From assembly GCF_038592905.1 (NCBI RefSeq), contig NZ_CP151943.1, forward strand, positions 2,717,001-2,781,000: DNA of 64,000 nucleotides, given 5' to 3'. Under the pieces are notes generated by a model. That model was not told the DNA's origin, ran no database searches, and was given only the letters and a program-made list of their open reading frames with translations. Position numbers and translations under genes: made by a program. This document shows, in pieces, positions 1 through 64,000 of the stretch. How positions within the stretch are numbered: position 1 is the stretch's first letter; each line of letters opens with the position of its first letter. The stretch comes from Neobacillus sp. FSL H8-0543. Its GTDB lineage: Bacteria > Bacillota > Bacilli > Bacillales > Cytobacillaceae.

Positions 1-370
1 GACACCATGGAGTCGTGAAGCATTTTATAATGAAATTAATAATAACAAATTTGCTGTCTATATTGTCCTTGAAGAAGATAAGAAAATTGTCGGATATTGT
101 GGGGCTTGGATTGTCATTGATGAGGCGCATATAACAAATATTGCAATTCTGCCTGAATACAGAGGGAGAAAGCTAGGAGAAGCGTTGTTACAGAAAATGA
201 TGACTACAGCCGAAGAAATGGGGACAAAGAGCATGACACTTGAAGTGCGTTTGTCAAATCACGTGGCGCAATCCTTATACCGAAAACTTGGTTTTCAGGA
301 CGGCGGGATTCGCAAAAATTATTATTCAGATAATCAAGAAGATGCTTTAGTTATGTGGGTGAACTTATGA
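1..370 (+). CDS. rimI: Ribosomal protein S18-alanine N-acetyltransferase RimI (partial, 5' end outside window)
   Basis: C-terminal part of a GNAT acetyltransferase, open from base 2 of the window to the TGA at 368-370. The visible part has the GNAT acetyl-CoA loop ([15 protein letters not shown]) and the late motif [18 protein letters not shown] followed by DALVMWVNL, typical of RimI. In the family the enzyme acetylates the N-terminal alanine of ribosomal protein S18. The stop overlaps the tsaD start as ATGA, which supports translational coupling, and rimI-tsaD is the usual Bacillus order. The N-terminus is missing only because the window starts inside the gene. Confidence 0.9.
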
Positions 371-1393
371 AAAAAGATCAGTGGATTATGGGAATAGAAA
401 CAAGTTGTGACGAGACTGCCGTTGCCATAATTAAAAATGGCCAGGAGATAGCGTCCAATGTGATTGCCTCACAAATTGAAAGCCATAAGCGTTTTGGCGG
501 GGTTGTTCCTGAAATCGCCTCTCGTCATCATGTTGAACAAATAACAATTGTCATTGAAGAGGCTATGAACCAGGCGAAGCTATCTTTTGAAGAGTTAGAT
601 GCAATTGCTGTAACAGCGGGGCCAGGATTAGTGGGAGCTCTATTAATAGGGGTAAATGCAGCGAAAGCATTAGCTTTTTCACATAATCTCCCGCTTGTTC
701 CAGTCCATCATATTGCGGGACATATTTATGCCAATCGATTGGTGACAGAGTTTAAATTTCCACTACTGGCATTAGTTGTATCTGGCGGACATACTGAACT
801 TGTATATATGAAGGAGCATGGGCATTTTGAAGTCATCGGAGAGACGAGAGATGATGCAGCAGGAGAAGCATATGATAAGGTAGCAAGAACGTTAAATATG
901 CCGTATCCGGGCGGACCGCATATAGATCGCTTGGCGCAGAGCGGCAGTGACACTCTTGATTTGCCAAGGGCTTGGCTAGAGGAAGGTTCGTATGATTTTA
1001 GTTTTAGCGGATTAAAATCAGCTGTGATTAACCGGGTGCATAATGCTGAACAACGTGGAGAGGTCATAGCGCCAGAGGATCTTGCCGCAAGCTTTCAAGA
1101 AAGTGTTATAGAAGTGTTGGTGAAAAAGACTGAAAGAGCGGTTGTTGAGTACAAAGTGAAGCAAGTGCTATTGGCTGGTGGTGTAGCCGCTAATAAAGGG
1201 GCTTAGGAAGGCACTGGAAAGCTCCTCTGCTGAAAAGGAAGGGATAGAGTTAGTCATTCCTCCGTTAGCGTTATGTACTGATAATGCGGCGATGATTGCT
1301 GCAGCTGGGAGTATTATGTTTGAAAAAGGTGTAAGGGCAGAGCTTTCTTTAAATGCAAACCCTGGTTTAGCTATTGAATTATATAATGAGTAA
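367..1393 (+). pseudogene. tsaD: tRNA N6-adenosine threonylcarbamoyltransferase TsaD, frameshifted as sequenced
   Basis: TsaD (Gcp/YdiE) is the catalytic ASKHA-fold subunit that makes t6A37 in tRNAs reading ANN codons. Seen: [14 protein letters not shown] at the N-terminus, the metal-binding motif [21 protein letters not shown], and [10 protein letters not shown]. The frame breaks in a run of four G at 1198-1201: after GGVAANKG it reads A-stop. Dropping one G restores GLRKALESS and the normal tail to [11 protein letters not shown] with TAA at 1391-1393, giving about 341 residues, the family length. I chose ATG 367, overlapping the rimI stop; GTG 355 is an alternative. Because t6A synthesis is essential or nearly so in bacilli, an assembly error is more likely than a real null allele. 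Confidence 0.9.
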
Positions 1394-1395
1394 AA

Positions 1396-1424
1396 AAGTC
1401 CTACTTAATAAGTAGGGCTTTTTT
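1396..1424 (+). terminator. Rho-independent terminator after tsaD
   Basis: An 11-bp stem with one G-T pair (AAGTCCTACTT / AAGTAGGGCTT, AAT loop) begins 3 bases after the tsaD stop and is followed by a T run. Confidence 0.85.
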
Positions 1425-1724
1425 GTGGATAGTTTATTTTCTAAAAATCTTCCTATTATGAAAAATGTGGATAAACACCCTGTAATCTGTTGATAATGTG
1501 GATAACTCAGGGTTATTTTGTGGATACTGTGGAAAAGTAAAAATAAAGTTGTTGGTACCAAATTTAATATGTGTATAAGTCTGTGGAAAAAGGGGGAGAA
1601 TGTTGAATTTTGTAGATAAACTAGGACTTTTTGTAGATAAATTGTCGTAGTTTGTAGAAATCGTAGAAGTATTTGTAGATATTCTGAAGTTATTTGTAGA
1701 TAACGGCCAATAATATGTAGAAAC
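1424..1724 (+). repeat. DnaA-box-like cluster with 21-bp phased repeats
   Basis: About fourteen 9-mers related to TGTGGATAA (reverse complement of the DnaA box TTATCCACA), all in one orientation. They start at 1424, 1466, 1488, 1497, 1519, 1528, 1570, 1582, 1611, 1632, 1653, 1674, 1695 and 1716. The copies at 1466 and 1497 are perfect boxes. The last six are TGTAGATAA or close variants, spaced exactly 21 bp, about two helical turns. In B. subtilis a stable DnaA-binding site has, as I recall, been mapped in the gcp-ydiF intergenic region, which is this locus. DnaA binding here is inferred from sequence. Confidence 0.75.
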
Positions 1725-1820
1725 CTATTCCACTATTGAAGTTCTCCGTTGTGTGTTTATATAAATCCACGGAATAAAATAAGAATAATAATAAATTAAT
1801 AAAAAGTGGGAGGGGACGTT

Positions 1821-2250
1821 ATGAAAAGAAGGTTTTTGGTACTGATTTCTATCGTATCCTTGTTTGGGTTTACGGCTTGTAATGAAGAGTCAAATAAACC
1901 AATTGATAATAAACCTATTGTTGACCCAGTGCCAGAAAAAGAAGAGGTAAAGGAATACCAAAATGAAGCTTTTCAACAGGTGGTTGTTTTAGAAAAGGAG
2001 GGGAACTTTGTTATTAAGGGGAAGGCGAGAGTGTTTGAAGGCGTCTTTCAATATGCGGTAGTAGCTGTGCGAGGATATTTTATTGCAGGATAAGTATCAG
2101 ACGGATGGTGCGCCTGCATGGGGGGATTTTGAAATAAGCATTGATAGGGAACTTGGAGAAAAAGAAGGAGTAGTACTGGAACTCTTCGTTTATTCAGCAA
2201 AAGATGGGGCGAAAGTTGATATCCTTTCCATTCCATTATCAGTTAAATGA
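1821..2250 (+). pseudogene. Gmad2-type lipoprotein, frameshifted
   Basis: Begins at ATG 1821 behind GGGAGGGG (1808-1815). The N-terminus MKRRFLVLISIVSLFGFTAC is a lipoprotein signal with lipobox FTAC, followed by a Pro/Glu-rich linker. FVIKGKARVFEGVFQYAVV starts an immunoglobulin-like Gmad2 domain, which occurs in spore-germination (GerM-like) and other secreted proteins. The frame is lost near 2066-2072 (an apparent +1) and stops at 2093. In the next frame EDILLQDKYQTDGAPAWGDF and a tail ending IPLSVK complete the domain, with TGA at 2248-2250. Restored length is about 142 residues. Either a recent pseudogene or a sequencing error; the exact function is unknown. Confidence 0.75.
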
Positions 2251-2282
2251 TACTAAGGAGAATTGGAAATAGCGAATTATAA

Positions 2283-3274
2283 AAGGAACTTTAGTTCCTA
2301 TGGTTACCGTCCTCACCGTTTTACAGGATTTACGGTCATCAAAGAGCTCCTATGGTTACCCCCTCGGCCTTTTACAGGATTTACGGTCACTAAAGAGCTC
2401 CTATGGTTACCGTCCTCGGTCTTTTACAGGATTTACGGTCATCAAAGAGCTCCTATGGTTACCGTCCACGGCCTTTTTCACGGTTCATGGTCATCAAAGA
2501 GCTCCTATGGTTACCGTCCAAGGCCTTTTACAGGGTTTATGGTCATCAAAGAGCTCCTATGGTTACCGTCCACGGCCTTTTACAGGATTTACGGTCATCA
2601 AAGAGCTCCTATGGTTACCGTCCTCGGCCTTTTACAGGGTTTACGGTCATCAAAGAGCCCTTATGGTTACCGTCCACGGCCTTTTACAGGGTTTACGGTC
2701 ACCAAAGAGCTCCTATGGTTACCGTCCTCGGTCTTTTACAGGATTTACGGTCATCAAAGAGCTCCTATGGTTACCGTCCACGGCCTTTTTCACGGTTCAT
2801 GGTCATCAAAGAGCTCCTATGGTTACCGTCCACGGCCTTTTACAGGGTTTATGGTCATCAAAGAGCTCCTATGGTTACCGTCCACGGCCTTTTACAGGGT
2901 TTACGGTCATCAAAGAGCTCCTATGGTTACCGTCCACGGCCTTTTTCACGGTTCATGGTCATCAAAGAGCTCCTATGGTTACCGTCCAAGGCCTTTTACA
3001 GGGTTTATGGTCATCTATGGTTACCGTCCACGGCCTTTTACAGGGTTTACGGTCATCAAAGAGCTCCTATGGTTACCGTCCACGGCCTTTTACAGGGTTT
3101 ACGGTCACCAAAGAGCCCTTATGGTTACCGTCCACGGCCTTTTACAGGGTTTACGGTCACCAAAGAGCTCCTATGATTACCGCCCTCGGCATTTTTCACG
3201 GTTCATGGTCATCAAAGAGCTCTTTTGAGTTCCGTTCTCATCTTTTTACGCGGTTACGATCATCAAAGAGCTTA
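2283..3274. repeat. 52-bp tandem repeat array (minisatellite), about 19 units
   Basis: Units are marked by GGTTACC at 2302, 2354, 2405, then every 52 bp to 2977, and at 3019, 3071 and 3123, with degenerate units at 3175 and 3227. One unit is 51 bp (2354) and one 42 bp (2977, ten bases lost). A 6-unit, 312-bp higher-order repeat is visible (the CTCGGTCTT variant at 2415 and again at 2727). The edge units are most diverged, as expected for an old array. The array abuts the ydiF stop codon. On the minus strand each unit reads AGGAG, seven bases, then ATG and 11 codons to TAA (see findings). On the plus strand all three frames are open for long stretches only because the unit lacks stops. Confidence 0.95.
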
Positions 3275-5194
3275 TCATTCCGCAATTTCAGCCCATTCTT
3301 CCATAAGGTGTTCCAGCTCATTTTTTGCTTTTTCGTTTTTTAGGTTAATTTCTAATACCTTTTCGTGATCCTGGAACACCTCAGGCTTACATAACTCGTC
3401 ATCATATTCTTGAATTTGTTCTTCAAGCTCTTCAATACGTAATTCAATTTCCTCTAACTTACGTTTACGCTGACGCTCGAGCTTTTTACTTTCCTTGTCC
3501 TGATGATAGGAGTTTTTCTCGAGTGTCTCCGTTTGAGTCATTTTTTTGCTCTGAGCAGCCTCTTCAAGTGCTTTAAGCTCAACTTGTTCGAGCTTTTTTT
3601 CTAAAAAGTAATCATAGTCCCCAAGATACTCGGAACTAGAGGTGCTGCTCAATTCTAATACCTTCGTTGCTATTCGATTAATGAAATATCTGTCATGAGA
3701 AACAAACAAGATGGTCCCAGGGTAATCTACTAAAGCATTTTCAAGAACCTCTTTACTATCAAGATCAAGATGGTTTGTTGGCTCGTCCAAAATTAGTACA
3801 TTTGCCTTCTCAAGCATCAGTTTAGCGAGTGCAAGCCGGGCTTTCTCGCCGCCGCTTAAGGTTGAGACAATTTTTAAGACATCGTCACCGGAAAAAAGAA
3901 AGTTACCCAATACCGTTCTAATTTCCTTTTCACTTGTTAGTGGATACTCATCCCAAAGTTCGTTCAATACACGCTTATTGGAAGTCAGTTCAGCCTGTTC
4001 TTGGTCGTAGTAACCAATAGCAAGATTGGCACCGTAGTGAATCGTACCTGTTAAGGCAGGCAATTTTTTAATAATCGTTTTTAAAAGTGTCGACTTACCG
4101 ATTCCGTTTGGCCCCACAAGGGCAATGCTCTCACTGCGATAGGCACGAAATGAGATATTCTCGGAGACTTTGTTGCCGTCATACCCAACAGCAAGGGAGT
4201 CGACGGATAATACATCATTTCCGCTTTGTTTTTCAATTTCAAAAGAAAAGGTGGCAGACTTTTCATCTCCTAGGGGACGGTCTAGGATTTCCATTTTTTC
4301 TAGTTTCTTTCGCCTGCTTTGGGCCCGTTTGGTGGTGGATGCCCGTGCTAGGTTTCGTTGAATAAAGTCATGGAGATTGGCAACCTCCTGCTGCTGTTTC
4401 TCAAAAACCTTCATATCACGCTCATAATTGAGCGCCTTTTGTTCAAGATAAGAGCTATAGTTACCAACAAATTTTTGAATTTGCCGCCTTGAGACCTCAT
4501 ATACCTGGGTGACTACCTTATCTAAAAAATAGCGGTCATGGGATACAATTAATATCGCCCCATCATACCCTTGTAAGTATTGCTCAAGCCAGGAGAGTGT
4601 ATCGATATCCAGATGGTTAGTAGGCTCGTCCAAAATTAATATATCAGGCTTAGTTAACAGCAATTTCCCTAAAGCCAGCCGTGTTTTTTGGCCACCGCTT
4701 AAGCTAGATATCATTTTTGTGCTTTCATGAAAATTTAACCCGTGTAAAATCGAACGAATATCCGCCTCGTACTGATAACCGCCCTGCTCCTTAAATTTTA
4801 CCTGGAGGAGGTCATATTCCTTTAAGATTTTCTCGAATCTTTCATTGTCTTCCAAAACGGTAGAATCCGACATTTGCTGTTCAAGTTGTCGAAGTGTTTT
4901 CTCCAAATTTCGAAGTGATTCGAAAACAGTCAGCATTTCGTCCCAAATCGACATATTTGATTCTAAGCCAGTATTTTGAGCTAGATAGCCAATCGTCACT
5001 TCTTTTGGCTTGATAATTTCCCCGCCATCATGTGATAGATGTCCGGCAATAATCTTTAAGAGCGTTGACTTCCCGGCACCATTACGCCCGACAAGAGCCA
5101 CGCGGTCCCTCGTTTGTAATTCTAGCTTAATATTCGATAAAATAAGGTCAGCGCCATAATATTTTGCTAATTGATTAACTTGTAATAAAATCAT
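3275..5194 (-). CDS. ydiF: ABC-F family ATPase YdiF
   Basis: A 639-residue soluble protein with two ABC domains and no membrane segment, hence an ABC-F protein, a class that acts on the ribosome and not in transport. Domain 1 has GRNGAGKST, LSGGQKTRLAL and LDEPTNHLDID. The linker (about residues 240-320) is rich in charged residues and includes RARAS-like RNA-contact sequence. Domain 2 has GPNGIGKST, LSGGEKARLAL and LDEPTNHLDLD. A C-terminal coiled coil (about 545-639) follows. I start at ATG 5194 because AGAGGTG lies 6 bases upstream; the GTG nine bases earlier lies inside that Shine-Dalgarno. The TGA is immediately followed by the 52-bp repeat array, with no simple terminator between. Confidence 0.92.
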   Translation of the reverse strand: MILLQVNQLAKYYGADLILSNIKLELQTRDRVALVGRNGAGKSTLLKIIAGHLSHDGGEIIKPKEVTIGYLAQNTGLESNMSIWDEMLTVFESLRNLEKTLRQLEQQMSDSTVLEDNERFEKILKEYDLLQVKFKEQGGYQYEADIRSILHGLNFHESTKMISSLSGGQKTRLALGKLLLTKPDILILDEPTNHLDIDTLSWLEQYLQGYDGAILIVSHDRYFLDKVVTQVYEVSRRQIQKFVGNYSSYLEQKALNYERDMKVFEKQQQEVANLHDFIQRNLARASTTKRAQSRRKKLEKMEILDRPLGDEKSATFSFEIEKQSGNDVLSVDSLAVGYDGNKVSENISFRAYRSESIALVGPNGIGKSTLLKTIIKKLPALTGTIHYGANLAIGYYDQEQAELTSNKRVLNELWDEYPLTSEKEIRTVLGNFLFSGDDVLKIVSTLSGGEKARLALAKLMLEKANVLILDEPTNHLDLDSKEVLENALVDYPGTILFVSHDRYFINRIATKVLELSSTSSSEYLGDYDYFLEKKLEQVELKALEEAAQSKKMTQTETLEKNSYHQDKESKKLERQRKRKLEEIELRIEELEEQIQEYDDELCKPEVFQDHEKVLEINLKNEKAKNELEHLMEEWAEIAE

Positions 5195-5387
5195 TTTTTT
5201 CACCTCTATTACTTAAAAATAGTGTAACCCATTCCAAGAAAGTCGGCAATAAAGTGGCATATAAATAAGGGAAATGGTCGGAGACTCAGAAGGGAAATAA
5301 TCAAATATCAATGTAATCGCTCAAAGTTTCACACACAGAATCCATAAAATAGTGTATTATTTGTATTGGTAGGGAGGATTTATTCAA

Positions 5388-5885
5388 ATGGCTGAATTTA
5401 CTCATTTTAATGAAGAAGGAAGAGCAAAAATGGTCGACGTTAGTGATAAGCCTGAAACGGCACGCACGGCACTTGCTCATTCCAGCATAACTGTAAATAA
5501 GGAAATATATCAAAAAATAACAAACAATGAAATGAAAAAAGGTGATGTCTTAGCCGTTGCGCAAGTTGCAGCAGTGATGGCAGCAAAGAAAACCTGGGAT
5601 ATTATACCGATGTGCCATCCGATACCTATTACTGGGGTGAATATTACCTTCGCTTGGGAACAGGAACAGGAGGATGCATATCGACTAACTATAGCTGCAG
5701 TTGTTAAAACAAAGGGAAATACAGGAGTGGAGATGGAAGCGCTAACAGCCGCATCTGCCGGTGCGCTAACCGTTTATGATATGTGTAAGGCAGTAGATAA
5801 AGGCATGGTAATTGGACCGACTTATTTGCTTGAAAAGACCGGAGGAAAAAACGGTGATTTTCATAGATCGGAACAAGTTAGATAA
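5388..5885 (+). CDS. moaC: Cyclic pyranopterin monophosphate synthase MoaC
   Basis: Second step of molybdenum cofactor synthesis: converts 3',8-cyclo-GTP, the MoaA product, to cyclic pyranopterin monophosphate. The 165-residue protein has the family blocks [26 protein letters not shown] and [13 protein letters not shown], containing the conserved catalytic Lys and Asp region. Length is normal. Start ATG 5388 has GGGAGG 11 bases upstream. It is followed after 31 bases by rex on the same strand. No other moa gene is in the window. Confidence 0.95.
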
Positions 5886-5916
5886 TTGCTAAAACGATAC
5901 TTTGGGGTGGATAATT

Positions 5917-6582
5917 ATGAGTAATGATACGATGAAAATACCGCAGGCAACGGCAAAACGGCTTCCATTATATTATCGTTTTTTAAAAAACCTGCATTCT
6001 TCAGGCAAGCAGCGTGTATCCTCAGCAGAGTTAAGTGAAGCGGTAAAAGTCGATTCTGCCACCATTCGCAGAGATTTTTCCTATTTTGGGGCGCTAGGTA
6101 AAAAAGGTTACGGCTATAATGTCAATTATCTGCTAACTTTTTTCAGTAAAACACTGGATCAAGATGAATTGACAAAAGTGGCGTTAATTGGGGTCGGTAA
6201 TTTAGGTACCGCATTTTTACATTATAATTTTCTGAAAAATAACAACACCAGGATTGAGTGTGCTTTTGATGTGGATCCTAATAAAATGGGAACAACCATT
6301 GGTGATGTTCCGGTTTATCCAATGGATGACCTAGAGAAATATTTAGGTAAAGATGAGATACCTGTAGCCATCCTAACGGTTCCTGCTTCTGTTGCACAGC
6401 CGATAACAGATAAATTGGTTCAGGCTAATGTGAAAGGAATCCTAAACTTTACTCCAGCAAGATTAAATGTTCCGCCTTCGATTCGTGTCCATCATATTGA
6501 CCTGGCCGTAGAGCTTCAGTCACTGATCTATTTCTTAAAGCACTATCCAACAGGTGAGATCGAAGAAGAAAATGAAGAATAA
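5917..6582 (+). CDS. rex: Redox-sensing transcriptional repressor Rex
   Basis: NADH/NAD-ratio sensor that represses fermentation and anaerobic genes when NADH is low. An N-terminal winged helix (about residues 5-80, [20 protein letters not shown] then [12 protein letters not shown]) is followed by a Rossmann domain with GVGNLGTA and a C-terminal domain-swap helix ([16 protein letters not shown]). I start at ATG 5917 (GGGGTGG at 5904-5910), giving 221 residues; an upstream GTG-frame extension lacks a ribosome site. In B. subtilis tatAy-tatCy follow rex; here they are absent and ydiK-ydiL come next, convergent. Confidence 0.95.
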
Positions 6583-6593
6583 GTAAATTTAAA

Positions 6594-6628
6594 ACCCGTT
6601 CACAAGTTTGTGAACGGGTCATTTTTTT
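6594..6628 (+). terminator. Terminator after rex
   Basis: Strong hairpin ACCCGTTCACAA / TTGTGAACGGGT followed by ATTTTTTT, 12 bases after the rex stop. Confidence 0.9.
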
Positions 6629-6672
6629 CCATATGAAAAAAATTACACGGTTGCAGAGATTGTTTTGATATT

Positions 6673-6873
6673 CTATTTTTTTATTTGATTTTTGTACTTA
6701 TTGTAAAAGAAGATAATTCTGATACCCGAACCGAAGTCAAAGGTAGCCAATATCACGAGTAAATAGCTAAAAAATCCCCAGCCATTCTGTGATACGTCCT
6801 CGATAGCAAAGTAAGTAAATAAACTACCGAGTAAGATATAAATGAATCCGGAAAACAATGGTGAACGTTTCAT
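6673..6873 (-). CDS. ydiK: Small membrane protein YdiK (DUF4305-like)
   Basis: A 66-residue protein with two hydrophobic segments (PLFSGFIYILLGSLFTYFAI and FFSYLLVILATFDFGSGIRI) and a basic tail. Size, composition and position next to ydiL match B. subtilis YdiK. Its ATG overlaps the ydiL stop by 4 bases (6870-6873), so it is the second gene of a ydiL-ydiK operon. No biochemical role is known to me. Confidence 0.75.
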   Translation of the reverse strand: MKRSPLFSGFIYILLGSLFTYFAIEDVSQNGWGFFSYLLVILATFDFGSGIRIIFFYNKYKNQIKK

Positions 6874-7598
6874 AAAAAGCCTCCGATAAAGTTTTGAATC
6901 GCCTCAGCTTCACGCATGAGTTTTTCTATTTCATCCTTATAAACGGTTTGCATCACCACGACCAAGGTGTTCATGGCAACGTGTGCAAATATGGGTACGA
7001 GTATGTGCTTGGTTTTTACGTAAAGAAAAGCAAACGTAAAGCCCATTGCCGAATAAAGGATGACGTGCTGTGGCTCCATATGGGCCAAAGCAAAGATAAC
7101 CGAGCTAATAAGTGCCGAAATGAAGAAGTTAAAGCGTTTATGAAGTGAACCAAAAATAATTTTGCGAAAAATAATTTCCTCTAAAATCGGTCCGATAATA
7201 GAGCTTACTAAAATAGCGAGTGGAAAGGACTCAATAATCCCCATAATTTGCTGGGTATTCTCTGAACCCATCTCCACGCCAAGGAAACGCTCGATATTCG
7301 CTGCCGTTGCTTGGGCAAACAAGGCTAAGAAGACTCCAAACACAGCCCAGACCGCGGAACCGGCAAATCCACTGCCCCGTTCATTTAAACGTGTTTTTTC
7401 GCTTTGCATTTCCCTTCGTAGGATGAAGAGGATGATCACTAATGCAATAGAAAAGCTAAATATTAACCAGTAGGGAACCACCAATGTTTGGTCCATACCT
7501 AAATATCCAAATAGAAAAGTCGTTCCAGGAATTCCTAATAGGCTCGATAACTGCATGCCGATATAGACAATTAATACAATCCAATATTCCCTTTTCAA
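6870..7598 (-). CDS. ydiL: CPBP-family intramembrane metalloprotease YdiL
   Basis: A 242-residue polytopic membrane protein of the CPBP (Abi/CAAX-protease-like) family. Seen are the EEIIFR motif, FALAHMEP, and HVAMN, which supply the Glu-Glu and His residues expected for the intramembrane metal site. About six to seven membrane segments. It starts at TTG 7598 with AAAGGAG nine bases upstream. Substrates are unknown; relatives act on prenylated or bacteriocin-related peptides, which I cannot infer here. Confidence 0.85.
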   Translation of the reverse strand: MKREYWIVLIVYIGMQLSSLLGIPGTTFLFGYLGMDQTLVVPYWLIFSFSIALVIILFILRREMQSEKTRLNERGSGFAGSAVWAVFGVFLALFAQATAANIERFLGVEMGSENTQQIMGIIESFPLAILVSSIIGPILEEIIFRKIIFGSLHKRFNFFISALISSVIFALAHMEPQHVILYSAMGFTFAFLYVKTKHILVPIFAHVAMNTLVVVMQTVYKDEIEKLMREAEAIQNFIGGFL

Positions 7599-7781
7599 AT
7601 TTATATTCTCCTTTAGAAGTCAATCATATTTATTTAGCCTATTATTCATTTTACTCTTAAAAGCTAGATTGTTTCAATTTAGAAGAGTTATCTTTAATTA
7701 TATGTATAAGAATTTTAATCTTTCATATACTTTTAAGGTTGTACAAATTTAACTTTTTTATAAAAAAATTTTGCTTCAGAC

Positions 7782-7847
7782 TTGCAAAAGTTTTGTTGAT
7801 TCATTATTATAATAATTGTGTTAGCACTCAGGGATAGAGAGTGCTAA
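7782..7847 (+). promoter_or_regulatory. groESL promoter with CIRCE operator
   Basis: A perfect CIRCE inverted repeat, TTAGCACTC (7821-7829), nine-base spacer, GAGTGCTAA (7839-7847), the binding site of the HrcA repressor. Upstream is a sigma-A promoter, TTGCAA (7782-7787), 17 bases, TATTAT (7805-7810). The operator covers the start-site region, so groESL should be repressed by HrcA and induced by heat. Confidence 0.95.
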
Positions 7848-7887
7848 TAATGTCAGAATTACATAATTTTTGAGGAGGTTGTTTGAT

Positions 7888-8175
7888 TTGTTAAGACCAT
7901 TAGGTGATCGTATTGTCATTGAGCTTGTTGAATCAGAAGAAAAAACTGCAAGCGGTATCGTTTTACCGGACTCAGCTAAGGAAAAGCCTCAGGAAGGAAG
8001 AGTTGTTGCCGTAGGTACGGGTCGTGTACTTGAAAGCGGAGAACGTGTAGCTCTTGAAGTTTCTGTTGGTGACCGCATTATCTTCTCAAAATACTCAGGT
8101 ACAGAAGTGAAGTATCAAGGAGCAGAATATTTAATCTTACGTGATAACGATATCCTTGCTGTCGTAGGCGAGTAA
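7888..8175 (+). CDS. groES: Co-chaperonin GroES
   Basis: The 95-residue 10-kDa lid of the GroEL folding chamber. The sequence starts [12 protein letters not shown], has the mobile-loop region [22 protein letters not shown] and ends ILAVVGE. The start is TTG 7888, with AGGAGG at 7873-7878 nine bases upstream, as in B. subtilis; the longer upstream frame (MRRLFDL) lacks support. First gene of the groESL operon. Confidence 0.97.
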
Positions 8176-8241
8176 GTATAGAAAAGCGGAATCGACCGCT
8201 ATAGAAGTTCAATTTTTTAAAAATAGGTTAAGAAAATATGA

Positions 8242-9892
<1,651 letters not shown>

Positions 9893-9991
9893 TAGGGGTT
9901 TAAAACCTTGTTATATCAACGTCTAAAATGATAATATGCTTTTCTTGTCCTCGTTTTATAAAAAACACGGCAACCTATGACAAAAAGCTAA

Positions 9992-10513
9992 CTATAGGAG
10001 AAGGTCTTTCATCAGTTTGCTAAACTGTTGGGAGGCCTTTTCTTCCATATTGGCGGTCATATGAGCATAGATATTCATTGTCGTATTAATATCTGTATGT
10101 CCAAGCCGCTGTTGTATTTCTTTAATGCCAACTCCAGCTTCAATCAATAATGAAGTGTGGGTATGTCTAAATGAGTGTGGAGTAATGTTCTTTTCTATTT
10201 CAGCTTTTTTCAGAAGCCTTTTAAGCCGGGTCTCAACAACTTTTCTTAATTGTGGATGCCCATCATCTGGAGCAAAAATAAATGCATTATCATGGTAAAC
10301 AAGTCTGTTTTTTAATTTAATCTCATTTTGTTTAAGCCTGTGCTTCCTTAACATGTTTATCAACATTTCATCAATCTTTATAGTACGGACAGAGCCCTTT
10401 GTCTTTGGCGTTAAAAGCTGATATTTTTCAAAATGATTGGTAGGGTTATAAAGAGTTTTAGTAACTCGGATAGTACCCTGCTTTTCGTTAAAATCCCCCC
10501 ATTTTAAAGCCAA
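9992..10513 (-). pseudogene. Tyrosine recombinase (phage-type integrase), C-terminal remnant
   Basis: About 173 residues covering the catalytic domain only. Seen: the beta-hairpin Lys region (TPKTKGSVRTIKI), HSFRHTHTS with the His-x-x-Arg pair, LGHTDINTTMNIYAH with the active His and the nucleophile Tyr. The first catalytic Arg region (LRLFGLALKWGD) is degenerate and is just before the apparent start; the N-terminal arm- and core-binding domains are absent. The coding strand runs toward attL, typical for an integrase next to its att site. Probably the relic of the enzyme that inserted the island. Confidence 0.85.
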
Positions 10514-10689
10514 TCCAAATAGTCTTAGGAACCATAAGGTTTTTGGACAAGTTATTAAAACTCAACACAGAAATCATTTTGGGTGCAAACGTTGAGAGAG
10601 ATTCTGAGTATGCTCATTAGTAACCTTTAACTTTAGGTTAATTATGAATTATTATGTGATTTTAAAAAGATTATAAGGGAATACTGATA

Positions 10690-11107
10690 CAGCTTGCCCG
10701 AGTTAAGTATCCGGTTTTTGGTTATGAAATCACGCCTGACATTGCCATTATTGATCCTGAGTTTAACGTATTCCAGGCCGGCTTCGATTGTAGCTTATAC
10801 GGGTATGGATGCCTTGACACCTGGTATTGAAGCATATGTGTCCACCTTGCACAATTCTTTTACTGATCCGCTGGCCATGCAGTCGATTAGGCAAGTGGTA
10901 GAAAATATTGAAAAATCCGCAGCAGGTAACAAACAGTCAAGAGCAGAAATGCATTATGCCAAAGCCATTGCCGGCATGGCCTTTTCCAACGGATTTTTAG
11001 GAATTGTCCACAACTTAGCCCATAAGAGTGGAGCCATTTTTAAAATTCCGCACGGTATTGATTTCCTTTCTCGAGCCCGAAGCCTTATTGAAAAATGTAC
11101 GAATTAA
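10690..11107 (+). pseudogene. Iron-containing alcohol dehydrogenase fragment
   Basis: Central part of a group III (Fe-type) alcohol dehydrogenase. VKYPVFGYEITPDIAIIDPEF appears in one frame. After a frameshift near 10770 the protein continues in another as RPASIVAYTGMDALTPGIEAYV and GIVHNLAHKSGAIFKIPHG, which includes the His metal-ligand motif. The N-terminus and the part after PHG are missing; from there the sequence no longer fits the family and runs into kinase-like sequence. Non-functional remnant. An alcohol dehydrogenase would make sense beside formaldehyde genes, but substrate cannot be told. Confidence 0.8.
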
Positions 11108-11422
11108 ATATGAATTTCCTTCAGAGGATATAGTTTTTACCGGGGAAAAAATCAGTTAAAACAGGTTTTTATAAATTTAATTAAAAATTCCATAGAGGCG
11201 ATGCCAACTGGTGGTAATATCTATGTTTCCATTGATTCGACTGCTCATCATATTTTAATTAAAATCAAGGATGAAGGGGTAGGAATAGGGGAGGAACAGG
11301 TTAAAAGATTGGGGGAACCTTTTTTCACTACCAAACATAATGGAAATGGATTAGGCCTTATGGTCAGCTATAAAATTATTCAGAACCATAAGGGAAATGT
11401 TAAAAGTAAACTAAATCAATGA
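11105..11422 (+). pseudogene. Sensor histidine kinase, C-terminal ATPase fragment
   Basis: HATPase domain of a sporulation-kinase-like (KinB/KinD-type) histidine kinase. Seen: N box (NQLKQVFINLIKNSIEAM), G1 box (DEGVGI), F box (EPFFTTK) and G2 box (NGNGLGLMVSY). The upstream part (KYEFPSEDIVFTGEK) is in another frame, broken at an A run near 11145-11151. The end GNVKSKLNQ is short of the usual C-terminus. No sensor or His-containing domain remains. Confidence 0.8.
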
Positions 11423-11598
11423 ACCTCTTTTATAAATCACATTTAATAAAAAAACAAAAAAGAAGCCTTTAATCTTTGATGCTAAGGTATAAATCAAACA
11501 TTTGAAAAGCCCTCATATTCTTTAAATTTGAGGAGTAAAGATTTATTTAACATATTATGTGGGAAAACTATCCTATACTGACTTTGAGGAGTGAGAGG

Positions 11599-11862
11599 AT
11601 GTTCGTGAAAGGGAACATTATTGCAGGTGAATTTGATTCGACTATCAATGAATTTTCCTTACAGAAAGTTAAGAATTTCGAAACAGAGTCGATCCTTAAT
11701 GAAGACCAGTTAAATAATATTTATCATTATTTAAAAAAACATCAGTATGAAGACGATGGGCAAATTATTACTTTATACGATCAAATGCTTGTACGCTTAG
11801 AACAGGATGAAGTGAACCAGTTAATTTCTGACTTAGAGACAGTAATATCCATGTATCACTGA
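11599..11862 (+). CDS. Hypothetical protein, 87 residues
   Basis: Starts at ATG 11599 with GAGGA eight bases upstream; an upstream in-frame ATG (11557) has no ribosome site. Soluble, acidic, with a heptad-like C-terminal part (LYDQMLVRLEQDEVNQLISDL) that could form a helix or coiled coil. I do not recognise a family. It sits alone between the kinase fragment and a bidirectional terminator. Confidence 0.6.
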   Translation: MFVKGNIIAGEFDSTINEFSLQKVKNFETESILNEDQLNNIYHYLKKHQYEDDGQIITLYDQMLVRLEQDEVNQLISDLETVISMYH

Positions 11863-11888
11863 AACATATGAATTTATCTGTAACATGT

Positions 11889-11918
11889 AAAAAAGCAGAC
11901 CCTAACGGATCTGCTTTG
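11889..11918. terminator. Bidirectional terminator between the 87-residue gene and the SDR gene
   Basis: Hairpin AAAGCAGA ... TCTGCTTT with A run on the left and T run on the right, between convergent genes ending at 11862 and 11921. Confidence 0.8.
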
Positions 11919-11920
11919 TT

Positions 11921-12640
11921 TTACGATGGATTTGTCGACCAAAGTCCAGCTGTTTTAACGAAAACTCTTGGATTAAGTTTTAAACTAGCTACGACTAATT
12001 CTGCAAGGTCTTCTGGGTGCATCACGTTTTCTTCATGGCCTTTAACCAGATTTGTATCAATGGCTAAATCAGTTACGACCGTACTTGGTGTTAAAGCAGT
12101 AACACGGATATTGTGTTTTCTTACTTCAAGCATGAGTGATTCTGTAAGTCCTAAAACAGCGAATTTTGAAGCACTGTAAGCACTTGTAACAGGCGCACCT
12201 TTTTGGCCAGCAGATGATGAGATATTGATGATATCTCCTGATTTTCTTTCGATCATTCCTGGTAATACTGCTCTTGTTACATTATACACACCCATTAAAT
12301 TGACTTGGATGATTTTTTCCCATTCTTCTGGAGTTAGTTCAAGGAACCCACCAAATTTAGCAACACCTGCATTGTTGATTAGGATATCAATTGCTCCTAG
12401 GTCTGATTTGATATGTTCAACAGCATGGGTAACGGATTCAAGATCGGTCACATCTGCTGTTGCTGCAGAAACCTTTACATCATATTGTGATAGTTCAGCA
12501 GCTACCTTTTCTAGATTAGACATATTTAAGCCGATTAAGCCTAAATGAACGCCTTCTTTTGCTAAGGCGATAGCAGTAGCACGTCCAATGCCTCTTCCTG
12601 CGCCAGTAACTATTGCAGTTTTTCCATTTAAAGAAATCAT
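11921..12640 (-). CDS. Short-chain dehydrogenase/reductase (FabG-like)
   Basis: A classical SDR of 239 residues. It has [10 protein letters not shown] (NAD(P)-binding glycine motif), NNAGV, and the catalytic Ser (NISSSAG) and YSASK (Tyr and Lys). It resembles 3-oxoacyl-ACP reductases in sequence, but single SDRs of this kind often have other substrates. It follows hxlAB on the same strand after a hairpin, so it may be partly co-transcribed. Role in the island unknown; carbonyl detoxification is a guess. Confidence 0.85.
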
Positions 12641-12688
12641 TTTATCACTCCTAAAATTATTACAAAATGAAGTAGTTCATTCTAACAG

Positions 12689-12727
12689 AAAGACCGCAAT
12701 CTTGCATGGAAACAGCTTGCGGTCTTT
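12689..12727. terminator. Hairpin between hxlB and the SDR gene
   Basis: An 11-bp perfect stem AAAGACCGCAA / TTGCGGTCTTT with a 17-base loop. The T run is poor on both sides, so it may attenuate and not fully stop transcription. Confidence 0.6.
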
Positions 12728-12755
12728 CCTATTTAGAACTCGAGGAATAATATAT

Positions 12756-13313
12756 TTATTCTAAGTTGGCGTGTCTACCGTACATTTTATTGGTATCCAA
12801 ACCTTTTTTCTCCATGAACCGAAGAATCACAGCGTCGTAAAATAGTAAAAGTGTTTGCTCAAATAATGAGCCCATTGGTTGAATCGTCTTAAAATCACTC
12901 TCCGACTGATCTTTAGGTGAGCCAGGCAACTTAATTGTGATATTCGCTAATTGGCCAATAGTGGACTCAGGGAAAATGGTAACAGCTGCAATCGCCCCAC
13001 CGATGCTTTTTGCTTTCTCAGCCATGGAAACTAAACCTTTTGTTTCTCCTGAACCTGATCCAATGATTAAGATGTCATCTTTTTCAAAGTTAGGGGTTAC
13101 TGTTTCGCCAATCACATAGGCATCTATCCCCATGTGCATCATTCGCATGGCGAATGATTTGGCCATAAATCCAGATCTACCTGCGCCTGCAACAAAGATT
13201 TTTTTTGATTCAAGAATCCCATTTACTAATTTTTCAGCTTCATCATCCGAAATTAAATCTACGGAGCGATTTAACTCTTTTATGATTTCAGCTAGGTATT
13301 TAGTTGTATTCAT
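12756..13313 (-). CDS. hxlB: 6-phospho-3-hexuloisomerase
   Basis: A 185-residue SIS-domain isomerase that converts D-arabino-hex-3-ulose 6-phosphate to fructose 6-phosphate, the second step of the ribulose monophosphate pathway. Seen: KIFVAGAGRSGFMAKSFAMR, VIGETVTPNFEKDDILIIGSGSGET, and LPGSPKDQSE, matching PHI enzymes. Length is normal. It starts 8 bases after the hxlA stop, so the two form one operon, as in B. subtilis, where HxlR activates hxlAB in response to formaldehyde. Confidence 0.95.
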   Translation of the reverse strand: MNTTKYLAEIIKELNRSVDLISDDEAEKLVNGILESKKIFVAGAGRSGFMAKSFAMRMMHMGIDAYVIGETVTPNFEKDDILIIGSGSGETKGLVSMAEKAKSIGGAIAAVTIFPESTIGQLANITIKLPGSPKDQSESDFKTIQPMGSLFEQTLLLFYDAVILRFMEKKGLDTNKMYGRHANLE

Positions 13314-13321
13314 GATCTGAA

Positions 13322-13954
13322 TTACCCTTGATTAATCATTTGTTGCATTTTGGCAGCAGCAGCTTTTTTATCAGCTTGTCCAGTAATCCCGCCACCTACA
13401 ATGACAAGGTCTGGTTGTACTTTGATGACTTCTGGAAGTGTGTCTAACTTAATACCACCTGCGATTGCAGTTTTAGCATTTTTTACAACACCCTTGATGG
13501 TTTGTAAATCTTCAAAAGAGTTCTTTCCAACTGCTTGAAGATCGTAGCCAGTATGAACACAAATATAATCAACGCCCATAGCGTCCACTTCTTTTGCACG
13601 TCCAGCAAGATCTTTTACAGCAATCATATCAACAAGGATTTTTTTACCTTGTTTTTTCGCTTCTTCAACAGCACCTTTGATTGACATATCTTCAGCAGTT
13701 CCAAGAATTGTGACGATATCTGCACCTGCTTCAGAAGCTTTCATCACTTCGTAACCAGCAGCATCCATAATTTTAAGGTCTGCTAAAACTTTTAAATTAG
13801 GGAATGCTTCTTTTACTGCCTTTACTGCATGGAGACCTTCATTGATAACAACAGGTGTTCCGATTTCAACGATATCAATATGTTCCTCCACTTCTTTTAC
13901 TAATTGAATTGCTTCTGGGATATTGACTAAATCTAATGCTAATTGTAATTCCAT
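13322..13954 (-). CDS. hxlA: 3-hexulose-6-phosphate synthase
   Basis: A 210-residue TIM-barrel aldolase (orotidine-decarboxylase suprafamily) that condenses formaldehyde with ribulose 5-phosphate. Seen: MELQLALDLVNIPEA, the DLKIMDAAGYE active-site block (Asp-Lys-x-x-Asp), and AGGIKLDTLPEV for phosphate binding. The start ATG 13954 has GGAG seven to eight bases upstream. It is the first gene of hxlAB, and a full operator-promoter module lies at 14104-14171. Confidence 0.95.
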   Translation of the reverse strand: MELQLALDLVNIPEAIQLVKEVEEHIDIVEIGTPVVINEGLHAVKAVKEAFPNLKVLADLKIMDAAGYEVMKASEAGADIVTILGTAEDMSIKGAVEEAKKQGKKILVDMIAVKDLAGRAKEVDAMGVDYICVHTGYDLQAVGKNSFEDLQTIKGVVKNAKTAIAGGIKLDTLPEVIKVQPDLVIVGGGITGQADKKAAAAKMQQMINQG

Positions 13955-14103
13955 CTATATTCACTCCTATAATTTTTTTATTATTGTACAGTGATAATGT
14001 TCCCAAAGGGTAATAATACTTTTACAGTAATATTATCCTTATAGTGCATTATCTGTACCTGCCAGCATTAAGGGATATCATGTTCTCTCGCTGAACAATT
14101 GCA

Positions 14104-14171
14104 AGTATACTACGTATATAACAACAATAAAAGTACGCACTTTTATTTTACATAGTGTTAAAAAGTATACT
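14104..14171 (-). promoter_or_regulatory. Candidate HxlR operator and promoter for hxlAB (module 1)
   Basis: Read toward hxlA: AGTATACT (14171-14164), A/T-rich middle with CACTATGT, AAAAGTGCGTAC ending at 14133, then -35-like TTTTAT (14132-14127), 17 bases, TATACT (14109-14104). The AAAAGTGCGTACTTTT part is an inverted repeat. The same arrangement occurs three more times in the island. The site directly abuts the -35, as expected for an activator. HxlR as the binding protein is inferred from its known role at B. subtilis hxlAB and from the local hxlR gene. Confidence 0.75.
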
Positions 14172-14340
14172 ATAAGACAAACGGCTTATATAGTCTTACT
14201 ATTAACTTTAAAAGAAACAATGCACCATTCCGCATGGCCTATTTTCTGTATAAGTTGCTTGATAATTGCCCAAATTGTCATTGTTGATGTTGTTTATAAA
14301 AATCTCTTATTAATAAAGACATTTCTAGCTGGGGGATTGA

Positions 14341-14493
14341 ATGAATAAATTTTTTGATTATATTCTTTTAACAGTAGGAGCGGCTATTGTAGCAATGGAA
14401 TTAGAAATGATATTAGCGCCAAATGGGCTGGTAGATGATAGGGTAACTGCCTTATCAATTATGGCAAATGCCATGTGGGGCTTAAGCCAAAAG
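14341..14493 (+). pseudogene. YitT-family membrane protein, N-terminal fragment
   Basis: The first 50 or so residues (DYILLTVGAAIVAMELEMIL, APNGLVDD, VTALSIMANAMWGL) match the N-terminus of YitT/DUF161 membrane proteins. After 14490 the frame runs into unrelated sequence and stops at 14580. Remnant only, located between two operator modules. Confidence 0.7.
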
Positions 14494-14547
14494 CTTCAAC
14501 ACATAAAGAATATTGTTCTCAACAAATTTATATCATATATTTTTGTG

Positions 14548-14578
14548 GCCAGGGAGAGGATGCTCACCCTGGCTTTTT
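14548..14578 (+). terminator. Terminator-like hairpin
   Basis: GCCAGGG / CCCTGGC with a 12-base loop followed by TTTTT. It ends the segment that holds the YitT fragment. Confidence 0.8.
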
Positions 14579-14617
14579 AATTTATTTAACACAAAAATAG
14601 ATGAGTTTATTTCCTAT

Positions 14618-14704
14618 AGTATACATTTTGTTATTAAGTTATTTTTTTATCACTATTTAAATAAAAAGTGCGTACTTCCATTTAAAAAATGTAGGTATTA
14701 TACT
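14618..14704 (+). promoter_or_regulatory. Candidate HxlR operator and promoter for the zinc-ribbon/zwf/gnd genes (module 2)
   Basis: ATCACTATTTAAAT, AAAAAGTGCGTAC ending at 14675, then -35-like TTCCAT (14676-14681), 17 bases, TATACT (14699-14704). The distal AGTATAC copy (14618) is 19 bp farther away than in modules 1 and 4, so this site is the least conserved of the four. Confidence 0.6.
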
Positions 14705-14802
14705 TACATCTTGTTGCAACATTGGATTCACGAAATACTGTGGTTATTGATCAGTCATCTGATCTTCCGCATTCAGTTTACTACATTGAAAGGGTGAATA
14801 GT

Positions 14803-14979
14803 ATGTTCGGGTTACATGCAAAGCATCACAAAGTTTGTTCAAGATGCCTAACCTTCACATCGAATAATGGTTATTGTCCAAAATGTGGTCATTCGCATTT
14901 TAGGGACATCATTATTACGGTCCAAGCAGGTTCAAATAAAAATATGGCTAAGCCAGGGATTGGCTATCAAGAGTTATAG
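14803..14979 (+). CDS. Small zinc-ribbon protein, 58 residues
   Basis: Start ATG 14803 behind AAAGGGTG. Two Cys pairs (VCSRC and YCPKC, 12 residues between) form a probable zinc ribbon, followed by GHSHFRDIIITVQAG. No family name is recognised. It is the first gene after operator module 2 and precedes zwf by 52 bases, so it is probably in the same transcript and may be a small regulatory or metal-binding partner; this is inference. Confidence 0.65.
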   Translation: MFGLHAKHHKVCSRCLTFTSNNGYCPKCGHSHFRDIIITVQAGSNKNMAKPGIGYQEL

Positions 14980-15031
14980 TAGTTTTTTAAGAAAGGCATA
15001 AGTGAAATTATTAATTTTGGAGGTATGTAAA

Positions 15032-16492
15032 ATGGAGGCAATGACATTTGTCTTATTTGGGGCGACAGGGGACTTAGCAAAAAGAAAAATCTTCCCGGCT
15101 CTATATAATTTATTTTTGGATCAAAAATTACCTCTGCCCATCTCAATTATTGGGGTGGGCAGAGGAGATTTATCAGATACTGATTTCCAAAATCATGTGG
15201 AAGATTCCTTAAAAACATTTTCTAGACGATCACTAAATGACGATTCAAACCTTGAAGTGTTTATCCGTGCCTTTCGGTATACCCATGTAGATGCAATCAA
15301 GGCTGAAGGATATAAAGGATTACTTGAACTCGTTAAACAACGTGAAGAAGAATTGAATATTCCAGAAAATCGTATGTTCTACCTATCTGTTGCTCCAGAG
15401 TTTTTTGATGTGATTGCTTTCAACATTAAAGAGAGTGGTCTAAGTTCTACTAAAGGTTGGAAACGTCTAATTATCGAAAAACCGTTTGGACATGACTTAA
15501 AATCAGCTCAAGAATTAAACGATAAACTAAGTAAAGCTTTTGATGAAGAAGAAATTTTTCGCATCGACCACTATCTTGGAAAGCCGATGGTACAAAACCT
15601 GGAAGCGTTAGGATTTGCAAATCCAGTGCTTCAAGCATTATGGAACAACCAATACATTGCAAATGTGCAAATTACTGCAAGCGAAACAGTTGGGGTTGAA
15701 AAGAGAGCTGGTTATTATGATCAAGCTGGGGCTATTCGCGACATGTTTCAAAATCATATGCTGCAAATGTTGATGATGACAGCAATGCAGCTGCCAAAAC
15801 AAATTAGTGCAGAAGAGATCCGCAATGAAAAGAGAAAAGTAATAGAGTCACTTCGTCCATTAAAGAAAGAGGATGTGGTGAATCATGTGATTCGAGGTCA
15901 ATATGGTCCTGGTGAAATCCAAGGTAAACCAGTTGTTGGGTATACAAGAGAACCTGAAGTTGCTCCTTCTTCTTTAAATGACACATTTGTGGCTGTCCGT
16001 CTATGTGTGGATGATGATTTTTGGAGAGGGGTTCCTTTCTATATCCGTACAGGAAAAAGAATGACAGAGAAATCCACCCGAATTGTGATTGAATTCAAAA
16101 ATACTTTAAAGGATTTGTATAGGACTCAAGAGGAAGAAACTGCGCCAAATCTTTTAGTGATTGAAATCAATCCAAACGAAAGTGTTTCATTACAATTAAA
16201 TAGTAAAAACCCATTAAACAATGGAAAAATCGAACCAGTCAATGTTGATTTTTCTGCTAAACAAGCAGATGTTCCTGAAGCGTATGAGCTTTTAATTTAC
16301 GATGCAATGCGTGGCGACTCAACATTCTTTGCACATTGGAAAGAAGTGGAGTTGTCTTGGAAATGGGTACAGCCAATCTTAGAGGCTTTTGAGGAAAATA
16401 CAATTCCCCTTCAATTATATCCATCCGGGTCAATGGGACCAGATGCTTCCTACCAATTATTGGCAGAGGGAGGATATAAATGGTGGCAGTAA
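15032..16492 (+). CDS. zwf: Glucose-6-phosphate 1-dehydrogenase
   Basis: Oxidises glucose 6-phosphate to 6-phosphogluconolactone, forming NADPH. It has 486 residues. Seen: the coenzyme motif FGATGDLAKRKIFPAL, IEKPFGHD, and the active-site block RIDHYLGKPMVQNL with the catalytic His; the tail SYQLLAEGGYKWW is also normal. The start is ATG 15032 with GGAGG eight bases upstream; the earlier start is not supported. gnd follows after 44 bases. In the island this enzyme feeds hexose phosphate from HxlAB back to ribulose 5-phosphate. Confidence 0.93.
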   Translation: MEAMTFVLFGATGDLAKRKIFPALYNLFLDQKLPLPISIIGVGRGDLSDTDFQNHVEDSLKTFSRRSLNDDSNLEVFIRAFRYTHVDAIKAEGYKGLLELVKQREEELNIPENRMFYLSVAPEFFDVIAFNIKESGLSSTKGWKRLIIEKPFGHDLKSAQELNDKLSKAFDEEEIFRIDHYLGKPMVQNLEALGFANPVLQALWNNQYIANVQITASETVGVEKRAGYYDQAGAIRDMFQNHMLQMLMMTAMQLPKQISAEEIRNEKRKVIESLRPLKKEDVVNHVIRGQYGPGEIQGKPVVGYTREPEVAPSSLNDTFVAVRLCVDDDFWRGVPFYIRTGKRMTEKSTRIVIEFKNTLKDLYRTQEEETAPNLLVIEINPNESVSLQLNSKNPLNNGKIEPVNVDFSAKQADVPEAYELLIYDAMRGDSTFFAHWKEVELSWKWVQPILEAFEENTIPLQLYPSGSMGPDASYQLLAEGGYKWWQ

Positions 16493-16536
16493 TAAAAAAT
16501 GAAGAATATTTTTAGATTATTAAGGAGGAAATGAAC

Positions 16537-17430
16537 ATGAAAGTTGGATTAATTGGTTTAGGAAAAATGGGATTAAACTTAGGTCAAAATTTAATTGATA
16601 ACAAGCACGAAGTAGTAGCTTTCGATGTAAATGGAAGTGCCGTTGAAGAAATGAAGAAATACGGTGCTCAAGGTACATCTGATTTAAAAGAACTTGTTGA
16701 ATCATTAGAAAAACCAAGAGTTGTATGGATTATGGTTCCGCATGCTGTGGTAGATTCAGTAATTGATGAAATGACACCATTATTAGGCACTGGAGATATC
16801 GTAATTGAAGCTGGAAATTCTCACTATAAGGAATCCATTCGCCGATATAACCAACTAAAAGAAGTAGGAATTCACTTTATGGATGCCGGTACTTCTGGTG
16901 GAATGGAAGGTGCTCGTAATGGAGCATGTTATATGATTGGTGGAGACCCTGAAGCCTGGAGCATCGTGGAACCTATTTTCAAGGATACAGCTGTCGAAAA
17001 CGGATTTATCTATGCTGGTAAAGCAGGGAGCGGTCATTTCTTAAAAATGGTTCACAATGGAATTGAATACGGTATGATGGCAGCGATTGGTGAAGGATTC
17101 GAGGTATTAGAAAAAAGCAAGTTCGATTTTGACTACGAAAAAGTGGCTAGAGTGTGGAATAACGGCTCAGTTATTCGTTCATGGCTCATGGAGTTGACTG
17201 AACGTGCATTTTCAAAAGATGCAAAGCTAGATGAAATTAAAGGGATTATGCACTCTTCTGGTGAAGGGAAATGGACAGTTGAAACAGCTTTAGATTTACA
17301 AGCAGCCACTCCTGTTATCGCAATGTCTCTTTTGATGCGTTACCGTTCATTAGACAGCGATACTTTTACAGGTAAAGTGGTAGCTGTATTAAGAAACGAA
17401 TTTGGTGGACATGTTGTTGAAAAAAACTAA
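16537..17430 (+). CDS. gnd: 6-phosphogluconate dehydrogenase, short (decarboxylating) form
   Basis: Converts 6-phosphogluconate to ribulose 5-phosphate and CO2. Seen: the Rossmann motif GLIGLGKMGLNLGQNL, DAGTSGGMEGARNGACYMIGG, and the substrate block GHFLKMVHNGIEYGMMA with the catalytic Lys. At 297 residues it is the short YqeC/GntZ type, often NAD-using, and not the 470-residue form; coenzyme choice is not certain from sequence. AAGGAGG places the start at ATG 16537 (8-base spacing) and not 16531. It closes the oxidative loop of the formaldehyde cycle. Confidence 0.92.
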   Translation: MKVGLIGLGKMGLNLGQNLIDNKHEVVAFDVNGSAVEEMKKYGAQGTSDLKELVESLEKPRVVWIMVPHAVVDSVIDEMTPLLGTGDIVIEAGNSHYKESIRRYNQLKEVGIHFMDAGTSGGMEGARNGACYMIGGDPEAWSIVEPIFKDTAVENGFIYAGKAGSGHFLKMVHNGIEYGMMAAIGEGFEVLEKSKFDFDYEKVARVWNNGSVIRSWLMELTERAFSKDAKLDEIKGIMHSSGEGKWTVETALDLQAATPVIAMSLLMRYRSLDSDTFTGKVVAVLRNEFGGHVVEKN

Positions 17431-17555
17431 CAGAATTACATCTGTCACATTTAATAGAAAAAGAGTCAATAAAAATAGGTGAAGAAAAATAGCTCATTAT
17501 TTGTGAAATGGTAATGAAAACAATGAATATGATGATAGAAAAGGATGTGAAGTTC

Positions 17556-18038
17556 ATGAATGTATTGGATGCAAAAATGATAAATACTCAGTATGGTATA
17601 GAAACTTATCTAGATCTATTGAAAAATGTTGAAGTGAAAGACATTCAATATGTTACAGAGACAGCTTCTTTTTACGAAATCACTATAGGTGTAGAGTATT
17701 TTCGGTTAAGAAATGAAAATTATTATAATAGTGAAAAGAGATATTTTAAGATGCGTATGAATTCTGATTTAAATGCTATTACTATAATAGAAACAAAAAG
17801 AGAAAGTTTATTTGCTGTGAAAAATGAATTTGAAAGATCTGCAACAAAGGAACTGATTGGAGAGTGGCTAATAAAAAGCAATGCTTTCAGAAAAGTTCTT
17901 AATGATTTGATAGCTGATAAGAAAATGGAAAACGTTAAAACGGAGGAAAATATAATAGGAACAATAAGGTTCCTGGAGAAATTACTTGAAATCACAACAG
18001 AAGACATTTTAAGTGCTCGTGTTGAGAGATCTCACTAG
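17556..18038 (+). CDS. Hypothetical protein, 160 residues
   Basis: Start taken at ATG 17556 (AAGGATGTGA upstream); an in-frame start at 17508 exists but is weakly placed. Soluble, Glu/Lys-rich, with a first half of beta-like sequence (YEITIGVEYFRLRNENYY) and a helical second half (ENIIGTIRFLEKLLEITTEDIL). No family recognised. It lies in the zwf-gnd direction, 126 bases after gnd, and is closed by a terminator. Confidence 0.6.
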   Translation: MNVLDAKMINTQYGIETYLDLLKNVEVKDIQYVTETASFYEITIGVEYFRLRNENYYNSEKRYFKMRMNSDLNAITIIETKRESLFAVKNEFERSATKELIGEWLIKSNAFRKVLNDLIADKKMENVKTEENIIGTIRFLEKLLEITTEDILSARVERSH

Positions 18039-18099
18039 TTTCCGAAATAACCATTAAAGTGATAGAAAATTTTTTTGGAGTAGGTTTTTTAGAAAAGTT

Positions 18100-18139
18100 A
18101 AATAGGGAATCCCAAACGGTATGAATTCCCTATTTAACT
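18100..18139. terminator. Hairpin after the 160-residue gene
   Basis: AAATAGGGAAT / ATTCCCTATTT with a 14-base loop, 60 bases after the stop at 18038. Confidence 0.75.
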
Positions 18140-18322
18140 TCTGCTTCTATTTTTGTAATGCATCTTCCTATCAAGAAAATATGTTTAACTTTTCCACATA
18201 TAAGATTCCCTAATAAACATGAGTAAGAAAACGATTATATATTTATCTTGCCAGGAACATTTAACAAATTTTATTAATGTAAATGGTTATCCTAATCTGT
18301 AATAACTAGGAGGGATGATAAA

Positions 18323-19330
18323 ATGGAACAAGTTAATCACCATACTAAAATTAATGCATCAGAAAATGCTGTCATTTGGTCACAATATGTTAATGACAGT
18401 TTGTCACGATGTATTCTTCGCTATATGTTACATGATGTAAAGGATGAAGATATTCGCGATTTACTGGAATTTGCCTTAGAATTATCAGAAACTCATTTAG
18501 AAAAAACGAAGCAATTCTTATCCTTAGAAAATCTTCCAGTTCCAATAGGCTTTACAGACGAAGATGTCATAGTAGACGCTCCTAGTTTATTTACTGATAC
18601 ATTTAAGATTGTTTATTTACATATTATGACAATTCACGGTTTGACGAGATATGCTGGTGCCACTAGTGTTTGTATACGAGAGGATGTAAGAAAATACTTT
18701 ATTGAATGTACTTCGCAAACATTGGAACTATATGATAGGGTAACTAATGTTTCCTTAAATAAGGGAATTATTAACAAACCTCCTACTTTAAACAATCAAC
18801 AAAAGATTGATTTTGTTAGGAAGCAAAATTATTTAACTGGTTGGTTCGGGAAACGTAGACCTATTAACGCAATTGAAATCAGTGGTGTGCATCTTAATAT
18901 GCAGAAAACAATGGTGAAAATGGTATTGGAGTTAGGATTCAGTCAAGTTTGTCAATCTAAAGAGGTACGAGATTATATGGACCGTGCTCGTAAGCTTTGT
19001 ATTAAACACTTTGATATTCTAAGTTCAATGTTAAAAGAGGAGAATCTTCATGTTCCAAAGTTATTTGAAACAGAAGTAACAGATTCAATAGTTCCACCCT
19101 TTTCAGATAAACTTATGCTATTTCATATAGCGACACTGCTTTCTGCAGCAATTGCTTATTATAGTGAGGCATTATCAATGGGACAAAGAAGAGACTTAAC
19201 GGCAGATTACGCACGAATGAATACCGAAATTGCCTTAATTGCTGAAGATGGTATAAATCTATTAATAGAAAAGGGATGGATGGAACAACCTCCCTCTGCC
19301 ACTGATCACGAAAGTTTGGCAAAGAATTAG
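18323..19330 (+). CDS. DUF3231 family protein
   Basis: 335 residues in two tandem halves (about 8-165 and 175-325), each a four-helix-bundle-like unit typical of DUF3231. The halves share hydrophobic helices and similar spacing (FTDTFKIVYLHIMTIHGLTRYAG and FSDKLMLFHIATLLSAAIAYY). These proteins are frequent in spore formers, often several per genome and on mobile elements; function is unknown. RBS AGGAGGG lies just upstream. It stands between gnd and rpiA, same strand. Confidence 0.8.
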   Translation: MEQVNHHTKINASENAVIWSQYVNDSLSRCILRYMLHDVKDEDIRDLLEFALELSETHLEKTKQFLSLENLPVPIGFTDEDVIVDAPSLFTDTFKIVYLHIMTIHGLTRYAGATSVCIREDVRKYFIECTSQTLELYDRVTNVSLNKGIINKPPTLNNQQKIDFVRKQNYLTGWFGKRRPINAIEISGVHLNMQKTMVKMVLELGFSQVCQSKEVRDYMDRARKLCIKHFDILSSMLKEENLHVPKLFETEVTDSIVPPFSDKLMLFHIATLLSAAIAYYSEALSMGQRRDLTADYARMNTEIALIAEDGINLLIEKGWMEQPPSATDHESLAKN

Positions 19331-19372
19331 ATCAATGATAATTATGCTTTATGAAAAAGAAAGGACCTAGTT

Positions 19373-20056
19373 ATGATGGGTGTCAAAATGGTTGATAAAA
19401 AAATAGTCGGTGAAAAAGCAGCAGAGTTTGTTAAAGATGGCATGGTTGTGGGGCTTGGAACGGGTTCGACAGTTTTTTATACCATACAAAAGCTTGGTCA
19501 GCTAGTGAAGGAAGGCCTTTCCATTAAAGGTATTCCAACTTCTGTTCAAACGGAAGAATTGGCTAAAGAATTAGGCATTCCACTTACAAGCTTTAGTGAA
19601 ATAGAAAGTATAGATATTGCTATTGATGGAGCAGATGAAGTCAATTCAGAATTAGAACTGATCAAAGGTGGTGGCGGCGCACTTTTAAGAGAGAAAATCA
19701 TAGCGAGAGCAGCTAAAATATTTATTGTTGCAGCAGATTCATCTAAAAGGGTAGAGAAATTAGGTGCGTTTCGATTGCCTGTAGAAGTTATTACGTTCGG
19801 TTATGAAATGACAGAAAAACATATTAGAGCCATTGGTTTAGTCCCGGAAATTCGATTAAACGGTGGAACTCCGTTTATTACTGATAATGGGAACTATATT
19901 TTTGACTGCCAAATTCCTGAGCACGTTCAGCCTGAAATGTTAGAACGAATGCTTAACATGATACCGGGAGTCGTTGAAAATGGGTTGTTTGTTGGAATGA
20001 CTGACTTGGTGATCACTTTAGATCAAGAAAAAAATGTTGTCATGTTAAGAAGGTAA
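19373..20056 (+). CDS. rpiA: Ribose-5-phosphate isomerase A
   Basis: 227 residues. Seen: the phosphate loop GLGTGSTVFYTI, IDGADEVNSELELIKGGGGALLREKI with catalytic Asp and Lys, and the C-terminal MTDLVI region. Interconverts ribulose 5- and ribose 5-phosphate. AAAGGA upstream fits ATG 19373 or 19376. RpiA in an element with hxlA, zwf and gnd would help regenerate or balance the ribulose 5-phosphate acceptor. Many bacilli use RpiB in the backbone; a second isomerase type would fit acquisition with the island. Confidence 0.93.
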   Translation: MMGVKMVDKKIVGEKAAEFVKDGMVVGLGTGSTVFYTIQKLGQLVKEGLSIKGIPTSVQTEELAKELGIPLTSFSEIESIDIAIDGADEVNSELELIKGGGGALLREKIIARAAKIFIVAADSSKRVEKLGAFRLPVEVITFGYEMTEKHIRAIGLVPEIRLNGGTPFITDNGNYIFDCQIPEHVQPEMLERMLNMIPGVVENGLFVGMTDLVITLDQEKNVVMLRR

Positions 20057-20057
20057 G

Positions 20058-20096
20058 AACATAAGAGTGAGACTTTGAGTCCCTCTCTTATGTTTT
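20058..20096. terminator. Terminator between rpiA and the convergent oxidoreductase
   Basis: ACATAAGAG ... CTCTTATGT hairpin followed by TTTTTT, directly after the rpiA stop. Confidence 0.85.
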
Positions 20097-21089
20097 TTAT
20101 ATCTTTACAATGATTCTACCTCTTGCTTGTCCTTTTAAAATAGTAGGCAAGTTTTCAGGTAATTCTTCAAGGGTAATTACTTTCTGTATAATTTCAGAAA
20201 GAGTAGAAGGTTTTAAATCGGTTGCCATGCGATTCCATAGTTCTTGCCGAACATCCATTGGACAATAAACAGAATCAATACCGAGAAGGTTTATGCCACG
20301 TAAAATAAACGGAAACACGGTGGTAGGAACGCTTCCTCCACCAGTTAAACCACTGACCGCAACAGAACCATTGTATTGTATTTTACTTAAGATGGATGCA
20401 AGTGTCTCTCCTCCGACTGGATCAACCGCTGCAGCCCAATTTTGTTTATCAAGAGTTTTTATTTTACCATTAAAGACATCTTCACGAGAGATAATCTCTT
20501 TTGCACCGAGCTTATGTAAAAAAGTATGCTCAGAATTTTTCCCCGTACTAGCGACAACTTCGTATCCTCTTTTTGAAAGCATGGAAACAGCTAAACTTCC
20601 TACCCCACCAGTAGCTCCAGTGACAAGGACTTTGCCCTTTTCTGGCGATAAACCGTTATCTTCTAACCTTTGAATGGAGAGGGCTGAAGTAATACCTGCT
20701 GTCCCCAAAATCATTGATTCCATCAACGTTAAATTTTCAGGTAAAGGGACAATCCAATCACCAGGAATGCGGGCATATTCACTATAACCACCATAATGGG
20801 ATACCCCAATTTCATAGCTTGTTGCTATGATCTCATCTCCTTCGCGGAAGCGTGGATCTTGAGACGATACGACTACACCTGCTAAATCAATACCTGGAAT
20901 AAAGGGATAGGTTGTGACGATTTTTCCATTCGGAATACTAGCTAAACCGTCTTTATAGTTAATGCAGAATAAGAAACCTTGATTAAAACATCACCTTGAG
21001 GTAACTCATTTAAGGTAATATTTTTGACTTGAACAGAAAAATCGTTTTCATTTTTATCTACCATCAATGCAATAAATTGTTCCATCATT
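20097..21089 (-). pseudogene. YhdH/AcuI-type zinc-independent MDR oxidoreductase, frameshifted as sequenced
   Basis: A quinone-oxidoreductase-like medium-chain dehydrogenase of the YhdH/acrylyl-CoA reductase group. The N-terminal part (EQFIALMVDKNENDFSVQVK, LIKVSYSAL) is in one frame up to about 20966. One base is missing in a short T run there (complement AA where AAA is expected for SALNYKDG). The rest (IPGIDLAGVV, VTGATGGVGSLAVSML, IKVITLEELP) is then intact to RGRIIVKI. Restored length is about 329 residues. It faces an operator module that also separates it from hxlR, so it is probably a regulon member. The single-base loss may be a sequencing artefact. Confidence 0.85.
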
Positions 21090-21137
21090 CTTTAACTCCT
21101 TTCTTGTACAGCAGAATAGAATTATATATTCACTGCT

Positions 21138-21204
21138 AATATATAATGTATGGAAGAATATTACAAGTACATACTTTTATTTTATATAGTGAAAAAAGTA
21201 TACT
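21138..21204 (-). promoter_or_regulatory. Candidate HxlR operator and promoter for the YhdH-like gene (module 3)
   Basis: Read toward the oxidoreductase: AGTATACT (21204-21197), CACTATATAAAAT, AAAAGTATGTAC ending at 21167, then -35 TTGTAA (21166-21161), 17 bases, TATATT (21143-21138). It lies between that gene and the divergent hxlR, so it may also control hxlR itself. Confidence 0.72.
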
Positions 21205-21236
21205 GTGGGTTATAATAAATATGGAGGTGAAGTGAA

Positions 21237-21602
21237 ATGTCACGAATGCAGGATAAGATGTTTAATTGTGAAAAAGAATTAACTCTTTCCGTTATCGGTG
21301 GTAAATGGAAGATGCTTATACTATGGCATCTAGGAAAAGAGGGAACGAAGCGATTTGGTGAACTGAAAGCTCTTATGCCAGGGATCACGCAGAGAATGCT
21401 AGTTAATCAATTGCGAGAACTGGAAGAAGACTTGATTGTAAAACGCAAAGTCTATCCCGTGGTTCCTCCAAAAGTAGAATACTCCCTTACTGAACAAGGA
21501 AGAAGCTTGATGCCGATTCTCGATGCTATGTATAACTGGGGGAAAGATTATATGGAAACTGCTGGGTTGAATCCTTTAGTAAGACAAGAGTCGATTAGGT
21601 AA
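21237..21602 (+). CDS. hxlR: Transcriptional regulator HxlR
   Basis: A 121-residue winged-helix protein of the HxlR/MarR-like family. [30 protein letters not shown], with the near-N-terminal Cys (residue 11), and [20 protein letters not shown] are very close to B. subtilis HxlR, the formaldehyde-responsive activator of hxlAB. The conserved Cys is thought to be the formaldehyde-reactive residue in HxlR. Start ATG 21237 has GGAGGTGA upstream. Four candidate operators lie in the island. Confidence 0.92.
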
Positions 21603-21619
21603 ATTTTAACTGGTAATCT

Positions 21620-21655
21620 AAGGTTGACTCCGGCCAAGGGGGTCAACCTCTTTTC
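21620..21655. terminator. Terminator between hxlR and the ger operon
   Basis: AGGTTGACTCC / GGGGTCAACCT hairpin followed by CTTTT, between convergent genes. Confidence 0.8.
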
Positions 21656-21663
21656 ATGATAAT

Positions 21664-22755
21664 TTAATAATTATTTTTAGTATTTTGTAATGCCTCAAAA
21701 TAAAGCTGATAATTAACTTTTATTTTCATTTTTCCCCAAGCGGCTAACCATACCTTTTCGCTGATGGGTTTGGAAAAGGGGCTAAGGGTGTGTGTCCCGA
21801 TTTGAAGAGGATCCACCTTCAGCTCTTGCATTTTTTTTATGAGGCCCGTAGTTTTCATTTCTAATTCAGTTTCAATTTCCTTATGAAGCTGCATCAGTTC
21901 ATTTCCGTTGAGGATATTTTTATTACCTTGATATTCCTCAATTCTTCCATTTAGTTTCACGTTTATTGTAACTAGGGAAAGATTTTTATCCAAATCCACA
22001 TTTACTCTTGAGCGTAGATGTCCAATAACCACATCTAATTTGGTTATTGGGAAAAACTTCAAATAGTGATCATTGTCAAGAAGTTGAAATATTTGATCTT
22101 CGGTATTTGTGACCATTTCTATTAATTTATCATTGCTAAAAAAAGCAGTCCCCTCGTAAGTAAAGTTATCTTTCGCTACTTTGAAAACAGGAAGAACGGG
22201 ATCTGAAAATGGTGAAAACAGCTTATTTTTATATTCATGCAAATTGACAATGGTCATTTCACCTTGTTTTTTCCTCTCATAGTGTCTTAGCATCCGATAC
22301 AGGTAATAATCAAGGTTTTCTTGCTTCTTTGCTTGTCTGTTAATATATTCGTCAAAATTACCTTTAACGATGACTAAATACATTCGTTGCGAAATATCAT
22401 AGTCTGTCAATAGCGTGTTAATCAACTGAATAATCCCTTGTTTCGCTAATTCCTCATGAATTAAAAACAAACGGAGTTGTCCAACCTTCAATTCACGATA
22501 ATATCTTAAATTAAAGTCTTTTCCTCCCTGTTTAAGGAGATCAACATCTAGTGTTAATAAGCTTTTTGGCTCATTTACTAATGGAGGGACTAATGTACTC
22601 ATTTTTATTTTTCCTTTTTCGCCTTTACTAATTGACCAAAAAGTGACAGGGGCAATATCTTCAATTGTATTGTTCTCAACAAATGGGGCACATCCTGGGA
22701 TCATGACTAATGAAACAAAGATTCCCCAAACTAAAAGCATTTTCTTTCGTCTCAT
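21664..22755 (-). CDS. GerA-type germinant receptor, C subunit (lipoprotein)
   Basis: Third gene of the receptor operon. With ATG 22755 (overlapping the B-subunit stop as ATGA) it has 363 residues. The start is a lipoprotein signal, KKMLLVWGIFVSLVMIPGC, with Cys at the lipobox. The body has the Ger(x)C pattern, including TPITKLDVVIG-like strands and LVTINVKLNGRIEEYQG near the C-terminus. C subunits are anchored on the outer face of the inner spore membrane and are needed for receptor function. A much longer upstream start would run into the B gene and is rejected. Confidence 0.88.
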   Translation of the reverse strand: MRRKKMLLVWGIFVSLVMIPGCAPFVENNTIEDIAPVTFWSISKGEKGKIKMSTLVPPLVNEPKSLLTLDVDLLKQGGKDFNLRYYRELKVGQLRLFLIHEELAKQGIIQLINTLLTDYDISQRMYLVIVKGNFDEYINRQAKKQENLDYYLYRMLRHYERKKQGEMTIVNLHEYKNKLFSPFSDPVLPVFKVAKDNFTYEGTAFFSNDKLIEMVTNTEDQIFQLLDNDHYLKFFPITKLDVVIGHLRSRVNVDLDKNLSLVTINVKLNGRIEEYQGNKNILNGNELMQLHKEIETELEMKTTGLIKKMQELKVDPLQIGTHTLSPFSKPISEKVWLAAWGKMKIKVNYQLYFEALQNTKNNY

Positions 22756-23873
22756 GCTTTTACACGCCCTTTTAGCTTTGTCAATAGGAGCAAGAATGTT
22801 GGGACGATAAAGTAAGTTATTCCACTTAACCAAATTTGAATATTCAGGAGAATATTCTGTTCGGTTTCAATAGACCAAATCCAATTATTCACAATTAAAA
22901 AGCAGAGAAATAACATAATACAAGTGACAGCAAAACCCATACGTGAAGGTTGGGTACTTGTTTTTTTTAGGATGATTCTTGTAGCCCCATATATACATAA
23001 CAAGAAAATTGATAAAGCAAACACCAATAAAAACATATGTAGTGAAATCAGGATAATATCCAGTCGTTCAAACATGGGAGATTGTAAGTATCGAATCATA
23101 TGAATAATAGGGTATTTACTTTTACTTAAATAATTTGAACCGAAAAAGAATAAACTCGCAATAAACAATAGCAAATACTCTGAAGTAGAAAGAGCATTCG
23201 CATAGGTTAAATATTTACTCATTTTTTGTTGTGGTTTGATCCAAGGAATTAAACAGATTAAATACTCTGGTCCTGAATATGAAGACCAAATGAGTAACAA
23301 TCCTTTCCATGAATCAGTTGTCCAATTTGTTGGTATCAAGGGATACAAATCATGTAATGCAGCGATTGGTGGAATAAAAAAGGGAAAATATAAAAAAATT
23401 ATCCAAAAAACACATAAAAAAACAATTACCACAAACCGTATGGTATTTTTCATTCCTAGTGAAGCAACATAGGAGCTCGTAAGAAGAATGAAAAAAATAA
23501 TCCAATTTGAATTCATTGATGGGAAAATAAAAGCATGAATGACTTCTAAGTATCCGAGTGTGATCACCGTTATTTTGATTAGTATCAATATAAGTCCTAT
23601 AAAAGTCAAAAGCCTTACCATTCGAACACCAAAAAGCTCTACAAAACCTTGATATCCCTTTTTAGCATAATTTGATTCTAGCCATTTGCATAACAGCCTT
23701 ATATTGAGTTGGGAAAAGATTGCCATTGCAACAATGCCCCAAATCATAAACGGGTGTAATAAGTAGGTAGGCATTAAAAAAAATAGGTAAAGCATTTGGA
23801 AACGGTTGACGATGAAAAAGGCATAGATTCCGTCAAATTTAGATGATTTATCAAATAAGGAAAATGTGGTCAA
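22752..23873 (-). CDS. GerA-type germinant receptor, B subunit (permease-like)
   Basis: 373 residues, about ten membrane segments, of the spore-germination permease branch of the APC superfamily; B subunits are thought to bind the germinant. Typical features are the N-terminal region with MLYLFFLMPTYLLHPFMIWG and the GYQGFVELFGVRMVRLLTFIG block. It starts 7 bases after the A-subunit stop and overlaps the C gene. The ligand cannot be read from sequence. Confidence 0.9.
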   Translation of the reverse strand: MTTFSLFDKSSKFDGIYAFFIVNRFQMLYLFFLMPTYLLHPFMIWGIVAMAIFSQLNIRLLCKWLESNYAKKGYQGFVELFGVRMVRLLTFIGLILILIKITVITLGYLEVIHAFIFPSMNSNWIIFFILLTSSYVASLGMKNTIRFVVIVFLCVFWIIFLYFPFFIPPIAALHDLYPLIPTNWTTDSWKGLLLIWSSYSGPEYLICLIPWIKPQQKMSKYLTYANALSTSEYLLLFIASLFFFGSNYLSKSKYPIIHMIRYLQSPMFERLDIILISLHMFLLVFALSIFLLCIYGATRIILKKTSTQPSRMGFAVTCIMLFLCFLIVNNWIWSIETEQNILLNIQIWLSGITYFIVPTFLLLLTKLKGRVKA

Positions 23874-23880
23874 CTTTGAA

Positions 23881-25398
23881 TCACATCCTTCGTTTGTATC
23901 TCCATTTCTGTAAAGGGTGTAAATGATCCGGACGGGATTTCATGTTTATTAAAGGCCCTCTAATAAAGAGATCGATCCAGTCCTTCCAGTAAAATGGAGC
24001 GATTGGTGAAAAATAGGGTTGTTTTAAGGAAGTAAGACCATTTAGATGTGCCGAAATGGCAATTGCTCCCATGGCAATGCCAAAAACACCAAAAAAGGAT
24101 GAAAGGAGAAGAAAACCAAATTGAATGAGTGTATTTGCCTTCGTCATCAAATAGTTTGGTACTAAAAATGAGGAGATGGTTGAAATACAAACTAATACAA
24201 TTAATACTTTGCTCGCAAAACCCGCTTGAACCGCTGCTTGACCGATAACTATACCACCAATCACCCCTAAGGTTTGACTTGATTTGGTCGGCATCCGTAA
24301 ACTCGCTTCTTTTATGATTTCAAGAATAGTTAACATCACTATTGCTTCCCAAAATGGTGTAAAAGGTAGTTTACTTCTAGATTCCACTATAACAAATAGT
24401 ATTTGTAAGGGAATCATTTGATAATGGTGGGTTGTTAGTGCAACATAAAATGGTATCAGTGTGACGGACAGAAAAAAGCTTAAATATCGAATAAGTCTTA
24501 AAAAACTTGCGACCGGCCAACGATTAATATAATCCTCAGGTGATTGGAAAAGGTGAAAAAAGGTGATTGGTGCAATTAATACAAACGGTGTGTTCTCTAC
24601 CAAGATAGTTAATTTACCGAGCCCTAAGGAATAAGCACAAACATCTGGGCGGTCAGTTTGTTGGAATTGTGGAAAAATACTGTGATGATGTTCCTCCATA
24701 AATGCCGCTACCTGGGATGAATCGAAAAATAAATCAAAGTTAATTTCAGAGATTTTCTTTCTTGCTATTGATATATATTCAGGATTGGTCAACCCGTCTA
24801 TGTACATTAGGACAACCGTTGTTTCACTTAATGAACCTACTTTATATTTCTCTGTTTTTAATTCAGTAATAGGAAGTCTTCTGCGTATGAGGGTGATATT
24901 TGGTTCTAATTGTTCAGTGAAACTATCTTTTGCACCGTATAAAATTGTTTCTGTTTCAGAGGTTTCAATCCCCCTACTTAATTCGTTAGGAAGAGGAATG
25001 GCCAACCATTGTTCTTGGATACAATCATTCAGAAGTACAGCACCGGTGAGGAGTAATTTCTGTGCCTCTTCAAGTGATTGGATCTTCATTACTTTAGGTG
25101 TGGCTATGCTTTCGTAAATCATGGCATGTGGACATTGGATAACAGGTTCTATTATCGATTCATTCAAACGATCCTGGTCAATTAAGGTTCTTAAATAGAT
25201 TAAGACAACTTTTTGATCGTTAAGTGTAGTGCGTTCGATTATCTCTACATCGTCCATATTGTCTAAAATCTGTTTTAGAGAGTCTAGTGATATCTTCCTT
25301 TGCACAGGTTGTTGTGTGTCACTACTATCATTAGCAATGCTTTTACCCTTTTTCAAAACATAAACATCCCCCACTGATATAAGCTGCCATTTGTTCAC
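23881..25398 (-). CDS. GerA-type germinant receptor, A subunit
   Basis: 505 residues from GTG 25398. A hydrophilic N-terminal domain (about 1-280) contains TETILYGAKDSFTEQLEPNI, LIRRRLP and MYIDGLTNPEYI, the GerA signature. Five or so membrane segments follow (PFTPFWEAIVMLTILEIIKEASLRMP, GGIVIGQAAVQAGF) and a short basic tail. The start is uncertain: no good ribosome site precedes GTG 25398, while GGGGGAT stands before a TTG about 17 codons downstream. A sigma-G-like promoter lies at 25431-25460. First gene of the receptor operon. Confidence 0.9.
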   Translation of the reverse strand: MNKWQLISVGDVYVLKKGKSIANDSSDTQQPVQRKISLDSLKQILDNMDDVEIIERTTLNDQKVVLIYLRTLIDQDRLNESIIEPVIQCPHAMIYESIATPKVMKIQSLEEAQKLLLTGAVLLNDCIQEQWLAIPLPNELSRGIETSETETILYGAKDSFTEQLEPNITLIRRRLPITELKTEKYKVGSLSETTVVLMYIDGLTNPEYISIARKKISEINFDLFFDSSQVAAFMEEHHHSIFPQFQQTDRPDVCAYSLGLGKLTILVENTPFVLIAPITFFHLFQSPEDYINRWPVASFLRLIRYLSFFLSVTLIPFYVALTTHHYQMIPLQILFVIVESRSKLPFTPFWEAIVMLTILEIIKEASLRMPTKSSQTLGVIGGIVIGQAAVQAGFASKVLIVLVCISTISSFLVPNYLMTKANTLIQFGFLLLSSFFGVFGIAMGAIAISAHLNGLTSLKQPYFSPIAPFYWKDWIDLFIRGPLINMKSRPDHLHPLQKWRYKRRM

Positions 25399-25430
25399 TT
25401 TAGAAAAAGTGTAATGGTAATTCTTCCTTT

Positions 25431-25460
25431 TAGTATGAAAAAGAAAAGATTATTTTATAC
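25431..25460 (-). promoter_or_regulatory. Sigma-G-type promoter for the ger operon
   Basis: On the minus strand GTATA (25460-25456), 18 bases, CATACTA (25437-25431). This matches the forespore sigma-G consensus (GHATR, 17-18, CATWHTA) fully and lies 33 bases before the GTG of the A subunit. Forespore expression is standard for gerA-type operons. Confidence 0.75.
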
Positions 25461-25497
25461 TAATAAAATAAGGTAGGGGAAACTATATAAATTTTAC

Positions 25498-25565
25498 AGT
25501 ATAGTTTTTTACACTATGTAATGAAAAAGTGCGTACTTGTTCAAATTTTTCATTTCGCTAATATA
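25498..25565 (+). promoter_or_regulatory. Candidate HxlR operator and promoter (module 4)
   Basis: AGTATAGT (25498-25505), CACTATGTAATG, AAAAAGTGCGTAC ending at 25536, then -35 TTGTTC (25537-25542) and -10-like TAATAT (25559-25564, 16-base gap). Distance between the two half-sites equals module 1 (35 bp). It points to the nitrilase fragment at 25604 and is back to back with the ger promoter. Confidence 0.7.
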
Positions 25566-25603
25566 GGATTAAATGATTATTACAAATAGAAAGAAGGGGA
25601 TTG

Positions 25604-25766
25604 TATGCAAATGAGAGTATCAGCCGTTCAGTATTATCTTCATACCATTAGCTCTTTTAAAGAGTTTGCAGACCAGGTGGAGCATTATATAAAAACAGCA
25701 GAAGAATTCGAATCCGATTTTATCATCTTCCCTGAATTTTTCACTACTCAACTTATGTCCCCCTAA
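25604..25766 (+). pseudogene. Carbon-nitrogen hydrolase, N-terminal fragment (YhcX-like)
   Basis: MQMRVSAVQYYLHTISSFKE, ESDFIIFPEFFTTQLMS is the beginning of a nitrilase-superfamily domain, closest in my reading to the C-terminal hydrolase half of YhcX. It stops at a TAA around 25764 after about 53 residues, with the Glu of the catalytic triad (FPEFF) but no Lys or Cys. Good ribosome site (AAGAAGGGGA) and an operator module upstream suggest an originally functional, HxlR-controlled gene. Confidence 0.7.
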
Positions 25767-25769
25767 AAG

Positions 25770-26116
25770 GGAATACCTTATACGTTGTCGATATAGGTGT
25801 CCGTCCAGCTTTTCGAAAGTTAGGTTTAGGCAAGTTGTTGATGTTTTCTATGTATGATGTTGTTGTTCATTTGGGGTTGGAAAGACTACTTGGTGGGGGT
25901 AGGATGCCAGGTTATCACAAACATACGAATGAAAAGTCACCTGAACAATATATAGATGCAGTGGTAAAAGGAGAGCTGAAGGATCCAGTTATCACTTTTC
26001 TCCTCCGTTGCGGCCGTACACCAGTAAAAGTAGTAGCAAATTATTTAGAGGATGAAGAATCGTATAATTATGGCACGCTAATGGAATGGAAAAATCCGTT
26101 TTCCCATTCAAAATAA
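25770..26116 (+). pseudogene. GNAT acetyltransferase domain fragment (YhcX-like)
   Basis: Open from about 25770: NTLYVVDIGVRPAFRKLGLG (acetyl-CoA loop), RLLGGGRMPGYHKHTNEKSP, GTLMEWKNPF. This is the GNAT half of a YhcX-type two-domain protein, whose normal order is GNAT then hydrolase. Here the hydrolase fragment precedes the GNAT fragment, so the pieces were rearranged or come from two copies. The N-terminal half of the GNAT domain is missing. Confidence 0.7.
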
Positions 26117-26698
26117 AGAAAATCGACTGACAAAAATCGCCATTTTATAATTTTATAACTCAAAACTTTATTTGAGTTCAAGAAGGTACGGTGCCAAGCA
26201 TCAGTCTCTTTTTGTATGGATGCAATATTAAAAAAAGCCACCTCACAAGAGATCGCTTTTCCCCAACAATATAAGATAAAGGATAGAAATCCAAAAGCCA
26301 AAGGCTTTCAAACTTATTATTTTCATGATTCTCTGGTTGTATGTAGTTTGTGGTCAAGTTTTTTCTTGATGTATTTCTTTATTAGCTCCTAAAGCATCCA
26401 TAAGCTTAGTGTCACATTGCTACTAACATTTTCTGTCAGGGAGTACATTTTAATACTATGTGAAACAATACACTTAAAGTAACAGGGGCGTTAGTTGAAG
26501 AAGGATTGTGAAGAGGAAAAAGCCCCACTCAATTGAGCAGGGCTGAATACATTATTACATCTGAATGTGTCCTCTTTTGTCCTCCGGTTTGTCCTCCGAT
26601 GTTTTATATTGCATTTAAAACCTTTAAGTCGAATTTTTTATAAATGTTGATTTAGAGCCTTTTTTTAAACACTATTACTTTCTAATAAATATGAAAAT
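26117..26698. other. Right end of island without genes
   Basis: AT-rich sequence with no convincing ORF. The only structure is a hairpin at 26519-26546 (AGCCC..CTCAATTGAG..GGGCT) whose minus-strand copy ends in TTTTT, so it could stop leftward transcription. Probably decayed sequence. Confidence 0.5.
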
Positions 26699-26719
26699 GA
26701 ATGGGCGGCATGATGTAAT
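26699..26719 (+). repeat. Right attachment-site repeat (attR)
   Basis: Exact copy of the 21 bp at the groEL 3' end (9872-9892), here not in any gene. Confidence 0.85.
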
Positions 26720-27122
26720 CTGCCCCTCAACCCTTGATAGATAAGGATTTGTTGGTAAGATGAGAGTGGTTTGCTAACATTTTTCTAACATAGAGGATAT
26801 TAACGGAGGCTTCTCATAAGTTGACCAAACTTATGGGAAGCTTCTTTTTTCATTTCTTGAGTTACGTGGAGATATACAAATAATAATAGACTGATCTATT
26901 ATTAGACCAGTCTATTGAAAGAATCTTCATGATAACAAAAGCATATATATTGATTCTTTTAACGACATTAATTTTTGATTTTATGCTGTAAATACTACGA
27001 CACTGCCCATCATATGGACGGATAAAAAATTCAGCTTAAAGTTACCTATAAACTTGGATATACATTGCATCTATCCTCTTAAAAGGTTCTTCTCATTTTA
27101 AATATTATAATTCACACAATAA
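26720..27122. other. Sequence outside attR, no gene
   Basis: Contains the motif GCTAACATTTTTCTAAC (about 26773) and a terminator of the recurring family (26803-26850). If the island were removed this terminator would lie about 85 bases after the groEL stop, so it may be the original groESL terminator. The remainder shows no ORF or RNA. Confidence 0.5.
26803..26850 (+). terminator. Family terminator copy 1 (possible original groESL terminator)
   Basis: GAGGCTTCTCATAAGTT / AACTTATGGGAAGCTTC hairpin followed by TTTTTT. Related to hairpins at 39197, 40301 and 41188. Confidence 0.8.
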
Positions 27123-27581
27123 TTATTCATGCTTTAAAATTGTTAAACCATTTTTCTTACCAGTTTCTATTAACTTTTCAGCTTGATCTTTTGTAATTGG
27201 TTGATTCGGCAACTCATTATCTGAAACAGCTGGTCTAGCTATTTCACGAATGACATTTTCAAAGTCAGTTGAAGTTAAAGACAATATTGCTTTTGCCGTT
27301 TCAGTTTTTAATCGGAACGTATGAGATTTACCTCTTGGCACAAAGACTGTATCACCTGAAACAGTGTGTATTTCTTCTCCTTCTAAATAAAATGTTATTT
27401 CTCCCTCAACAACTCTCCAAATTTCATCTTCATTCTCATGAATATGAAACGGGGCCTCTAAGCCCTTTACTTCATTAAACTCAAAAACTGAAAAATTCCC
27501 ACCTGATTCTGAGCTTAATAGTAAAGGCTTCACTCTTGCCCCTAAAAATATATAGTTTGTATCTTTCAATAAATCCGTCAT
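27123..27581 (-). CDS. Cupin-domain protein
   Basis: 152 residues with one cupin barrel: PFHIHENEDEIWRVVEGEI (His-x-His-Glu metal motif and Gly turn) and GDTVFVPRGKSHTFR (second His). Resembles quercetin-dioxygenase-like single cupins; substrate unknown. A short C-terminal helical tail (TKDQAEKLIETGKKNGLTIL) is extra to the barrel. Oriented away from the MarR cluster. Confidence 0.8.
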   Translation of the reverse strand: MTDLLKDTNYIFLGARVKPLLLSSESGGNFSVFEFNEVKGLEAPFHIHENEDEIWRVVEGEITFYLEGEEIHTVSGDTVFVPRGKSHTFRLKTETAKAILSLTSTDFENVIREIARPAVSDNELPNQPITKDQAEKLIETGKKNGLTILKHE

Positions 27582-27676
27582 ATAATCATTTACTCCTTTT
27601 CTTTAACTAGAAGTTTATTTTTTTATCCTACTTATTACTGAGCATCAGTAAACAATAAAGTTAATTGATTCAACGA

Positions 27677-27704
27677 TCATCATTTTATATATTAAATGAT
27701 GATT
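27677..27704. promoter_or_regulatory. MarR-type palindromic operator 1
   Basis: Perfect 10-bp arms ATCATCATTT / AAATGATGAT with an 8-base spacer, between the divergent cupin and marR genes. Same arm sequence and spacer length as the sites at 27851 and 29119. Confidence 0.75.
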
Positions 27705-27850
27705 ATGCAAGCTTAATGCTTTTCTACTTTTCAAAAGTTCTTTCTCTTGACTAAGATTTATCACGGCCATGAAAACAACTAAATAACAAAGTAAGTACGC
27801 ATTCACCAGATCCACGTAAGAACCTCAAATACTTTGCAATTAGTTTGCAA

Positions 27851-27872
27851 ATCAATTAATATATTAAGTGAT
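27851..27872. promoter_or_regulatory. MarR-type palindromic operator 2
   Basis: ATCAATT, 8 bases, AAGTGAT: a weaker match to the same pattern, ending at the marR ribosome site (27873). Suggests autoregulation. Confidence 0.6.
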
Positions 27873-27884
27873 AGGAGGAATACT

Positions 27885-28322
27885 ATGAAATACTCATTAA
27901 GAAGAATTCGTTTAAGTTATATCGCTTGGTTTCGTTACACACGTTTTTTTAACCGTAATATGACCTGCAGCAATCGTCATTTAGCGAAGTGGGGATTAAG
28001 AACAGGTCAGTTTGATATTATTAGCCATTTAAAAGAAGGTGAGCGGGTTACACAATCAGAATTTGCGAGTCGACTAGCGGTGACCAACTCAAATATTACG
28101 CAAATCTTAAGCAAGTTAGAAGATGCAGGCTATATTCAACGCGAACAAAAGTGGAAGACAAAATATATTTCACTCACACCAATTGGGGTAGCACTACGAA
28201 ACGAAGTTGTCCCTGCGCAAGAACAATTCCAGGCAGAACAATTTGCGAATTTAACAGAAGATGAACTTGAACAGCTGATTCAGCTTCTAACAAAAGCAAA
28301 TCAAGGAGTGCATGAAGAGTGA
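27885..28322 (+). CDS. MarR-family transcriptional regulator
   Basis: 145 residues from ATG 27885 (AGGAGG at 27873-27878). Winged helix: LRTGQFDIISHLKEGERVTQ, EFASRLAVTNSNITQILSKLEDAGYIQRE recognition helix, then the wing KTKYISLTPIG. The stop overlaps the GTG of the pirin gene. With three like palindromes around its cluster it probably represses itself, the pirin gene and the DsbA-family gene; the ligand is unknown, perhaps a quinone or reactive electrophile as for related MarR-pirin pairs. Confidence 0.88.
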   Translation: MKYSLRRIRLSYIAWFRYTRFFNRNMTCSNRHLAKWGLRTGQFDIISHLKEGERVTQSEFASRLAVTNSNITQILSKLEDAGYIQREQKWKTKYISLTPIGVALRNEVVPAQEQFQAEQFANLTEDELEQLIQLLTKANQGVHEE

Positions 28323-29062
28323 ATATTTTACGAAATGAACAAGCTTATTCAAACGGTGGGGGTGTTTTTTCTTTACAAATTCGTCGACCAGGTTTAATCG
28401 ATGGAAATTTGGAAAAAGAGGACCATGCATTTGGTCCACTTAGCCGAATTGACCACGCAAAAATCGGGCAAGGCGCAATGATAAGTATGCATGAACACAT
28501 AAATGATGAAATTTTTAGTTATATGTGGCAAGGCGAAATGCTACATGAAGATTCAACAGGCTTGAAAGAATCTTGCTCACCAACAAAGCAAATGCTCATG
28601 GGTGCTGGGAAAAGCTTCTTCCATCAGGAATCAACACCAACAGGTCCAGTTGAAATGCTCCAAGTTTTTATCCGTCCGTCGGAAAAAGGTTTAGAGCCAC
28701 GCGTTCAATTTGCTGAAATGCAACTACCAGAAGTCAGTGAATGGCGTTTAATTGCAGGACCAACAAAATCGAATGCCCCACTTGAACTTCGTCAGCAAAT
28801 CATTGTTTATGATGTACATGGAAAAATAGACGAAGCCTTTACATTACCGTTTGTGGATGGCTATACACCCTGGCTGTATGTAATGGATGGCGAAATTACT
28901 GCACATGGGGAAACCCTACGTAAAGGGGATGCAATTTCAGATACTGCGGAAGTGTTAACAACAATCCAATTGACAAAGGATACAACGGTTGTGCTATTCC
29001 TAGTCGACCTAGAGGCACCCATGACACTTGCTGGTAATTTTAGTGGCGTCAAACGCTTTTAA
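28319..29062 (+). CDS. Pirin-family protein
   Basis: 247 residues, bicupin. N-terminal barrel has GPLSRIDHAKIGQGAMISMHEHINDEIFSYMWQGEM with the His-x-His and Glu metal ligands, then KSFFHQES. Bacterial pirins such as YhhW act as quercetinases in vitro. It starts with GTG overlapping the marR stop (GTGA), so it is translationally coupled to marR. Confidence 0.88.
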   Translation: MNILRNEQAYSNGGGVFSLQIRRPGLIDGNLEKEDHAFGPLSRIDHAKIGQGAMISMHEHINDEIFSYMWQGEMLHEDSTGLKESCSPTKQMLMGAGKSFFHQESTPTGPVEMLQVFIRPSEKGLEPRVQFAEMQLPEVSEWRLIAGPTKSNAPLELRQQIIVYDVHGKIDEAFTLPFVDGYTPWLYVMDGEITAHGETLRKGDAISDTAEVLTTIQLTKDTTVVLFLVDLEAPMTLAGNFSGVKRF

Positions 29063-29118
29063 GATATAGAAATAAAAACAGGGCTTTCTCTTCAGGGATA
29101 TAAAATAAATGACGAAAT

Positions 29119-29142
29119 TATCATTTAATGTATAAAATGATA
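29119..29142. promoter_or_regulatory. MarR-type palindromic operator 3
   Basis: TATCATTT, 8 bases, AAATGATA, perfect arms, 24 bases before the DsbA-family start. Same pattern as operators 1 and 2. Confidence 0.72.
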
Positions 29143-29165
29143 ACGAATGAATGGAGGATACACTG

Positions 29166-30068
29166 ATGACTAATACGAAGGTAAAAGTATTCCAATTTAC
29201 AGACCCAGCTTGTACATGGTGTTGGGGTAGTGAACCGATTATGCGAAAATTAGAAACCTATTATGGTGGTCAAATTCAGAATGAATTTATTATGGGTGGG
29301 TTAGTACCAGATATTCGTGAATTTTTCGATTCATACAATAACATCGGTGGAAACGCTAATGAATCCAATAAAAGTGTTGCTTCACATTGGCTTGAGGCTT
29401 CAGAAAGACATGGAATGCCAGTTCAAGCTGAAGGATTTGCACTTTTTTCTGATGAACATCCATCTACATTTCCAATGAATATTGCCTATAAAGCTGCACA
29501 GTTTGAGGATTATGAGTTAGCAGATAAGTTTTTAAGAAGAATGCGTGAAGCCGTTGCAGCGGAAGCAGTACCAGCAAATCAAACCGAAAAACTGATTGAA
29601 CTAGCACAGGAATCAGGACTGGATATCGGAAAGTTTCTACAGCATTTTACAGATGGTTCTGCGGAGGAAGCCTTCCAAAAAGATTTAAAAACAACTTATC
29701 AATATAAAGCACAAGGATTTCCAAGCTTCCTTGTACAATTTGGTGAGAAAGGTGTTATGTTAAGAGGTTATCAAGTATTTGACAATTTCAAAAACGTCAT
29801 TGATCATTTGTCGGATCATACTGTCAAAGGGCAAGAGATAGACGAAACAGAAGAAAATATTTTAGCTTTCATTGAAAAATATGATCGAGTAGTGAAACAT
29901 GAAATTAAAGTATGCTTTGATTTACAAGACACGCAATTAGATGAAATTCTTCAACAACTAGAGGATAAAAAGTTAATTACGGTAAAGCCTATTGCGAATG
30001 GATTTTATGTGGAAATAAAAAAATCACCATTAGCATGTGACCCTAAAACGGGGATTTGCAATATTTAA
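29166..30068 (+). CDS. DsbA-family (FrnE-like) thioredoxin-fold protein
   Basis: 300 residues from ATG 29166 (GGAGG upstream). VKVFQFTDPACTWCWGSEPIM contains a Cys-x-x-Cys active site, followed by a helical insertion and FPSFLVQFGEKGVMLRGYQ (cis-Pro region). No signal peptide, so it is cytoplasmic, like FrnE or SpxH-type proteins. A C-terminal extension (about 235-300) is a winged-helix-like piece ending CDPKTGICNI with two more Cys. Probably in the MarR regulon. Confidence 0.85.
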   Translation: MTNTKVKVFQFTDPACTWCWGSEPIMRKLETYYGGQIQNEFIMGGLVPDIREFFDSYNNIGGNANESNKSVASHWLEASERHGMPVQAEGFALFSDEHPSTFPMNIAYKAAQFEDYELADKFLRRMREAVAAEAVPANQTEKLIELAQESGLDIGKFLQHFTDGSAEEAFQKDLKTTYQYKAQGFPSFLVQFGEKGVMLRGYQVFDNFKNVIDHLSDHTVKGQEIDETEENILAFIEKYDRVVKHEIKVCFDLQDTQLDEILQQLEDKKLITVKPIANGFYVEIKKSPLACDPKTGICNI

Positions 30069-30133
30069 TAGTGTAGTTTTCAGTAATATCAAGCATAAGA
30101 AAATTTCATTCTTAATGAATATATAAAAGAGGT

Positions 30134-30178
30134 TGGAGCATTTTACAGATGTAATTCTGTTTATGCTCCATTTTTTTG
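30134..30178 (+). terminator. Terminator after the DsbA-family gene
   Basis: TGGAGCA ... TGCTCCA hairpin with T7 tail, about 65 bases after the stop. Confidence 0.85.
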
Positions 30179-30235
30179 ATGGGAACTGAATAAAATAAAC
30201 TGGTATTCGATTAATAACAAAAACGGTGATGCTGA

Positions 30236-30444
30236 AATGGGAATGAGTGGACTTGTGATTAGCTTTGCACCAGCCATTGGACTGGACCTTATCAGGTTGG
30301 ATCATCGACAATGTTAAATGGAATCAAATAACCTTTATTGTTGCAGGTATCATAGCATTTGTCGGATTGTTGCTTTCTTTTGCACTTCATAAGAAAGCAA
30401 AACAAGGGAAAATTACACTGTATGGTCAACTGATTAGAAGATAA
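30236..30444 (+). pseudogene. MFS multidrug transporter fragment
   Basis: MGMSGLVISFAPAIG begins in one frame; after a one-base loss near 30280 LSGWIIDNVKWNQITFIVAG and IIAFVGLLLSFALHKKAK continue in another, to TAA at 30442-30444. This is a DHA2-type drug-efflux region joined to a short tail. Most of the transporter is missing. Confidence 0.7.
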
Positions 30445-30472
30445 GATATTAATTTACTAAAGGAGACAATAA

Positions 30473-31595
30473 ATGAATAAGAAATATCAACCTATATTTG
30501 AACCATTTACTCTACCTTCAAGCGTGGAACTTAAAAATCGAGTGTTAATGGCACCGATGACGAATTCATCTTCCCTTGAGGATGGAGGAGTATCAGAGCA
30601 AGAACTTGCCTACTATCGTGAACGTTCTGGAGGAGTAGGTGCGGTTATTACAGCATGTACCCATGTTGTACAGGGGGGGGAAAGGTTTTCCAAATGAAAT
30701 TGGTATAGATAATGATTCATTAATTCCTGGATTAAAAAAGTTAGCAAGTACGATCCAAGAACAAGGTGCAAAAGCTATTTTACAAATTTTCCATGCTGGA
30801 AGAATGGCACGTCCAGAGTTATTACCTGATGGTCAGACGGTTTCAGCAAGTGCTGTAGCTCCTGAACGTGAAGGTGCAGTTGTTCCAAGAGAAATGACTG
30901 AAGTAGAAATTGTTAATACAATCGAAGCATTTGGAGATGCAACACGTCGCGCAATTGAAGCAGGTTTTGATGGAATTGAAATTCATGGTGCTAACACATA
31001 CTTAATTCAACAATTCCTTTCCCCTCATTCCAATCGCAGAACCGATAAATGGGGAGGCACCATTGAAAAAAGGATGGCGTTTCCTCTAGCAATAATTGAA
31101 AGCGTCAAAAAAGCAGTAGCCGATCACGCAAAAGCTCCATTTATAGTTGGATATAGACTTTCTCCTGAAGAAAGAGAAAATCCTGGAATCACATTGGAAG
31201 ATACTCTCCAATTTGTGGACACATTAGCAGATCAGAAATTAGACTACATCCATGTTTCCGTAGGAGATTTCTGGAGTGGTTCCATGCGTGATGACACTGA
31301 TAAAAGGTCACGTGTTTTACTAATTCAAGAACGTGTGGGAAACAGTGTACCAGTAATGGGCGTTGGCGGACTATCTTCACCAGAAGATGTTATGAAGGCA
31401 CTTGACACTGGAGTACCTTTATTATCATTAGGTCATGCTCTAATTATGGAACCAAAATGGGTAGAAAAGGTTATAAACGATCAGGAAGCAGAAATTCGTA
31501 AAACATTGCCTAGAACAGATCAAAAAGAGTTAGTTATTCCTGATAATATGTGGAGAATGATTATCAATGCAAAGGGATGGTTTCCTGTTGTTTGA
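30473..31595 (+). pseudogene. NADH:flavin oxidoreductase (old yellow enzyme family), frameshifted at a G8 tract
   Basis: FMN-dependent TIM-barrel ene-reductase of about 374 residues. First part: FEPFTLPSSVELKNRVLMAPMTN, YYRERSGGVGAVITACTHVVQGG. Then eight consecutive G (30673-30680) shift the frame. The second part KGFPNEIGIDNDSLIPGLKK, QIFHAGRMARP, EIHGANTYLIQQFLSPHSN (His-x-x-Asn substrate site and Arg) and GVGGLSS (FMN phosphate) is intact to the stop. Nine or six G would restore it. Start ATG 30473 has AAGGAGA upstream. May be an artefact or a slippery tract. Confidence 0.87.
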
Positions 31596-32824
31596 GAAGA
31601 ATGTAAGGAAATTATTTAAAAAATGCTCTACTCTACTGGTTACTCCTTTTGTTAATAGGTTGAGTAACAAATAGATGTTTAATATATCGGGCGCACTTCT
31701 TAAGTAAGAAGGCGTCTTCTTTTATTAGGCAATTATGTTGAAAAAACACCATTAAAGTAAATTGGATATACAAATTAATGTTGAATATGAAGGATTGCAC
31801 ATTAACTCCGTAGGATTTTGGAATAAGAAAAAACAATAAGGTCAGTTGTTTTTATATTATGAATCATTTAAGCATCTGCTTCTTAAACGTCATTTCATAA
31901 AGAAAGATAACCTTTTTTTAAGAAAAGTTTATTTTGAGTTTATTTTCAGTTCATTTCCCATTATTGCTGCTAATCAACAATAAAGGACCTCGGAATTCAA
32001 TATTGCTAGGTTAGAGAGGCAGAAGTCACATAATCTTTCCTTAGTTGCTAAGTAGAGATTATATGACTATCAAAGTTTTGAAATCAATTAGCAGCTTCTC
32101 CTTATCAACAGAGCTGTAAACACTAAACTATATTTAACACTTTTTAACGAAACCTAACCACTTTTCACTCATTATTACAAAACCGCCTCTCGACAAACTC
32201 CTCACTTCAAAAATCACTCAAACCCCTCTACACCAGCAGAAACAACAAATCCAATCAAATGTTTGATTAGTAAAAGTTTCACTAACTAATCAATTGATTA
32301 AATACGGCCAAAACCCTTTCGTAAAACGAACATAGCCCAGTTTGTTAGTAGGAATTCTGTCGATGCTAGGTCTCAGCCTTCGATAAATATATTCAAAATT
32401 AACTTATAAAAACGATTAACCTACAAAAATTGACATGTTTTGATACTACACAAACGATTGATTAAAACCACCCCAGCCATTGATAAATAGAGAGTTTCTA
32501 TTAGAAAATGCGTCGAAATATGTCCATCCTGTACATAGCGACATTCTTCTAACTCATCACCCAAAGTTTAATGAAACAAACATGGGAGTCTCTCTGCATT
32601 TCATCTTGCCCCACTGGCCCAAATCTTACGATTTGGCTTATAGATGTTATTATTTTATGTATTTAATGCCGAACTAAGACGGTAGAAAAGAGCCACTACA
32701 ACCGTTCCCCTGGCTCCTGTAAGACCACTAGATTCCGAGGATAAACTGGAAATTCTCTGGATGGTGCCTGGTTCATCCGGAGTGAAAAACATACTGGCGG
32801 GAAAATCTGCCCACCCTAATATTC
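31596..32824. other. 1.2-kb gap without a supported gene
   Basis: Short ORFs only. A C/A-rich, G-poor stretch (about 32150-32300) is followed by two palindromes built on TAATCAA/TTGATTA (about 32250-32305). At 32700-32840 a plus-strand frame reads PLAPVRPLDSEDKLEILWMV and continues GSSGVKNILAGKSAHPNILN, which looks like decayed coding sequence of a protein I do not recognise. No RNA gene seen. Confidence 0.4.
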
Positions 32825-33064
32825 TCAATTTGCCGTTTCAAATTTAACCTGAGCTAATGCAGCCCTTAACTGTTTTTCAATTTCTTCATCACTATGGCCA
32901 AATTTTTTTAGTTCCTCTACCATTTCATCTGCTTCATAATACTTATCAACAAGTTTATACTCTTCACGTGTAAGTCCATATGTATTTGATGAACAACCTA
33001 CCAGCATTAAATTGAAACTTAATCCTGCAATTGCAATACCTTTAAATAATTTTTTCATTTTCAT
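32825..33064 (-). CDS. Small lipoprotein, 79 residues
   Basis: MKKLFKGIAIAGLSFNLMLVGC is a lipoprotein signal with lipobox LVGC. The mature part (about 55 residues) is charged and helical (REEYKLVDKYYEADEMVEELKKFG, SDEEIEKQLRAALAQ). TAAGG stands six bases before ATG 33064. No family recognised; probably cell-surface exposed. Confidence 0.7.
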   Translation of the reverse strand: MKMKKLFKGIAIAGLSFNLMLVGCSSNTYGLTREEYKLVDKYYEADEMVEELKKFGHSDEEIEKQLRAALAQVKFETAN

Positions 33065-33245
33065 TTTAAACCTTACCCCCTATTTTTTATGTTTTATAGT
33101 TTATGGTTTGTATATTTTGTGTAACAATTAGCCTCATTTTCATACTTTACCGCATTAAACTTTAGCTGAGCAAGGGTCTGACCCCAATGTCTGTTGTTGA
33201 AATTTGCTTATCTGGCTGAAAGATAAACATAGATAAGCATGCAAA

Positions 33246-33283
33246 GAGACCACTTGGCGGGTGATAACCAAGTGGCCTATTTG
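33246..33283. terminator. Hairpin downstream of the HupE-like gene
   Basis: GACCACTTGG ... CCAAGTGG stem between 33246 and 33283, just after the convergent end of the 33296 gene (minus strand). Confidence 0.6.
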
Positions 33284-33295
33284 TGCTTCTTTCTT

Positions 33296-34384
33296 TTAAC
33301 CTATGCGCTGGACGAACCAGAAGAGGCCCATGGCCATGATAAGGGTGGAGCTGGTTGTGACGAAAACGGGAAAACGTTTGTACTTTCTGGCCATGGCAAG
33401 CAATGGAAAGACGAGTGCGATGATGGCGATCTGGCCGATTTCGACACCAAGGTTGAAAAAGAGCAGCGATGACGCGACGGTGCTGCTAGAGAGCTCCATT
33501 TCCTGCAAGATTCCGGCAAATCCGAAGCCATGGATGAGGCCGAACAGGAGGGTGATGATCCAGCGTTTTTTCAATTTCCACTTAGTCATGTTTTCGATTG
33601 CGACAAAAACGATGCTGAGGGCAATCGCTGCCTCTACCAATTGGCTAGGAAGTGAAACGATGCCGAGTGTTGCAAGGCCAAGTGTGATGCTATGGCCAAG
33701 TGTAAAAGCGGTGACAACCTCAACGACCCGGCCGAGTGAAATAGCCGCTGGGAGGATTAGGCACAGCACGAATAAAATATGGTCATAGCCTGTAATGATA
33801 TGTTGAATTCCAAGGATGACGAAATTCGAAGCCTGACGAAGCCAGTTCCGATCGCCGATGACTAATTCTCGTTCGGCAATGGTAAACGTGAATTCTTGGG
33901 TTTCATTTTCGCCATCGATGGTGGCAAAGTTAATGTGTGATCGGTTGATATCGTCGACAAATAAATCATATGCGATGCGGGTTGATTCTCCACCGCATGA
34001 GTACTCCATTTGTAAGTGTGCGAGGGGATAATTATCGCTCGTCATGCTGACGTTTGTCCCGGTCACTTGCGGTTCGCAAATAAGTTCGTCACGGTAAACA
34101 TGCATGCCTGCAGTTATGTAATTCGTAAGGGTTTCTTCATTTTTGGATAGTACTTCTTCCATTTTCTGTATCGAATCTGCGGATTCAAAAGCAGCAATAA
34201 ACCCGAATGCCTCAGCAAGCTCAGAAAAATCAAGAGCAAGGTCTATTTCAACTCCATCGGATCCGTCCTGAACGTCCATATAGCCATAGCTGTTGGCGTG
34301 GGCACTTGCCTTAGTTGGAAGGAAGCTTGTCAGTAAGAGTACGAATAAAAGGATGAAAGAATTCAGAGTAAGTAGTTGTTTCAT
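33296..34384 (-). CDS. HupE/UreJ-type membrane protein
   Basis: 362 residues from ATG 34384 (AAGGAG upstream). Signal peptide (MKQLLTLNSFILLFVLLLTS to KASAHA), an extracytoplasmic beta-rich domain (about 30-190), and a C-terminal membrane domain with five or six segments and the HupE_UreJ_2 motif HIITGYDHILFVLCLILPA plus FTLGHSITL and GLIHGFGFAG. The His/Asp-rich membrane motifs resemble metal (Ni/Co) permeases, but function is unproven. It follows a purple acid phosphatase on the same strand after 96 bases. Base composition looks richer in G+C than the neighbours. Confidence 0.82.
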   Translation of the reverse strand: MKQLLTLNSFILLFVLLLTSFLPTKASAHANSYGYMDVQDGSDGVEIDLALDFSELAEAFGFIAAFESADSIQKMEEVLSKNEETLTNYITAGMHVYRDELICEPQVTGTNVSMTSDNYPLAHLQMEYSCGGESTRIAYDLFVDDINRSHINFATIDGENETQEFTFTIAERELVIGDRNWLRQASNFVILGIQHIITGYDHILFVLCLILPAAISLGRVVEVVTAFTLGHSITLGLATLGIVSLPSQLVEAAIALSIVFVAIENMTKWKLKKRWIITLLFGLIHGFGFAGILQEMELSSSTVASSLLFFNLGVEIGQIAIIALVFPLLAMARKYKRFPVFVTTSSTLIMAMGLFWFVQRIG

Positions 34385-34480
34385 ATAAGGTGGGGCTCCT
34401 TCCTTTTTAAAAAATGTTCCTTTGGAAAACAGGGGAATGGAGATGGTATCGTAGTGATCCATCTCCATCCTTGTTTTCTA

Positions 34481-35836
34481 TTACTTTGCTGTTTTAATCT
34501 CTTTTATCTGCTTCTCACCGCTTGGCGTTTTATTGATGTCGAAAGCGTCATACAATTCGCCAGTGGCAGTACGGGCTTCATAGGAAAGTTTGTTTCCGTC
34601 AACCGTAACCAGCTGATAATGCTGTGTATCCTTGCTTGCTTTTTTCACTTCGGCACCATTATCATCCCAGTTTTTCGTTGTAGTGTCGTACATCTTAGGA
34701 CCGGAAACAGAAACAACGAAGACGGTGTCGGCTTTTTCGCTCATTGCATTTGTTCCTTCAGAAACATTTGTGACCATGCCGCGCGCGTAGCTGTGGTCAT
34801 GTCCTTGAAGAACGAGATCCACACTGTGCTTTTCGATGACAGGAAGTAGCTTGTCACGAACTTCTTCGTTATTGCGACCAGGAGAAGTTGAAAAAATTGG
34901 ATGGTGGAATGTCAAAACGGTCCACTTGTTCGGGTTATTGGTAAGGACTTCTTCTAGCCATGCGATTTGCTTGTCTAGGTCCACGCCACGAACGTTCGTA
35001 TCAAGGGTAACGATACGCATGCCTTGATAATCGGTGTAGTAGACATTTTCCATAAATTCGGCAGGTCCGTTTTCAGGAAAAGCAAATTGTGGCTGCCAGT
35101 ATGGGGAGAGTCCTTTTGGTGAGCCTTTGACGATTTTTGAATATTCGTGGTTTCCTGGAGCAGCAATGCTAGGAACCATGCCATTGATCCAACCGCCGGC
35201 TTCGAACCATTCACCCCATTGCTCATCGGCATCTCCGTGGTTGATCAAGTCACCTGCATGGATGATGAAGTCAGCATCAGGCATGTCGGAATAGGCATTA
35301 CGGATAACACGGGACCAATGTTCTTTTATGTCGTTTTGCGCGTCGCCAACATAAAGGAAGGAGAATGGCTCAGCCTGTTTGGAAGCTGTTTCGAATTCAA
35401 ACCACTCGCTCCAGTTAACGCCGTCTCCGACCCGGTACAAGTACTTTGTTTCCGGATTGAGGTCTTCAAAGTTAACGGTGTGGTATTTTGATGTGTATTC
35501 CTGATTTCCTTTTACTTCACTTGAGCTTTCGGCATTAATGGTGACCGCTTGCTGCTTGAAGGAAGGGCCATCCCCAGCAACAGCAATCTGGGCTTGTGGT
35601 GTGACTACGCTAGTATCGGTGCGCCACGTAACAGCTTGAGTAGTGGCAGTGTCACCTTTCCAGTTCAGGATTACACGGTCTGGAACAGGGGTAGGCTTGT
35701 ACGTCTCCGAAGCCGGATATTTTGTTGCTGTCAGGTCGGCAAGGACAACATTCATCGTCGGAACTGCGCCAACCAGCAAGGCTGATAGTAAAATTGTTCT
35801 GCTTTTCGAGGTGCTGAACATCTTCTTAACATTCAT
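34481..35836 (-). CDS. Secreted purple-acid-phosphatase-type metallophosphoesterase
   Basis: 451 residues with a signal peptide (about 1-33), an N-terminal fibronectin-like purple acid phosphatase domain (VILNWKGDTATTQAVTWRT) and a calcineurin-like catalytic domain with all metal motifs: GDAQND, HAGDLINHGD, APGNHEYS, FHHPIF and QGHDHSYARG. Exported phosphomonoesterase, probably for phosphate scavenging. Starts at ATG 35836, AAGGGAGATGG upstream. Probably co-transcribed with the HupE-like gene. Confidence 0.9.
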   Translation of the reverse strand: MNVKKMFSTSKSRTILLSALLVGAVPTMNVVLADLTATKYPASETYKPTPVPDRVILNWKGDTATTQAVTWRTDTSVVTPQAQIAVAGDGPSFKQQAVTINAESSSEVKGNQEYTSKYHTVNFEDLNPETKYLYRVGDGVNWSEWFEFETASKQAEPFSFLYVGDAQNDIKEHWSRVIRNAYSDMPDADFIIHAGDLINHGDADEQWGEWFEAGGWINGMVPSIAAPGNHEYSKIVKGSPKGLSPYWQPQFAFPENGPAEFMENVYYTDYQGMRIVTLDTNVRGVDLDKQIAWLEEVLTNNPNKWTVLTFHHPIFSTSPGRNNEEVRDKLLPVIEKHSVDLVLQGHDHSYARGMVTNVSEGTNAMSEKADTVFVVSVSGPKMYDTTTKNWDDNGAEVKKASKDTQHYQLVTVDGNKLSYEARTATGELYDAFDINKTPSGEKQIKEIKTAK

Positions 35837-36604
35837 TCAATCCATCTCCCTTTGTACGAATATGTATTACGATTCAATCATAGGATAGAGTTATTTAGCG
35901 GATGTATGAATAGAGTAAAGAAATGGTAAACCAGGACAAAATGGGAAAATAGGCGAGGTATGGGGGGAATTGACACTTCCTCTTATCATTTAAGAGTGTA
36001 GATTTTCACTATCGATGATGAATTACTAGGCAACTGTACCCAAGTCGAGATTTGTGACCGTTTAATTTTTAAAATATTTATGATTTTTTTGTTAAATTTG
36101 TAAATATGAAAAGCCAAATCTAGTGGCGAATTATAACTTTTTAAAACATCTGACAGAAATTTCGTCGAGCTAATGAATAAGCTTAGCAAGGGCTTCGTTG
36201 AAATGATTCCATCCTTTTGACGCAGCCCTTAACTGTTGTTGTCCAGAAAAAAACTCAACTAAATAAAACAATTCACAAGGAACATGTAGTCAACACGAAG
36301 AAAGCCTGCTATAATTGACACTTTGCAAGGTGAAGCAGCGACATGGGCGATATGAAGAAAACATCAATGCTTCAGCGGATGCCATATATTCGAATGATTT
36401 CAGCATCGCAAAGGGTCGTATCGGTACTGAGCACAGCCAGCCATTCGCTTCGCTTGTTGCGGTTTTGTACGAACACGATTCTCACAGCGAATCCGTTTTT
36501 CGTCTTTGCAATCACGGAACCATCGTTTAGACCGGTTTTTTCGGTGCGAAACTTGAGGTAATAAATATATCTATTAAAACATTTATCTAAAAGGGGAAAA
36601 CATC
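35837..36604. other. 770-bp gap with an unrecognised coding scrap
   Basis: Mostly AT-rich, no supported gene. At 36315-36530 one frame reads DFSIAKGRIGTEHSQPFASL and ends CNHGTIV; it looks like the C-terminus of some protein but I cannot place it and it has no ribosome site. A 15-base piece at 36222 resembles part of the 32825 lipoprotein gene. Confidence 0.35.
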
Positions 36605-37876
36605 ATGAGCGGCTATAACGCAGTATCAGCAAAAAATACGGAAAATGCTCCAAACGGTAACGGTCTATATTCACAAACGGTAGCTTTCTCTCATTACAAT
36701 CATCTTTCAGCTCAATTACCTATCGAACCCAAAACTGGTAAATTGGTAGCTGGTGGTATAAAAGAGCAAGCTGAACAGTGCTTTAAAAATATCAAGGCAA
36801 TTGTAGACAGCATCGATCATGTTATGAGCGATATTGTTAGAATCACGGTATTTGTTAAGGATATCAAAGATATTGACGCTGTAGACGAAGTTTATAAAAC
36901 ATTCTTCCCAACCTATGTTCCTTCACGGACAACCGTTGCAGTTGCAGCTTTGCCTATGGATGCTTTGGTGCAAATTGAAGCAGTTGTTTCACACGGTGAA
37001 GGTACAATTCCAAACGCACCACAAGCAGGCGACCTTATAAAGCTTACAAATAACACGGCAAATGCACCAACAAGTCCTCTATCTACACAAACCGTGTCTT
37101 TCTCTCATTACAATAATCTTTCAGCTCAATTACCTATCGATCCGAAAACTGGTAGATTGGTAGCTGGCGGTGTAAAAGAGCAGGCTGGACAGTGCTTGAA
37201 AAATATCAAGGCAATTTTAGAAAGTATTGACGTTCCTTTTGACGATATTGTTAAAATTAATATCTTTCTTAAAAACCTTTCGGATACTGAAGCAGTAAAT
37301 GAAGTTTATACAACATTTTTCCCAGACTCGGCTATTGCCAGGGCTGTAGCCTATGTCCCTGCGCGGACAACAGTTGCAGCTTCAGCTTTACCTATGGATG
37401 CTTTGGTACAAATTGAAGCAGTGGTGTCACACGGAGATGGTACACCCCCACAAGCTGTTGAAGACAGACATGGAATCGTTATATGGGCAAACAACACTGA
37501 AAATGCACCAAAGAGTTCTCTATCTACACAAACTGTAGCGTTCTCTCATTACAATAACCTTTCAGCTCAATTACCGTTGGATCCAAAAACTGGTGAATTG
37601 GTAGCTGGCGGTGTAAAAGAGCAGGCTGATCAGTGCTTGAAAAATATTAAGGCAATTGTAGAAAGTATCGACCACGTTATGGACGATGTGGTTAAAGTAA
37701 ATATCTTCCTTAAAAATATCGCGGATATTGATGCTGTAGACGAAGTTTACAAAACATTCTTCCCAGGCGGTGTTCCTGCACGAAGAACAGTTGGCGTATC
37801 AGCTTTACCTGAAGATGCTTTAATCCAAATAGATGCAGTTGTATCAAATGCTGAAGGAACACCTCCAAAAGCATAA
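36605..37876 (+). CDS. Triple-domain RidA/YjgF-family protein
   Basis: 423 residues made of three tandem RidA domains (about 1-140, 141-288, 289-423) that are very alike also at DNA level. Each has SHYN(H/N)LSAQLP, KTG.LVAGG.KEQA.QC.KNI, and the P(S/A)R(T/R)TV segment with the Arg equivalent to E. coli RidA Arg105, then ALP.DAL.QI.AVVS. RidA hydrolyses reactive enamines/imines and normally works as a homotrimer with active sites between subunits, so this chain could be a covalent trimer. Domain 2 has an extra eight or so residues before VPARTTV. Start ATG 36605 behind AAAGGGG. Confidence 0.88.
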   Translation: MSGYNAVSAKNTENAPNGNGLYSQTVAFSHYNHLSAQLPIEPKTGKLVAGGIKEQAEQCFKNIKAIVDSIDHVMSDIVRITVFVKDIKDIDAVDEVYKTFFPTYVPSRTTVAVAALPMDALVQIEAVVSHGEGTIPNAPQAGDLIKLTNNTANAPTSPLSTQTVSFSHYNNLSAQLPIDPKTGRLVAGGVKEQAGQCLKNIKAILESIDVPFDDIVKINIFLKNLSDTEAVNEVYTTFFPDSAIARAVAYVPARTTVAASALPMDALVQIEAVVSHGDGTPPQAVEDRHGIVIWANNTENAPKSSLSTQTVAFSHYNNLSAQLPLDPKTGELVAGGVKEQADQCLKNIKAIVESIDHVMDDVVKVNIFLKNIADIDAVDEVYKTFFPGGVPARRTVGVSALPEDALIQIDAVVSNAEGTPPKA

Positions 37877-38581
37877 CAGGCATTTGTTTGTAAATACAGG
37901 AACTATCAACGTTACTTGTTAATGCCGATGGTGAATGCGGAATCGTATATCCTAGTCATAAAAAGAGGCTGTCTCAAATGAAAATTGGGACAGCCTCCTT
38001 CTTTTAACAACATAGATGAAAAAGCATCGAGATTTTAGCCGATTATGGCAGAAATCTTGATGCTTTTTTAGTTTCCGGGCTTGACAAAAAAACTGGGTTA
38101 GCTTGCGAATTTTATTGGGCATAATTTTTACTAACTGGTAAATTTGTAGCGGCAATACAAGGTGCCGAACAGAAATGGTGCCCGTTCCGATCTTAAAAGA
38201 GCGGAGGATAGGACTCTGAAAAAGTAGATCATTATAATCCGTTTTAATGAAAATTCTCTTCCGCCAAGGAACCAGTGAGTCTTTACGACATCAGTTTTGT
38301 CTACTCAAGGCATGTTGAGTATGTAACCAACGGTGACAAACTAAATGTTGCAAATGCTAACATTTTGCTAACGCAATCCAGTGAAAATGGATAAAACACT
38401 ATTATCGATACATCAGAAATTCAAGTCACACTTAAACCTTGGATTTGGTATGATCGATGTGTTGGTTATTGTATTATCAGAAAGTAGCGTAAAACCCCTA
38501 ACTTTAGGTATGGGGATACTCATGAATAATAGAACGACTGCCTCAATAAATATTCATATTATAAAAATTAAGGAGAATTAC
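37877..38581. other. 700-bp gap with terminator and decayed repeats
   Basis: Holds the terminator at 37963, a second hairpin pair (AAAGCATCGAGATTT / AAATCTTGATGCTTT, 38018-38067), and the motif GCTAACATTTTGCTAAC at about 38358. The sequence around 37963-38150 resembles the end of an IS1182/IS4-type element but I see no transposase. A short piece near 38132 resembles the TGKLVAGG coding stretch of the RidA gene. Confidence 0.4.
37963..38006 (+). terminator. Terminator downstream of the RidA gene
   Basis: AGAGGCTGTCTCAA / TTGGGACAGCCTC hairpin followed by CTTCTTTT. Confidence 0.75.
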
Positions 38582-39151
38582 ATGGCCTGGAGCAAATTGA
38601 AGCAAAATCTGGAGAGTTTTCTCTGTCCTGCATTATATGGAAGGGTAGAATACCGTGCAACCAGCTACCGTTATTTACCTGATAAAGCAGGACTTTGTTA
38701 TATTGCGGTGGATAAAAAGAATGTACTCAATATGAGTGATATAACTACCTCAATCAGATGGTATCAGACGGAGCTAGAAATTAAGAATGATTCAGATATC
38801 CAAATTCCTATCGGCAATGAGGAAATTGAAGCGGTAAGAAAAGAAACCAAGGGGTTAGTTCCGGAGGATCGTCTACAAGTAATTGCAAGGGGTAGAAAAT
38901 TATCAGAATATGCAAAGGAGCTTTTGTCAGCGCAGTCATCATTAAGTAAATCAAATTTTATCGTTGTTGCTAATAAATTTTTATCCACTTCTATAGAGGA
39001 AAGCATAGAGAGCAATGATATTCTATTGAATATTCTAGCTTTGGTGGATAGACGGGTTGGAAAAAAACGAATTTTAAACATGACCGAGAAGATGAAGTTA
39101 AAGCATCCAATTGTTCAGTATTTTTATGAACTACGGCTTAGTACGTTATGA
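38582..39151 (+). CDS. Conserved hypothetical protein (SF0329-like)
   Basis: 189 residues from ATG 38582 with AAGGAG upstream; the longer upstream frame has no ribosome site. MAWSKLKQNLESFLCPALYG, RVEYRATSYRYLPDKAGLCY and IAVDKKNVLNMSD resemble proteins annotated as SF0329 family, as I recall. C-terminal half is helical (SIEESIESNDILLNILALVD). No biochemical function known. Closed by a family terminator. Confidence 0.7.
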   Translation: MAWSKLKQNLESFLCPALYGRVEYRATSYRYLPDKAGLCYIAVDKKNVLNMSDITTSIRWYQTELEIKNDSDIQIPIGNEEIEAVRKETKGLVPEDRLQVIARGRKLSEYAKELLSAQSSLSKSNFIVVANKFLSTSIEESIESNDILLNILALVDRRVGKKRILNMTEKMKLKHPIVQYFYELRLSTL

Positions 39152-39196
39152 TAATAAATAACTCATCACCTGAACATCTGTTGCTACTAGTTTAAC

Positions 39197-39245
39197 AGAG
39201 GCTTCTCATGAGTTCGGCTAACTTTTGAGAGGCCTCTTTTTTCAT
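39197..39245 (+). terminator. Family terminator copy 2
   Basis: AGAGGCTTCTCATGAGTT ... AACTTTTGAGAGGCCTCT hairpin, T6 tail and then CATTTCTT, the same tail as copy 1. Confidence 0.8.
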
Positions 39246-39303
39246 TTCTTACATTCTAATTTTTATATCCGAATTTTTAAGAGAGATTACTGAATTAGCG
39301 ATA

Positions 39304-39849
39304 TTATTTATACAATGTATTTTCCTTTTTTAAGTTAGTGACTTTTCTTGTGAGCGGGATTGCCAAAGTGAGAAAGAAGGATCCAATGATTATTAATATA
39401 ATGTTTAGTATTAAGTCAAACTGACTGATGTTCCCAAAGAAAAAGTTTTGAGAGAGACCTGACGCGATAAATATTAACGCTAACATATACCATATAAAAT
39501 TGATTCTTTTATAATGCTCTATTTGTGAATCGATATCCGAATAAATTTCAAATTCACCTAAAGAAGAATCTCTTCTAAAATAGTGCCATCTCTTGGACGA
39601 CGCAATCTGTTCCACTTTTAACTCCTGCAATAATTTCAAATAGGAGTCCTTTTCATTTTGATAAATTTCCTGTTTAAGAAATTCTATTCTATAAATATAG
39701 TTACCAGGCTCGCATGGTTCAAATATATAATATCCGTTAGAAATGTCTCTAAGTGCATAGCCGTTTTTACACATATTGTTTAACCAATTCTCTTCTTTAT
39801 CTAAATTAATAAAGAGATTTTTAAAGATACTTCTTTTCACTTTTTTCAT
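39304..39849 (-). CDS. DUF2812 membrane protein
   Basis: 181 residues from ATG 39849 (GGAGG seven bases upstream). N-terminal cytoplasmic DUF2812 domain (NLDKEENWLNNMCKNGYALR, YIFEPCEPGNYIYRIEFL, SSKRWHYFRR) and two C-terminal membrane helices. It overlaps the padR 3' end, the usual PadR-DUF2812 pairing, where the pair often controls an envelope-stress or transporter function; here no transporter is adjacent. Confidence 0.82.
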   Translation of the reverse strand: MKKVKRSIFKNLFINLDKEENWLNNMCKNGYALRDISNGYYIFEPCEPGNYIYRIEFLKQEIYQNEKDSYLKLLQELKVEQIASSKRWHYFRRDSSLGEFEIYSDIDSQIEHYKRINFIWYMLALIFIASGLSQNFFFGNISQFDLILNIILIIIGSFFLTLAIPLTRKVTNLKKENTLYK

Positions 39850-40186
39850 CATTTTGCCTCCCTCCAGTAATCTCTATTCCGTTTTGATACAGCTCCTTCA
39901 GTCTTACAATTTCAGATTCAAGCACTCGGTTTCCAGTATCGGTAATCACATATACCTTTTTTCTTGCTGCTATGTCAGTATTATGTAGTTTAATCCAGTC
40001 TTTATCTAAGAGGGCTTTAATTGCACCGTAAAGTGTACCGGGAGCTAAAGTTAAACGATCGTTGCTTATCTTTTTTATAAATTGCATGATACCATAGCCA
40101 TGCTGAGGTGTAATGAGAGATAGTAGTATATAGTAAGTTGATTCTGATAAAGCTGTGTGGTTATTACTTTCTGAAATTTGAACCAC
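39821..40186 (-). CDS. PadR-family transcriptional regulator
   Basis: 121 residues. Winged helix: ALSESTYYILLSLITPQHGYGIMQFI, LAPGTLYGAIKALLDKDWIKL, then a short dimerisation helix. Its promoter region holds repeated ATCG/CGAT palindromes (40212-40268), so it probably represses its own operon with the DUF2812 gene. Confidence 0.88.
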   Translation of the reverse strand: MVQISESNNHTALSESTYYILLSLITPQHGYGIMQFIKKISNDRLTLAPGTLYGAIKALLDKDWIKLHNTDIAARKKVYVITDTGNRVLESEIVRLKELYQNGIEITGGRQNDEKSEKKYL

Positions 40187-40211
40187 CTCCGAAACGTTAT
40201 TGTATATCCCT

Positions 40212-40268
40212 TTACGATATATCGCCGAACGATATATCGTAATTTAATTATATCGTGTGACGATATAA
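40212..40268. promoter_or_regulatory. PadR operator cluster
   Basis: ACGATATATCG, 4 bases, ACGATATATCGT, then TATATCGT, 3 bases, ACGATATA. Repeated inverted half-sites directly upstream of padR. Confidence 0.75.
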
Positions 40269-40300
40269 CTGTCTACAGAAAAATAACAGTGAATATTAAT

Positions 40301-40346
40301 AGAGTCTTTTCACAAGTGGAATAAACTTGTGAGAGGCTTCTTTTGT
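40301..40346 (+). terminator. Family terminator copy 3
   Basis: AGAGTCTTTTCACAAGT ... ACTTGTGAGAGGCTTCTTTT. No plus-strand gene ends just before it. Confidence 0.6.
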
Positions 40347-40548
40347 GTTTCCCTTTTATCAAACGAATTATTATATATTGGCTTTCGAAGTAGTCAAAAC
40401 GGATAAACCTCAGTTAATCAATCAGGTAAGTTTGAAATAATATGAAGGATTAGATATACTTAAATAGTAAGATAATTTTAATAATTCTTAGACACTTCTA
40501 TAAAAATAAAAGTCTAAGAGTCAAAATGATTTGGAAGGTGGAAGTAAA

Positions 40549-41142
40549 ATGAATACGCTAGTAGCACAAGAAAGAAAAGATTCTAAAAAATCTACATTGA
40601 AAACATTGAGAAATGATGGAGAAATCCCTGCAGTTGTTTATGGAAGGGATATTAATACTGAATCAATTTTTATTAACAACTCAGATTTACTAAAAGTGAT
40701 AAAGAGCGTTGGTAGAAATGGTATTATATCTCTAAATCTTAATGAAAAATCAGAAAATGTTATTTTAAGAGATTACCAAAATGACCCTGTAACCAGGGAT
40801 TTACTTCATGTGGATTTTCTTCAAGTTGATAAGCACACTGAAATTGATACAAAAGTTAGTGTATTTATAAAAGGAACGTCTAATGGTGAGAAAGCTGGAG
40901 GAGTTGCTAAACAATTTCTTCACGAATTGGATATAACAGCAAAAGCGAATGATATTCCTGATAGTATTGAAATTGATATCACTAATTTTGAAATCGGTCA
41001 TACTGTTCAAGTAGCAGAAATTAAAAAAGATTATAGTAACTGTACGTTCCATCATGAGGATGAAGAAACAATAGTGATGATCGATTATGTGAAACTTGTA
41101 ACAGAGGAAGATATTAGTAATCTTGAAGTTTCGGGAGTTTAG
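40549..41142 (+). CDS. ctc: Ribosomal protein L25/TL5-type (general stress protein Ctc)
   Basis: 197 residues. N-terminal L25 domain (LVAQERKDSKKSTLKTLRND, GEIPAVVYGRDI) that binds 5S rRNA, and a C-terminal TL5 beta domain (VDFLQVDKHTEIDTKVSVFI). Start ATG 40549 behind GGAAGGTGGAAG. In B. subtilis ctc lies beside spoVC/pth; here it is alone in an accessory region, so it may be a second copy. Confidence 0.85.
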   Translation: MNTLVAQERKDSKKSTLKTLRNDGEIPAVVYGRDINTESIFINNSDLLKVIKSVGRNGIISLNLNEKSENVILRDYQNDPVTRDLLHVDFLQVDKHTEIDTKVSVFIKGTSNGEKAGGVAKQFLHELDITAKANDIPDSIEIDITNFEIGHTVQVAEIKKDYSNCTFHHEDEETIVMIDYVKLVTEEDISNLEVSGV

Positions 41143-41187
41143 TCCTGATACGCATGCCTAAAACTTACTTTTTATCATTATAGAGCA

Positions 41188-41230
41188 AGGCTTCTCATTA
41201 GTTAACCAAACTAATGAGAAGCCTTTTTTG
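41188..41230 (+). terminator. Family terminator copy 4 (after ctc)
   Basis: AAGGCTTCTCATTAGTT / AACTAATGAGAAGCCTT hairpin, perfectly paired, T6 tail. Confidence 0.88.
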
Positions 41231-41379
41231 TTTTTCTGTATACTATTAGCAATAACAGTCACCTCTACTAATATATCGATTGTAGTCAAACTTACTATCA
41301 TTCATTTAATAAATTTTGAAACATTCCCCATAACCTATTCGTGTAAGGGGGAGAAATCGTGCAATAGGGGGAAAGCTTC

Positions 41380-42255
41380 ATGTCTACAATCAAAATAAAG
41401 GGATTAAGTAAATCATATAGAAAGATTCAAGTTTTAAAAGATGTTGACCTTCAAATAGATACAGGGTTATTTGGTCTGCTTGGACCGAATGGTGCAGGTA
41501 AGACGACGTTAATGAAAGTATTAAGTACGACTCTACCTTGGAATGATGGACAAGTAACGATATATGATTATGATCTCTTAAAAGAAGGGGACAAGGTTCG
41601 AGAAGTCCTTGGTTATTTACCACAGCATTTTCATGCACCTCCTCAATTTACGGGAAGAGAGTTTTTACATTATGTAGGTTCAATGAAAGGAGTTATTGAT
41701 AAAGGGGAGAGAACAGAGCAAGTAGAAAGGCTATTAGAAGAGGTTAATCTAAAACCACAAGCCAATAAAAAAGTTAAAAGGTATTCAGGCGGCATGAAAA
41801 GACGACTTGGAATTGCACAGGCGCTCCTCGGAAACCCCAAGTTAATTATTCTTGATGAACCGACAGCTGGGCTTGATCCATCCGAACGAATCAGGTTCCG
41901 AAATATAATTGAAAAGTTGAGTAAGAAATATACGATTATTTTATCCACACATATTATTAGTGATATTGAATCGAGCTGTGAAAAGGTAGCGGTATTAAAC
42001 AATGGTGAGGTGCTTTTTCAAGGAACGACCGAAGCGTTAGCTAAACAAGCAGTAAATTTTGTCTGGGAATTATCCGTACCCTATTCTGAATATGACAATG
42101 TAGAAAAGGAATATGCCATTATTTCTAGTAGAAGAGAAAATAACAATGCAGTTTTTCGAATAATAGCAAAAAAATCCCCGGATGAACGTGCGATAGCGGT
42201 GCAGCCAACGATTGAAGATGGGTATATGACCGTTATCAACGGGGTGATTAAATGA
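41380..42255 (+). CDS. ABC transporter ATP-binding protein
   Basis: 291 residues. Walker A GPNGAGKTT, Q loop LPQHF, signature YSGGMKRRLGIAQ, Walker B LIILDEPTAGLD and H-loop STHIISD, then an about 80-residue C-terminal domain. First gene of a six-gene, fully overlapping operon; stop overlaps the permease start (ATGA). Confidence 0.92.
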   Translation: MSTIKIKGLSKSYRKIQVLKDVDLQIDTGLFGLLGPNGAGKTTLMKVLSTTLPWNDGQVTIYDYDLLKEGDKVREVLGYLPQHFHAPPQFTGREFLHYVGSMKGVIDKGERTEQVERLLEEVNLKPQANKKVKRYSGGMKRRLGIAQALLGNPKLIILDEPTAGLDPSERIRFRNIIEKLSKKYTIILSTHIISDIESSCEKVAVLNNGEVLFQGTTEALAKQAVNFVWELSVPYSEYDNVEKEYAIISSRRENNNAVFRIIAKKSPDERAIAVQPTIEDGYMTVINGVIK

Positions 42256-44387
42256 GTATGTTGAAGATGATTTTTCGCACAGAGTGTTTATTGTTATTAC
42301 GTAATCAGTTTTTAGCAGTCCCGCTCATTATTAATGCGCTCTGTTGGGGATACATCGTAATATCTTATGAGATACAAACGATTCATTTTCAAGAGCGGGC
42401 GGGTGCTTTTTATAGTGGCTTTATTTGGATGTTGCTGCTGAATCTATTAATTGTGGGCTTGTTTTCTGTTTATATGGCGGGCAAAGATCGAGAAAGTGAA
42501 TTTGAATATTTAGTCGTGACCTATCAAGTAAAAAATGTTGAATGGATCGCGGGGAAATGGTTGGTCACACAATTGTATGGTCTTTGTATTACGCTCATTA
42601 CTTTACTTGTTCAAGCCGTTTGGTTTGTGAGTGGGAAAATGGCTTTTGGTGATGTAGCTAAAAACGTCTTCTATGCATTTATTCAAATGGAAGGTGCATT
42701 CTTTTTACTGATTTCGCTTGGTTTTTTGTTTGGAGTCTTAATGAAGAATATTTTTGCTTATGTCTTAATTCCTGCTATTTTAGTGCTGACTTTAGGTCTT
42801 CCCTTTGATTACACTGGAGTTGCATTGTCGTTCGATAATCCAAGGCTTCACTTATTGACACCATTCGATTATATGTTTATTGAATCTCCTTATGAGGGGC
42901 TATGGGGGATTGATCGGGTATTCTGGGGTACTGTATTGCATCAAACGGCTGTTTTGTTGCTTGGAATTGTTGTTATTCTCGTAGCGCTCTTGGTCTTCCG
43001 TTCTAATCGCAGGATACAAAGGGAGAAGAAGATGGTTCCTATTTTGCTTGTCATCCTGATCATCCCGACAATTTTATTAAGTGGAATTCGCTATGTACAA
43101 TATAATCAGGCTCTCGAACAGTTCGTTACTACTGGACAACAGTATGTAAAGGGGTTTGAAGGAGATAATCAAGATGATTATTATAAGTGGATGAATTCCT
43201 ATTATGATTCCTATCTCGACCATACTAAATATGACTTTGCTATGGAGCGTACAGATTTAACTGTTCAACTCCAGTCTGATAATCAAATCAATGTTACGAG
43301 TAGCCTGACGATTAAGCATAACGGGAATGAACCAGCTAAAGAGGTATACCTGACATTGTTTCATGGACTTCAAGTGACGGAATGTGCAAGTGAATCTGAG
43401 ATTACATGTACATACGATAAGGATGTTGTTACTGTTCATTTTGAAGATATGATTGAACCAAAAGAAGAGTTCACCATAAATTTGAGTTATCATGGAAGTA
43501 TTTTACAATACCGTGATGATGGTTATGTGGAGCATTCCTTTATTGGAAAAAATCGAGTGTACCTTCCAAAAGAAGCGGGTTGGTATCCACTTATTGGGGA
43601 CCGCCAACTGGTCATTGCACGGGAGCATAATCAGAATTATGTTCAATTTGAACAAAGGAATGGAAGACTTGTAGAAGATTTTCCTACCGAATTCACCGTA
43701 GAAGTTTTGAATGAAAATAGCGGAATTCCGCTTGCGTTAACGATTCCAGAAGTAAAAACCGGTGTCTATCAAGGAACGTCTCAATATGGCTTGTCATTAG
43801 TTGGTGGGAATATAAAAGAACTAATGGTTGATGGAATTCGAGTCGTTGGACATCCTGATGTGCTAAATGGCACCAAAGAAACAATTAAAGAATACCAAAA
43901 AACGTGGAATTTTATTGAAAATTGGCTGGAAGTTCCGATGACGCCAGAAGTAATTTATATTTTGAATGATGATCATTATTACCTTGCCAAAAATACGCCC
44001 AGTCAGGAATTTCTTATATGGGGAGCTGATAATCTGGGAGATACAAGGGATTCAGTTATTTCCTATGAGGTAGTTGAGTATCTTACAGCTGATTATTCCA
44101 CGTCGGATTATGATGATTTCAGTTTGTTGGAAAAATCAATGGAATGGGCGATACTTAGTGATTTGCATGATGAGATTGGCTTTAAGGACTGGTATTTATC
44201 TACATGGGGGTCCGCAGTAGAAGAAACGGGGCTCGTAGATTTATTAAATGAGTATGAAGGGGAAGGTACTGTCAAGTTTAATGAAGTAGTTAAATTTCTT
44301 TATAAACAATACGAACAGCTAGAAGAAAAGCAGGAATTTGATATGGAAGCTGCATTGCAATTATACGAAGGAGAAACAAGCAATTGA
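42252..44387 (+). CDS. ABC-2-type permease with large peptidase-like ectodomain
   Basis: 711 residues. Six membrane segments in the first 260 residues (NQFLAVPLIINALCWGYIVI through VFWGTVLHQTAVLLLGIVVI), one more near 270-290, then about 420 residues outside. The outer part begins with a beta domain like the N-terminal domain of M1 aminopeptidases (LTVQLQSDNQINVTSSLTIK, VYLPKEAGWYPL). At the place where M1 enzymes have His-Glu-x-x-His it reads SVISYEVVEYLTAD, so no zinc site: a degenerate peptidase fold fused to a permease. Next gene overlaps (TTG in the stop). Confidence 0.8.
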   Translation: MSMLKMIFRTECLLLLRNQFLAVPLIINALCWGYIVISYEIQTIHFQERAGAFYSGFIWMLLLNLLIVGLFSVYMAGKDRESEFEYLVVTYQVKNVEWIAGKWLVTQLYGLCITLITLLVQAVWFVSGKMAFGDVAKNVFYAFIQMEGAFFLLISLGFLFGVLMKNIFAYVLIPAILVLTLGLPFDYTGVALSFDNPRLHLLTPFDYMFIESPYEGLWGIDRVFWGTVLHQTAVLLLGIVVILVALLVFRSNRRIQREKKMVPILLVILIIPTILLSGIRYVQYNQALEQFVTTGQQYVKGFEGDNQDDYYKWMNSYYDSYLDHTKYDFAMERTDLTVQLQSDNQINVTSSLTIKHNGNEPAKEVYLTLFHGLQVTECASESEITCTYDKDVVTVHFEDMIEPKEEFTINLSYHGSILQYRDDGYVEHSFIGKNRVYLPKEAGWYPLIGDRQLVIAREHNQNYVQFEQRNGRLVEDFPTEFTVEVLNENSGIPLALTIPEVKTGVYQGTSQYGLSLVGGNIKELMVDGIRVVGHPDVLNGTKETIKEYQKTWNFIENWLEVPMTPEVIYILNDDHYYLAKNTPSQEFLIWGADNLGDTRDSVISYEVVEYLTADYSTSDYDDFSLLEKSMEWAILSDLHDEIGFKDWYLSTWGSAVEETGLVDLLNEYEGEGTVKFNEVVKFLYKQYEQLEEKQEFDMEAALQLYEGETSN

Positions 44388-45067
44388 GCGGGTTTTTGAT
44401 TCGCCTTAAACTTTTTCTAAAGCTATGGTTAACATCGTTATTTGCGATGATGGTGATGTTACTTATTCCCGTTGCAGCATATGTAATTTATAGCTCGGGG
44501 TCCTATACAATTGAAGAGCTATCTAGCATAGTTTATGAGGAAGCGGCGCCAATTTGGTTTGTACTGATCTTGCAATGGTGCTTATCGATTGATTTTGATT
44601 CGAGGTTTTATATGCAAATCATGACCTACCCAATTGCTAGATGGAAGTTCCTGATGGAAAGGTTGCTAGTTTCAGTAGTTATTTTTACCGGTTTATTAAG
44701 TGTTGTTACGCTTATATTAACACCCTTTAATGGGAGTTTTGTGTGGCAAAGCTTAGCATTTACGATTCCGGTATACATCGCGGTTACTGGATTTGTAATC
44801 GCAGGTACGGTGATTGGCAATCATTCAGTTGGTGGTTTATTGGCAGGGCTACTTTTTTGGATGACCTTTGAATTTGGCGGCATGCTTTTAGGTGATTTAA
44901 ATGTGATTTTACTTAAATATGGCAGTGTGTATACATTTGTTAATAGCGAAACTGCTTTTTTTGCTGTTGCAAATCATTGGATTATTTACAATCGATTGTT
45001 TTATATGGGGATTGGCGTACTATTAACTGGACTAGCGATATTCCAATTTAACCGAAAAACAGCTTAA
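44384..45067 (+). CDS. ABC transporter membrane protein
   Basis: 227 residues, about six membrane segments (LTSLFAMMVMLLIPVAAYVI, LLVSVVIFTGLLSVVTLIL, and more). Starts with TTG 44384 overlapping the preceding stop. Together with the 711-residue protein it probably forms the membrane part for the first ATPase. No substrate motif. Confidence 0.75.
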   Translation: MSGFLIRLKLFLKLWLTSLFAMMVMLLIPVAAYVIYSSGSYTIEELSSIVYEEAAPIWFVLILQWCLSIDFDSRFYMQIMTYPIARWKFLMERLLVSVVIFTGLLSVVTLILTPFNGSFVWQSLAFTIPVYIAVTGFVIAGTVIGNHSVGGLLAGLLFWMTFEFGGMLLGDLNVILLKYGSVYTFVNSETAFFAVANHWIIYNRLFYMGIGVLLTGLAIFQFNRKTA

Positions 45068-45087
45068 CAATACGGAGGGAACACCTA

Positions 45088-45639
45088 ATGCAGGATGAAG
45101 AGTATATGCGCCAATTGTCATACGGCAATGACTCGGCATTAGATACACTTGTTTTCCAGTATCATAAACCTCTGTATGGGTATGTATACCGATTATTACA
45201 AGATGAAAATCTAGCTGAAGACATTGTTCAAGATACATTTATGAAAATTTATCAACAAGGGAAGAATGGCTTTGTTCCTGATTCCTTTAAACCGTGGATG
45301 TATAAAATCGCGACAAATGGTTGTAGAGATTATTGGCGGAAGGCTTCCACGAAAAGGGAGTATTTTACGGATGAAATTGTAGAAGGTACAGGCAAAATCC
45401 ATCATATTATCGACCGTCAGCTTGAACGTCAATGGATGATTGACGCTTTAGATCAATTAGCACCAGATTATCGAATGGTTCTTTATTTACGGTTTTATCA
45501 GGAATTAAAATATGCAGAAATTGCTTTGGCGTTAGAAATACCTTTGAACACGGTAAAAACTTGGATTTCAAGGGGTCTTAAACAACTTGAAGGAATCTTA
45601 CTAGAAGATGAGCGGAAAGGAGCGGGTGTAAATGAGTGA
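45088..45639 (+). CDS. ECF-type RNA polymerase sigma factor
   Basis: 183 residues. Sigma2 region (about 15-85: LVFQYHKPLYGYVYRLLQDE, AEDIVQDTFMKIYQQ) and sigma4 region (about 115-175: ALDQLAPDYRMVLYLRFYQE, LKYAEIALALEIPLNTVKTW). GGAGGGA seven bases before ATG 45088. It is embedded in the ABC operon and its stop overlaps the next gene, a membrane protein with a cytoplasmic N-terminus in the position of an anti-sigma factor. Confidence 0.88.
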   Translation: MQDEEYMRQLSYGNDSALDTLVFQYHKPLYGYVYRLLQDENLAEDIVQDTFMKIYQQGKNGFVPDSFKPWMYKIATNGCRDYWRKASTKREYFTDEIVEGTGKIHHIIDRQLERQWMIDALDQLAPDYRMVLYLRFYQELKYAEIALALEIPLNTVKTWISRGLKQLEGILLEDERKGAGVNE

Positions 45640-46435
45640 GGACAGAGAATTAACGCGATTAGAAAATGAGTGGAAAAACCGTTTTGACCGATTTACAGCC
45701 CCTGAGCCCTCAAGAGAACAAACCTTAGATCTGCTTCAAAAGATAAAAGCTGTAGAAGAAGTTAAGCCAGTTGATTTGCGGTTTAAACTGGAATCACATC
45801 AAGATACACAATCTATGTCAGCCAGAACCGTAAATTTATTTTTATCTCAATGGAATTTTCACGGAACGCGAAGTTGGCTTCTTACAGGAATCATTATGTT
45901 GATATTAACCCTTACGATTAGCCAAAATATAGGCAATGAAGTGGCTGGATTTTCGACATGGATTAAGTGGGTTACACTTTTTATGATTGCGGTTATGGGA
46001 TATGCGTTTCGTACTAAAAATGAGGGGAATCAACTCATTGAAACATTAAGTTATTATCCGTTGACTGTGCAAATGTTTATGCGTTTTATGATTGTAATGG
46101 CCTTACAATTGGCGATTACATTGCCGTTAAGCTTTATTATACTGGGAGCAACGAATTCTATTTACTATTTACTAGGGTCCTTTACCCCGGTTTTATTTTT
46201 TGGCGTTATTGGCTTTGTTAGTACAATTTGGCTTGGACAAAAGATCGGCCTATTACTGGCTCTATTTGTTTGGTTTAGTCAAACTTTGTTTGAAAAGCAA
46301 CACCAATCTGCGTCCTTATTTCAGTTACCGGAAAATGAGGGATTCTTACTTATGAATATCGTTGTTATGGGGATTTCTATTCTTTTACTCGGCACTGTTA
46401 CATTGAAATACCGTCAGATGAGGGATTTGACATGA
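45632..46435 (+). CDS. Membrane protein, possible anti-sigma partner and permease
   Basis: 267 residues. A charged cytoplasmic N-terminus of about 85 residues (LTRLENEWKNRFDRFTAPEP) is followed by about six membrane segments. It overlaps the sigma gene by 8 bases and the next ATPase by 4. The anti-sigma role is inferred from position and layout only; it could equally be the membrane partner of the second ATPase. Confidence 0.65.
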   Translation: MSEDRELTRLENEWKNRFDRFTAPEPSREQTLDLLQKIKAVEEVKPVDLRFKLESHQDTQSMSARTVNLFLSQWNFHGTRSWLLTGIIMLILTLTISQNIGNEVAGFSTWIKWVTLFMIAVMGYAFRTKNEGNQLIETLSYYPLTVQMFMRFMIVMALQLAITLPLSFIILGATNSIYYLLGSFTPVLFFGVIGFVSTIWLGQKIGLLLALFVWFSQTLFEKQHQSASLFQLPENEGFLLMNIVVMGISILLLGTVTLKYRQMRDLT

Positions 46436-47154
46436 GGATAGTGTTAGACAACATTGAATTTACAAAAGCAAATGTAAAAGTATTCAGTGGAATAAGTTGT
46501 TCATTTAAAGAAGGAGTTACGTATGTCATAGGGAATAATGGCGCAGGGAAAAGTGAACTCTTGAAAATTGTTTCTACTGCGATTATTCCCGATAAAGGAA
46601 CGATTACCTATACAAAATTAATCCGTGATAAAAAAGTTGGGACGTATCGTAAGCATCTAAGTACCGATGAAGTTAGGAAAATTGTTGGTTTTATGCCGCA
46701 GCATTTCACAGGCTATTCGGAAATGACAATTGAAAGATACTTAACATATATGGCTTTCCATAAAGGAATTCCCCATAAGCTTGTTAAACCTTTACTAAAT
46801 GAATGGTTAAGCGATGCTAATTTAGTTGAACTTAAAAGAAGAAAGCTCCGGACCCTTTCAGGTGGAGAGCGACAAAAGGTAGGCTTGATTCAAGCACTTA
46901 TTAATCAACCGAGAATTTGTATTTTGGATGAACCATTTGAAGGATTAGACACGCATGAAAAGCAGTTTTTTAATCGTGTAATTCAGAGACTTTCCTTTCA
47001 TAGTGTCATTATCATTAGCACACATTTAGTGGAAGAAATTGAGCGGTCAGTTGGGGTCAGCATCTTATATATGGAAGAAGGGAAATTGTCTTATATCGAT
47101 AGTGTGGATGAACTTAGTGAATTGAAAAGTTTCCTATCGAATGTGGAAAAATAA
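46432..47154 (+). CDS. ABC transporter ATP-binding protein (second of operon)
   Basis: 240 residues. Walker A GNNGAGKSE (Glu after Ser where Thr or a hydrophobic residue is common), Q loop MPQHF, signature LSGGERQKVGLIQ, Walker B ICILDEPFEGLD, H-loop STHLVEE. Last gene of the operon, closed by the terminator at 47272. Confidence 0.88.
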   Translation: MRIVLDNIEFTKANVKVFSGISCSFKEGVTYVIGNNGAGKSELLKIVSTAIIPDKGTITYTKLIRDKKVGTYRKHLSTDEVRKIVGFMPQHFTGYSEMTIERYLTYMAFHKGIPHKLVKPLLNEWLSDANLVELKRRKLRTLSGGERQKVGLIQALINQPRICILDEPFEGLDTHEKQFFNRVIQRLSFHSVIIISTHLVEEIERSVGVSILYMEEGKLSYIDSVDELSELKSFLSNVEK

Positions 47155-47267
47155 GGGTCTATGTTCAGGCGTTGTCGAAAGAGTAAGTGGATTTTGTAAA
47201 AAGAGAAACAAAAAGCTGCTGAAGTTCATCAGGATCGTCCAACAAGTTCTGATATTTGTAATAATCA

Positions 47268-47310
47268 TAAAAAATGCAGTTCCCAATATTAGGACTGCAT
47301 TTTTTTTACC
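47268..47310 (+). terminator. Terminator of the ABC/sigma operon
   Basis: AAATGCAGT ... ACTGCATTT hairpin (with TCCC/AGG extension) and T8 tail. Confidence 0.85.
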
Positions 47311-47332
47311 CCTACATTTCTCGTCTTAACCA

Positions 47333-48175
47333 CTAAGTAAGCCTAGGTAATTGGTCTTTATACATCTTTCGTAATTCACTCAGTTTTTCTAAATTCCGGA
47401 GTGATTGTTGTTCAAGATTCTGGCCAATACCAAGAATAAAGGTTTCTACTAAAAAGGTTGGAGCTATCATAGAGTGAAATTCCCACAACTCTCCTCGATT
47501 TGTATAGAAAATATAATCCCCCTCCCCTTGAAAATCTGAAATAAGACAGTCTGTAAGAATAATCGTCTTATACTTTACTTTTTTTGCATAATCCAAGAGC
47601 ACAGAAGCTTCTCGACTCATCTCAACAAAACCGAACATAAATACAACGTCTTCTTTTTGAAAATGCATTAAAGACTCAAATAAATCATGTCCACTTTTTG
47701 GTAGTAGTTCGATTTCCAATCCAAACCGTGCAAGACGGTGTCTCATTAATACTGCGATCCCTTCAGCAGAACTAGGTGCATGGATATAAATTTTTCTACA
47801 ATTCGTCATTAATGTAATCGCTTGTTTAAATTGCCCACTATCTAGTGCTTCCAGGGTATTGACAAACTGGTTCTGAGTCATCGCTAGTAAATGCTCGTGA
47901 ATTGGAAGTTGTTGATGTTGAATTTGTAGTAAGGAATTTTTTAATTTATTTTCTGGTGACACCTGTTCATTCTCTTTGATAGCTGTTTTAAATGATTTGA
48001 AATTGTCGTAGCCAATCTGTTTCCAAAAGCGAGATATGGTCGCGTTACTCACATGCAGCTTTTGTGCAAGTTCTGTTTCAGAAAAGGTTAAAATACGTTC
48101 ACCGCTTTTTTCGATGAAGTCAGCTATTCGTTTTTGGTTTGGAGTTAATTTTGTAACATCCCACTTCATATTCAT
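47333..48175 (-). CDS. MurR/RpiR-family transcriptional regulator
   Basis: 280 residues from ATG 48175 (GGAGGGG six bases upstream). N-terminal HTH_6 (LTPNQKRIADFIEKSGERIL, ELAQKLHVSNATISRFWKQI) and a C-terminal SIS sugar-phosphate-binding domain (IYIHAPSSAEGIAVLMRHRL, VVFMFGFVEMSREASVLLDY). It is divergent from the ECF transporter operon and probably senses a sugar-phosphate-like ligand to control it. Confidence 0.88.
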   Translation of the reverse strand: MNMKWDVTKLTPNQKRIADFIEKSGERILTFSETELAQKLHVSNATISRFWKQIGYDNFKSFKTAIKENEQVSPENKLKNSLLQIQHQQLPIHEHLLAMTQNQFVNTLEALDSGQFKQAITLMTNCRKIYIHAPSSAEGIAVLMRHRLARFGLEIELLPKSGHDLFESLMHFQKEDVVFMFGFVEMSREASVLLDYAKKVKYKTIILTDCLISDFQGEGDYIFYTNRGELWEFHSMIAPTFLVETFILGIGQNLEQQSLRNLEKLSELRKMYKDQLPRLT

Positions 48176-48209
48176 TTCTATCCCCTCCAAATAGTAATTT
48201 ATCACAAAA

Positions 48210-48227
48210 TGAAAAAAATTTTTCATA
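48210..48227. promoter_or_regulatory. Candidate RpiR operator
   Basis: ATGAAAAA, two bases, TTTTTCAT: 8-bp inverted repeat between the divergent regulator and transporter genes. TGAAA...TTTCA half-sites are common for this family. Confidence 0.5.
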
Positions 48228-48333
48228 AAATAAAAAAATAAATTTTTTTTACAATATTCACATTATTCCTTAATACATCCTTTACATTTCACTACTACAA
48301 TGAAAGGTAATAAAGGATTGAGGGGGAAAAATT

Positions 48334-49209
48334 TTGTTAACGAAGTCTTATGAATTAACGCAATCTCAAAAAATGATGATATTTATTTTGTCTATGTGTC
48401 TTTATGGGTTAAGCAACATGTTTACCGAGCTTGTGCCGTCCGTACATGTTGGGCCAATCGAACTTTCCATTGATGCTTTTGCCTTTATTCCGTTAGCGTT
48501 ATGTATGTTATTCCATCCACTTTATGCAGCCATTGGAGCCGCGACAGGTGAGTTGATTTTTGGCGAGTTAATGTTAGGACAGTTTGGTGGAATTGGTGAA
48601 GTGGAGAAGTTCATTTTATTTTCACTTGGTATGGTAATCGGAGGGATGATGGTTCGCAATCCGCAAAAAAAATCGCAGGTAGTGATGGGGGCAATTGTTG
48701 GCTATGGTGTGTTCCTCGTTTTAAGTACGATTGTAGATATTGTCAAAGTAGTTGTTGGGGTTGAAGATTTTGAAGCGGTTCCTGGTTTAGCAGCAAGTAT
48801 ATATGTGGTAGAAGGTGTTGAATTTTTAACGGATCTCATATTCTCAGGTACCTTATTTGCTTTACTACCAACGCTTTACTTAGTCCCTCGTTTATATGGG
48901 AAAATTGAACCTTTATTAGGTATGAAGCCAAGAAGCAACAAGGTGAATATTCCATTAAAAGAGATTCTTACACCGAAATTCGTCGTGATTAGCCTTATTT
49001 TAACTGTGGTAGCCTTCTTTGCAGAAGCTTTGGCAGAATCTGATTTTGAAGTAGGGGTATGGGAGCCGGAATTTGTTGAAACATACGGTGCTTCATTTAT
49101 CTGGATCATAATTGGTGTTGCAGCAGTATGCTCCGTTGCTATTATTTTATATCTAGTGAAAAAAGGGAAAGATTCGAATTTAAATGAGGATATGAGTAAG
49201 AGTGTCTAA
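48334..49209 (+). CDS. ECF transporter substrate-binding (S) component-like protein
   Basis: 291 residues, TTG start 48334 behind GAGGGGG. About six to seven membrane segments. The first five (MCLYGLSNMFTELVP, VGPIELSIDAFAFIPLALCM, YAAIGAATGELIFG) fit an S-component fold. An unusual extra C-terminal part (about 205-291) has two more helices separated by an acidic outside loop (ESDFEVGVWEPEFVE). Followed with 8-base overlap by a fused ATPase gene and EcfT. The substrate is not evident. Confidence 0.75.
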   Translation: MLTKSYELTQSQKMMIFILSMCLYGLSNMFTELVPSVHVGPIELSIDAFAFIPLALCMLFHPLYAAIGAATGELIFGELMLGQFGGIGEVEKFILFSLGMVIGGMMVRNPQKKSQVVMGAIVGYGVFLVLSTIVDIVKVVVGVEDFEAVPGLAASIYVVEGVEFLTDLIFSGTLFALLPTLYLVPRLYGKIEPLLGMKPRSNKVNIPLKEILTPKFVVISLILTVVAFFAEALAESDFEVGVWEPEFVETYGASFIWIIIGVAAVCSVAIILYLVKKGKDSNLNEDMSKSV

Positions 49210-50908
49210 GCCAATTGTAGAAATCCGAAATGTGTCTTTTCAGTATCCGGGAAAGGACACAAAGGTTCTTAATGAAGCAAACTTAACGGTTGAAGAAGGC
49301 GATTTTCTTGCGATAATCGGTGGAAACGGTTCAGGAAAATCAACCCTTTGTAAAACAATGAATGGTCTCATCCCTAAATTTTATGTTGGTGAATTTGAGG
49401 GAGATGTAGTGATTGATGGGCTTAATACTTCTGAACATGATGTCGCAACGCTTTCGAAGTCGATTGGATATGTCTATCAGGATTTTGAAAATCAATTACT
49501 TCGTCCAACTGTTTTAGACGATGCCTCTTTTGTGCCTTTAAATTATGGTTTTCCGGATTTTAAAGAACGCGGGAAATGGGCCTTGCAAGTAACAGGTCTT
49601 TCCCATTTGGCTCAAGAATTTGTCTGGCAGTTAAGTGGCGGGCAGAAGCATTTACTTGCTTTAGCAGGTGCTATTGCCATGAAGCCTAAAGTATTGATAA
49701 TCGATGAGCCGATTGCCCAGTTAGATCCACAGCATGCCAAGACCATTTATCATGTACTCAAAACCTTGAATGAAGAGTATGGGACTACGATTATCGTCAT
49801 TGAACATTATACAGAGTTTATTGCAACGTATTGTAAGCAAGTGGTGTTAATGGATCAAGGAAGAGTGTGTTGGAAGAAAGATGTACGTGAGGCCCTTTGT
49901 CGTGTTGAAGAATTACTAACGCGGCAAATTTTCCCGCCACAAGTCACGTTAGCCGCTCATCATTTAAATCGTGATAAGGCTTACCCAATTACGTTGGATG
50001 AAGGTATTGACTATTTTAGTGGAGTGAAATCCCATCTTGCTCCACTACCACAACGTAAAAGCAATGATGGGAAGATACCGGTTCTCGCTTTGAAAAATAT
50101 AAGTGTTCGTTATCGAACCCTTCGTAAACAAACAAAAGATGCACTACACCAGGTATCTACTACTTTTTATAAAGGAGATCAAGTAGCACTTGTAGGGAAT
50201 AACGGTGCTGGAAAATCTTCTTTATTAAAAATATTAGGCGGAATTGTGAAACCAGTAGAAGGTGTAATGGAGCTTTCTGGAATTCCGTTAAAAAAATATA
50301 CACCTGAAACACTATCCAATCACATTGCCTTTGTTTTTCAAAATGCAGAGGAAATGTTCATCGATGATAGTGTCAGAAAGGAAATAGAATTTTATTTAAA
50401 AGCACGAAAGGTTGAAAATCTATCGTTCGTTGTTGATCAAATTTTAGAGGATTTCGATTTAGTTGATTTCCAAAACCAGGATGCACGATTGCTGAGCGGG
50501 GGACAACAGCGACGTGTCTCCCTGGCGATTGGTGCGGCAATGCGCCCATCTATCATTATTTTAGATGAGCCAACCGCAAATCTAGATATGGCAACAAAAA
50601 ATAAAGTGGTATTATTGCTCGATCGTTTAAAAAAACATGTGGATACCATTATAATAGCCACACATGATATGCAGCTTGTAGCTGAATGGGCAAATCGATT
50701 GCTGGTGATGCATGAGGGTGAATTGATTGCAGATGATGTTAGTGACGTCATTTTCAAACAAAAAGAGATTTTAAATCGTGCGGGCCTTGTTCCACCGCAA
50801 ATAATCAATTTGTGCAATGAGCTTAACTTTCCACATTGTGCAACGATTGAAATGTTTGTAGATAGCTGGAAACAAGCGGTCAAGCGGGGTGTTTTATATG
50901 GAAATTAG
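49202..50908 (+). CDS. ECF transporter ATPase, two ABC domains fused (EcfA-EcfA')
   Basis: 568 residues, GTG start overlapping the previous gene. Domain 1: GGNGSGKST, LSGGQKHLLAL, VLIIDEPIAQLD. Domain 2 (from about 300): GNNGAGKSS, LSGGQQRRVSL, IIILDEPTANLD. Each domain has the Q-helix-like region seen in ECF ATPases (VYQDFENQLLRPTV and VFQNAEEMFIDDSV). Drives uptake with the EcfT that follows. It overlaps the ecfT reading frame. Confidence 0.9.
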   Translation: MSKPIVEIRNVSFQYPGKDTKVLNEANLTVEEGDFLAIIGGNGSGKSTLCKTMNGLIPKFYVGEFEGDVVIDGLNTSEHDVATLSKSIGYVYQDFENQLLRPTVLDDASFVPLNYGFPDFKERGKWALQVTGLSHLAQEFVWQLSGGQKHLLALAGAIAMKPKVLIIDEPIAQLDPQHAKTIYHVLKTLNEEYGTTIIVIEHYTEFIATYCKQVVLMDQGRVCWKKDVREALCRVEELLTRQIFPPQVTLAAHHLNRDKAYPITLDEGIDYFSGVKSHLAPLPQRKSNDGKIPVLALKNISVRYRTLRKQTKDALHQVSTTFYKGDQVALVGNNGAGKSSLLKILGGIVKPVEGVMELSGIPLKKYTPETLSNHIAFVFQNAEEMFIDDSVRKEIEFYLKARKVENLSFVVDQILEDFDLVDFQNQDARLLSGGQQRRVSLAIGAAMRPSIIILDEPTANLDMATKNKVVLLLDRLKKHVDTIIIATHDMQLVAEWANRLLVMHEGELIADDVSDVIFKQKEILNRAGLVPPQIINLCNELNFPHCATIEMFVDSWKQAVKRGVLYGN

Positions 50909-51716
50909 TAAATTCTTGACTGATAAACTTTCGCTTGAATATGTGAAAGGTGAGTTGGTGAGAACGGCTTACGGGATAGAAGAAAATCTACTAACGAAGC
51001 TGGATCCGCGCGTTCTCCTAATCTGGTATGGCTACTTTGCGATTATTCCTTGGTTTATTCATAGTCATGTTGTTCTAGTTGGATATCTACTATTCATGGT
51101 CTTTCTAACGTATAAAGCCAAAGTAAGTCCACTTATTTTAGGGGTTCTTGGGCTTGGGTTACTAGGAGAAATGGCCATTCTTTTCATCATTTCACTATTT
51201 TTCGGTGGGAATATTGAAACCGTGCTCCCTATGTTTTGGCTAAGTATCAAGCTGGGGGCAATGTCGCTTGCCAGTGTCGCCGTTTTTACGAGCTTAAATC
51301 CAGAAAAGTTCAGTGATGCGTTATTAAGAATGGGTTTTCCTGCTCAGTTTTCATTTAGTGTTGCCTATGGTTATCGAATATTACCTACTTTATTGGAAGA
51401 GTTTCAACAAATCATTTTATCGTATCGCTTGCGGGGCCAAGCACCAACAAGAAACGGCCTTTTTTATTGGCGAAAGATCGTCTATTTCTTGATCGTTTTT
51501 ATCCGTTCTTTTTATCCGCTTATATTAAACACCGCGAAGCGCTCAAGAACAACAGTGGAGGCACTTGAAACAAAGGGTTTTAGTTATGGTGCCAATAACA
51601 AAGAGATGATTAAGCTAAAAACGAGTTATTTAAAAGTAACCTATATCGATTACTCGTTTATGATGATTACGATTTTATATTTAATTATCGTCCATGCTTT
51701 ACATTATGTTTTATAA
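50898..51716 (+). CDS. ECF transporter transmembrane (T) component
   Basis: 272 residues from ATG 50898. Four to six membrane segments and the two short Ala-Arg-Gly-like coupling motifs of EcfT: SYRLRGQAPTRNG and TAKRSRTTVEALETKGFSYG. It couples the fused ATPase to the S component. Confidence 0.88.
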   Translation: MEISKFLTDKLSLEYVKGELVRTAYGIEENLLTKLDPRVLLIWYGYFAIIPWFIHSHVVLVGYLLFMVFLTYKAKVSPLILGVLGLGLLGEMAILFIISLFFGGNIETVLPMFWLSIKLGAMSLASVAVFTSLNPEKFSDALLRMGFPAQFSFSVAYGYRILPTLLEEFQQIILSYRLRGQAPTRNGLFYWRKIVYFLIVFIRSFYPLILNTAKRSRTTVEALETKGFSYGANNKEMIKLKTSYLKVTYIDYSFMMITILYLIIVHALHYVL

Positions 51717-51728
51717 GGAGTGCTAGTA

Positions 51729-52484
51729 TTGAAATTCGATTTTCACACACATGCTAAATTATCAAAGAAGGCAGATTTCTCGATAGCCTATTACGAAGAG
51801 ATGGCAAAGCAGGCATTACAAAGTGGACTTGATGGTCTTGCATTAACAGAGCATTTTAATACGAGTAATTTTCATGAGGTTTATGATAGGTTAGATGAAC
51901 ATTTTCCTTATGTAGATGGCTATTATAATATATTTGGGTTAAAGGTATTTCCAGGTATGGAAGTTGATATTTTAGAAGTCGGCCATATTCTATGTATTGG
52001 AGATTTACAAGATATTCGATCCATGCGTGAGCAGTTAACTGATTATACAGAAGAGAGATCATTTATTCGGTTTGCTGAACTATTAAAGCTGCGGTCTAAC
52101 TACGAAATGCTTGTCATTGGTGCCCATCCTTTTCGTCCATCTACGGCATTAAAGGACCTAGATCGTTCTTTGTTAAAACAGCTGGACGCTTTCGATTTAA
52201 ATGGGAAGGATTTGCATACTCGTGGTATTGAGGAAAATATCAGAGATGTAGATTTGCTTGGCCTAGCACTTGATAAACCTGTTGTCGGTGGTAGTGATAC
52301 ACATCAGTTTATGCAATACGGAGCAGTGTATACCGTTCTGGATAAGCCCTGCACAAATGTAACAGAGTTAAAGGATGTTGTTTTAAATAGACAATTCTCT
52401 GTGGAAGTGGCAGAAGATCTGCATGAACGAGTATCCGAAGCTAATCGGTTAAAAGCAATTTTAAAGTCGAAATTAGAAGTTTAA
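51729..52484 (+). CDS. PHP-domain metal-dependent hydrolase
   Basis: 251 residues from TTG 51729 (AAGGAG eight bases upstream). All PHP metal motifs are visible: FDFHTHAKLS, ALTEHFN, FPGMEVDI, IGAHPFRP and VGGSDTHQ. Likely a phosphoesterase related to histidinol phosphatase or nucleoside-phosphate hydrolases. Being last in the ECF operon, it probably acts on the imported compound or a phosphorylated form of it. Confidence 0.85.
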   Translation: MKFDFHTHAKLSKKADFSIAYYEEMAKQALQSGLDGLALTEHFNTSNFHEVYDRLDEHFPYVDGYYNIFGLKVFPGMEVDILEVGHILCIGDLQDIRSMREQLTDYTEERSFIRFAELLKLRSNYEMLVIGAHPFRPSTALKDLDRSLLKQLDAFDLNGKDLHTRGIEENIRDVDLLGLALDKPVVGGSDTHQFMQYGAVYTVLDKPCTNVTELKDVVLNRQFSVEVAEDLHERVSEANRLKAILKSKLEV

Positions 52485-52502
52485 CTCTATTAATCTCATA
52501 AG

Positions 52503-52545
52503 TAAAAAGGATATTTCAAAATAGAAATATCCCTTATTACTTTCG
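52503..52545 (+). terminator. Hairpin after the PHP gene
   Basis: GGATATTTC / GAAATATCC stem with extension, about 25 bases after the stop; T run weak. Confidence 0.6.
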
Positions 52546-52754
52546 ATTATTATTCTAATAACCTGTCATAGTCAACTTGCAAAAATAGTGCTACAGACGT
52601 AGTAAGGTATTAGTCTCTAGCAGGTTAATTTAATAAATATTATTTTGTATGATTACTTTAGTACGTTTAATCATCTTTTAGGTGAAGTCAACTCAGAAAC
52701 CTGCATGTAAGAATATTATTAATTCAAAAAAGTATGTAGGAAGGGGGTAAAATT

Positions 52755-55109
52755 TTGTTTTTAAAAATGGTCAAGAACGATTTCATCAGGAATAAAATTT
52801 CAACTATTTCAGTATTTGTATTTATAACTCTCGCAGTTATTTTGGCAGCTAGTGCAATAAATAATATTGCCAATCTGATTCAGTCGATGTCTGAACTGCA
52901 GGAACGTGCAGTTCCAGCTGACATTACTCAAATGCATTCTGGAAAATATAACCAGGAGGAAATTGATAAATTTACAGAAGAACAGCGTGAGAATATAGCG
53001 ATGCAGGAGACGATGGTTCTTCTGACTTTGGATGGAAGTAATATTCATTTTGGCAAAAATCAAACGATGGCTGGAACGGTACAGGATATTTCATTTGTTG
53101 TACAGAATAAGGAATTTGATTTTATAGTGGATCTGGATAATGAAAAGCTGAATGTAAAGGAAGGTTTCGTTGCGGTTCCCATCTATTTCATGGAACAATA
53201 TGACTTAATAATAGGTGATTCGATTACGGTGATAAGTGGAGAGTATCAGCAAGAGTTTGTTATTTCAGATTATGCAAGAGATTATGAGATGAACTCATCA
53301 CTAACTTCTTCGAAACGATTTGTGATTAATCAGACGGACTATAATGAAATGCTAAAAATGCTCGTAGGGGAACCAGAATATCTGATTGAATTCAAACTAA
53401 ATGAAAACGGGGATTCTAATGCTGTTCAGACTGCCTACATCAAAGGAGGTTTACCAGCAAACGGTCCTACAGTCGGAGGCAAGTTCTTTCTGATATTTAA
53501 TGCCATGTCAGATGCGACAGTGGCTATGGTTATTATACTGATCAGTGTACTTCTGATTATTATCGCTTCGCTTTGTATTAGACTTACGTTTCTGGCAACG
53601 ATTGATGAAGATTTAAGAGAAATCGGAGTTATGAAAGCAATCGGAATATCCAAAAGGGATATTAAGAAGGTATATCTTAACAAATACAGAGTGATGTCAT
53701 TAGTAGCAGGTATCATTGGCTATCTCATGTCCTTCGCAGTAGTGAATCTATTTAACGGTAATATGAGATTGTATCTATCTTCGGATTTATCAGGAAACTT
53801 AAAATATGGACTATCTCTTATCGCTCCAATATTTGTATATGTCATGATTGTGATGTACTGCAAGAAAGTCTTGAAAAGAATTGATAAGATATCTGCAGTG
53901 GAAGCATTACGTTCAACTATCATGGAACGTGGAAAGAACCGAAAATACAGTTTTTCACTGCTTAAGAACCAATTCTTCAGCACCAATATTTACATGGGAA
54001 TTAGGGATGTATTTAAGCGTTTTAAATTATACAGCTTACTGTTATTTATTTTTGTCGTATGTACGTTTATTATCATTCTTCCGTTAAATATGTATAACAC
54101 CATGAATTCACCGGAATTTTCAACCTACATGGGAATAGGTAAATCCGATTTGAGAATCGATCTTCGAAAGACAGATAGTATCACAGAAGATTTTAAAAAG
54201 CTACAGGAAGAATTAAAGAATGATTCGGATATTGAAAAGCATGCGGCTTACATCACAAGTTCCTATCAGGTCGAAAATGAGGAAGGTTCCTGGGACTATA
54301 TAAATATCGAAACCGGAGATTTTTCCGTATTTCCATTAAATTATCTGGAAGGAAGTGCACCAGATAGTATAGGCGAAATCTCACTCTCCCATGCAAATGC
54401 GTCACAAGACGGATTAAACAAGAAAGTGGGAGATGAAGTAGTCGTAAAGGTTGGCGGGACAGAAAAAACTTTGAAAGTAAGTGGAATTTATCAGGATATT
54501 ACAAATGGTGGAAAAACAGCAAAGGCGCATACCAGTCTTGGATTAAATGAAGAAGCCGTTCTTTGGTATATTTTTTACATGGATTTGGCTTCCCACGTTG
54601 ATAAACACGTGAAAATGGACTACTACCAGAATGCCTATGATTCCGCTCAAGTAAATGATATCAAAGAATATACCGGACAGACACTTGGAAATATCATTGA
54701 TCAGATGAGCACAGTTGTGATGGGGGGAATTGCCATTGCATTCATCATTGTTATATTGATCACTGCCCTATTCCTTAGGATGTTATTATCAAAGGATACA
54801 TCTCAGATTGCCATTATGCGTAGTGTAGGATTAACTTCTAAACATATTAGGCATCAATATATGGCAGGAACATTGATGGTACTGATTTTCGGAATAATTG
54901 TTGGAGTTTTGGCTTCTACTTATTTAGGAGAATTTCTGGTAAGTATGGCAATGTCCACGATGGGAGCTGCAAAAATTCAATTTGTTCATGTTGGATGGCA
55001 GACTTGGCTGCTATGTCCGTTAGCGCTGATTGTAGTAGTTGGTTTTACAATATCTGTGTGCTGTAAGGTAACAGTTGAAGATGATTTATCTGTTGTGTTA
55101 AGAAGTTAG
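52755..55109 (+). CDS. FtsX-type ABC transporter permease
   Basis: 784 residues, TTG start behind GGAAGGGGG. One N-terminal membrane helix, an outside domain of about 200 residues, three helices (about 260-385), a further helix near 430, a second outside domain and a C-terminal trio with the FtsX motif (IAIMRSVGLTSKHIRHQYMA). This doubled MacB/BceB-like layout is found in peptide-export or antimicrobial-peptide-resistance systems. The ATPase gene follows by 35 bases. No two-component genes are adjacent. Confidence 0.87.
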   Translation: MFLKMVKNDFIRNKISTISVFVFITLAVILAASAINNIANLIQSMSELQERAVPADITQMHSGKYNQEEIDKFTEEQRENIAMQETMVLLTLDGSNIHFGKNQTMAGTVQDISFVVQNKEFDFIVDLDNEKLNVKEGFVAVPIYFMEQYDLIIGDSITVISGEYQQEFVISDYARDYEMNSSLTSSKRFVINQTDYNEMLKMLVGEPEYLIEFKLNENGDSNAVQTAYIKGGLPANGPTVGGKFFLIFNAMSDATVAMVIILISVLLIIIASLCIRLTFLATIDEDLREIGVMKAIGISKRDIKKVYLNKYRVMSLVAGIIGYLMSFAVVNLFNGNMRLYLSSDLSGNLKYGLSLIAPIFVYVMIVMYCKKVLKRIDKISAVEALRSTIMERGKNRKYSFSLLKNQFFSTNIYMGIRDVFKRFKLYSLLLFIFVVCTFIIILPLNMYNTMNSPEFSTYMGIGKSDLRIDLRKTDSITEDFKKLQEELKNDSDIEKHAAYITSSYQVENEEGSWDYINIETGDFSVFPLNYLEGSAPDSIGEISLSHANASQDGLNKKVGDEVVVKVGGTEKTLKVSGIYQDITNGGKTAKAHTSLGLNEEAVLWYIFYMDLASHVDKHVKMDYYQNAYDSAQVNDIKEYTGQTLGNIIDQMSTVVMGGIAIAFIIVILITALFLRMLLSKDTSQIAIMRSVGLTSKHIRHQYMAGTLMVLIFGIIVGVLASTYLGEFLVSMAMSTMGAAKIQFVHVGWQTWLLCPLALIVVVGFTISVCCKVTVEDDLSVVLRS

Positions 55110-55144
55110 AACAGCTGAAAAAGGTCAGGGCTGGAGGAATATAT

Positions 55145-55912
55145 ATGAGCAAAATATTAGAAGCAAGAAATATGATCAAAAAAGTAGAATTAGGAAAAGA
55201 CCATGAGCTTCTTATCTTAAAGAATATAAACTTGGAGATAGAAGAAGGTGAATTCGTATCTGTCATGGGGCCGTCTGGAAGCGGGAAATCAACACTGCTA
55301 TATAATATAAGCGGTATGGATAGAATTACTTCTGGTAGTGTGAAATTTAAAGGTCGTGAAATCGGCAGTCTAAAAGAAGAAGAACTGGCGAAAATCCGAC
55401 GGGAAACAATGGGGTTTATCTTTCAGGATATTAATCTATTAAAGAATCTTTCATTGATTGACAATGTGATGTTTCCTGCACTTGTATCAAAAGAAGCGGA
55501 TAAAAATGCGGTAAATCAAAAAGCAAAAAAACTGTTGGAAATGACAGGAATTGAAAAGCTTGCAAATCACAATATCACTCAAGGCTCTGGTGGACAGCTG
55601 CAGAGAGTCGGCATTTGCAGAGCATTGATAAATGACCCGGATATCCTATTTGGAGATGAACCGACTGGAGCATTGGATTCCAAATCGACAGCAGAGATTA
55701 TGTCAATTCTTGCAGATATTAATAAAAATGGGACAACCGTAATGCTCGTTACACATGACGTAAAGGTGGCAGCAAAAACTGAAAGAATACTGTTTATGGT
55801 AGATGGAACTATTGTCGCACAGAAGAAAATGCGTAAATACGATGTGCAGCAAGACGATAGTAAGCAAAGAGAAGAAAGTATTATGAAATGGTTAGTGGAA
55901 AATGGGTTCTAA
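55145..55912 (+). CDS. FtsX-associated ABC transporter ATP-binding protein
   Basis: 255 residues. Walker A GPSGSGKST, Q loop IFQDINLLKNLSL, Walker B ILFGDEPTGALDSKS, H-loop VTHDVKVA. The signature reads GSGGQLQRVG where LSGGQ is usual. Partner of the preceding permease; LolD/MacB-type. Adenine- and GAA-rich codon use similar to the permease. Confidence 0.9.
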   Translation: MSKILEARNMIKKVELGKDHELLILKNINLEIEEGEFVSVMGPSGSGKSTLLYNISGMDRITSGSVKFKGREIGSLKEEELAKIRRETMGFIFQDINLLKNLSLIDNVMFPALVSKEADKNAVNQKAKKLLEMTGIEKLANHNITQGSGGQLQRVGICRALINDPDILFGDEPTGALDSKSTAEIMSILADINKNGTTVMLVTHDVKVAAKTERILFMVDGTIVAQKKMRKYDVQQDDSKQREESIMKWLVENGF

Positions 55913-56116
55913 TTTTTCATTGGCATTTGCATAAAGTTCATATGGGGATTGATTAGGTCTAAAGGAAAAGTTCTTAAGAATGTTTGTAAGGAAAGGCTTC
56001 TCCGTCTATTTTAGAGTTTTTGAATATTGTGACCCTTTTAACAGGAATTTCCCTAAAAAAATAGAATAGTTAGATATGGTGTCATAAATTGGCCAAGTCA
56101 GTAAGGGGGAGTTACC

Positions 56117-57073
56117 TTGTCACACGAACAAATGAATCCCACGATAGAAAAGATATTAACAAACATTGAGAAAGTTATGATAGGGAAGAGAAATGTTGCT
56201 GAACTAAGTTTAGCAGCCCTGCTTGCAGGAGGGCATGTGCTGTTAGAGGATGTGCCAGGTGTTGGGAAGACGATGATGGTGCGGGCACTAGCTAAGTCTG
56301 TAAATGCAAACTTTCGCAGAATCCAGTTTACCCCTGACCTGTTACCGTCGGATGTTACCGGGGTCTCGATTTATAATCCGAAGGAAATGGAATTTCAATT
56401 TCGTCCTGGTCCATTAATGGGGAATATTATCCTCGCGGATGAAATTAACCGGACATCACCAAAGACGCAGTCCGCCCTTCTTGAAGGAATGGAGGAGGCG
56501 AGTGTGACAATTGATGGTGTTACGCATAAACTGCCCAAGCCATTCTTTGTTATGGCTACCCAAAATCCGATTGAATATGAAGGCACTTACCCGCTTCCAG
56601 AAGCCCAGCTAGACCGCTTTCTATTAAAAATGAAAATGGGCTATCCTGATATTGCTGAAGAGATGGAGGTTCTGAATCGAGCGCAAAAACAACCGCCGAT
56701 TGAAGACTTATATCCGGTTATCGACCTTGAAGGGCTTTTAGCTCTTCAGCAAGAAATAAAACAGGTATTTGTTGATAATACGTTAAAGCGTTATATTGTT
56801 GACATTGTTAATGGGACAAGGAGCTACCGTGGTGTTTACCTTGGTGCAAGTCCAAGGGGATCGATTGCGCTGATGAAGGCCGCTCAAGCCTATGCCTATA
56901 TGTATGGTCGCGACTATTGTTTACCTGATGATATTCAATATCTGGCTCCATTTGTTTTATCGCACCGGATTATTTTAAAGTCAGAAGCAAAGTTTGAAGG
57001 AATCTCAGCAGAAGAAGTAGTCAACCAGGTGGTTGCGAGAATTCACGTACCGGTAAAAAGGCTAGTGAAATAA
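56117..57073 (+). CDS. yeaC: MoxR-type AAA ATPase (YeaC-like)
   Basis: 318 residues, TTG start with GGGGGAG upstream. Walker A GVGKTMMVRAL, Walker B NIILADEINRTSPKTQSALL, sensor ATQNPIEYEGTYPLPEAQLD. With the DUF58 and transglutaminase proteins it forms the common MoxR module upstream of guaA in bacilli, so backbone synteny resumes here. The role is probably chaperone-like assembly of an envelope complex. Confidence 0.9.
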   Translation: MSHEQMNPTIEKILTNIEKVMIGKRNVAELSLAALLAGGHVLLEDVPGVGKTMMVRALAKSVNANFRRIQFTPDLLPSDVTGVSIYNPKEMEFQFRPGPLMGNIILADEINRTSPKTQSALLEGMEEASVTIDGVTHKLPKPFFVMATQNPIEYEGTYPLPEAQLDRFLLKMKMGYPDIAEEMEVLNRAQKQPPIEDLYPVIDLEGLLALQQEIKQVFVDNTLKRYIVDIVNGTRSYRGVYLGASPRGSIALMKAAQAYAYMYGRDYCLPDDIQYLAPFVLSHRIILKSEAKFEGISAEEVVNQVVARIHVPVKRLVK

Positions 57074-57074
57074 G

Positions 57075-58289
57075 ATGAGAAAATGGTGGAGTCCATTCAA
57101 AAAGGTATGGAAATTTATCGTCTTACTCCTTTTACTCCTCCTAACGTTTTCCTATGCGATGTTTCAAGGAGGATTTGTCAGTTGGTTTTTATTTTATAGC
57201 TTTCTACCATTTGCGATTTATAGTTTCGCTCTCTCTTTTTATTCCTTAAGCGGGATAGAGGTGATCCGCAATATTGAAAAATCCACCTACAATGCAGGTG
57301 AACCGCTAAGGGTAATGGTAACCGTGAAGCGGAGGTCATCCTTCCCGTTATTTTACTTGTTTATTGCTGATCAACTGGATGACATCTTAATGAACACCCA
57401 CCAGCAAAAAAAGACAAAGGTACTTATTTTACCGGGTTTCAAAAAGGAATTTTCTTTTGATTATGTAATTGACAAACTTCCACGCGGAGAGCACTTATTC
57501 CACAGCTTTACTTTAAAGACTGGGGATTTGCTTGGCTTAATTGAAAAGGAAGTATCCTATCCTATTGAAAATAAAGTAATCGTCTATCCTGCCTACACGG
57601 ACCTCCTCTATCGTCCATTTGAAAACCCCTTTGACCAAGGGATGACTGCTTCGAGAGAACGGGTGCAGCGAGATACCTCCATGGCAGTTGGGATCAGGGA
57701 TTATCAGCCAGGGGATCGTTTTTCCTGGATTAACTGGAAAGCCTCAGCTAAGAGAAATGAAATTATGACGAAGGAGTTTGAACAGCGTCAATCCCATGAT
57801 GTTTTTCTTGTTATGGATTGTGTACCCGATAAGCGCTTCGAGGCAATTGTATCCTTTACAGCATCAATGCAGCGTGCCGTCTTGAAAAAAGGAGCGAGGA
57901 TGGGGCTGTTAACGGTAAGTGATCAAAGGAGTTTCTATCCGCTTGGGGGCGGGGAAAAGCAACAGCAGCTGCTCCTCTTTCACCTAGCAAAAATAAGGGC
58001 AAAAGCTAATGCCTCCTTTGATAAGGTGCTAGAAACAGAGGGCCTGTTTGTCCAACAAACAGTATCGTTTTTGCTTGTTACCACCCAATTAACTAAAAGC
58101 TTGATTGAGAAAGCAAGCTTCCTCGGACAGCGAAAAGGGAAAATTACACTGTTTCTAATAAAAGGGGAGAAAGAAGCACCGACATCTGCTGAGTTGTCAT
58201 TGATAGCCATGGCCAATGCACGCGGGGTAAGAGTGATTATGGTACATGAAGGTGATTATGCCGCAGCCTTTTCGGAGGTGAATTTTTAA
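57075..58289 (+). CDS. yeaD: DUF58 protein (YeaD-like)
   Basis: 404 residues. Two N-terminal membrane helices, a beta domain, then the DUF58 core RDYQPGDRFSWINWKASAKR and a vWA-like end (HDVFLVMDCVPDKRFE). Starts one base after the MoxR stop and shares one base (TAATG) with the next gene. Confidence 0.88.
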   Translation: MRKWWSPFKKVWKFIVLLLLLLLTFSYAMFQGGFVSWFLFYSFLPFAIYSFALSFYSLSGIEVIRNIEKSTYNAGEPLRVMVTVKRRSSFPLFYLFIADQLDDILMNTHQQKKTKVLILPGFKKEFSFDYVIDKLPRGEHLFHSFTLKTGDLLGLIEKEVSYPIENKVIVYPAYTDLLYRPFENPFDQGMTASRERVQRDTSMAVGIRDYQPGDRFSWINWKASAKRNEIMTKEFEQRQSHDVFLVMDCVPDKRFEAIVSFTASMQRAVLKKGARMGLLTVSDQRSFYPLGGGEKQQQLLLFHLAKIRAKANASFDKVLETEGLFVQQTVSFLLVTTQLTKSLIEKASFLGQRKGKITLFLIKGEKEAPTSAELSLIAMANARGVRVIMVHEGDYAAAFSEVNF

Positions 58290-60484
58290 TGAAAAGAGAT
58301 TTACCCACCTTTCTATTGTATGCACTTGGTTTCTTGCTTTTATGGGAATGGCTGAGACCAATTGAACAATTAACAGATACTGAAGGTATTGAAATGTTTA
58401 TCCTCTTTATGCTGATTTCATTTATGTGTTCGTTTAGTAAACTCCGTTGGATTTGGCAAACAGCCATAAAGATCGGCTTTATTTTATTTGCTATTAATCG
58501 ATTTTATTATGAAGAAGGATTTTTTCACTTCGGGTGGTTGTTTGCCCTAATAAGCGACTTTTTCAGTAATATGGGTTTAATTTTCAATCGGAACTGGTCA
58601 GAATTATCAAATCAGTTTCGCAGTGTCCTCTTCTTTGTTTTACTATGGATCATGGTTTATTTAATTCATTATTGGCTACTAAACCGCCAAAAGATTTTTA
58701 TCTTCTTCCTAATGACCATTATCTACATAACGGTTTTGGATACTTTTACGCTTTACGAAGCTCAAGCAGCGATTGTCAGGACGGTAATCGCAGGATTTGC
58801 TGTCATGGGGATGCTGACCTATTACCGAATTTTAGCAAAGGAGAATGTCAGTACAGAACCTTCCATGACTGGTAAATGGATGAGGCCGTTAGTTTTAATG
58901 ATTACTTTATGTGTAGCAGTTGGGATGCTTGGACCGAAATTAGAGCCAATCTGGCCAGATCCTGTACCCTATCTTAAAGCTGCAGGTGATAAGGGCGGCG
59001 ATGATCGGAATTCTGGTGTTTCAACTGTAGGTTACGGTGAAGATGACTCACAGTTAGGTGGTCCGTTTACTGGCGACGACAGTATTGTTTTTCGGTATGA
59101 AGCGAATGTGAGGAATTATTGGAAGGTTGAAACAAAGGATGTTTATACAGGTAAAGGGTGGATAGCTTCTGAGGCGAATCAAGTTCCATTTAGAAGTCAG
59201 GAATTAGTTCCGATTGCCTCTTACCCGCCGGAGGTAGAAACGACCGAGGATACAGCATCATTATCTTTGTATATGGAGTATAATCATCTAATCTATCCGG
59301 CAGGTATTCAAAGATTTGATCTCCCATTTAACTATTTTCTTGAAATAGATACATTTATGGAGAAAGTATCAATTTTTGATACGAATGCTAAGCCTGTTTT
59401 TCCTGATGCCTATACCGTTGAGTTTAAAGTTCCCAAATATAAGGCTAGCGATTTAAGAAAAACGACCGCGGTTGATGCTTCCCTAGCAGATACAGATTTA
59501 TTTAGGAAGTATACTCAACTGCCAGAAGATATTCCAGCGAGTATTAAACAATTAGCAGAGGAAATTACAGCTGGCAAGACGAACTGGTTTGATAAGGCAA
59601 AGGCAGTCGAGCGATATTTTAGTGCCTCGGGGTTCAAATATGATCAAAAGAATGTGGCGATACCTGGGGATGAAGAAGACTATGTTGAACAATTTCTATT
59701 TGATACAAAAATAGGGTATTGTGATAATTTCTCGACGTCGATGGCTGTTATGCTTCGAACGCTTGGCATTCCGACCCGTTGGGTAAAAGGATATACGGGC
59801 GGAGAATTCATAAACTCCAGCAGTGAAAATTTATCGAGAGAGATTTATGAAGTGACGAACAATAATGCCCATTCTTGGGTGGAGGTCTATTTTCCCAATC
59901 AAGGCTGGGTCCCTTTTGAGCCGACAATGGGGTTCACAAATGAAGTTTCCATCAGTTACTTAAATGAAGATGGGACTCCGGATAGCACGGAAGTAACGGC
60001 ACCGCCGGCAGCAAAGCCGCAAGAGGAACTCCCTTCAGATAACGATAGTAAAGCGAAACAGGAAAAATCCTTTGAGTTGAAACCATTTTGGGAGAACACT
60101 CAATCGTTTTTTAGGGAATATTGGAAACTGCTACTAATTAGTGTTATCGTTGCTGCGGCAGTAGCGGGGATTGTTTACCTTAATCGCGGAAAATGGGTCC
60201 CACGTTATTATTTACTTCGTTACCGGTTTAAGAAAAAGGATGATAGTATCGCAGAAGCCTATCTTGTTTTATTAGCCCAATTGGAACGATTAGGATTAAA
60301 GCGCAAAGAGAATCAAACGCTAAGAAGTTATGCCCGCTATATTGATTCCTTCTTTTCATCGAGAGAAATGTCGAGGATAACAAAACAATATGAGGAATAC
60401 TTATATCATCAGCATCTCCCAGAGGGAAGCTGGAAAGAAACACATGAATTATGGGAAAATTTAATTAAAAAGACAATCGCTTGA
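58289..60484 (+). CDS. yebA: Membrane transglutaminase-like protein (YebA-like)
   Basis: 731 residues. About six N-terminal membrane helices, an outside transglutaminase-like domain with GYCDNFSTSMAVMLR (Cys), NNNAHSWVEVYF (His) and WVPFEPTMGF (acidic residue position), another helix near 610-630 and a cytoplasmic helical tail of about 100 residues. Probably acts on envelope proteins or peptides; partner of YeaC/YeaD. Confidence 0.88.
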   Translation: MKRDLPTFLLYALGFLLLWEWLRPIEQLTDTEGIEMFILFMLISFMCSFSKLRWIWQTAIKIGFILFAINRFYYEEGFFHFGWLFALISDFFSNMGLIFNRNWSELSNQFRSVLFFVLLWIMVYLIHYWLLNRQKIFIFFLMTIIYITVLDTFTLYEAQAAIVRTVIAGFAVMGMLTYYRILAKENVSTEPSMTGKWMRPLVLMITLCVAVGMLGPKLEPIWPDPVPYLKAAGDKGGDDRNSGVSTVGYGEDDSQLGGPFTGDDSIVFRYEANVRNYWKVETKDVYTGKGWIASEANQVPFRSQELVPIASYPPEVETTEDTASLSLYMEYNHLIYPAGIQRFDLPFNYFLEIDTFMEKVSIFDTNAKPVFPDAYTVEFKVPKYKASDLRKTTAVDASLADTDLFRKYTQLPEDIPASIKQLAEEITAGKTNWFDKAKAVERYFSASGFKYDQKNVAIPGDEEDYVEQFLFDTKIGYCDNFSTSMAVMLRTLGIPTRWVKGYTGGEFINSSSENLSREIYEVTNNNAHSWVEVYFPNQGWVPFEPTMGFTNEVSISYLNEDGTPDSTEVTAPPAAKPQEELPSDNDSKAKQEKSFELKPFWENTQSFFREYWKLLLISVIVAAAVAGIVYLNRGKWVPRYYLLRYRFKKKDDSIAEAYLVLLAQLERLGLKRKENQTLRSYARYIDSFFSSREMSRITKQYEEYLYHQHLPEGSWKETHELWENLIKKTIA

Positions 60485-60510
60485 CCAGAAAAACAACCTA
60501 CTGATACAAT
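60481..60510 (+). promoter_or_regulatory. Promoter of guaA
   Basis: TTGACC (60481-60486), 18 bases, TACAAT (60505-60510). The -35 overlaps the stop codon of the transglutaminase gene. Confidence 0.7.
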
Positions 60511-60534
60511 AGGCAGGAATTTAATATTACGTTT

Positions 60535-60606
60535 TCTTCATATATCCTCGAAAATATGGATCGAGAGTCTCTACCGGGTCGCCGTAAATGGCCTGACTAT
60601 GAAGGC
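60535..60606 (+). ncRNA. Purine riboswitch, guanine class (guaA)
   Basis: P1 CTTCATA / TATGAAG, conserved ATATGG, TCTCTACC, CCGTAAA and GACTATG. The base after GA in GACTATG is C, which pairs with guanine, so it is the guanine/hypoxanthine class. Followed by a terminator hairpin before guaA, the usual off-switch. Confidence 0.93.
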
Positions 60607-60631
60607 GGAAATTTCTGTTTTAGCATTCACA

Positions 60632-60697
60632 AGAAAACTAGAATTCTGCCTTCCTGACTTTTTTTGGAGGGCGAATGCTAGTTTTCTTTTTTTTCTG
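60632..60697 (+). terminator. Riboswitch-controlled terminator before guaA
   Basis: AGAAAACTAG (with inner CTTCC/GGAGG pairs) and CTAGTTTTCT followed by T8. Confidence 0.85.
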
Positions 60698-60754
60698 CAA
60701 CTTTTTTACTGGTAATGTGAATACTAAGAGCACTATTTGGAAGAGGTGGCTAAT

Positions 60755-62293
60755 TTGACAGGCATGAAAGATATGATCGTTGTTTTAGATTTTGGAAGCC
60801 AATATAATCAGTTGATTACACGCCGTATTCGGGAATTTGGGGTATATAGTGAACTGCACCCGCATACTATTACCGCAGAGGAAATTAGAAAAATGAATCC
60901 AAAAGGAATAATTTTTTCTGGCGGACCTAATAGCGTGTATGATGAAAATTCCTTTCGCTGTGATGAAGAGATTTTCGAAATGGGTCTGCCCATTTTAGGA
61001 ATTTGCTATGGAATGCAATTAATGACTGTTCATTTTGATGGTAAGGTTGAAAAAGCAAAGAATCGCGAATATGGCAAGGCTGTTATGAACCTTGAACATC
61101 AGACAAAGCTGTTTAAAGATTTGCCTGAGGCGCAGACCGTCTGGATGAGCCATGGCGATTTAGTTGTCGAAGCACCGCAGGGTTTTAATGTAGATGGAAC
61201 AAGCCCATCCTGTCCGATCGCTGCTATGAGTAATGAGGAACGAAAGCTTTATGCGGTTCAATTTCATCCAGAAGTGCGCCATTCTGTTTATGGTAATGAA
61301 CTGCTTAAGAATTTTGTGTTTAACGTTTGTGGCAGTAGTGGAGATTGGTCGATGGAAAACTATATTGAAATGGAAATCGCCAAGATCCGTGAGCAGGTAG
61401 GCTCGAAGAAAGTCCTATGTGCACTTAGCGGCGGTGTAGATTCCTCCGTTGTTGCTGTACTCATTCATAAAGCAATCGGCAATCAACTTACATGTATTTT
61501 TGTTGACCATGGTCTGCTCCGTAAGAATGAGGCCGACCAAGTCATGGAGACTTTGGCAGAGGGTTTTCATATGAATGTAATTAAAGTAGATGCGAAAGAC
61601 CGGTTCTTTTCAAAATTAGAAGGTGTTTCCGATCCAGAGCAGAAGCGGAAAATTATTGGAAATGAGTTTATTTATGTATTTGATGACGAAGCAACGAAGC
61701 TTGAGGGAATTGAATTTTTAGCTCAAGGTACGCTTTACACCGATATTATCGAAAGCGGTACGGCAACAGCACAAACAATTAAGTCTCATCATAATGTCGG
61801 CGGATTGCCTGAAGATATGCAGTTTACCTTGATTGAACCGCTAAAAACTTTGTTTAAAGATGAAGTTCGTGCACTTGGAACAGAGCTTGGAATGCCGGAT
61901 GACATTGTTTGGAGACAGCCATTCCCAGGTCCAGGTCTTGGTATACGCGTACTTGGAGCAATTTCAGAGGATAAGCTTGAAATCGTCCGGGAATCGGATT
62001 GGATTCTTCGTGAAGAAATTAAAAAGGCAGGACTTGACCGTGAGATTTGGCAATATTTCACCGTGCTCCCGGATATCCGCAGTGTCGGTGTCATGGGTGA
62101 CGCACGTACCTACGATTACACGATCGGTATTCGTGCAGTGACATCTATTGATGGGATGACGTCAGATTGGGCAAGAATTCCGTGGGATGTGCTGGAAGTG
62201 ATTTCAACAAGAATTGTAAACGAAGTACCGCATGTAAACCGGGTCGTGTATGATATCACTAGCAAGCCGCCTGCAACGATAGAGTGGGAATAA
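60755..62293 (+). CDS. guaA: GMP synthase (glutamine-hydrolysing)
   Basis: 512 residues from TTG 60755 (AAGAGGTGG upstream). N-terminal class I amidotransferase with the Cys elbow GICYGMQ and FHPEV, then the ATP-pyrophosphatase domain with [10 protein letters not shown] and the C-terminal dimerisation domain ([20 protein letters not shown]). Converts XMP to GMP. Controlled by the guanine riboswitch upstream. Confidence 0.97.
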
Positions 62294-62352
62294 AGAGTAA
62301 ATTAAAATACGAACGATATTTATACTTTTATAATTATTGTTCGCATTTTATG

Positions 62353-62381
62353 TTTACAAGGTCGTATTTATCTGCTATTAT
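62353..62381 (+). promoter_or_regulatory. Promoter of pbuG
   Basis: TTTACA (62353-62358), 17 bases, TATTAT (62376-62381). Confidence 0.75.
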
Positions 62382-62412
62382 AAAAAAGTATTTTAGGAAT
62401 TACTATATTCAT

Positions 62413-62483
62413 GCATCGTATAATATTGGGGATATGGCCCAAAAGTTTCTACCGAGCTACCGTAAATAGCTTGACTACGAGGC
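62413..62483 (+). ncRNA. Purine riboswitch, guanine class (pbuG)
   Basis: P1 TCGTA / TACGA with GATATGG, TTTCTACC, CCGTAAA and GACTACGA. C at the specificity position marks guanine/hypoxanthine binding. The TTGACTA strand is complemented by TAGTCAAG just before the terminator, giving the antiterminator switch. Confidence 0.93.
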
Positions 62484-62537
62484 AGTGTTATAAAGCAGAG
62501 GCTCTCCCTCTATTTATCTACACATGCCAATAGTCAA

Positions 62538-62573
62538 GCGCTCCGGTAGAAGATACCGGAGCGTTTTTTTATT
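62538..62573 (+). terminator. Riboswitch-controlled terminator before pbuG
   Basis: CGCTCCGGTA / TACCGGAGCG hairpin, T7 tail. Confidence 0.9.
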
Positions 62574-62600
62574 ACAGCAAGATTCATAGGGGGAAGAAAT

Positions 62601-63926
62601 ATGCAAAAATATTTTCAGTTTAAAGAATTAGGAACGAGTTACCGTCAGGAATTTATCGGCGGCGTGACTACCTTTTTAGCGATGGCTTATATATTAGTAG
62701 TCAACCCGTTAACATTAACACTTGCTAGTGTAGAAGATTTACCAGATGCATTAAGAATGGATTATGGAGCGGTATTTGTTGCAACAGCATTGGCTGCAGC
62801 AATAGGTTCCATTGTGATGGGGTTACTTGGAAAGTACCCGCTTGCGTTAGCACCGGGTATGGGATTGAATGCATTCTTCGCATACACAGTTGTTTTAGGA
62901 AGTGGTATTCCTTGGGAGCATGCACTAGGAGCCGTATTTGTTTCCGGAGTGTTTTTCTTTATACTGACTATGACCGGTCTTCGTGAAAAACTTATTAACG
63001 CCATTCCTGTTGAGCTGAAGCATGCGGTTGGTGCAGGAATTGGATTATTCATTACGTTCGTTGGTTTGCAAAGCGCTCAAATTATAGTAAACAATGATGC
63101 TACACTTGTTGGATTAGGTGATTTGACAGCAGGTCCTACATTACTTGCGATATTTGGAATTGTCGTTACCGTTATTTTAATGACTAAAGGTGTTAAAGGC
63201 GGCGTATTTTATGGAATGATCATTACTGCTGTTGTAGGGATGCTTTTCAATTTAATAGATACTCCTGAAAAAATTGTTGATACTGTACCAAGCTTAGCTC
63301 CAACCTTTGGAGCAGCTATTACTTCATTAGGTGATAGTTCCTTTTATTCAACTGCAATGGTTGGTATCGTCCTTACCTTTTTATTCGTTGATTTCTTTGA
63401 CAATGCAGGAACACTTGTAGCTGTAGCAAATCAAGCAGGTATGATTAAAGATAATAAATTACCGCGTGCTGGTCGGGCGCTAATCTCCGATTCTATTGCA
63501 ACAACAGTCGGTGCGGTACTTGGAACATCAACGGTTACATCGTATGTAGAATCTTCTGCAGGGGTGGCAGCTGGGGCGAAAACTGGATTTGCGTCCTTGG
63601 TTACGGCAGGATTATTTATCCTATCACTATTTTTCTTCCCGTTGTTATCCGTTGTTACCGCAGCAGTCACGGCTCCTGCCTTAATTATTGTAGGAGTGCT
63701 GATGGCCGCGTCTTTAAGAAAAATTGATTGGTCTCGTTTTGAGATTGCCGTTCCATCGTTTTTGACGATGATTGTTATGCCGTTATCTTACAGTATTGCA
63801 ACAGGGATCGCGGTCGGCTTTATCTTCTACCCAATTACCATGATTGTAAAAGGGAAAATGAAAGAAGTTCATCCAATCATGTATTTCTTCTTTGTTATCT
63901 TTATCCTGTATTTTATTTTCTTATAA
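62601..63926 (+). CDS. pbuG: Hypoxanthine/guanine permease (NCS2/AzgA family)
   Basis: 441 residues, about 12 membrane segments. Motifs: TTFLAMAYILVVNP, PGMGLNAFFAYTVVL, LKHAVGAGIGLFITFVGLQ and FVDFFDNAGTLVAVA, typical of AzgA-type purine carriers. GGGGGAAG before ATG 62601. Its riboswitch and place after guaA match B. subtilis PbuG. Confidence 0.95.
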   Translation: MQKYFQFKELGTSYRQEFIGGVTTFLAMAYILVVNPLTLTLASVEDLPDALRMDYGAVFVATALAAAIGSIVMGLLGKYPLALAPGMGLNAFFAYTVVLGSGIPWEHALGAVFVSGVFFFILTMTGLREKLINAIPVELKHAVGAGIGLFITFVGLQSAQIIVNNDATLVGLGDLTAGPTLLAIFGIVVTVILMTKGVKGGVFYGMIITAVVGMLFNLIDTPEKIVDTVPSLAPTFGAAITSLGDSSFYSTAMVGIVLTFLFVDFFDNAGTLVAVANQAGMIKDNKLPRAGRALISDSIATTVGAVLGTSTVTSYVESSAGVAAGAKTGFASLVTAGLFILSLFFFPLLSVVTAAVTAPALIIVGVLMAASLRKIDWSRFEIAVPSFLTMIVMPLSYSIATGIAVGFIFYPITMIVKGKMKEVHPIMYFFFVIFILYFIFL

Positions 63927-63931
63927 TAGTG

Positions 63932-63967
63932 TGGAGGGGCTGTGAATTTCACAGTCCCTTTTTTTGA
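63932..63967 (+). terminator. Terminator after pbuG
   Basis: GGGGCTGTGA / TCACAGTCCC hairpin with T7 tail. Confidence 0.85.
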
Positions 63968-64000
63968 TTTATTAATTTCACGTAAAATTCATAATCTTTG

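Follow-up and report, generated by a model that had tools for sequence, protein, structure and literature searches.

The 52-bp tandem array that lies behind ydiF in Neobacillus sp. FSL H8-0543 belongs to a family of tandem hairpin arrays, present in several genera of the order, in which fold and length are constrained and the peptide is not. The repeating unit comprises a 31-nt hairpin and a linker of approximately 21 nt with an A-tract, arranged head to tail about every 52 nt. The hairpin follows a common plan, consisting of a GG foot, usually a 2 × 2 internal loop (TA/GC), a variable arm of 4–6 pairs, and a purine-rich loop. The window, i.e., the whole stretch of DNA that was analyzed (64,000 nt), corresponds to positions 2717001–2781000 of the 5.30-Mb genome G000, and the features relevant here are as follows (window coordinates):

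2283..3272, minus strand: tandem array of 19 units of approximately 52 bp (one of 42 and one of 51), a member of the hairpin-array family (TRF, nhmmer chain, unit model R1)
2332..3183, minus strand: 16 matches to the 31-nt hairpin, from 2332–2362 to 3153–3183, mostly 52 bp apart (model R2, E 1.9e-5 to 6.7e-3)
2284..2299, minus strand: terminator-like hairpin AGGAACTAAAGTTCCT plus TTTATAATTC on the same strand as ydiF, at the array end distant from that gene (consensus scan)
3275..5203, minus strand: ABC-F ATPase gene (ydiF), its stop abutting the array and its usual terminator missing (Pfam, NCBIfam)
1821..2252, plus strand: small lipoprotein-like gene converging on ydiF, its frame interrupted at 2091 and followed by several later stops (stops shown)

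The window array and its reading frames

The array noticed in the first-pass annotation is real: TRF reports a 52-bp unit in 19.0 copies at 2296–3272 (88% matches, score 1434), and the 18 unit-to-unit steps of the nhmmer chain comprise 16 of 52, one of 42, and one of 51. The full 11-codon frame on the minus strand is present in 16 of the 19 units, as was claimed, and both peptide classes described there are seen, with V/I/D/L/C variants. The frame is shifted in the unit starting at 2413 and ends in an early stop in the one at 2362, and the end unit at 2310 is truncated; the unit at 3027, although shortened by 10 bases and without the Shine–Dalgarno-like stretch, still has an intact frame. The TAA of this micro-ORF is part of the conserved GGTAAC foot, its ATG or GTG lies in the 3′ arm, and the AGG-rich letters lie in the hairpin loop. 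As read from the sequence, the stem is partly degenerate in the window array (T11.T21 mismatch); the A/T-tract of the unit lies approximately 8 nt away from the stem. The array directly adjoins the ydiF stop (3275), and no terminator-like site was found between the two, in agreement with the earlier description, and none was found within the array by the consensus scan of 1380–5400, which called 6 sites vs. 4.3 expected in shuffles. The terminator-like hairpin at 2299–2284, absent from that description, lies beyond the array.

In relatives, the ydiF 3′ end looks different. A ydiF match is present in 61/61 genus genomes, and a terminator-like hairpin lies within 110 nt of the ydiF stop in 29 of the 30 3′ regions examined (permissive scan; two are weak, G043 and G056); G000, with its array directly at the stop codon, is the sole exception. 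The terminator is present in G046, the closest relative among these genomes (92% identity over this portion of YdiF). Because the other 29 regions carry such a hairpin, the window array appears to have been acquired recently, in coincidence with loss of the ydiF terminator. A 51- or 52-nt repeat occurs elsewhere in the same interval in G039, G052, G001, G054, and G022, its family membership being at most a judgment by eye.

Several side observations concern the surrounding genes. The first piece of the lipoprotein-like gene has a weak, below-cut-off match to Gmad2 (E 0.0044). The tsaD frame (355–1392) is open to 1206 only and its NCBIfam match ends at profile position 273 of 314; the rest apparently continues in another frame, whether through a sequencing error or a genuine disruption of the gene. 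Degenerate TTTGTAGAT(A) repeats occupy 1560–1730 (TRF 1651–1702, period 21), and several relatives also have a repeated TATCGACAAA in the tsaD–ydiF interval (by eye). A 441-bp tandem repeat of 1.9 copies lies at 36912–37766, inside a 423-aa ORF at 36605–37876.

The family unit is defined by fold and length, and its peptide is without sign of selection. In-frame stops occur in 13 of 47 arrays vs. 13.4 expected from column shuffles, and likewise in other frames (one unit each from arrays with at least two units, five single-unit arrays being dropped). Among the distinct changes within arrays, 141/542 are synonymous (0.260 vs. 0.260 expected) and 34 create stops, in 43 arrays with at least three units and excluding units that differ from their own array at more than 14 places; the synonymous excess that the first-pass annotation had suggested looking for is therefore lacking. 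The start codon is missing in 7/52 arrays, the frame is complete in 33/52, and all four signals are present in the representative unit of 5/24 dnaB arrays. Selection on a micro-ORF peptide was rejected because stops match expectation, the synonymous fraction equals its expectation, and starts and frames are lost. A translated array of micro-ORFs, or an element that loads ribosomes, on the framework strand is accordingly most improbable: the 16 intact window frames and the commonly AGG-rich loops would suit it, as would the statement of a 2026 paper that ribosomes are consistently recruited by expressed STAR motifs of Staphylococcus aureus (PMC13009471), but the relatives freely lose start, stop, and frame, the outcome that the first-pass annotation had named as refuting this reading. 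Incidental translation initiation on array RNA may nevertheless occur. The long plus-strand ORFs through the array (347, 321, and 257 aa) arise because 52 mod 3 = 1 lets the frame rotate; they were rejected as genes, with no Pfam match above cut-off and no significant deficit of reverse-frame stops relative to shuffles (lowest P 0.083).

Fold and length across genomes

A pattern search of G000 added two 52-bp arrays: L002 (5.8 copies) follows dnaB, and L033 (26.3 copies) follows a histidine-kinase-like gene; ydiF, tsaD, and NERD identities were checked by profile, whereas the dnaB, purA, and histidine-kinase genes are what we take them to be partly by eye. The units of both arrays have GGTAACCAnAGG...GATGCCC...AAAAA in common with the window array, and their interiors differ. 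The anchor-pattern search was positive in 10/61 genus genomes and the sequence-only model R1 in at least 21/61 (E ≤ 0.001), or 27/193 at family level (E ≤ 1e-4). R1 is biased by its GGTAACC anchor, with 4 genomes represented at dnaB among R1-assembled arrays vs. 24 real ones. Array-bearing relatives named in a scan with the anchor-biased pattern include Neobacillus, Cytobacillus, Robertmurraya, Fredinandcohnia, and strains filed as Bacillus. From the matches listed, 52 arrays were assembled at 52 loci, all selected for carrying hits; 274 of their 313 unit steps are exactly 52 and 24 are 51. The arrays are homogeneous internally and differ from one another: identity between non-orthologous arrays is 0.87 in the framework columns, which were author-chosen and in part set by the search anchor, and 0.42 in the interior. 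In the draft genome G006, three arrays (L112, L117, and L059) lie at contig ends; arrays may therefore break assemblies and be under-counted in drafts.

The dnaB 3′ gap was followed in all 61 genus genomes by motif-free autocorrelation (periods 30–89). The best period is 52 in 24/61 genomes, with repeat identities of 0.65–1.00; in all, 25 gaps have a repeat of at least 0.65 identity, the exception to period 52 being G028 with 42. Its dnaB–purA gap (L171) holds a different repeat of approximately 42 nt (AATGAGCCAATGAAGTG...). A NERD-domain gene (Pfam) in opposite orientation lies between dnaB and purA (L162–L222) and is matched in 23/61 genomes, counted as sequence matches irrespective of intact frames: the matches are partial in G022 and G054 (178 and 197 aa), and the open frame in G000 is 247 aa only. 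The array is present in 22 of the 23 genomes with a NERD match and in 0/36 without; the one match without an array, in G057, is a 108-aa piece. In the array genomes G011 and G018, the contig ends inside the dnaB gap, and these two are counted neither with the 23 nor with the 36. The remaining 36 genomes have neither, and purA follows dnaB after 178–552 nt. Since NERD proteins are as little as approximately 49% identical (49–97% for full-length pairs among the matches listed, 150 of 163), the dnaB array has persisted, or has been gained anew, for a long period. On the dnaB side, a terminator lies ahead of the array; between the NERD stop and the array, none is evident by eye in 21/22 genomes, and a weak NERD-side terminator was called by the permissive scan in G006 (L113).

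Arms and linkers vary between these dnaB genomes while pairing and the 52-nt step stay. Exchanged arm pairs include GAAT/ATTC, TAGT/ACTA, CATA/TATG, and CAAA/TTTG, pair 2-30 changes from C-G to A-T, and the internal loop is closed to G-C and A-T in some genomes. In set A3 (one dnaB-locus unit per genome, chosen by score on columns 3, 4, 6–8, 25, 27–29 and the A-tract), 88.3% of cells are paired vs. 71.7 (sd 1.8) in shuffles, 39 cells are changed on both sides vs. 15.6, and covariation is 0.450 vs. 0.154 (each 0/500). The shuffles retain the relatedness of the genomes, and the better control, in which partners are slid by 1–3 columns, yields a covariation of 0.066 at most. Two of the five covariation measures are not above shuffles, namely both-side-changed pairs (6 vs. 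5.4) and further pair types (14 vs. 13.3). Pairs 3-29, 4-28, and 7-25 are partly ascertained because the score used their columns, the arms being unaffected; for the six pairs outside unit selection, 128/144 cells are paired vs. 88.4 (sd 4.6) expected (0/2000 shuffles). Corrected mutual information ranks 11-21 (0.85), 9-23 (0.81), and 2-30 (0.62) highest of all column pairs, followed by 23-38 (0.60), which is outside the fold. RNAalifold predicts the hairpin unaided on set A3 and no fold on set A1. Across 51 arrays, columns 1–31 are more stable than when column-shuffled (reverse z -4.5, forward -2.0), whereas whole units are not (forward +1.65, reverse -1.68). A second hairpin in the linker is unsupported (forward z +2.4, reverse -0.05), and a CsrA-like GGA loop was rejected, the loop letters being too variable. 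Wobble pairs point to the reverse strand at 8-24 but to the forward strand at 1-31 and 2-30; taken together they support neither strand, and hence do not favour RNA over DNA.

Model R2, a covariance model of the 31-nt hairpin alone that is ignorant of the period, was built from the dnaB locus of 24 genomes, including G000. In G000 it yields 112 matches (E ≤ 1), most of them, by eye, in runs at 52-bp steps. Autocorrelation at 13 further G000 places gave a best period of 52 in nine, including 499–501 kb (29.2 copies by TRF), 569, 1566, 2027, 2071, 3915, and 4462 kb, another period at another spot in one, and none in three. Across the order, R2 matches (E ≤ 0.01) occur in 39 of 299 sampled genomes and 22 of 116 genera, with two or more matches in 30 genomes and approximately three single matches expected by chance. 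Each of the seven order-wide loci that were opened has GG..A..CC units 51, 52, or 53 apart, two loci having two units only.

Genomic setting and competing explanations

Neighboring genes were taken as simple ORF picks, and both were called for 47 arrays, of which 26 lie in convergent, 16 in co-directional, and 5 in divergent gaps. By contrast, array-free gaps of at least 60 nt at the same loci are convergent in 34/243 and divergent in 67/243 (divergent, p = 0.016). Arrays thus favour convergent gaps, and 17 of 30 independent loci are convergent. Terminators on both sides are found for 5/23 convergent arrays vs. 21/46 array-free convergent gaps (p = 0.068, orthologous arrays included), which suggests a weak association of arrays with missing flanking terminators.

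Our preferred explanation, to which we give slightly less than an even chance, is that the array is a nucleic-acid structure working at gene 3′ ends, above all between converging transcription units. Transcripts reading through the array would fold into consecutive hairpins, which may mark or protect the 3′ end and limit transcription into the opposite gene; the tandem copies would provide robustness and be renewed by slippage. In the window, the array would stand in for the ydiF terminator that is missing there. The micro-ORF, its start, and its Shine–Dalgarno stretch are by-products of the hairpin framework. This role is suggested by the convergent enrichment, the co-occurrence of array and NERD gene at dnaB, and the lost ydiF terminator where the array abuts the stop; points against it are the terminator before the array at dnaB, the arrays in divergent gaps, the absence of terminator-like sites inside the window array, the distance between A/T-tract and stem, the weakness of the flanking-terminator association, the two covariation measures at shuffle level, the undecided wobble pairs, the unexceptional stability of whole units, and the lack of an RNAalifold fold on A1. 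The mRNA-element reading among the three offered in the first-pass annotation would be close to this explanation.

The main rival, which we regard as a real but lesser possibility, is a self-renewing hairpin minisatellite without host function, whose arrays survive only where they are harmless, i.e., in 3′ gaps. Fold and period would be selected by the copying itself, because folded units on the lagging-strand template would duplicate by slippage or template switching. The homogeneity inside arrays and their differences from one another fit such copying, and so does the apparently recent gain at ydiF. Furthermore, the framework strand is the leading-strand sequence, and hence the lagging-strand template, in 25/28 arrays of six ori-mapped genomes (via dnaA, with ter taken as opposite and G000 single or both-strand sites excluded) and, by GC skew, in 28/34 loci (p = 2e-4). 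However, approximately 75% of genes lie on the leading strand, and 25/28 against that baseline gives p = 0.055; convergent loci alone reach 12/17 (p = 0.14), and the window, 4462k, and G035 arrays are oriented the other way. The array is also kept at dnaB in all but one of the NERD-matched genomes, although NERD proteins differ by up to about half. The option left open in the first-pass annotation, a minisatellite with incidental signals, can be retained for the signals, as can the unit anatomy given there; "simply a minisatellite", by contrast, seems insufficient, since at the orthologous dnaB locus the sequence is replaced but fold and length persist.

An element acting as DNA, either as a cruciform or as an array bound by protein, that would deal with supercoiling or with fork/polymerase encounters between convergent genes in the manner of gyrase-bound BIMEs, appears unlikely. 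The 52-bp step would correspond to five helical turns, so that all hairpins would face one side; the step of 51–53 at the order-wide loci that were opened, the convergent enrichment with arrays also in divergent gaps, and the lack of an overall strand preference in wobble pairs are consistent with it. A protein site should keep its letters, yet both arms are exchanged, and no binding factor was identified. Returning to the preferred 3′-end role, its broadest form would make the arrays a new kind of gene-end insulator: an order-wide Bacillales extragenic element with its identity in fold and length (31-nt hairpin, 21-nt linker, five-helical-turn spacing), preserved by selection where convergent genes end at orthologous places, even as its arms, loops, and linkers change, and able to replace an intrinsic terminator. 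We consider this broader proposal doubtful.

Ordinary repeat searches and Rfam miss repeats that conserve fold and length with little sequence, and a motif-free test at one locus revealed such constraint in 24 genomes. Should the arrays function at gene ends, they would join terminators and Rho as a bacterial means of dealing with converging transcription; otherwise, they offer a natural model of repeat turnover driven by hairpins. In both cases, they account for the apparent micro-ORF array.

Relation to known repeat systems

At gathering score, Rfam 15 gives no match in window 1–8000 or in 12 array loci, and the only sub-threshold match over the array (up to E 5) is RF00437, with 16.6 of 60 bits. 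A literature search, whose coverage was outside subscription papers, found no recognized description of 52-base hairpin arrays. A phage or plasmid origin was rejected, there being no blastn matches in phages or plasmids; viral contigs gave 0 and 2 pattern hits, the latter (L160 and L161) both without a unit-model match and L160 inside a 495-aa ORF. The arrays are not CRISPR arrays, in which spacers are unrelated, unlike the repeated linkers here. The MIRU minisatellites of mycobacteria are intergenic units with small ORFs and translation signals; by contrast, the ORF here is unconserved and the fold conserved.

In anatomy, STAR elements and REP/BIME palindromes come closest to the arrays. The STAR elements of S. 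aureus, as described in the sections consulted, are direct repeats between genes that combine a conserved motif with a locus-specific spacer of 40–44 bp, often in tandem at approximately 50 nt, with variable copy number, spacers homogeneous within a locus, a patchy distribution between species, an association with ribosome-binding signals, and no function described there (PMC3532100, PMC13009471). The present arrays resemble them in being tandem intergenic units with locus-specific spacers, as reflected in the framework and interior identities of the author-chosen columns. However, the STAR motif TNTGTTGNGGCCC occurs as an exact pattern in 0/52 arrays, and in the window none lies inside the array, two-mismatch matches being all at chance level. 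Furthermore, STAR loci differ between species according to those sections, whereas the dnaB locus is common to 24 genomes, and the compensatory hairpin and fixed step found here are unmentioned in those same sections (PMC3532100, PMC13009471).

REP/BIME elements are palindromes of 20–40 nt that lie mostly between convergent or co-directional genes, are many per genome, and are not conserved in sequence between species, some REP clusters being likewise reiterated in tandem (PMC3733652, PMC6006769, PMC2817692). The arrays share with them the intergenic position and the convergent or unidirectional neighbors (42/47 arrays). They differ in that GTAG/GTGG lies 0–2 nt from the hairpin foot in 16/363 units, with half or more of the units in 3/52 arrays and CGTC once, and in that units run head to tail on one strand, whereas BIMEs alternate. 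A Y1 (RAYT-type) transposase was rejected as the driver: PF01797, a count that pools RAYTs with the IS200-type, is present in 58/61 genomes irrespective of arrays and in neither of the array-bearing G048 and G036. By the features tested, the arrays belong to the bacterial extragenic palindromic or tandem repeats as a member of neither REP nor STAR.
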